In this document: piece after piece, positions 1 through 25,669 of the stretch
How positions within the stretch are numbered: position 1 is the first letter of the stretch
How the letters are laid out: the number at the start of each line of letters is the position of its first letter
Assembly: GCA_016934535.1 (NCBI GenBank)
Contig: JAFGSQ010000071.1
Location: forward strand, 1 to 25,669
Reading direction: 5' to 3'
Length of the DNA stretch: 25,669 nucleotides
DNA from: a candidate division WOR-3 bacterium
GTDB taxonomy: Bacteria; SDB-A
Made by a program: the position numbers and the translations under genes
The notes under the pieces: generated by a model
Databases searched by the model: none
Told to the model about the DNA's origin: nothing
Seen by the model: the letters and a program-made list of their open reading frames with translations, nothing else

Positions 1-87
1 AGGGCAGGAATCGAACCTGCCACGGACGGTTTTATCCGGCCGCTACTGGTTTTGAAGACCAGCTGGACCACCAGATCCTTCCTCTCC
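1..87 (-). tRNA. selC: tRNA-Sec (anticodon UCA), 3' end cut by window edge
   Basis: Selenocysteine tRNA, which is charged with Ser, converted to Sec by SelA and delivered to in-frame UGA codons by SelB. Read on the minus strand, the fold is: 5' acceptor strand GGAGAGG (87-81); D stem GGATC/GGTCC (78-74 and 69-65); anticodon stem CTGGT/ACCAG (62-58 and 50-46) around the loop CTTCAAA, giving anticodon TCA at 55-53. A long variable arm follows, with a 7-pair stem containing one C-U mismatch and an ATAAAA loop. The T arm is GCAGG-TTCGATT-CCTGC (20-4). Only CCT of the 3' acceptor strand lies in the window, so the last acceptor bases, discriminator and CCA are not visible. The UCA anticodon plus the long variable arm separates it from tRNA-Ser and from a simple suppressor tRNA. 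A 5' end at 88 (8-bp acceptor) is possible. Confidence 0.93.
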
Positions 88-96
88 GAATCAAAA

Positions 97-126
97 ATTA
101 TCAATTCAAGCACACAGGTTTGTCAA
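97..126 (-). promoter_or_regulatory. Sigma70-type promoter of tRNA-Sec
   Basis: On the minus strand a perfect -35 TTGACA (126-121) is followed by an 18-base spacer and GATAAT (102-97, five of six consensus bases), ending about 10 bases before the tRNA 5' end. It lies in the 120-bp gap shared with the divergent 208-1395 gene. Confidence 0.6.
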
Positions 127-152
127 CACATAATTGAACAATCTGCCGTATC

Positions 153-181
153 TTGACTTTGTTTTGCAGCGCAAATATCAT
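153..181 (+). promoter_or_regulatory. Probable promoter of the candidate selenoprotein gene
   Basis: TTGACT (153-158), a 17-base spacer and TATCAT (176-181) form a good sigma70-type promoter. It is followed by a strong Shine-Dalgarno GGGAGG at 198-203, four bases before the ATG at 208. The short leader suggests constitutive expression. No operator is obvious. Confidence 0.5.
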
Positions 182-207
182 TTAATATATTTTTCCAGGG
201 AGGCAAC

Positions 208-1395
208 ATGTTTTCTTTCATTCTCTGTGCAATCATATCTGCCAGCGCGGTCTCTATGCCCGGCGGAAGGATTTACCAAACCTTTGAAAGGTCTGTTCAC
301 AACAACAACAATCTCTGGACGGCTCTCGACAGACCCGGCGGCGACGTAGGCAGCGTTTCCGGTCCTTCGATGCAGTTTCCCGGAGGCACCGGAATAAACA
401 CCCTCTTTCAGGGATGTCAGGCGATAGGTTTTTCAAGCGGCGCTAATCCTGTAGTCGTCGCCACCCAGCTGTGTTGAGGCGGTCTGACCGAATGGTCAGT
501 GTCCCACAGTTCGTGGGCTTGGATTGACGACTCTCTCTACAAAAGCTTTTACAGCATGACAGACGTTTATCACGGGACTCAGATATACGTCGAAAGAACA
601 GGTTTTTCATGGTCTCAGGACACAAACGGAGATTTCATAGTTTTCGTGAATAAATTTATAAACACATCGCGCGCATCTTATGACAGCGTTTATACGGGAT
701 TCTGGTACGACTTCGACATTCCTTCGTCAGCTTACAGCGACGACATGGCAGGATATATTTCGGCGGTAAACCTTTGTTACATGTATGACAGCGGCAGTTA
801 CACACAGAAGGTCGGAATATGTTTTTTGGAACCGTCGGGTGCGCACGGAGCTCACTGGTATAATTACGCGACAACTCCGGGAGACGACAACTCTTATTAT
901 GCCGCTCTTGGAGACGTGAGCGTTTCCGCATCTTGGCCGACGACGCCGGCTGATTACAAGATTATGATAAACTGCGGTCCGTACTCCTTCGGTCCGGAAG
1001 ACACCATAACGATAGCTTACGGTGTAGTCGCGGGAAACGACGAGAGCGAATTGACTTTAGCCGCGACGAGAATGATTCAACTTTATGACAGCCTCAGCCT
1101 GTCAGTCGAAGAGGATCCGATCGCCCAAATACCCGAGTCATATGAACTTTCGCTGACCGTCGGATTCTTCAACGGAAGAATTTCTGCCGTTTTAAAAATA
1201 CCTTGTGACGATTGCGTCGAAATAAGCGTTTTTGACGTTCACGGCAGGGAGGTTCTCGGCGCCTCAAGATTCAACGCCACTCATGGCGAAAACACTTTCT
1301 TACTCGACGCAGACAGTTTGAGCAACGGATTATATTTCATCAGGGTATCGTCGGCGTCTGTATGTGCCGTGGGTAAAGTCAGTGTCATAAGATAA
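208..1395 (+). CDS. Candidate exported selenoprotein, in-frame TGA at 475-477 read as Sec90
   Basis: One continuous frame of 395 residues if TGA 475-477 is decoded as selenocysteine; otherwise an 89-residue stub. The start ATG 208 has Shine-Dalgarno GGGAGG four bases upstream. Residues 1-14 look like a short signal peptide (hydrophobic core, Ala-x-Ala-type end). The middle is Tyr/Ser/Asp/Gly-rich and probably beta-structured. About the last 80 residues resemble the C-terminal beta-sandwich sorting domain of FCB-group secreted proteins (ISVFDVHGRE, then SNGLYFIRV and GKVSVIR). Sec would follow Cys89 directly (QLC-U-GGLTEW). The downstream half has no credible start of its own: GTG 499 is the first candidate and lacks a Shine-Dalgarno. 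It keeps protein-like sequence to the stop at 1393-1395. Hairpins follow the TGA and tRNA-Sec lies 120 bp away. Alternatives are a nonsense mutation, a TGG-to-TGA error, or a pseudogene. I do not recognise the family and assign no function. Confidence 0.68.
484..518 (+). promoter_or_regulatory. Candidate bacterial SECIS: tandem hairpins after the in-frame UGA
   Basis: Hairpin 1 is CTGACC (484-489), loop GAAT, GGTCAG (494-499), six perfect pairs. Hairpin 2 is CCCAC (503-507), loop AGTTC (508-512), GTGGG (513-517), extended by G501-C518 across an unpaired U502. The loop of hairpin 2 starts 31 bases after the UGA and has G in its second position followed by UU, with a bulged U below the stem. 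This matches the general bacterial SECIS layout as I recall it: a small apical loop with an early G, roughly 16-37 bases past UGA. Hairpin 1 is closer (loop from +13). Which of the two SelB would bind cannot be decided by eye, and short hairpins do arise by chance. Confidence 0.45.
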
Positions 1396-1441
1396 ATATT
1401 GCTGGTTCTGCCGTTCTGAAAAATCATGCAGTGAAAGGAAA

Positions 1442-2038
1442 CTAACATATAAATCCTTCTTCTTCTGCGTTTTCAATCAATTTTTTTGCGTATTCCCACA
1501 AAGATTCCGATCCTTCTGCGATGTGTCTGTTCGCTTCGATTACCTGTTCAAGTTTTATTCCGTGTTTTTTCCACGCTTTTCCGCCTGTCGCGTGATTCTG
1601 CATGATAGGTTCGAGTCTGTCTATAGCCGCGGCGAATCTGGCTTCGGGAGTTTTCTTTTCCTCGAATTCTTTCCAAAGATAAGTAAATTCCGTCCTCAGT
1701 TCCTTTGGCAAAAGACCGAAAATCCTGTCGGCCGCTTTCTTTTCTTTTTCCAGTTTCTCTTCTTTTCTATCCGTGTACAAAATGAAATCACCTGCGTCAA
1801 TCTCCACCAAGTCGTGAATGAGGACCATTTTTATTACTTTTATGATGTCTACCCGTTCGTTGGAATAGTCCTCAAGAACAATCGCCATAATCGCCAGATG
1901 CCATGAGTGTTCGGCGTCGTTTTCGTTTCTCGTGCCGTCAAACAGGTATGTGTGCCGGAAAACTGATTTCAGCTTGTCGACTTCCTTTATGAAATCTATT
2001 CTCTGATCAAATGAGCGGTTTTTCTTATTAGTCCGCAT
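1442..2038 (-). CDS. HD-domain hydrolase, YfbR/HDDC2-like (possible 5'-deoxynucleotidase)
   Basis: A 198-residue soluble protein of the HD metal-dependent phosphohydrolase superfamily, closest to the HDDC2/YfbR group, whose members dephosphorylate deoxynucleoside 5'-monophosphates. Visible metal-site residues are His29, His44 in the NDAEHSWHLA segment, His75-Asp76 in VLIHDLVE, and Asp140 in AAAIDRLEP. A downstream T-P-E-A-R segment is also typical of the group. Length matches the family (about 190-200). It starts at ATG 2038, 25 bases after the stop of the upstream reductase gene, so the two are probably co-transcribed. The Shine-Dalgarno is weak. Substrate is inferred from family only. The gene converges on the selenoprotein gene with a 46-bp gap and no clear terminator between them. 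Confidence 0.8.
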   Translation of the reverse strand: MRTNKKNRSFDQRIDFIKEVDKLKSVFRHTYLFDGTRNENDAEHSWHLAIMAIVLEDYSNERVDIIKVIKMVLIHDLVEIDAGDFILYTDRKEEKLEKEKKAADRIFGLLPKELRTEFTYLWKEFEEKKTPEARFAAAIDRLEPIMQNHATGGKAWKKHGIKLEQVIEANRHIAEGSESLWEYAKKLIENAEEEGFIC

Positions 2039-2063
2039 AAGATGTAACTGCCTGGACCGGCTT

Positions 2064-3005
2064 TCAGTCCTCGCGGTTCAGCATCCTCTTATTCAGCTTA
2101 TCGAAAAATTCTTCGTGCAGAGGTGTTTTCAAACCCAATTTTTTTCCTTCCTCGACAACGTATCCCGCAAGAACGTCTATTTCCGTGTTTTTTCCTGCCT
2201 TGAAATCTCTCTGAAAAGAAGTCTTTGTTTCCCTTGAAAAAGTCAGTATCCTGCTTAAATTTTCCTGTACGTCTTTCTCTCCCAAAGGCACTCCTTTAGC
2301 GTTGGCAAGCTCGACTATTTCCTCCATCATAGAAACAAACTTCCGGTTTTTTTCGCCGTCTTCCGCTATCTCCCCCGCCGTACAGTTGTAAAAAGAAGAA
2401 AGAGTGGAAAACGGGCACAAAATGAGGAACTTTTCCCATTCCTTCCTCTTTATGTCCCTGTCAAAAAAAGCCTTTATTCTCGCGTTTTTAAGGACATCGA
2501 GCAATTCTCTGTGCCTGTTTTCATCCGATCCCTCGGAACCAAAGAATAACTTCCCGGCAGAACCTGTCTGTTTCACTACGCCCGGATAAAGAACTTCCGA
2601 ACTGACATAAACACATCCTCCGAGGACTTCGGCGTAAGGGAAACTCGTCTTTATTTTTTCCTCCGTACCGATTCCATTCAAAAGCGATATCAGAACTGTG
2701 TTTTGAGCGACGTTACTTTTCAGAAGTTTCAGAACTTCATCTAGCTGGTAACTCTTTACGCATAAAAATACGTGCGTAAAAATCCCGAGATCCGAGGGAT
2801 CGTCAGTCACCATGTCGGGAAACGTGACATACTTGTTTTGTTCAGTGAGGAGCGTGATGCCGTTTTTTTTGAGAACCATGAGCCCCTCGCCTCTCTGTAT
2901 GAAAATCACGTGATAGGATTTTATCGGATCTCTGAAATGGCAGAGTCTCGCCCCGAGATAACCTCCTACTCCTCCGACACCGACTATAGCTATTCTCATT
3001 TTCAT
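2064..3005 (-). CDS. 2-dehydropantoate 2-reductase (PanE/ApbA) family protein
   Basis: A 313-residue NADPH-dependent reductase-like protein; true members reduce ketopantoate to pantoate for coenzyme A synthesis. The N-terminal Rossmann motif is VGVGGVGGYLGA (residues 8-19). Asn110 in SLLNG, Lys192 in the KEWEKF helix, Ser263 and Glu275 in TEID correspond to the catalytic and substrate residues of E. coli PanE. Two Asn usually seen just after the catalytic Lys (consensus K-x3-N-x3-N) are Leu and Ser here (FLILCPFST), which raises doubt about the substrate. No other pantothenate gene is nearby. Start ATG 3005 gives the expected N-terminus; ATG 2999 is two codons inside. No strong Shine-Dalgarno is visible. 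It is the first gene of a likely pair with the HD-domain gene. Confidence 0.78.
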   Translation of the reverse strand: MKMRIAIVGVGGVGGYLGARLCHFRDPIKSYHVIFIQRGEGLMVLKKNGITLLTEQNKYVTFPDMVTDDPSDLGIFTHVFLCVKSYQLDEVLKLLKSNVAQNTVLISLLNGIGTEEKIKTSFPYAEVLGGCVYVSSEVLYPGVVKQTGSAGKLFFGSEGSDENRHRELLDVLKNARIKAFFDRDIKRKEWEKFLILCPFSTLSSFYNCTAGEIAEDGEKNRKFVSMMEEIVELANAKGVPLGEKDVQENLSRILTFSRETKTSFQRDFKAGKNTEIDVLAGYVVEEGKKLGLKTPLHEEFFDKLNKRMLNRED

Positions 3006-3334
3006 TCATTTTCAGTATAAGCTTATTGGATAAAAATTAAAATAAAAAATTCTCAATTCGGTTTTTTATGGATTTGTATTATCCGGCACTGTTATACAGT
3101 AAGTTAATTTAAAAACGGCGATTAATTTATCGAGACATGCAGTATAGAATTTTTATTATTTCAAATTTCATGATATTCCAAAACAATAAAAAATAAAATT
3201 ATTTATTTTCTGAATATAAATACCGTTTATTTTTCGTTCACAACAGACTTTTATGTACATATAAATTCAATCAATTTATAATGATTTCATTTGAAAATTT
3301 AGCGTTACAATCTAATTCGTAAAATGGAGGCGCC
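3006..3334. other. AT-rich intergenic region
   Basis: A 329-bp gap between the divergent reductase and thiM genes. It is strongly AT-rich, with homopolymeric A/T runs and no credible reading frame. I looked for a TPP riboswitch ahead of thiM (CUGAGA and the conserved ACCUGAUCUGGAUAAU-type element) and found none. The only recognisable signals are a promoter ahead of thiM and its Shine-Dalgarno GGAGG (3326-3330). A TATACT at 3019-3014 on the minus strand sits too close to the reductase ATG to be convincing as its -10. Confidence 0.6.
3254..3282 (+). promoter_or_regulatory. Possible thiM promoter
   Basis: TATAAT at 3277-3282 is a perfect -10, with TGTACA (four of six bases) 17 bases upstream at 3254-3259. 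The transcript would have a leader of about 45 bases, too short for a TPP riboswitch. Confidence 0.45.
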
Positions 3335-4144
3335 ATGGATTATTCAGAAATTATAGCCAGAGACATAAATGTATTGAGACAGAATAGACCTCTGATCCAC
3401 CACATGACTAATTTCGTCGTCATGAACCAGACGGCAAATCTAACTCTGGCCATAGGCGGTCAGCCTGTCATGTCTCACGCCATCGAGGAAGTCGAAGAAA
3501 TGGTGTCTTATGCAGGATGCCTTCTTCTCAACATTGGAACGCTTGTGCCCGAACTTATAGACTCGATGATCACAGCGGGTAGAAAAGCGAATAAACTTGG
3601 TGTACCCGTTGTCTTTGACCCCGTCGGAGCCGGAGCGACAAAGCTCAGAACCGATTCTGCGAAGAGGATACTTTCTGAGGTTAAAGTTTCAATAATAAGG
3701 GCTAATCTCGCCGAAACACTGACTTGCGCGGGAATAAAGGCCGAAATAGTCGGCGTCGATTCCAGGGAATCGGATGAAACTGCTCTCGAAAAAATCAAAA
3801 CAGCTTCAAAAATACTCGGCACCGTAATCGCAGTCACCGGCGTCAAAGACGTAATTACCGATTCAAAACAGACGGCTATCTGCTCCAACGGCAATGAAAT
3901 TATGGGCAAAGTGACCGGAACCGGTTGTTCGTCTTCGACTTCTGTTGCCTGCTTCGCGTCGGTTGAAAAGGATCCTTTCATCGCGGCCGTTTGCGGAGTG
4001 TGTTTCTACTCGCTCATGGGCGAACTTGCCGCTGAAAAATCAGACGGGCCTGCTTCTTTCGAGATATCACTGAGAGACAGGATATATTCAGCAACTGAAG
4101 AAGAAATCTCACGGCGTCTTAAGCTGGAGATTATCACCGGTTGA
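3335..4144 (+). CDS. thiM: Hydroxyethylthiazole kinase
   Basis: Phosphorylates 4-methyl-5-(2-hydroxyethyl)thiazole, the thiazole salvage step of thiamin synthesis, in the cytoplasm. At 269 residues it has family length. Visible signatures are NRPLIHHMTNFVVMN near residue 18, PVVFDPVGAGA in the ribokinase-like core, and the ATP/anion-hole segment VTGTGCSSSTS with the catalytic Cys at residue 198. Start ATG 3335 has Shine-Dalgarno GGAGG four bases upstream. The stop TGA overlaps the TTG start of thiE (TTGA), so translation is probably coupled. No thiD is present in the window. Confidence 0.95.
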   Translation: MDYSEIIARDINVLRQNRPLIHHMTNFVVMNQTANLTLAIGGQPVMSHAIEEVEEMVSYAGCLLLNIGTLVPELIDSMITAGRKANKLGVPVVFDPVGAGATKLRTDSAKRILSEVKVSIIRANLAETLTCAGIKAEIVGVDSRESDETALEKIKTASKILGTVIAVTGVKDVITDSKQTAICSNGNEIMGKVTGTGCSSSTSVACFASVEKDPFIAAVCGVCFYSLMGELAAEKSDGPASFEISLRDRIYSATEEEISRRLKLEIITG

Positions 4145-4794
4145 AAAAAGCGATCAAAGGGCTGTATTTCGTCACCGACCCTCTTCTGACTCTCGGAAGG
4201 TCGGTGCAGGAAATTTCTTATCAGGCATGCAGAAGCGGCGTTGACATACTGCAGTTCAGGGACAAATCTCTACCCGACGACGAGTTTCTTGAAACGGCGC
4301 TTTATATCAGAAAAATAACAAGAGAATTCAACACGCTTTTTATTCTCAACGACAGGGCTCACCTTGTCGGAGAATCCAAAGCGGACGGAGTCCATGTTGG
4401 CCTGTCTGATATAACTCCCGGTAAGGCCAGAGATTTGATCGGCGACGAAAAAATTCTTGGAGTCTCGTTCCACGCTGAAAAAGATGCTCTCTTAGCGCAG
4501 GATTCAGGCGCGGACTATGTTGCGCTCAGTCCGGTTTTTGCAACCGAAACAAAAAAAGATCTTGGCGCACCCGCTGGATTTGAAGGCATCAGTTACTTTT
4601 CAAAACTTCTAAAAATACCGCTGGTCGCCATCGGAGGAATCAATACATCCAACGTAGTTCGGGTGATTTCCGCCGGAGCCGACTGCGCGGCAGTTGTCAC
4701 GGCCATCAGTCTGTCTGAAGACATTAAAAAAACCGTCATGGAGCTACGGGAAAAAATACGAGAAGGTTTTGAATCGAGAAACCTTTTACACTGA
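4141..4794 (+). CDS. thiE: Thiamin-phosphate synthase
   Basis: Joins thiazole phosphate (from ThiM) to hydroxymethylpyrimidine diphosphate to make thiamin phosphate. A 217-residue TIM-barrel protein: LQFRDK (37-42), FILNDR with Asn70-Asp71, ADGVHVG (81-87), YVALSPVFATETK, and the phosphate-binding VAIGGI segment. The usual Gln after GVH-x-G is Leu here, a modest deviation. It starts at TTG 4141 inside the thiM stop; no later start would keep the beta-strand GLYFVTD. It forms a two-gene operon with thiM. Confidence 0.94.
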   Translation: MKKAIKGLYFVTDPLLTLGRSVQEISYQACRSGVDILQFRDKSLPDDEFLETALYIRKITREFNTLFILNDRAHLVGESKADGVHVGLSDITPGKARDLIGDEKILGVSFHAEKDALLAQDSGADYVALSPVFATETKKDLGAPAGFEGISYFSKLLKIPLVAIGGINTSNVVRVISAGADCAAVVTAISLSEDIKKTVMELREKIREGFESRNLLH

Positions 4795-4851
4795 ACTCAA
4801 TCAGGTCATTTTTTTCGTATCTTTAAACAAAACCTCTGTATTGGTTTTTCA

Positions 4852-4880
4852 GGCAATTCACAACAAGTGAATTGCCTTTC
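4852..4880 (+). terminator. Intrinsic terminator after thiME
   Basis: A perfect 10-bp stem, GGCAATTCAC (4852-4861) and GTGAATTGCC (4867-4876), around the loop AACAA, followed by TTTCCTT. The stem is strong but the T tract is short, so termination may be partial. It separates thiME from the marR promoter. Confidence 0.65.
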
Positions 4881-4910
4881 CTTAACAAAACATTAACCGG
4901 CATTAATTTC

Positions 4911-4938
4911 TTGACAAAATTTCCGAACGAAATATAAT
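4911..4938 (+). promoter_or_regulatory. Consensus sigma70-type promoter of the marR-efflux operon
   Basis: Perfect TTGACA (4911-4916), a 16-base spacer and perfect TATAAT (4933-4938). Both hexamers match consensus, as expected for a promoter held in check by a repressor. Transcription should start near 4945, inside the palindrome. Confidence 0.8.
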
Positions 4939-4940
4939 GA

Positions 4941-4958
4941 TTAGTTATTGCTAACTAA
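4941..4958 (+). promoter_or_regulatory. Palindromic MarR operator
   Basis: TTAGTTA (4941-4947), spacer TTGC, TAACTAA (4952-4958): a perfect 7-bp inverted repeat spanning 18 bp. It directly follows the -10 and covers the expected transcription start, a classic place for an autoregulatory MarR dimer to block RNA polymerase. Binding by the adjacent MarR is inferred from position and symmetry. Confidence 0.7.
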
Positions 4959-4969
4959 CGGAGTACGAA

Positions 4970-5410
4970 ATGGAACCGATGGATAATCTTGAACAGGCCG
5001 TCTTGGATTTTTCCGGCCTACTCGACATATTTGAAAGAGATTTCATGAAGAGCCGTGAAACAAACGATCTGACCATCAAACAGCTCCTCTATCTCTCTCT
5101 CATCGAATCAATGCCCGCATGTACGATCACTGCCATTTCCAAAAAACTTAATGTTAAAAAGCCGACGGTTTCCAATCTCATATCTGCTCTTGAAATCAAA
5201 GATCTCGTCAGAAAAAGGCTGTCAAAAAATGACGCGAGAATTCATATAATCGAGATCACGACAAAGGGCAAAAATGTGCTCGCAAACAGGAAAAAACTTC
5301 ACAGAGATTTTGCAAAAAAGATTCTTAAATGTTTGAACGAATCGGAAAAAGCACAGTCGTTAAAACTTCTAAAAAAAATTTACGATTGCAACAAGGAGCT
5401 TTTGAGATGA
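4970..5410 (+). CDS. MarR-family transcriptional regulator
   Basis: A 146-residue winged helix-turn-helix repressor. The recognition region is about residues 52-78 (TITAISKKLNVKKPTVSNLI), followed by the wing with SKNDAR (85-90) and a C-terminal dimerisation helix. Length and layout are typical of MarR. Start ATG 4970 has Shine-Dalgarno GGAG (4960-4963) six bases upstream; ATG 4979 is an internal alternative. It is the first gene of an operon with an outer-membrane channel, adaptor and RND pump, so it probably represses its own efflux system and is released by a small toxic ligand. Its stop TGA overlaps the start of the next gene (ATGA). Confidence 0.93.
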   Translation: MEPMDNLEQAVLDFSGLLDIFERDFMKSRETNDLTIKQLLYLSLIESMPACTITAISKKLNVKKPTVSNLISALEIKDLVRKRLSKNDARIHIIEITTKGKNVLANRKKLHRDFAKKILKCLNESEKAQSLKLLKKIYDCNKELLR

Positions 5411-6789
5411 TGTGTTTGACAATATTCACTTTATTTCTTTTCATTCAGTCGCAGATCGTGATTCTGGATTTCGACGAATTTGTCAGGTCCAGTCTCGATT
5501 TCAGCCACGAAATAAAACATGCCGAACTCAATCATGACATCACTAAAAACTCGGAGGCCCTGGCGTTCGGAAGCATGCTTCCCAGAATATCCGCAAACTT
5601 CAATTACACAAAAATAGACAAAGCAATTGGAGCGGATTTATCCGTACCTTCCCTTCCGGTTTTTTCAGCGCTAAATCCTGCAGAAATAATAGGTTTCACA
5701 CCACCGGTAGACACCTACCTGAATTTTACAAAAGAAGATTTCAAAACCGCTTCAATAACTCTCGTCCAGCCTATTTTCTGGGGCGGTAAGATTTACAGGA
5801 ATTACAGAATTCAATCCCTGATCAGGGAAAGCGCGTCCGAATACACCGCCATAACATACCAAAACACAGTAATGCAATGCGTCATCTCCTACGCGGGATA
5901 TCATAAAGCCAAGGGACTTCTTTACTCTGCTTTAAGTTATGAACAGGCCATGGCCGCCCACCTCAGGGATGTCGAAAATCTCTACAACAACGGCGTACTG
6001 ATAGAAAACGATTTGCAGAAAACGAGAATATATCACGAAAACGCTCTTCTTTCGGTTCAGGCTTCGGAAAACGCCCTGAAACTAGCACAGATGAACATAT
6101 GCAGACTTTCAGGTCTGGACATGTCGACCGACATTACCTTTTCCGATTCATTGCCGGAACTATTTGTTCCGGAACTCGACCCAGGCACTTTTGTTGAATA
6201 CGGACTGGCCAACAGAAAAGAGTTGTCAATCGCTGAATTAAATTTATCCGTAGCCGAGGAAAGGAAAGGAATTTCGCTAATGAGATTTGTACCGGATGTT
6301 ACGCTTTTCGCGACTTTGAGGGCAAACAATCCGGATTTTGAACTTGAAGACGAATGGGAGACAGGCTGGATGATGGGTATTGATTTAAACTACACGTTGT
6401 TTGAAGGTTTCGGAAGAATCGCCCAGATTTCCGCTTCATCTTCTTCCCAGGCTCAAGCCCGCGAAAACATCCTCGCCGCCAGGGAAATGATTGAACTAGA
6501 AATCAGAACCGGCGTACTCGATCTTGAACTGGCTTTCAGAAGACTCCAGACGACGAAAGAAAAATACCAGACCTCACTCGAATACCTTGAACTTTCTGAA
6601 CTTCGTTTCGTAAACGGCATGATAACAAATTCCGAACTGCTGGACGCATACCTTCTCAGAAGCGAAGCCGAGGCGGATTTGATTTCAGCCAAAGCGGACC
6701 TTGCAGTGAATTATGCCAAACTTAAAGCCAGCCTTGGATTGCTAGACCAATCGAATGTGTTTTCTGATTTCACGGAGGTGAATAATTGA
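5407..6789 (+). CDS. TolC-like outer-membrane efflux protein
   Basis: The outer-membrane channel of a tripartite efflux pump, 460 residues (OEP family). The N-terminal hydrophobic stretch (residues 3-18) is a signal peptide. Long amphipathic helices rich in Ala/Leu/Glu (for example ENALKLAQMNICRLSGLD, repeated in the second half as LISAKADLAVNYAKLKASLG) match the two-fold repeat of TolC. I chose ATG 5407, overlapping the marR stop as ATGA, with AAGGAG (5393-5398) eight bases upstream; a longer frame back to 5329 would run inside marR without a signal peptide at its start. Its stop overlaps the TTG start of the adaptor gene. Confidence 0.9.
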   Translation: MMCLTIFTLFLFIQSQIVILDFDEFVRSSLDFSHEIKHAELNHDITKNSEALAFGSMLPRISANFNYTKIDKAIGADLSVPSLPVFSALNPAEIIGFTPPVDTYLNFTKEDFKTASITLVQPIFWGGKIYRNYRIQSLIRESASEYTAITYQNTVMQCVISYAGYHKAKGLLYSALSYEQAMAAHLRDVENLYNNGVLIENDLQKTRIYHENALLSVQASENALKLAQMNICRLSGLDMSTDITFSDSLPELFVPELDPGTFVEYGLANRKELSIAELNLSVAEERKGISLMRFVPDVTLFATLRANNPDFELEDEWETGWMMGIDLNYTLFEGFGRIAQISASSSSQAQARENILAAREMIELEIRTGVLDLELAFRRLQTTKEKYQTSLEYLELSELRFVNGMITNSELLDAYLLRSEAEADLISAKADLAVNYAKLKASLGLLDQSNVFSDFTEVNN

Positions 6790-7826
6790 AAAGATTATTA
6801 TGGCTTTTCACAGCCGTTGCCTGTTTATTTTCTTGCAGTTCAAATACAGAGCACAATGACAATCAGGACCGCTCAAAGAGAATTATGATCGCTGTTGTAG
6901 AGAACAGCCAATCGCTCCCCACATTAAAATTTTCTCAAAACATCGCCCCTCGCAGGGAATCACGTCTATCACCGGCAATGCCAGGCAGAATAGAGAGAAT
7001 ACTCGTGGAAAAAGGCGATTCTGTCAGGAAAGGCCAGCTCCTCGTCATTCTTTCAGGAGAGATGCTCACCGGAGCCCAGGCTCAATACGAAGCCGCAAAA
7101 TCTGACTACGTCAGGGCGCAAAATCTTTACGAGAATTCGGCGATTTCACTTCAGCAGCTCGAAAAAGCCGAAGCCATATACAAGAGTGCCACTGCACAAA
7201 GAGACATGTCCGCAAGGTCAGCATACGTGTACGCTCCATTCAAGGGTATCATAACTGATGTTTCTTGCGAAGAAGGCGAAATATTCAGTTTTACCCCCGA
7301 AATCTCTCTTTCTTCAGTCGAAGGAAGCGGAATCATCACTCTTTCAGCCATCGATTCAGTCGAGATCACAGGAAACGTGTCTGAACGTTATTACAACGAG
7401 ATTCACAAAGGATTAGAAGCTGTGATTAGGCCAGACCTCTTCCCCGACACCCAATGGTCCGGTTGTGTATCTAACATCGGTTCCGTAATTGACATATCAA
7501 CGAGAACTTTCGAAGTGGAAGTTGCCCTGGACAATCCCGATCTGATTCTCAAGCCCGGAATGTTCGCCGAAGTTTCCATGATTCTTGATCAAATGATTTC
7601 GACGCGGATTCCGGAAGAAGCCCTCGTTACAGATGCGAGCGGAAATGAGTTTTACGTCTTCGTTATTCAAAACGGAAAAGCCGTAAGAAAGACTGTGGTT
7701 GTCTCTTCAACCGAAAACGGATTCGTCGAAATTTTATCAGGTGTAAACAACGGCGACACGATAGCGACTGTCGGTTCGAGAACTCTTGAAGACGGAGACG
7801 AGATCTCAGTCGTCCACGAGAAGTAA
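6786..7826 (+). CDS. Periplasmic adaptor lipoprotein of RND efflux (HlyD/MFP family)
   Basis: Membrane-fusion protein that bridges the RND pump and the outer-membrane channel. A 346-residue lipoprotein: signal sequence with lipobox LFS-Cys17. It then has a lipoyl half-motif (VEKGDSVRKGQLLVIL), a helical hairpin of about 70 residues, the second lipoyl half (YVYAPFKGIITDVSCEEGE), and beta-barrel and membrane-proximal domains. It starts at TTG 6786 inside the upstream stop (TTGA), with strong Shine-Dalgarno GGAGGTG (6774-6780). The pump gene follows one base after its stop, so the complex is translated from one message. Confidence 0.92.
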   Translation: MKRLLWLFTAVACLFSCSSNTEHNDNQDRSKRIMIAVVENSQSLPTLKFSQNIAPRRESRLSPAMPGRIERILVEKGDSVRKGQLLVILSGEMLTGAQAQYEAAKSDYVRAQNLYENSAISLQQLEKAEAIYKSATAQRDMSARSAYVYAPFKGIITDVSCEEGEIFSFTPEISLSSVEGSGIITLSAIDSVEITGNVSERYYNEIHKGLEAVIRPDLFPDTQWSGCVSNIGSVIDISTRTFEVEVALDNPDLILKPGMFAEVSMILDQMISTRIPEEALVTDASGNEFYVFVIQNGKAVRKTVVVSSTENGFVEILSGVNNGDTIATVGSRTLEDGDEISVVHEK

Positions 7827-7827
7827 A

Positions 7828-10800
7828 ATGAACTTAATCGACATTGCCGTAAAAAAACCCTACATGACTCTGATGTTCTATATGGCTCTTGTCGTCATAG
7901 GAATATTCAGCGTTACCAGAATCCCACAGGACATGTTTCCGGATATAGAGGTCCCGCAGCTGACAGTGCTGACCGTCTATCCCGGAGCTTCCTGCGAAAA
8001 CGTCGAAAGACTGGTAACAAAACCTCTCGAAGAAGTGCTCGCTGGAGCGTCTGATCTCAAACATATTAATTCCTGGTCCAAAGACAACGTCTCAATCATC
8101 CAGCTCGAATTCAATTACGGAACCAACTTAGATGCTGCAGCAACGGACATACAGCAATTTGTGGATTTCGTCTCTGAGAATCTGCCTAACGGAGCAAAAA
8201 AACCGAGGATAATGAAGATATCAACGGGACACTATCCCATCCTCTACTTCGGTATCAAATACCAGGAAGGCATCACTGACATAGACGACATAGTCAACAA
8301 TCAGATTGCAGAAAGGATACAGCGTTCAACAGGCGTTGCGAATGTCCTGGTTTTGAACCTTCCGAAGAAAGAAATCAGAATATCTCTAAGCCCGTCGGAT
8401 TTGAGGAAATACGGCGTGTCAATTGATCAGATACGAACCGCTCTCAGTTTGGAGAATATAACAATCCCCGCCGGCAATGTTGACATAGGCACCATGAACT
8501 GGTCTGTTTCAGTGCCTTCGGATCTTGCATCGGTGGAGGAGATCGCTTCAGTTCCGGTGTCTTTTCAAAACGGAGTTATAGTCAGACTTCGCGACGTCGG
8601 AACAATCAAGGACACCATCGCACCTTCGACATCGTCTTCAATGGTAGACGGTGAAAAAGGTGTAGTGCTTGTCGTTATGAAACAGTCCGGCGTCAATTCA
8701 GTGGAAGTGTCGAAAAGTGTTAAAAATACAGTGGAACAATTGAGAGAAGGCCTTCCCGATGGAGTTGAAATAGAACTCGTTCAGGATTATTCGGAAAACA
8801 TAACAAACATCATTGGAAACCTCAAGCAGACGATATTCATTGTTTTGACAGCTGTCATCGCCGTCGTTTTTTTCTTTCTGAGAAAACTCGTGCCGAGCCT
8901 TATTATATCTCTTTCCATACCCTCTTCCATTATCATAGTCTTCATAGGTCTTTTCGCATTCGGTTATTCCTTCAACGCCGTTTCTCTCATGAGTATAGCT
9001 GTTGCCATAGGCATGATAGTCGATAACGCGATAGTCGTTCTCGAAAATATAGATAAACACAGAGACAGATCAGAGGACATGAAGTCCGCTTCCATAAACG
9101 GAGCAAAGGAAATGGCGCCGGCAGTCATCGCCGCCACCCTGACAACCGTCATTGTGTTTCTTCCTCTTGTTTTCGTCAGGGGTCTTGTTGGAATTTTATT
9201 CAAGCAGTTGGCCTTCGTAATAATAGTCACCATTGGTTCTTCTGTTTTTACGGCTCTGACTCTGACTCCGATGCTGACGTCCAAACTCGAAAAGACCAGG
9301 AAAAAGAATAATTCTCTCAGCAAGTTCTATGTGCTTTCAGAAAAATTCTTCAACAGCGTAGAAGCTTCCTATTTCAGACTTTTGTCATTCACGCTCAGGC
9401 ATAAGTACGCGTCCCTGACAGTTACGGCGATTGTATTCATTCTTTCTCTTCTTCTGATACCGCTTGTGGGAACCGGATATTTTTCTAATATTGACACTGG
9501 AGAACTGACCATATCCATCAACACTCCGTCGGGAACTTCTCTCGAGGCTACAGAGAAAGTAACTGCGCAGGTTTTTGCCTTGATAGACGAAGTCGTCAAA
9601 GACAAGATCGTCGCATTTTCAATGGAAGGGCAGGACGAGAAAGGCCTTCTTTCCACAGCAGGATTTAATGAAGGCAGCAACATAGCTACTATTGTCGTTC
9701 GCCTGACACCTCTTGAAAAGAGAGACAAATCGTCGGAGGAAATAGCCTGTATTCTCAGAGAAAGAATGAATGAAATACCAAATATAACTAAATATTCCGT
9801 GTCAAGCCAGTCTATAATGCTTCAGCTTTTACTCGGAGGATCCAGTGAAATCGAAATTGAAGTTTCAGGTCAAAACCTCGAAACAATCAATGAAATGGCT
9901 TTTGCCCTGTCAGACTCGGCCAGAAACATATCCGGCGTCGTAGACGCCTCCACGACAATTGACAACGGAAGACCAGAGCTTCGAATTGTCATTGACAAAG
10001 ACAAAGCCTCTTTGCTGGGGTTGACTCCAATGATGGTTGCCATGCAGGTAAGGCAGTCACTTTACGGTCAGGACGCAGGATCCATAATAGTCATGGATTC
10101 GGACCGACCTATTTTTATAACGTACGAAGAACATTCAAAAGACGACATCGAAAAAATCAAAGAAATTGTTCTGACAACTGTCTTCGGAAAACAGGTCTCT
10201 ATTGGAGACATAGCCGAAATCGAAAGAGATTTCGCCCCGATAGAAATAGCGAGAAAAGACAGGACAAGAACTGTTACAGTTATTTTATCTCTTTCCGGCA
10301 GATCTATGGGCGAAGTCGCCTCAGATTTATCGCCGATAATTCAGAGGATTGACACCCTATCCGGTGTGAATGCCAGAATTGCCGGTCAAACCGAAGACCA
10401 GAGAGAGACCTTTTTGGACCTTGCCACGGCATTATTCATCGGCATCGTTCTCGTTTACATGATTATGTGTGCCCAGTTCGGTTCGTTCAGAGACCCTTTC
10501 ATCATTATGTTTTCCATCCCTTTCACTTTTACAGGAATCATTCTTGCGTTTCTTATGACCGGATACGAGTTGAACATGATAACTTCTATCGGTGTTATAA
10601 TGCTCATGGGCATAGTCGTAAACAACGGTATAGTTCTGATTGATAGAATGAACACTTTGAAAAATTCAGGAAAACCTATACTCGAAACCGTCATAGAAGG
10701 AAGCATCTCCAGGCTGAGACCCATACTCATGACCGTCTTAACAACTGTAATCGGTTTCATTCCTCTTGCTCTGTCAAGAAAACAGGGTTACGAGATATGG

Positions 10801-10941
10801 TCGCCTTTCGCCACAACCGCTTTGGGAGGCCTCCTGGCTTCGACTGTCGTCACCCTGATTATAATTCCCGTGTTGTATTCGATTTTTCACAGAGAAAGAA
10901 AATTAAACAAAACCGGAGTACAGGGACCCGATTTGTCATAA
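7828..10941 (+). CDS. RND-family multidrug efflux pump (AcrB/HAE1-like inner-membrane transporter)
   Basis: A 1037-residue proton-driven transporter of the inner membrane. It shows the two-fold RND layout: TM1 near residue 15, a large periplasmic loop, TM2-6 (about 335-490), TM7 near 535, a second loop, and TM8-12 (about 865-1020). The TM4 motif AIGMIVDNAIVVLEN carries Asp399, the proton-relay Asp; AcrB has Asp-Asp here. In TM10 the motif is GIVVNNGIVLID, with Asn where AcrB has Lys940, a pattern I recall from HAE1 pumps outside Proteobacteria. Start ATG 7828, one base after the adaptor stop, gives the typical MNLIDIAVKKP N-terminus. Substrates are unknown; drugs, bile-like amphiphiles or metals cannot be separated from sequence alone. 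Confidence 0.93.
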   Translation: MNLIDIAVKKPYMTLMFYMALVVIGIFSVTRIPQDMFPDIEVPQLTVLTVYPGASCENVERLVTKPLEEVLAGASDLKHINSWSKDNVSIIQLEFNYGTNLDAAATDIQQFVDFVSENLPNGAKKPRIMKISTGHYPILYFGIKYQEGITDIDDIVNNQIAERIQRSTGVANVLVLNLPKKEIRISLSPSDLRKYGVSIDQIRTALSLENITIPAGNVDIGTMNWSVSVPSDLASVEEIASVPVSFQNGVIVRLRDVGTIKDTIAPSTSSSMVDGEKGVVLVVMKQSGVNSVEVSKSVKNTVEQLREGLPDGVEIELVQDYSENITNIIGNLKQTIFIVLTAVIAVVFFFLRKLVPSLIISLSIPSSIIIVFIGLFAFGYSFNAVSLMSIAVAIGMIVDNAIVVLENIDKHRDRSEDMKSASINGAKEMAPAVIAATLTTVIVFLPLVFVRGLVGILFKQLAFVIIVTIGSSVFTALTLTPMLTSKLEKTRKKNNSLSKFYVLSEKFFNSVEASYFRLLSFTLRHKYASLTVTAIVFILSLLLIPLVGTGYFSNIDTGELTISINTPSGTSLEATEKVTAQVFALIDEVVKDKIVAFSMEGQDEKGLLSTAGFNEGSNIATIVVRLTPLEKRDKSSEEIACILRERMNEIPNITKYSVSSQSIMLQLLLGGSSEIEIEVSGQNLETINEMAFALSDSARNISGVVDASTTIDNGRPELRIVIDKDKASLLGLTPMMVAMQVRQSLYGQDAGSIIVMDSDRPIFITYEEHSKDDIEKIKEIVLTTVFGKQVSIGDIAEIERDFAPIEIARKDRTRTVTVILSLSGRSMGEVASDLSPIIQRIDTLSGVNARIAGQTEDQRETFLDLATALFIGIVLVYMIMCAQFGSFRDPFIIMFSIPFTFTGIILAFLMTGYELNMITSIGVIMLMGIVVNNGIVLIDRMNTLKNSGKPILETVIEGSISRLRPILMTVLTTVIGFIPLALSRKQGYEIWSPFATTALGGLLASTVVTLIIIPVLYSIFHRERKLNKTGVQGPDLS

Positions 10942-10991
10942 AATCAGATCGATCGTTGAAAGCGAACTGATCTTACTGCTTGTATGCCGAT

Positions 10992-11015
10992 AAAAAAAGG
11001 CGCCGGAAGGCGCCT
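10992..11015 (-). terminator. Intrinsic terminator of the ribosomal protein operon
   Basis: On the minus strand AGGCGCC (11015-11009), loop TTCC, GGCGCCT (11004-10998) is followed by a T run whose complement is A7 at 10992-10998. The GC-rich 7-bp stem plus U tract is a textbook terminator, 26 bases past the rplQ stop. On the plus strand the hairpin is followed by ATTTAG and would be weak for the converging efflux operon. Confidence 0.88.
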
Positions 11016-11041
11016 ATTTAGATAAATGATCCAAGGGGCGA

Positions 11042-11503
11042 TTATTTTTTATTTTTTTCTTTTTCCTTGTCCTTGTCGTCTTTCTTTGCTTTTCTTCCCC
11101 CTCTTCTCGTCGCCGGTTTCTTTTCCTTTTTCTCTTTCTTTTCTTCCTTATACGATGAGAGTTCTATAAGAGCCATTCTTGCGTTGTCGCCCTGACGGAA
11201 ATCAAGCCCGTAAATTCTCGTATATCCGCCTTTTTTTTCCTTCATTTCAGGTATGACTTTATCGAACAGGCTTTTGACCGTTTCTTTCCCGTAGACAAGC
11301 CGGGCTACATATCTTCTCGCGTTGAAATCGTCAATTTTCGCCTTTGTAATAATTTTTTCAACGTACGGCTGAAGCTCTTTCGCAATGGATTTTGTCGTTT
11401 TTATCTTTCCGTGAAGAAAGAGCGAACTCGCCGCGTTTCTCAGAAGGGCTTTTCTGTTCGAATCGTTTCTTCCGAGTTTTCTTCCTTTTACTTTATGTCT
11501 CAT
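11042..11503 (-). CDS. rplQ: 50S ribosomal protein L17
   Basis: L17, a large-subunit protein near the exit tunnel, 153 residues. The N-terminus MRHKVKGRKLGRN is canonical and fixes the start at ATG 11503; a longer frame to 11545 lies within rpoA. The start overlaps the rpoA end by 11 bases, with GGAG seven bases upstream. After about residue 117 the protein ends in a Lys/Glu/Asp-rich low-complexity tail (repeats such as EEKKEKKEKK), longer than in the E. coli protein, probably disordered and RNA-contacting. Last gene of the operon; terminator follows. Confidence 0.95.
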   Translation of the reverse strand: MRHKVKGRKLGRNDSNRKALLRNAASSLFLHGKIKTTKSIAKELQPYVEKIITKAKIDDFNARRYVARLVYGKETVKSLFDKVIPEMKEKKGGYTRIYGLDFRQGDNARMALIELSSYKEEKKEKKEKKPATRRGGRKAKKDDKDKEKEKNKK

Positions 11504-12488
11504 CTGATTTCTCCGTTTCGTCGGGTTCCAGGTATTCGCTAACATCCATTCCGAATCTCAAACCTTTGGATTCGAGGACTTTGATAAGCTCCTGCAGAGA
11601 GCGCTTGCCGAAGTTTTTGTATTTCAGCATTTCCTGCTCACTTCTCTGAACGAGGTCGCCGAGATTTCTTAGCTTTGCTTCTTTCAGGCAGTTCGCGGCT
11701 CTGACGGAGAGTTCCAGCTCTTCCACCTTCTGCGTCAAAAGCTTTTTCATTCTTTTCTTTTCCTCGTCAACTTCTTCTTCAACTATGGTTTCCGGTTCCT
11801 TTTCAAAATTGATAAGAACCATGGAGTAATCTTTCATAATCTTACCCGAATGAGACAGAGCTTCCATCGGTTTTATTGTTCCGTCAGTCCAGATATCGAG
11901 AGTCAGTTTGTCGTAATCGGCCCTGTTGCCGACTCTTGTGTTCTCAACCGAGTAATTCACTTTTACAACCGGAGAAAAAACGGCGTCGAGAAAAATAGTT
12001 CCGAGAGGTGCGTTTTTGGTTTTGAGTCTTTCGATGGGGCAATATCCAGTACCTGACGTCACTTCCATTTCCATTTTTATGTCGGCGTTTCTGCCCAGAG
12101 AACATATTTCAAGTTCAGGGTTGACTATCTTGACTCCGGCCGGCGTCCAAATATCTCCGGCTTTTACGATACAGGGTCCTTTTTTCCTTACCTCAAGAGT
12201 GACAGGCAAATCGCAGTCGGCTTTCAGTCTTACTTTCTTCAGCCTCAATTCAATCTCAATAATGTCCTCCATGACTCCGGGAACCGGGACGTATTCGTGG
12301 TCAACGCCGTCTATTCTTATCCTCGTAATTGCTGAGCCCTGTATTGAAGAAAGAAGTATCCTCCGCAAAGCGTTGCCTAACGTGAAACCGAAACCTCTTT
12401 CAAGAGGGTCGAGTACAAATCTTCCGTAATTTGCCTTTTCTTCTTCTACCACGACACTCTTAGGTATCTGAATTGGTTTTAGCTTCAT
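11493..12488 (-). CDS. rpoA: DNA-directed RNA polymerase subunit alpha
   Basis: The alpha subunit nucleates polymerase assembly and contacts UP elements and activators. The 331 residues comprise the N-terminal dimerisation domain (about 1-230, with PLERGFGFTLGNALRRILLSS), a charged linker (about 230-255), and the C-terminal domain from residue 260 (LSVRAANCLKEA), where Arg263 corresponds to the UP-element-binding Arg265 of E. coli. Shine-Dalgarno AGGGGA precedes ATG 12488. It sits between rpsD and rplQ, the standard alpha-operon order. Confidence 0.98.
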   Translation of the reverse strand: MKLKPIQIPKSVVVEEEKANYGRFVLDPLERGFGFTLGNALRRILLSSIQGSAITRIRIDGVDHEYVPVPGVMEDIIEIELRLKKVRLKADCDLPVTLEVRKKGPCIVKAGDIWTPAGVKIVNPELEICSLGRNADIKMEMEVTSGTGYCPIERLKTKNAPLGTIFLDAVFSPVVKVNYSVENTRVGNRADYDKLTLDIWTDGTIKPMEALSHSGKIMKDYSMVLINFEKEPETIVEEEVDEEKKRMKKLLTQKVEELELSVRAANCLKEAKLRNLGDLVQRSEQEMLKYKNFGKRSLQELIKVLESKGLRFGMDVSEYLEPDETEKSDET

Positions 12489-12501
12489 TTATTTTCCCCT
12501 T

Positions 12502-13134
12502 TTACTTCGAATATAGCTCGACTATCAAATGTTCCCTTATATCCGGCGGCAGATCCGTTCTCTCCGGAATTGTGTTGAAGACGGCTTTCTTTTTTTCCAG
12601 ATCCAGTGTAATCCAGCTTGGTATTCCTCTTTGTTTTCTCGCTTCGAGAGAATGGACAACCAGATCGAGGGATTTGCTTTTTTCCTTTAACTCAATGAGA
12701 TCTCCTATCTTGACCTGATAAGAGGGATAATTGATCTTCTTACCGTTAATGCAAATGTGTCCGTGTCTAATCAACTGTCTGGCTGATTTTCTCGAAGGGG
12801 CAAACCCCGATCTGTAGGCGACATTGTCGAGTCTTCTTTCGAGAAGCTGAAGAAGTAAGGTTCCTGTGATACCCTTTTGCCGTGAAGCGTCTTCAAAATA
12901 ATTTCTGAACTGCTTCTCCAGAACACCGTATTGTCTTTTGACTTTCTGCTTTTCCCTTAACTGGTCGCCGTATAGATTCATTTTTCTGCGTCTTCTCCCC
13001 ATCGAGACCCCGGGAGCCTTGACTGATTCTTTTTCCATCGGGCATTTGGTCGTAAAACATTTTTCTCCTTTGAGAAAAAGTTTGACGCTCTCTCTCCTGC
13101 AAAGCCTGCAATTAGGACCTGTATATCTTGACAT
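12502..13134 (-). CDS. rpsD: 30S ribosomal protein S4, zinc-binding form
   Basis: S4 is a primary 16S binder and, in many bacteria, translational regulator of the alpha operon. The 210 residues start MSRYTGPNCRLCRRE. Cys9, Cys12, Cys26 and Cys31 form the zinc site of the C+ type of S4. The S4 RNA-binding domain lies around residues 95-160 (LERRLDNVAYRSGFAPSRKS, RQLIRHGHICING). Shine-Dalgarno GGGGG lies about eight bases before ATG 13134. Confidence 0.97.
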   Translation of the reverse strand: MSRYTGPNCRLCRRESVKLFLKGEKCFTTKCPMEKESVKAPGVSMGRRRRKMNLYGDQLREKQKVKRQYGVLEKQFRNYFEDASRQKGITGTLLLQLLERRLDNVAYRSGFAPSRKSARQLIRHGHICINGKKINYPSYQVKIGDLIELKEKSKSLDLVVHSLEARKQRGIPSWITLDLEKKKAVFNTIPERTDLPPDIREHLIVELYSK

Positions 13135-13152
13135 ATCTTGTTACCCCCGACT

Positions 13153-13551
13153 TTATACTCTGCGCTTTTTGGGCGGTCTGCATCCGTTATGAGGGATGGG
13201 TGTGATGTCCTTTATTAGAATTACTTCCAGGCCGGAACCTTCAAGAGACCTTATGGCAGATTCCCTGCCGGGACCAGGCCCTTTTACCCAGACCTCGACT
13301 CTTTTCAATCCGAGAGACATCGCTTTTTTAGACGCGTCTTTGGCGGCTTCACCTGCGGCGAACGGCGTTCCTTTCCTCGAACCTTTCTGGCCGGAAGTTC
13401 CGGAAGAAGCCCAGCTTATAGTCGCGCCCTGCGTGTCAGTCAATGTCACTATCGTGTTGTTAAACGTCGAATGTATATGAGCGACACCGTTTGTGTCGAC
13501 TTTTGTTTTTTTCTTAGTTTTTTTCTCGGATCTTACCTTCTTAGCAGACAC
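13153..13551 (-). CDS. rpsK: 30S ribosomal protein S11
   Basis: S11 forms the platform of the small subunit. The 132 residues have a lysine-rich N-terminal extension (1-17), then [15 protein letters not shown] and the canonical C-terminus [15 protein letters not shown]. It uses a GTG start at 13551 with GGAGG four bases upstream. Order rpsM-rpsK-rpsD is standard. Confidence 0.97.
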
Positions 13552-13587
13552 TTATCCTCCTCATTCATATCATATTTAAAGGCATCG

Positions 13588-13971
13588 TTATTTTTTCAAC
13601 ACGACTTTTTTCGCGGCGACGGCTCCTTTTTTGGGTCCTTTTCTCGTCCTCGCGTTGGTCTTCGTTCTCTGCCCTCTGACAGGCAAACCTCTGGCGTGTC
13701 TCATGCCTCTGTAACACTGAATCTCTTTCAGCCTTTTTATATTCTGAGCGATATCGGCTCTGAGCTGTCCTTCGACTTTCAAATTTTCGTCTATGTATCG
13801 TCTTATTTTTTCCACGTCTTTTTCAGTCAGCTCATTCGTTCTCAAGGAAGGATTGATGTCAACCGCTTTCAACACCATCTGAGATGTTTTAAGCCCCATT
13901 CCGTAAATATATGTCAAAGCGACTTCAACTCTTTTATTTCTCGGAAGGTCTATACCGGATATTCTTGCCAA
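13588..13971 (-). CDS. rpsM: 30S ribosomal protein S13
   Basis: S13 contacts P-site tRNA and bridges the subunits. The 127 residues contain [15 protein letters not shown] at the start, a helix-two-turn-helix, and the tRNA-facing tail with [16 protein letters not shown] and [11 protein letters not shown]. It starts with TTG at 13971, preceded by an 11-base Shine-Dalgarno AGGAGGTGATC (13983-13973) that overlaps the rpmJ stop. Confidence 0.97.
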
Positions 13972-13981
13972 AGATCACCTC

Positions 13982-14098
13982 CTATCCCTGACGCTGCTTG
14001 TGTTTGGGATTTTTTTTGCATATTATTCTCACGACATTGTTTCTTCTTATAATTTTGCAGTCCTTGCAAATTTTCTTTACCGAAGTCCTGACTTTCAT
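13982..14098 (-). CDS. rpmJ: 50S ribosomal protein L36, zinc-binding form
   Basis: A small gene of 38 residues, starting [15 protein letters not shown] and ending NPKHKQRQG, a clear L36. The zinc ligands Cys11, Cys14, Cys27 and His33 are all present, so this is the C+ form; one residue more than usual separates the last Cys and His. It sits between infA and rpsM, its conserved place. Its stop TAG at 13982-13984 is embedded in the Shine-Dalgarno of rpsM. Confidence 0.96.
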
Positions 14099-14108
14099 TT
14101 TTTCCCCT

Positions 14109-14339
14109 TTATTTCTGCCTGTATATTATTCTTCCCCTGGTCATGTCGTAGGGAGAAAGTTCCAGCGTCACTTTGTCGCCGGGTAGTATCTTAATGTAAT
14201 TTATCCTCATCCTGCCCGAAAGATAAGCCTGAACAAGGTGCTGTGTATTTTCTATCATCACTCTGTATTTCAACCCCGGCAGAACTTCCTGAACGATCCC
14301 GTTTATCTGGATCCCTTTTCTGCCTTTTCCTTCAATCAT
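14109..14339 (-). CDS. infA: Translation initiation factor IF-1
   Basis: IF-1 occupies the ribosomal A site during initiation. It is a single OB-fold protein (S1 domain) of 76 residues with the signatures [20 protein letters not shown] and [14 protein letters not shown] chose ATG 14339, which gives family length and places GGAG ten bases upstream; ATG 14348 adds three residues but lies one base from that site. Either start overlaps the adk end. The N-terminus is more basic (KGRKG) than the usual MAKEDVIEVEG. Confidence 0.94.
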
Positions 14340-14994
14340 TAATTTCATGCTCCAAATCTCTCATCAGTTCGATTTTTTCCTTTTCTCCGTTTACATTGAC
14401 CAGAAGACCTTTTTCGCGGTAATAATCGAGAAGCGGTTTTGTCTGTTTTTCGTAAACCAGAAGCCTGTCCCTGATTATCTCCGGCTTGTCGTCGTCTCTA
14501 ATAATTAAGCGGGCTCCGCAAACGCCGCAAATTCCGACTTTCGCCGGTTTATCAGTCCTGAGATTATACACTTTTTTACACAAAGGGCAATATCTTCTGT
14601 TCGAATTTCTTTCAACGGCTGTTTCGGCGTCTATCTCAAAATAAAAAACTTTGAAAAGGTCCTCTTTTTTTTCAGCGAGTATTCTGCCGAGACCTTCCGC
14701 CTGAATAATTGTTCTCGGAAATCCGTCGAAAATGCAAACCGGAGACGAGTTTTGAGTGTTCTCAAAAGCCGCCCCAACAGCCTCTATGACTGTTTCGTCC
14801 GGAACCAGTTGACCTGCAGAGACGAGTTTATTTATCTTTTCTCCGAGTTCGGTTTTTTTACCAGCTGCTTCTCTCAAAATATCTCCTGCCACAATCACGT
14901 TATACTTTTTTTTAGATCTGAAAAGCGCTGCTTGTGTTCCTTTTCCCGCTCCCGGAGGGCCTATGAATACAACTATTTTCCGCTTTTCAGTCAA
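14332..14994 (-). CDS. adk: Adenylate kinase, zinc-LID type
   Basis: Interconverts ATP + AMP and 2 ADP. The 220 residues show the P-loop GPPGAGKGT (12-20), the FDGFPRT AMP-binding motif, and a LID with [10 protein letters not shown] and [10 protein letters not shown], a four-Cys zinc site typical of Gram-positive and many other non-enteric adenylate kinases. It starts at TTG 14994 with GGAGG nine bases upstream at the secY stop. It is followed directly by infA; the map gene that usually lies here is absent. Confidence 0.97.
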
Positions 14995-15000
14995 ATTGCC

Positions 15001-16317
15001 TTACCTCCTGCCTCTTATCTTGCCTTTGCTCAAAAATCCCTCGTAATGCCTCATCATGAGCTGGGCTTCTACCTGCCTCATTGTGTCGAGAATTACTCCG
15101 ACAACTATGAGGATGGAAGTGCCTCCAAAATAAAACGGCAGATTGAACTTCTGAATAAGTATCATCGGCAAAACCGCTATGAAAGCAAAAAACAAAGAAC
15201 CGGGTAAAGTAATTCTGCTGACGACGAAGTCTATGTATTCAGCTGTCTTCCTTCCGGGTCTGTATCCGGGGATGAATCCGCCGTATTTTTTCATATTATC
15301 AGCGAGATCATTGGGATTGATGACTACTGACGTGTAAAAATACGCGAAAAACACAATAAGAACCACGTATATGACGTTATATACAATCTCGCCGGGTTGC
15401 ATCCAGGCCGAAAAAATCGCCAGGAGCGACGCGCTCGTGCTGTTTTGGAAAAACTGGGCAATGGTCTGCGGGAACATCATAATGGACTGAGCGAATATTA
15501 TGGGAATTATTCCCGCACTGTTCACGTTCAAAGGCAAATGAGTCGATTGTCCTCCGTAAACTTTCCTTCCTACCACTCTTTTCGCATATTGAACAGGTAT
15601 CCTTCTTTGTCCCTGTGTTATCATGACTACCGCCGCGGTTATCAAAATCATCATGAGACCCAGGATCACGACAGTGAAGATATTAATCACTCCGGTTGTT
15701 AAAAGCATATACGTTCTGGCGACGTCCATCGGAAAACTCGCGATTATGCCGACCATGATTATGAGAGAAATTCCGTTTCCTATACCGACTTCGGTTATCC
15801 TCTCTCCGAGCCACATGACAAAAACAGTTCCGACAGTCAGCGAAATTATCGTAGTCAACATGAACAAAAATCCCGGATTATTGACCAGAGGGAGGCCGTC
15901 TATGTTTTGCGCCTGAAGATATATTCCTATGCTGAAAGCCTGAAATATTGCGAGTCCGACAGTAGTATATCTCGTGTACTGTGTAATTTTTCTTCTGCCT
16001 TCTTCTCCTTCTTTCTGAAGTTTTTGAAAAGAAGGTATAATTGAAGCGAGAAGCTGAAAAATAATCGAAGCAGTAATGTAAGGCATGATACCGAGAGCGA
16101 ACACAGTCGCCCTGCCGAGGTTCCCTCCGGCAAACATGTCAAAAAGTCCCAGAATGCCCGATTGCTGAGCCTGAAAAAATCTCGATAGCGCTACGGCGTT
16201 AATACCCGGCAAAGGTATGTGTCCGCCCAGCCTGTAAATTACAAGAAGAAAAGCGGTCCAAAAGATTTTTTTTCTCAGATCTTCGACTTTGAATATGTTC
16301 TGAAAACTTTTAATCAC
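15001..16317 (-). CDS. secY: Preprotein translocase subunit SecY
   Basis: Central channel of the Sec translocon, 438 residues with ten predicted membrane helices, from FWTAFLLVIYRLGGHIPLPG near the N-terminus to a basic tail (LSKGKIRGRR). The plug region after the GLFDMFAGGNL motif and the cytoplasmic loop with PGYRPGRKTAEY are typical. Start GTG 16317 overlaps the rplO stop (GTGA). It is the route for the signal-peptide-bearing proteins in this window. Confidence 0.98.
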   Translation of the reverse strand: MIKSFQNIFKVEDLRKKIFWTAFLLVIYRLGGHIPLPGINAVALSRFFQAQQSGILGLFDMFAGGNLGRATVFALGIMPYITASIIFQLLASIIPSFQKLQKEGEEGRRKITQYTRYTTVGLAIFQAFSIGIYLQAQNIDGLPLVNNPGFLFMLTTIISLTVGTVFVMWLGERITEVGIGNGISLIIMVGIIASFPMDVARTYMLLTTGVINIFTVVILGLMMILITAAVVMITQGQRRIPVQYAKRVVGRKVYGGQSTHLPLNVNSAGIIPIIFAQSIMMFPQTIAQFFQNSTSASLLAIFSAWMQPGEIVYNVIYVVLIVFFAYFYTSVVINPNDLADNMKKYGGFIPGYRPGRKTAEYIDFVVSRITLPGSLFFAFIAVLPMILIQKFNLPFYFGGTSILIVVGVILDTMRQVEAQLMMRHYEGFLSKGKIRGRR

Positions 16318-16781
16318 TTGACCACTTCCGTCTCTTCATTGTTGAAATTAATTGTCTGGAATGTTCCTCCCGCGCTTTCAATCTTTTCTTTGGCCGCTTT
16401 CGACAAAGCATGAACTTTGAAATTAACGGCTTTGGACAGAGATCCTTCCGCGAGTATCTTTATTTTTTCACCCCATTTTATCAACTTTTTCTCGTAGAGA
16501 GTTTCCGGATTGACTTCCGTCATGCCCAATTCCTCAATTTTCTTGAGATTGAAAGGCTTATAATCCGTCCGGTTTATGTTTTTGAATCCTCTCTTCGGTA
16601 TCAAGCGCTGAAGAGGCATTTTTCCGCCTTCGAACCAGGGCGGTACCGAGGAGCCCGATCTCGATTTTTGACCTTTCGTTCCTCTTGTGGCCGTTTTTCC
16701 GTGACCTGATCCTATACCTCTGCCAATTCTTTTTTTCTTGTGCGTTGATCCGGGAGTCGGCGATAAATCGTGAAGCTTCAT
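16314..16781 (-). CDS. rplO: 50S ribosomal protein L15
   Basis: L15, a late-assembly large-subunit protein, 155 residues. The glycine-rich N-terminal arm (RIGRGIGSGHGKTATRGTKG, then WFEGGKMPLQRLIPKRGF) is unmistakable. Start ATG 16781 overlaps the rpmD stop (ATGA) and its own stop overlaps the secY start (GTGA). Confidence 0.97.
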   Translation of the reverse strand: MKLHDLSPTPGSTHKKKRIGRGIGSGHGKTATRGTKGQKSRSGSSVPPWFEGGKMPLQRLIPKRGFKNINRTDYKPFNLKKIEELGMTEVNPETLYEKKLIKWGEKIKILAEGSLSKAVNFKVHALSKAAKEKIESAGGTFQTINFNNEETEVVK

Positions 16782-16963
16782 ACTGTCAACTCCTCTACAT
16801 TAACGAGATGTTTCACTTTTTCGATCATTCCGCGAACCTGAGGCGAGTCTTCCATGATTACGGAATCCCTGATACGCCTGAGACCCAGAGCGAAAACTGT
16901 TCTTTTCTGAACTATGTTCCTTCCGATCGGACTTTTTACCTGTGTTATTCTGAACTTTTTCAT
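16778..16963 (-). CDS. rpmD: 50S ribosomal protein L30
   Basis: L30, 61 residues, MKKFRITQVKSPIGRNIVQ at the start and an ALGLRRIRDSVI core. The longer open frame to 17038 is an artefact inside rpsE; ATG 16963 has AAGGAG upstream and gives the family length (about 60). L30 is a non-universal bacterial protein and is kept here. Confidence 0.96.
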   Translation of the reverse strand: MKKFRITQVKSPIGRNIVQKRTVFALGLRRIRDSVIMEDSPQVRGMIEKVKHLVNVEELTV

Positions 16964-16982
16964 TTTTTTCGCTCCTTGGATT

Positions 16983-17492
16983 TCACCTTTGCTTTGGTAA
17001 AATATCCTCAACTTTCTTGTTTCTGTTTCTTGCGACATCTTCGGGATTTCTCAATTTTGTAAGCGCGTCCATTGTGGCTTTCGCGAGATTGACCGAACTG
17101 TTTGAGCCCAAAGATTTTGTTAAAATATCTTTTATTCCTGCCGCGTTAAGCACAGCTCCGACAATCGAACATGCTATAACGCCTGTGCCTCTGGATGCCG
17201 GTTTAAGCAAAACTCTACTCGCTCCGTGAACTCCGACGACGGGATGCGGGATCGTTGTTCCGAAAACACAAACGTCCGTCATATTTCTTTTCGCTTTTTC
17301 AGTGGCTTTTGAGATAGCGTTCGCTATTTCTGATGCCTTCCCGGTTCCGACTCCAGCTTTTCCTTTGCCGTTTCCGACGACGACGACACTGGAGAATTTG
17401 AACCGGCGGCCACCTTTAATGACTTTTGCAACTCTTTTTATGGCGACGGTCTGATCGAACATCTCGGTGGTTTCGATTACGTTTTGTCTCAA
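16983..17492 (-). CDS. rpsE: 30S ribosomal protein S5
   Basis: S5, involved in mRNA entry and decoding accuracy, 169 residues. It has a dsRNA-binding-like N-terminal domain ([32 protein letters not shown]) and a C-terminal domain with [19 protein letters not shown]. Start TTG 17492 overlaps the rplR stop (TTGA), with AAGGAGG about nine bases upstream inside rplR. Confidence 0.97.
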
Positions 17493-17884
17493 AATTCCAA
17501 ACCTCCTTCTCTCGCGCCGTCTGCAAAAGCTTTAACGCGTCCGTGGAATTTGTATGGACCTTTGTCGAATACTATTTTTTTAATTTTTTTCCCGGCGGCT
17601 TTTTCGGCTAAAATCTTTCCGGCTTTTTTCGCGGCGAGAGTTTTCCCTTTCACGGTTTTGTCGTCAGATTTTGCCAGCTGGACTTTATCGAGCAATTCAG
17701 CGTCCTGTAGAGAAGACGAAGAAACGAGTGTATTTCCGGTCGTGTCATCTATTATCTGAGCGTATATATGCTTAAGGCTTCTGTAGACATTCAATCTCGG
17801 AACCGAAGCCGTGCCCGATATTTTCATACGAATTCTGTCGTGCCTTTTTTCTCTCTGTTTTCTTTTTAGCTTATTCTTGTCCAT
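17489..17884 (-). CDS. rplR: 50S ribosomal protein L18
   Basis: L18 binds 5S rRNA, with L5, in the central protuberance. The 131 residues include [19 protein letters not shown] at the start, [18 protein letters not shown], and a C-terminus [20 protein letters not shown]. Length is slightly above the usual 117-122. It is followed by rpsE with a TTGA overlap. Confidence 0.97.
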
Positions 17885-17900
17885 TTCATTAACCTCTTGT

Positions 17901-18503
17901 TTATTTAGCGCCTGTAGCCGCGGCTTTACCGGCTTTGCGTCTTATCCATTCACCTTTATACTTTATACCCTTCCCCTTATAAGGTTCGGGTGGCCTTATG
18001 GATCTTATCAAAGCCGCCATTTGACCGACCGTCTGTTTGTCAAATCCCTTGACTGTTATCTGTGTGTTGTCAGGGGAAACATCGAATTTTATTCCGTCTA
18101 ATTTTTTTATCCACTGGCTTGTTTTGACTTTTGTGCTCGAAATTCCCGCGGGAGGTGTCGCTGACACTCTTATTGGGTGAGAATAACCAATTGTTATTAC
18201 AAGGTCTTCTTTATCCACAGTCGCTCTGTAACCGACTCCGACTATTTCGAGCTGCTTTTGGACGCCTTTCGTCACTCCGTCAATCATGTTTGCGACTACA
18301 GCCCTGGCGAGTCCTTGAAATTTACCTGCGTTATCGTTTTTCCTGCTGACGAGCAAAATGTTGTCCTCTTTGGAAAATTCAATTCCCACTGGAAACCTCT
18401 GCTCGAGTTTGCCGAGAGGACCTTCAATTTTGATCGCCTCGCCGGCAATTTCAACTTTGACTCCGCTCGGTATGTTTATCGGCTTTTTTCCTACTCTCGA
18501 CAT
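17901..18503 (-). CDS. rplF: 50S ribosomal protein L6
   Basis: L6 lies near the factor-binding site. The 200 residues have two homologous beta domains, [19 protein letters not shown] at the start and [20 protein letters not shown] near the end. A basic tail ([13 protein letters not shown]) makes it about 20 residues longer than E. coli L6. ATG start at 18503, eight bases after the rpsH stop. Confidence 0.97.
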
Positions 18504-18511
18504 TTTTCACC

Positions 18512-18910
18512 TCACCAAATGTTGCACAATATCTCGCCGCCCACTTTTTTTCTTCTGGCTTCGGCATCCGTCATCAGTCCAAGCGGCGTTGAAACAATAG
18601 CCGTGCCGAGATTCTCCATGACTCTCGGTATGTCTTTATATCCTTTGTAAACTCTCAGCCCGGGTCTGCTGACTCTTTCCAAAGTCGAAATGACTGGTTT
18701 TCCTTCGCTCGTGTACTTAAGGTCGATTTTAATGCATTTTTTTTCTGCTTCTTTTGTTTGTTCGACCCTGGATACATATCCTTCGGCTTCAATGATTTTG
18801 GCCACTTTGAACTTCAGGTCAGAATAAGGCATCGAAACGAATTCTCTCTTGACCATCAGGGCGTTTCTAATTCTTGTCAGCATATCAGCAATAGGATCAC
18901 TCATCGACAT
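18512..18910 (-). CDS. rpsH: 30S ribosomal protein S8
   Basis: S8, a primary 16S binder and in E. coli the translational repressor of the spc operon. The 132 residues include SDPIADMLTRIRNALMVK at the start and the C-terminal STPLGLMTDAEARRKKVGGE. ATG 18910 has GGGGG five bases upstream; ATG 18904 would give the canonical MSDPIADML start. Confidence 0.96.
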   Translation of the reverse strand: MSMSDPIADMLTRIRNALMVKREFVSMPYSDLKFKVAKIIEAEGYVSRVEQTKEAEKKCIKIDLKYTSEGKPVISTLERVSRPGLRVYKGYKDIPRVMENLGTAIVSTPLGLMTDAEARRKKVGGEILCNIW

Positions 18911-18919
18911 TTAGTCCCC

Positions 18920-19105
18920 CTACCAGCTTGCTTTCTTTATTCCGGGAATCTCCCCCTTGAGAGCCATTTCCCTGAAACAAATCCTGCAAAGACCGAAATC
19001 CCTCAAAAAACCCCTGCTTCTTCCGCACCTGAAGCATCGATTGTATTTTCTGACGGCGAATTTCGGTTCGCTTTTCTGTTTGTTTATCCAAGATCTTTTA
19101 GCCAT
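18920..19105 (-). CDS. rpsN: 30S ribosomal protein S14, zinc-binding type Z
   Basis: The short 61-residue S14, with a zinc site from Cys24, Cys27, Cys40 and Cys43 ([11 protein letters not shown] and LCRICFRE). It ends in the typical [11 protein letters not shown]. This is the ancestral zinc form, as opposed to the roughly 100-residue zinc-free form. It lies between rplE and rpsH as usual. Confidence 0.97.
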
Positions 19106-19765
19106 TTAGACTCCCGCCTTTTCGGTTGAGCTTTTTCTGAAGGGGATTCCCATCAGTTCCAGCAAGGATCGGGCTTCCTCATCAGTTTTTGCTGTAGTCA
19201 CCATTGTTATATTCATTCCGAGAATCGAATAAACTTTGTCGTAATCAATTTCAGGAAACACAATTTGCTCAGTGAGCCCGAAGTTATAATTCCCTCTACC
19301 GTCGAAGCCGTCTGTTTTAAAGCCCCTGAAATCCCTTATTCTTGGAGCGGCGACGTTTATCAGTCTGTCGAAAAATTCGTACATCATATTATTTCTCAAA
19401 GTGACTGATATTCCGACCGGCATTCCTTCTCTCAGTTTGAAATTCGATATGGCCTTTTTCGCTTTTCTCACCGACGGTCTCTGCCCTGTTATTATCATCA
19501 AATCGTTTACTGCCGCTTCCATTAATTTTGAATCCTGAATGGCCTTGCCCAATCCCATACTCACTATTATTTTTTCAATTTTAGGTATTTCCATTTTCTT
19601 GTAACTGTATTTTTTTTCAAGTTCCTTCATGACATTTTTACGATACAAATCCTTAATTCTCGGAATTCTCTTTTCTCCGCTCGGCTTGTCAGTAACTTCT
19701 ATTTTCTGAAGCGATTTCCCGGAACCACCCTGTTCCTGAGCTTTCGACTTTTTATCTTTTGCCAT
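19106..19765 (-). CDS. rplE: 50S ribosomal protein L5
   Basis: L5 binds 5S rRNA and contacts P-site tRNA. The 219 residues are about 40 longer than usual because of an N-terminal charged extension (1-34, Lys/Ser/Glu-rich) before the canonical PRIKDLYRK. The core shows TGQRPSVRKAKKAISNFKLR and NYNFGLTEQIVFPEIDYD. The C-terminal tail is also charged. Start ATG 19765; an internal start near residue 46 would cut off the conserved PRIKDLYRK segment. Confidence 0.96.
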   Translation of the reverse strand: MAKDKKSKAQEQGGSGKSLQKIEVTDKPSGEKRIPRIKDLYRKNVMKELEKKYSYKKMEIPKIEKIIVSMGLGKAIQDSKLMEAAVNDLMIITGQRPSVRKAKKAISNFKLREGMPVGISVTLRNNMMYEFFDRLINVAAPRIRDFRGFKTDGFDGRGNYNFGLTEQIVFPEIDYDKVYSILGMNITMVTTAKTDEEARSLLELMGIPFRKSSTEKAGV

Positions 19766-19771
19766 TTTTCC

Positions 19772-20101
19772 TCACTTGTTTGCTAACGCCGAACCGCATC
19801 TGCCACAAAATCTATCCCCGGGTTTTTCCGGATTTCTCTTCACTTTTGAAGGAGAATGACATGCCTGGCAGACGACCATAAAATTTGAAATATTTACCGG
19901 CGCTTCTTTTGTGATTATTCCGCCTGGTTCCGTCTGGCTTTTAGCGCGGGTGTGCTTCTTAACCAGATTGATGCCTTCAATTATGGCGGTGTTCTTTTCA
20001 GGAAACACAGCCAGTATTTTTCCCTGTTTTCCGCGATCATTGCCGGTCATCATCTTGACCGTGTCGCCTTTTTTTACATTCAGTTTGATGTTCTTTTTCA
20101 T
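19772..20101 (-). CDS. rplX: 50S ribosomal protein L24, with C-terminal zinc-ribbon Cys pairs
   Basis: L24 is an assembly initiator of the large subunit. The 109 residues start with a KOW motif (KGDTVKMMTGNDRGKQGKIL). The C-terminal part carries VVCQACHSP and RFCGRCGSAL, two Cys-x2-Cys pairs suggesting bound zinc. I prefer ATG 20101 with GGAGG seven bases upstream; GTG 20104 is three bases longer and also plausible. It overlaps the rplN stop by one base. Confidence 0.95.
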   Translation of the reverse strand: MKKNIKLNVKKGDTVKMMTGNDRGKQGKILAVFPEKNTAIIEGINLVKKHTRAKSQTEPGGIITKEAPVNISNFMVVCQACHSPSKVKRNPEKPGDRFCGRCGSALANK

Positions 20102-20469
20102 CACACGACCTCCGGAGCCAGGGAAACAATTTTAAGATAGTTTCTTTCTCTCAGCTCTCTCGCGATTGGACCGAAAATTCTTGTGCCTTTAGGACTGCCC
20201 GTATCATCAATAATGACAACGGCATTCTGATCAAACCTGACGCTCGTTCCGTCTTTTCTTTTGACGGGTTGTTTGGTCCTGACGACGACTGCGCTGTGTT
20301 TTGTTTTGCTTTTAACCGTCGCATTCGGAATGGCTTCTTTCACAACGATGGTGATTTTGTCGCCGACTCTGGCGTATCTCCTTCTGCTGCCGCCGAGAAT
20401 CTTTATGCACAGTCCCCATTTTCCGCCTGAATTATCGGCGATCACAAAAGTAGAATTTTCAGATAACAT
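20101..20469 (-). CDS. rplN: 50S ribosomal protein L14
   Basis: L14 forms intersubunit bridges. The 122 residues are the exact family length, with VIADNSGGKWGLCIKILGG, VVVRTKQPVKRKDGTSVRFD and the C-terminal RNYLKIVSLAPEVV. A longer open frame to 20568 lies in rpsQ and is rejected. ATG 20469 follows the rpsQ stop by one base and has GGAG upstream. Confidence 0.97.
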   Translation of the reverse strand: MLSENSTFVIADNSGGKWGLCIKILGGSRRRYARVGDKITIVVKEAIPNATVKSKTKHSAVVVRTKQPVKRKDGTSVRFDQNAVVIIDDTGSPKGTRIFGPIARELRERNYLKIVSLAPEVV

Positions 20470-20470
20470 T

Positions 20471-20752
20471 TCAGTTTTCTCCTTGTTCTCCTTTGGCTCT
20501 CCTGAGAATTTTGGACAGAGTCCAGCATTTCTTTTTCGACAGAGGCCTGGTTTCCATAATGATGACAATGTCGCCTTCCCGGGCGGAATTGTTTTCGTCG
20601 TGAGCCATGAATTTTTTATACTTTTTAATTATTTTCTTGTAGAGAGGATGGGCAAATTTTCTTTCTACTTTTACAACGACGGACTTGTTCATTTTATCTG
20701 AGATCACGATCCCTTCTCTGAACTTTTTCCTGTTGGTTCTTAAATTATCCAT
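20471..20752 (-). CDS. rpsQ: 30S ribosomal protein S17
   Basis: S17, a primary 16S binder with an OB fold, 93 residues. It has the signatures [31 protein letters not shown] and [18 protein letters not shown]. The start overlaps the rpmC end by eight bases, indicating coupled translation. Confidence 0.96.
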
Positions 20753-20963
20753 TTTTGCCGCTTCCCTTCTTCGCGATTTCTCTTTCTCTCAAAATAGTCA
20801 GAATCCTGGCTTTTTCCTTTTTCGCGTTAGTTATATTGGCTGGTTTGTCCGTAGTATTGGACATTACCCTGAAACGCAGTTTAAAAATCTCTTCGTTAAT
20901 TTCATCGAGCCTGTGAAAAAGCTCTTTTTCAGTAAGTTCTCTTATCTCTTTTGTTTTCATCAT
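20745..20963 (-). CDS. rpmC: 50S ribosomal protein L29
   Basis: L29 sits at the tunnel exit and helps dock trigger factor and signal recognition particle. The 72 residues form two helices: [20 protein letters not shown] and the [18 protein letters not shown] segment. ATG 20963 is followed by a second ATG. A GGGGTG site overlaps the gap after rplP. Confidence 0.95.
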
Positions 20964-20969
20964 TCACCC

Positions 20970-21386
20970 CTACGCTATATCGTGGCCTGAAATGAATCTC
21001 GTCTTTATGGGAAGCTTTGCCGACGCGAGTTCCATCGCTCTTTTTGCCGTTTCTTCGTCGATGCCTTCCAGCTCAAACATTACTCTCCCCCTTCTGACGA
21101 CTGCAACCCAACCGACCGGAGCGCCTTTCCCTTTACCCATTCGCGTCTCCGCAGGTTTTTCAGTTATTGGCTTATCGGGGAACATTCGGATCCAAAGCTT
21201 GCCTCCCCTTTTTATGTGCCTTGTTATAGCGACACGAGCCGCTTCAATCTGTTTGGCCGAAATCCACGCCGCTTCAAGAGCTTGAAGACCGTAATCGCCG
21301 AAATCAATTTTGTTGGCGCCTTTTGATACGCCTCTTCTTTTACCCCTCTGCTGTTTTCTGTATTTCATTCTCTTAGGTGCCAACAT
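20970..21386 (-). CDS. rplP: 50S ribosomal protein L16
   Basis: L16 helps form the A-site tRNA elbow contact. The 138 residues begin [20 protein letters not shown] and contain [40 protein letters not shown] and a typical C-terminal helix. Family length; operon position after rpsC is standard. Confidence 0.97.
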
Positions 21387-21398
21387 GATTAATTTCTC

Positions 21399-22094
21399 CT
21401 ATTTTCTCTTTTTATCTTTTTTAGCCCCTAACAGGCCGAGTTGATTCAATCTGTATTGGTCTTCGTCGTTCATTATCAAGCCTTTAAATATCCAGGTCTT
21501 TATCCCTACAGTTCCCGAAAGCGTGTGTGCCGTAGTTTGAGAATAATCTATGTCCGCTCTTATTGTGTGAAGCGGAATGTTCCCCTCCCTGTACCATTCG
21601 GTTCTGGCTATTTCAGCTCCTCCGAGCCTTCCCGAACAAGTGACCTTAATGCCTTTGGCGCCTTGTCTGAGAGCGTTTGTGACTGCTCTCTTCATTGCTC
21701 TCTTGAAACTCACCCTCTGGATTATCTGTCTCGTGATATTGTCCGCCACAAGTTTGGCGTCCAATTCGGGATTCTGGACTTCCTGAATCTTGAGATTCAC
21801 TTCTTTACCTATAAGCTTCTTTATCTCTTCTCTGAGCTGGTTTATTTCCTTGCCTTGTTTTCCTATAATCTTGCCCGGTGTCGAAGTGTGAACCGTCACA
21901 GTGACATTGTCCACGGCTTTCTCTATCTCGACTTTCGAAACACCAGCCTGGCTCAGCCTCTTGTCAAGGTATCTTCTTATTTCAATGTCTTCTTTTAATC
22001 CCTGACTGAATTTTCTGTGATGGGCAAACCAGCGGGAATCCCAGTTTTTTGTGATCCCGATTCTGAATCCTACAGGATGTGTTTTCTGTCCCAA
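21399..22094 (-). CDS. rpsC: 30S ribosomal protein S3
   Basis: S3 lines the mRNA entry tunnel and has helicase activity. The 231 residues start with the canonical GQKTHPVGFRIGI, include a KH domain with PGKIIGKQGKEINQLREEI, and a C-terminal domain (GRLGGAEIARTEWYREGNIP). I chose TTG 22094, six bases after GGAGG (22105-22101). The upstream TTG 22100 abuts that site and would leave no spacing. Confidence 0.96.
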   Translation of the reverse strand: MGQKTHPVGFRIGITKNWDSRWFAHHRKFSQGLKEDIEIRRYLDKRLSQAGVSKVEIEKAVDNVTVTVHTSTPGKIIGKQGKEINQLREEIKKLIGKEVNLKIQEVQNPELDAKLVADNITRQIIQRVSFKRAMKRAVTNALRQGAKGIKVTCSGRLGGAEIARTEWYREGNIPLHTIRADIDYSQTTAHTLSGTVGIKTWIFKGLIMNDEDQYRLNQLGLLGAKKDKKRK

Positions 22095-22106
22095 ATGCAA
22101 CCTCCG

Positions 22107-22457
22107 CTATTTTGACGTGTTCTCGACTGTGACCGTGATGTGACAGGTTTCCTTCACTATAGGTTTTGCTCTGCCCCTCGCTCCGGCTCTGAACCTTTTC
22201 GGATAATTCGGTCCTTTATCGATTTTTATTTCTTTTATGTAAATATTGCTGTCGTCGAGAGCGACTCCTTCCGGTTTAACCTTGAGATTCGCCGCGGCGG
22301 AAGCTATCGTTTTCGTGAGGGGTGAAGAAATCGAATAATTCGTGAAAGAGAGGAGAGATAATGCTTCATCGACCCTTTTGCCCCTGAAGGAATCGACTAC
22401 CCTTCTGGCTTTTTTTGAAGTGACTCTGACGTATTTTGTTACTGCTGTTGTCTGCAT
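22107..22457 (-). CDS. rplV: 50S ribosomal protein L22
   Basis: L22 lines the peptide exit tunnel; its beta-hairpin tip is a macrolide resistance site. The 116 residues contain VRVTSKKARRVVDSFRGKRV, and the hairpin with the GPNYPKRFRAGARGRAKPI segment then CHITVTV. ATG 22457 sits directly after AGGAG, an unusually tight spacing, though AAGGGG seven bases upstream may serve. Confidence 0.96.
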   Translation of the reverse strand: MQTTAVTKYVRVTSKKARRVVDSFRGKRVDEALSLLSFTNYSISSPLTKTIASAAANLKVKPEGVALDDSNIYIKEIKIDKGPNYPKRFRAGARGRAKPIVKETCHITVTVENTSK

Positions 22458-22468
22458 CTCCTGTCCCC

Positions 22469-22765
22469 TTATGCCTGAGTTTTGGTTTTCCTTTCCGCTT
22501 CGGCTTTCTTGCCTCCGTGTCCTCTGAACAGCCTCGTCGGAGAGAATTCGCCGAGTTTGTGTCCGACCATATTCTCCGTGACGTAAACGGGTATGAATTT
22601 TTTTCCGTTGTGAACAGCAAAAGACAATCCGACAAAATCAGGTGTGATCGTCGAACGCCTGCTCCATGTCTTTATAGTCTTTTTGTCTCTTTCGGATTTC
22701 ATTTTCTCGATTTTCTCAACCAGTTTCTGATCTACGAAAGGACCTTTTTTCACTGATCTCGGCAT
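22469..22765 (-). CDS. rpsS: 30S ribosomal protein S19
   Basis: S19 forms the small-subunit head with S13. The 98 residues are [40 protein letters not shown], and [19 protein letters not shown] near the end, with a short charged tail. ATG 22765. Confidence 0.97.
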
Positions 22766-22785
22766 TACGTCTTCTCCTTAATAAC

Positions 22786-23610
22786 TTATTTCGATTTTCT
22801 TTTTACTATGTATTTGTCAGATAATTTTTTCTTGCGCGTCTTGAAACCCTTCGTCGGAATACCGGTGGGTGAAACAGGATGTCTTCCTCCGCTCGACCTG
22901 CCTTCACCGCCACCGAGCGGATGATCGACCGGGTTCATAGCGACTCCTCTTACTTTGGGTCTTCTTCCGAGCCATCTGGCTTTCCCTGCTTTTCCATAAT
23001 GAATGTTGAAGTAATCCGGATTGCTGACCATGCCTATTGTCGCTCTGCATTTTTGACTTATGAGCCTTATCTCTCCAGACGGCAGTTTGACGTGTGAAAA
23101 TTTTCCTTCGTGCGCAAGTATTGTCGCCGAGGTTCCCGCCCCCCTGACCAGCTGAGCTCCTTTTCCCGGATTTAATTCGATGTTGTGAACGGCAATTCCG
23201 GTTGGGATGTTTCCTATTATCATGCAGTTGCCGACATCTGCGGGAAGCTTTTCTCCGGATTTAATTTTATCTCCGACAGCGAGATTTTGAGGCGCCAGAA
23301 TATAGCTTTTCACTCCGTCTTCGTAAACGACAAGAGCTATCCTCGCCCCTCTGTTGGGATCATATTCGATCGCCGCTACGTCGGCTGTGATCCCGTCTTT
23401 CTTCCTTTTAAAATCTATCAATCTGTATTTTCTTTTGGATCCACCGCCGCGGTGTCTTGCTGTGACTCTGCCCTGATTATTTCTTCCCCCTGATTTCTTT
23501 AAAATTTTCGTCAGGGATTTTTCCGGCTTTTTTTTCGTGACGTCTTTGAAATCATCGGTTTTGAGAAACCTCTGAATCGGAGTCACAGGATTGTATGATT
23601 TCAGTCCCAT
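22786..23610 (-). CDS. rplB: 50S ribosomal protein L2
   Basis: L2 is needed for subunit joining and lies by the peptidyl transferase centre. The 274 residues show [20 protein letters not shown], an RNA-binding SH3-like domain, and the C-terminal [20 protein letters not shown] with the conserved His. Family length. ATG 23610. Confidence 0.98.
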
Positions 23611-23618
23611 TTTTTCAC

Positions 23619-23915
23619 CTACGCCCCTTCGAACATTTCAATCTTATCACCCTCGGAGAGAACGCAGACCGCTCTCTTTGTCGAGGATTTTCTACCTTCG
23701 AACCTTCCGAGTTTTTTCAATTTTCCTCTCCGGTTCATGACAGATACGTCTTCGACCTTTACGTTGAACAATAGTTCAACCGCTTTTTTCACTTCAATTT
23801 TATTCGACCATTTACTGACGAGAAAACAATACTTGTTTTGATTTTCCCTCAGCATAGTGCTTTTTTCAGTCACTATAGGCCTGAGTATGATTTCCCTCGC
23901 TCTGTCGTGTGTCAC
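23619..23915 (-). CDS. rplW: 50S ribosomal protein L23
   Basis: L23 lies at the tunnel exit and is the trigger factor and signal recognition particle dock. The 98 residues contain [33 protein letters not shown] and [16 protein letters not shown]. It starts with GTG 23915 inside the rplD stop (GTGA). Confidence 0.96.
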
Positions 23916-24544
23916 GGTGAAAAAACCTCCTTGAATATAGCGATGGATTCCGGTGTCAAAACAAGGCTGTCGGCGTTAATGAGATCAAAAGCGTTGACGC
24001 TCGACGCGAGAGCAGTTTTAACTTCGGGTAGATTTTCAGCCGACAAAATGTAATCTTTTGAATATTCGTCATTTACGATGAGAGTTTTTTTGTTTTCTAT
24101 TTTCAGTGAAGCAAGCATCGATTTAACACGAGAAGTCTGAGGTTTTTCGTAAACTACTTTCTCGACGCATTTAATTGAGCCTTCATTGGCTTTTAATGAC
24201 AATACGGACCTGATGGCCAGATTTTTCATCTTTTTGTTTATTTTCTTTGTGTATTTTCTCACTTTTGGCCCGTGAGCGACTCCGCCGCCTTTCCATTGGA
24301 CGGCTCTAATGCTTCCCTGCCTCGCTCTTCCCGTTCCTTTTTGCCTCCATGGTTTTTTTCCGCCACCAGAAACCTCAGCCCTGGTTTTTACGGAAGCATT
24401 TCCCTGTCTTTGGTTGGCCAGATACGTTACGACCGACTGATGCATTACGCTTTTGTTTGCCTCGACAGAGAATACCTCGTCGGGCAGTTCAACGGTTTTG
24501 CCCGTGTCTTCGCCTTTTTCATTAAAAATCTTGAGCTGTTTCAT
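23912..24544 (-). CDS. rplD: 50S ribosomal protein L4
   Basis: L4 lines the exit tunnel and, in enterics, also regulates the S10 operon. The 210 residues show the tunnel loop GKKPWRQKGTGRARQGSIRA and VAHGPKVRKYTKKINKKMKN. Start ATG 24544 overlaps the rplC stop (ATGA); its own stop overlaps the GTG of rplW. Confidence 0.97.
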   Translation of the reverse strand: MKQLKIFNEKGEDTGKTVELPDEVFSVEANKSVMHQSVVTYLANQRQGNASVKTRAEVSGGGKKPWRQKGTGRARQGSIRAVQWKGGGVAHGPKVRKYTKKINKKMKNLAIRSVLSLKANEGSIKCVEKVVYEKPQTSRVKSMLASLKIENKKTLIVNDEYSKDYILSAENLPEVKTALASSVNAFDLINADSLVLTPESIAIFKEVFSP

Positions 24545-25239
24545 CTTCCAAACTCCCTGCCTCTGTTTTTAATGGCGTCCTGAATTCTCAGATAAGATCC
24601 GTTGGGACCGGGCACAGCTCCTTTTAACAGGAGTAGGTTCTTATCAGGAATAATTCTGACTATTTTAATATTTTGTATTGTTCTAACAACATCTCCCATG
24701 TGACCGGGAAGTTTGTGTCCTTTGATGACCCTTCCTGGAGTGGTTCCTGCTCCTATCGATCCCGGAGCCCTGTGGAACATGGATCCGCGGCTTCCTCTTC
24801 CACCTTTGAAACCGTATCTTCTGACCACTCCCTGAAATCCTTTCCCCTTGGTTCTCGATTTCACATCGACGTATTCATCCTGTTTGAACACATTTTCAAC
24901 AGTCAGGACGTCTCCGGTCTTGTATTCTGATTCCTGGGGAACTTTGAATTCCTGAATCATCGAACAGGGTTCGACTTTTGCTTTTTTGAAAACTCCCAGT
25001 TCTGGCATATTTATCTTTCTGCCTTTTGCACCTTTATTATCCTGTTTTTTATTCTCTTTAGAGATCGGCAGTTTTGCTTTTTCATAACCCAACAAAAGTT
25101 TCGTGTAGTCATTTCCCTCTTTTTTCTCGCAATTGACGATGACACAGGGGCCGGCTTCGACAACCGTAACGGGAACCACCCTGCCGTCTTCGAGAAATAT
25201 CTGAGTCATTCCCAGTTTTTTTCCTATTAAACCTTTCAC
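24541..25239 (-). CDS. rplC: 50S ribosomal protein L3
   Basis: L3, an early assembly protein reaching the peptidyl transferase centre. The 232 residues start KGLIGKKLGMTQIF and contain the extended loop GFQGVVRRYGFKGGRGSRG and GSIGAGTTPGRVIKGHKLPG. The Gln methylated in E. coli L3 is not present at the SIGAGTTPG position. GTG start 25239 is preceded by GAGGAG at the end of rpsJ. A charged insertion (NKKQDNKGAKGRK, about residues 63-75) makes it longer than the E. coli protein. Confidence 0.97.
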   Translation of the reverse strand: MKGLIGKKLGMTQIFLEDGRVVPVTVVEAGPCVIVNCEKKEGNDYTKLLLGYEKAKLPISKENKKQDNKGAKGRKINMPELGVFKKAKVEPCSMIQEFKVPQESEYKTGDVLTVENVFKQDEYVDVKSRTKGKGFQGVVRRYGFKGGRGSRGSMFHRAPGSIGAGTTPGRVIKGHKLPGHMGDVVRTIQNIKIVRIIPDKNLLLLKGAVPGPNGSYLRIQDAIKNRGREFGR

Positions 25240-25244
25240 TTTTA

Positions 25245-25574
25245 TTACTCCTCGGTCATCATCTTTATCTCGACGTCGACACCCGCCGGTAAGTTGAGGT
25301 CTTTCAAAGCTTCTGTCGTCTGATGCGTCGATTTGACAATGTCAATGAGTCTCTTGTGAACTCTGATCTCAAACTGCTCGCGCGATTTTTTATCCACGTG
25401 AGGAGACCTCAAAACCGTGTATATGGTTTTTTGAGTCGGAAGAGGTATCGGACCGGCTATTCTTCCGCCCGACCTTTTTACGTTATGAACTATGTCCGAG
25501 ACGCACTTGTCGAGAACGGCGTGATCATAAGCCTTCAGTTTTATTCTGATTGTTCCTATTTTGTTTTTATCCAT
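25245..25574 (-). CDS. rpsJ: 30S ribosomal protein S10
   Basis: S10, a small-subunit head protein and, as NusE, part of transcription antitermination complexes. The 109 residues contain [37 protein letters not shown] and [22 protein letters not shown] 25574 lies eight bases after the tuf stop. First gene of the S10 block. Confidence 0.97.
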
Positions 25575-25581
25575 AAAGCAC

Positions 25582-25669
25582 CTATTCCAATATTTCCGTG
25601 ACTACGCCTGCGCCTACGGTCTTTCCGCCTTCCCTTATGGCGAATCTGAGTCCTTTTTCCATCGCAACC
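25582..25669 (-). CDS. tuf: Elongation factor Tu, C-terminal end only (cut by window edge)
   Basis: The last 28 residues of EF-Tu are visible: the [20 protein letters not shown] segment and the ending TEILE followed by stop TAG (25584-25582). These are the last strands of domain 3, which contacts tRNA and EF-Ts. The rest lies beyond the right edge. tuf directly ahead of rpsJ is the classic str-S10 junction. EF-Tu does not carry Sec-tRNA; SelB does. Confidence 0.95.

Follow-up and report, generated by a model that had tools for sequence, protein, structure and literature searches.

Gene order at the left end of the contig

The stretch of DNA analysed here (the window) comprises 25,669 nucleotides of a contig from a candidate division WOR-3 bacterium, and its left end carries a tRNA-Sec gene and, divergent from it, a gene whose frame is interrupted by one TGA (Table 1). 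If that TGA is read, positions 208-1395 of the plus strand form a single frame of 395 codons, from ATG 208 through the internal TGA at 475-477 (codon 90) to a TAA at 1393-1395, as the first-pass annotation had described. The promoter-like pair and Shine-Dalgarno sequence that it had placed upstream are both present, the latter as AGGGAGG ahead of ATG 208. It had also called the sequence beyond the TGA protein-like; differences between codon positions show that the same frame is under coding constraint on both sides of the TGA. The gene adjoins tRNA-Sec, as had been stated; ARAGORN reported no tRNA in the window, and the tRNA-Sec was detected by Rfam.

Table 1. Features at the left end of the window and the evidence for each.
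Feature	Positions	Strand	Evidence
tRNA-Sec	3-82	-	Rfam RF01852, 50.7 bits against a cut-off of 47
Divergent promoter-like pair facing tRNA-Sec	97-126	-	TTGACA-18-GATAAT, 11/12; consensus match only
Promoter-like pair of the putative selenoprotein gene	153-181	+	TTGACT-17-TATCAT, 10/12; consensus match only
Putative selenoprotein gene	208-1395	+	Sec at codon 90; TAA stop; nine-member alignment
Putative signal peptide	208-261	+	By inspection; N-terminal helix H2-13 in the AlphaFold model
Predicted beta-super-sandwich domain (residues 28-300)	289-1107	+	AlphaFold; Foldseek and VIA-align, Z 16-18
Putative Sec UGA codon	475-477	+	Directly after Cys89 (TGT 472-474); TGA in 9/9 homologs at this column
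Upstream hairpin CUGACC-GAAU-GGUCAG	484-499	+	Mainly clade 1; A-U to U-A on both sides in L014
Candidate SECIS hairpin	502-517	+	U502; stem CCCAC 503-507 / GUGGG 513-517; loop AGUUC 508-512
Type IX secretion C-terminal sorting domain	1216-1392	+	Pfam PF18962 match, residues 337-385

Four genomes of the host's bacterial family (G000-G003), three in one genus and one in another, provide the comparison. G000 is the genome of the window; G002 is the public metagenome bin recorded as candidate division WOR-3 bacterium Zod_Metabat.185 (JAFGIG01); and G003 is recorded as Desulfuromonas sp. SDB (LKUE01), a name at odds with its position in the family of the WOR-3 host and probably attached to a mislabelled MAG. 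All four genomes encode tRNA-Sec, SelA, SelB and SelD, the three proteins scoring above curated cut-offs, which settles the concern raised in the first-pass annotation that selA, selB and selD might be lacking. SelD itself contains a UGA codon in all four, and UGA-containing formate dehydrogenases (FdhA) with the motif CAR(T/L)-U-H are encoded in G000 (two genes), G001 and G002, which indicates active Sec decoding. Both UGA-containing formate dehydrogenase genes of G000 (C6:58289-58450 and C47:21565-21726) have the SECIS loop GGUCU, as does E. coli fdhF. Beside the UGA-containing SelD, G003 (L049, C363) and G001 (L050, C66) also carry another SelD, which has no TGA and lies within a frame of some 740 residues.

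The order of the sel locus can be followed in each genome. G001 and G003 each have selB-selA-tRNA-Sec on the minus strand and then the UGA-containing gene on the plus strand of one contig. In G000, contig C53 begins with tRNA-Sec-selA-selB and overlaps the end of the window contig by 79 nt inside the tRNA (G000:C53:1-79), and in G002 a contig also breaks inside the tRNA-Sec gene, from which it follows that the sel locus is split in the assembly. The one-contig order and the matching breaks together mean that the adjacency is conserved across two genera, with the UGA-containing gene divergent from tRNA-Sec-selA-selB in all four genomes. On the other side, G001 and G002 have a gene of about 1285 codons, with a start that looks cyclase-like by eye, between the UGA-containing gene and an HD-like gene (L132 6917-10762 and L133 1427-5287); it is absent from the window (1396-1441).

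Conservation of the UGA codon and of the RNA downstream

Nine full-length homologs were found in the four genomes, with 32-63% identity to the window protein; a second copy in the window's own genome is 35% identical and also has one internal TGA. A scan of genome contigs returned four loci, all from two of these four genomes, and a scan of viral contigs returned no relative. Each homolog contains exactly one in-frame TGA, the other stop in each frame being the final TAA or TAG, and the TGA falls at one alignment column in 9/9. The first-pass annotation counted TGA or Cys in homologs as support for Sec and TGG in all of them as refutation; TGG, like TAG and TAA, never occurs there. Conservation at one column in nine homologs from four genomes is far beyond chance. 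The preceding residue is Cys in eight homologs, giving a Cys-Sec pair, and Asn in L028; Cys is also frequent at residue 70, where it could pair with Sec. Substitutions favour third codon positions downstream of the TGA as they do upstream, and the protein is conserved on both sides. The homolog tree consists of the long-branched L028 and two clades in which every one of the four genomes is represented once. Since each clade contains both genera, the duplication of the gene came before the separation of the genera, and the TGA is older than the paralog split; it has been kept on all branches since. In the genus, the clade-2 paralogs are followed by a gene whose conserved, exported product of about 494 residues (L126 6044-7528, L127 1636-3123, L129 3316-4797) has by eye the look of a right-handed beta-helix.

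Published rules for bacterial SECIS elements specify a loop of 3-9 nt, a stem of 4-16 bp, a spacing of 16-37 nt and an energy of at most -7.5 kcal/mol, with a G in the first two loop positions that is often followed by G or U (PMC13188914). The candidate hairpin of the window gene, whose loop starts 30 nt after the UGA and whose energy is -9.9 kcal/mol, conforms to them. A scan with the same rules found such a hairpin in six of the nine genes (L001, L012, L013, L014, L022 and L028) and none in L002, while the hairpins of L021 and L023 are borderline, their energy falling just short. These last three genes all belong to clade 2 and instead fold a longer stem that closes a 10-12 nt loop (12 nt in L002). 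The host's reference elements are similar: that of SelD (loop CGUGC, -6.7 kcal/mol) also falls just short of the energy rule, and that of FdhA has the loop GGUCU. All nine family members keep the loop G, although it lies in an AGT (Ser) codon in six and in TGT or TGC (Cys) in three. Covariation is modest, with 2-3 pairs changed on both sides, and the stem of L028 has U-A in place of C-G.

Selection on the RNA is also suggested by codon choice. Synonymous codon identity reaches 0.63 over the first 16 codons past the UGA, compared with 0.42 elsewhere; only 3 of 363 windows match this level, and these start at codons +1 to +3. RNA structure over these 16 codons is stronger than in synonymous-codon randomisations (mean z -1.76). 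The 11-codon window at +7 has z -1.16, below all 57 windows scanned, whose minimum (-0.95) is for the window starting at +2; the control windows, also of 11 codons (mean -0.12, sd 0.38), compare like for like with -1.16 and not with -1.76. The 81-nt fold around the UGA of the window gene alone is not unusual (z -0.57), the signal coming only from homolog comparison and synonymous randomisation. The hairpin at 484-499 was considered as a SECIS element and rejected: its loop, at 12 nt from the UGA, is too close for the published spacing, and pairing holds in 65% of cells across the nine.

Sec is not the only conceivable reading of this codon. UGA might be read without Sec-tRNA, either under a code reassigned to Trp or Gly or by programmed leaky readthrough that yields a short and a long product; the standard SECIS is missing in three clade-2 genes (L002, L021, L023), and an 89-residue short form would probably be made to some extent. 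However, TGA is an ordinary stop elsewhere, ending 16 of the 34 window genes, the Sec system is complete with UGA in SelD and FdhA, the gene stands beside tRNA-Sec-selAB in four genomes, and the codon is always TGA and never TAG or TAA, all of which makes such a reading very improbable. Even harder to sustain is a split into two products, with an 89-residue peptide secreted and some 300 residues translated separately by reinitiation just past the TGA. Clade 2 does have an ATG two codons on (TGA CAC ATG), but clade 1 and L028 have no such ATG, and L028 lacks ATG, GTG and TTG in the 19 codons after the TGA; moreover, the conserved residues before and after the TGA form one sequence, the predicted domain spans this codon, and the downstream product would carry a sorting domain with no signal peptide. 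The last alternative, an ordinary exported protein disrupted by a nonsense mutation, by decay to a pseudogene or by a sequencing error, would leave a single internal stop, and the window by itself cannot exclude it. It is nevertheless already refuted and has practically no chance of being correct: nine genes in four separate assemblies carry TGA at this column, which leaves no room for sequencing error or recent mutation, and the frames have no other stops and keep their third-position bias downstream.

Predicted protein and its relatives

The C-terminal sorting domain of FCB type named in the first-pass annotation was recovered, barely above threshold, as PF18962 (27.3 bits against a cut-off of 27, E=4.4e-6), while the corresponding NCBIfam model TIGR04183 scores 22.4 against 23. 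PF18962 matches 9/9 homologs, and the type IX translocon gene SprA (TIGR04189) scores over its cut-off in all four genomes. Export of the protein is likely. The AlphaFold model is of moderate confidence (pLDDT 73, pTM 0.61) and places Sec in the loop joining strands 80-85 and 96-106, within the predicted domain. The fold predicted for residues 28-300 resembles the N-terminal super-sandwich domain of GH15, GH94 and GH116 enzymes over about 235 aligned residues, the following helix included. In contrast to those enzymes, the catalytic (alpha/alpha)6 barrel is missing, the protein ending after the super-sandwich and sorting domains. Sequence identity is about 10%, and the shared fold shows no function.

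Among 386 genomes across bacteria, distant relatives share residues ~118-300 or the N-terminal PGGS region, and none of those that reach the Sec column has a TGA there. They include large exported type IX proteins of other phyla (e.g. L027, L064 and L104), which have the PGGS region and/or residues ~118-300 and in many cases a sorting domain, but which are mostly far longer frames, have no UGA at the Sec column and do not conserve the loop. Homologs with Cys at this column, predicted at the outset, were not found: the relatives that can be aligned show S, R, Q, E, P or, in L027, an ambiguous C/S, in a loop that aligns poorly. With no conserved Cys found among the distant relatives, Sec may have arisen from another residue. 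Most known selenoproteins have Cys homologs; Sec/Cys pairing is the usual search criterion for selenoproteins and is not required for Sec decoding. One distant relative in another phylum, L120 (G060:C1:642458-643243), also has an in-frame TGA (GPTDV-TGA-EWYMDD). It lies at another position and may reflect a pseudogene, an error or a second recoding event.

The first-pass annotation knew of no selenoprotein family with this architecture, and our comparisons agree. In Pfam and NCBIfam, the window protein and its homologs match only sorting-domain models, apart from weak cross-matches. A 2026 inventory lists 119 prokaryotic selenoprotein families and subfamilies (PMC13188914), and no entry describes the present one, the families of Haft and Tolstoy 2025 being compared through its Table 1 and NCBIfam only. 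Among the papers listed by literature searches on selenocysteine together with type IX secretion or WOR-3, none was relevant. The family shares with known bacterial selenoproteins (SelD, FdhA and those of the inventory) the in-frame UGA, the genomic SelA, SelB, SelD and tRNA-Sec, and a downstream hairpin loop of the form N-G-[G/U], and its CU motif recurs in the KCU-star, SaoC, SaoL, HgcA and MbdU families (PMC13188914). It differs from them in its predicted fold, which is not thioredoxin-like, in its type IX sorting domain and in that no conserved Cys counterpart was found. It is thus very likely an undescribed, lineage-restricted selenoprotein family.

Proposed decoding, export and significance

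We regard it as highly probable that the UGA at 475-477 is decoded as Sec in a functional protein. The initial proposal of an exported selenoprotein is supported, with the UGA kept in 9/9 genes, the Sec machinery complete and the sorting domain in 9/9 proteins, and none of the checks run from its list of refuting conditions went against it. SelB and Sec-tRNA-Sec would decode the UGA, guided by the hairpin about 30 nt downstream (502-517), two steps that we infer with high confidence. The 395-residue preprotein would then probably be exported by its signal peptide and pass the outer membrane via type IX secretion by means of the C-terminal sorting domain, to end at the cell surface or outside, for which our confidence is moderate. 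The mature protein might, more speculatively, display vicinal Cys and Sec residues on a super-sandwich loop. As to function, a tentative and rather doubtful suggestion is that the pair acts in thiol/selenenylsulfide redox chemistry or binds soft metals or metalloids outside the anaerobic cell. For the fuller picture of a family that lacks a Cys ancestor at the site, is exported to the surface by type IX secretion, bears a vicinal Cys-Sec on a super-sandwich like that of carbohydrate enzymes and is genetically tied to tRNA-Sec-selA-selB, we see roughly even chances.

Thioredoxin-like proteins make up most of the characterised selenoproteins, and methods in common use for finding them depend on Sec/Cys pairs. 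Such methods would miss this family because no Cys partner was found for it, which suggests that poorly studied phyla may hold more selenoproteins that pass for truncated hypothetical proteins. The link of the gene to the sel operon makes the proposal testable. If true, a surface-exported Cys-Sec protein would widen the known uses of selenium and would mean extracellular selenium chemistry in a lineage so far uncultured.
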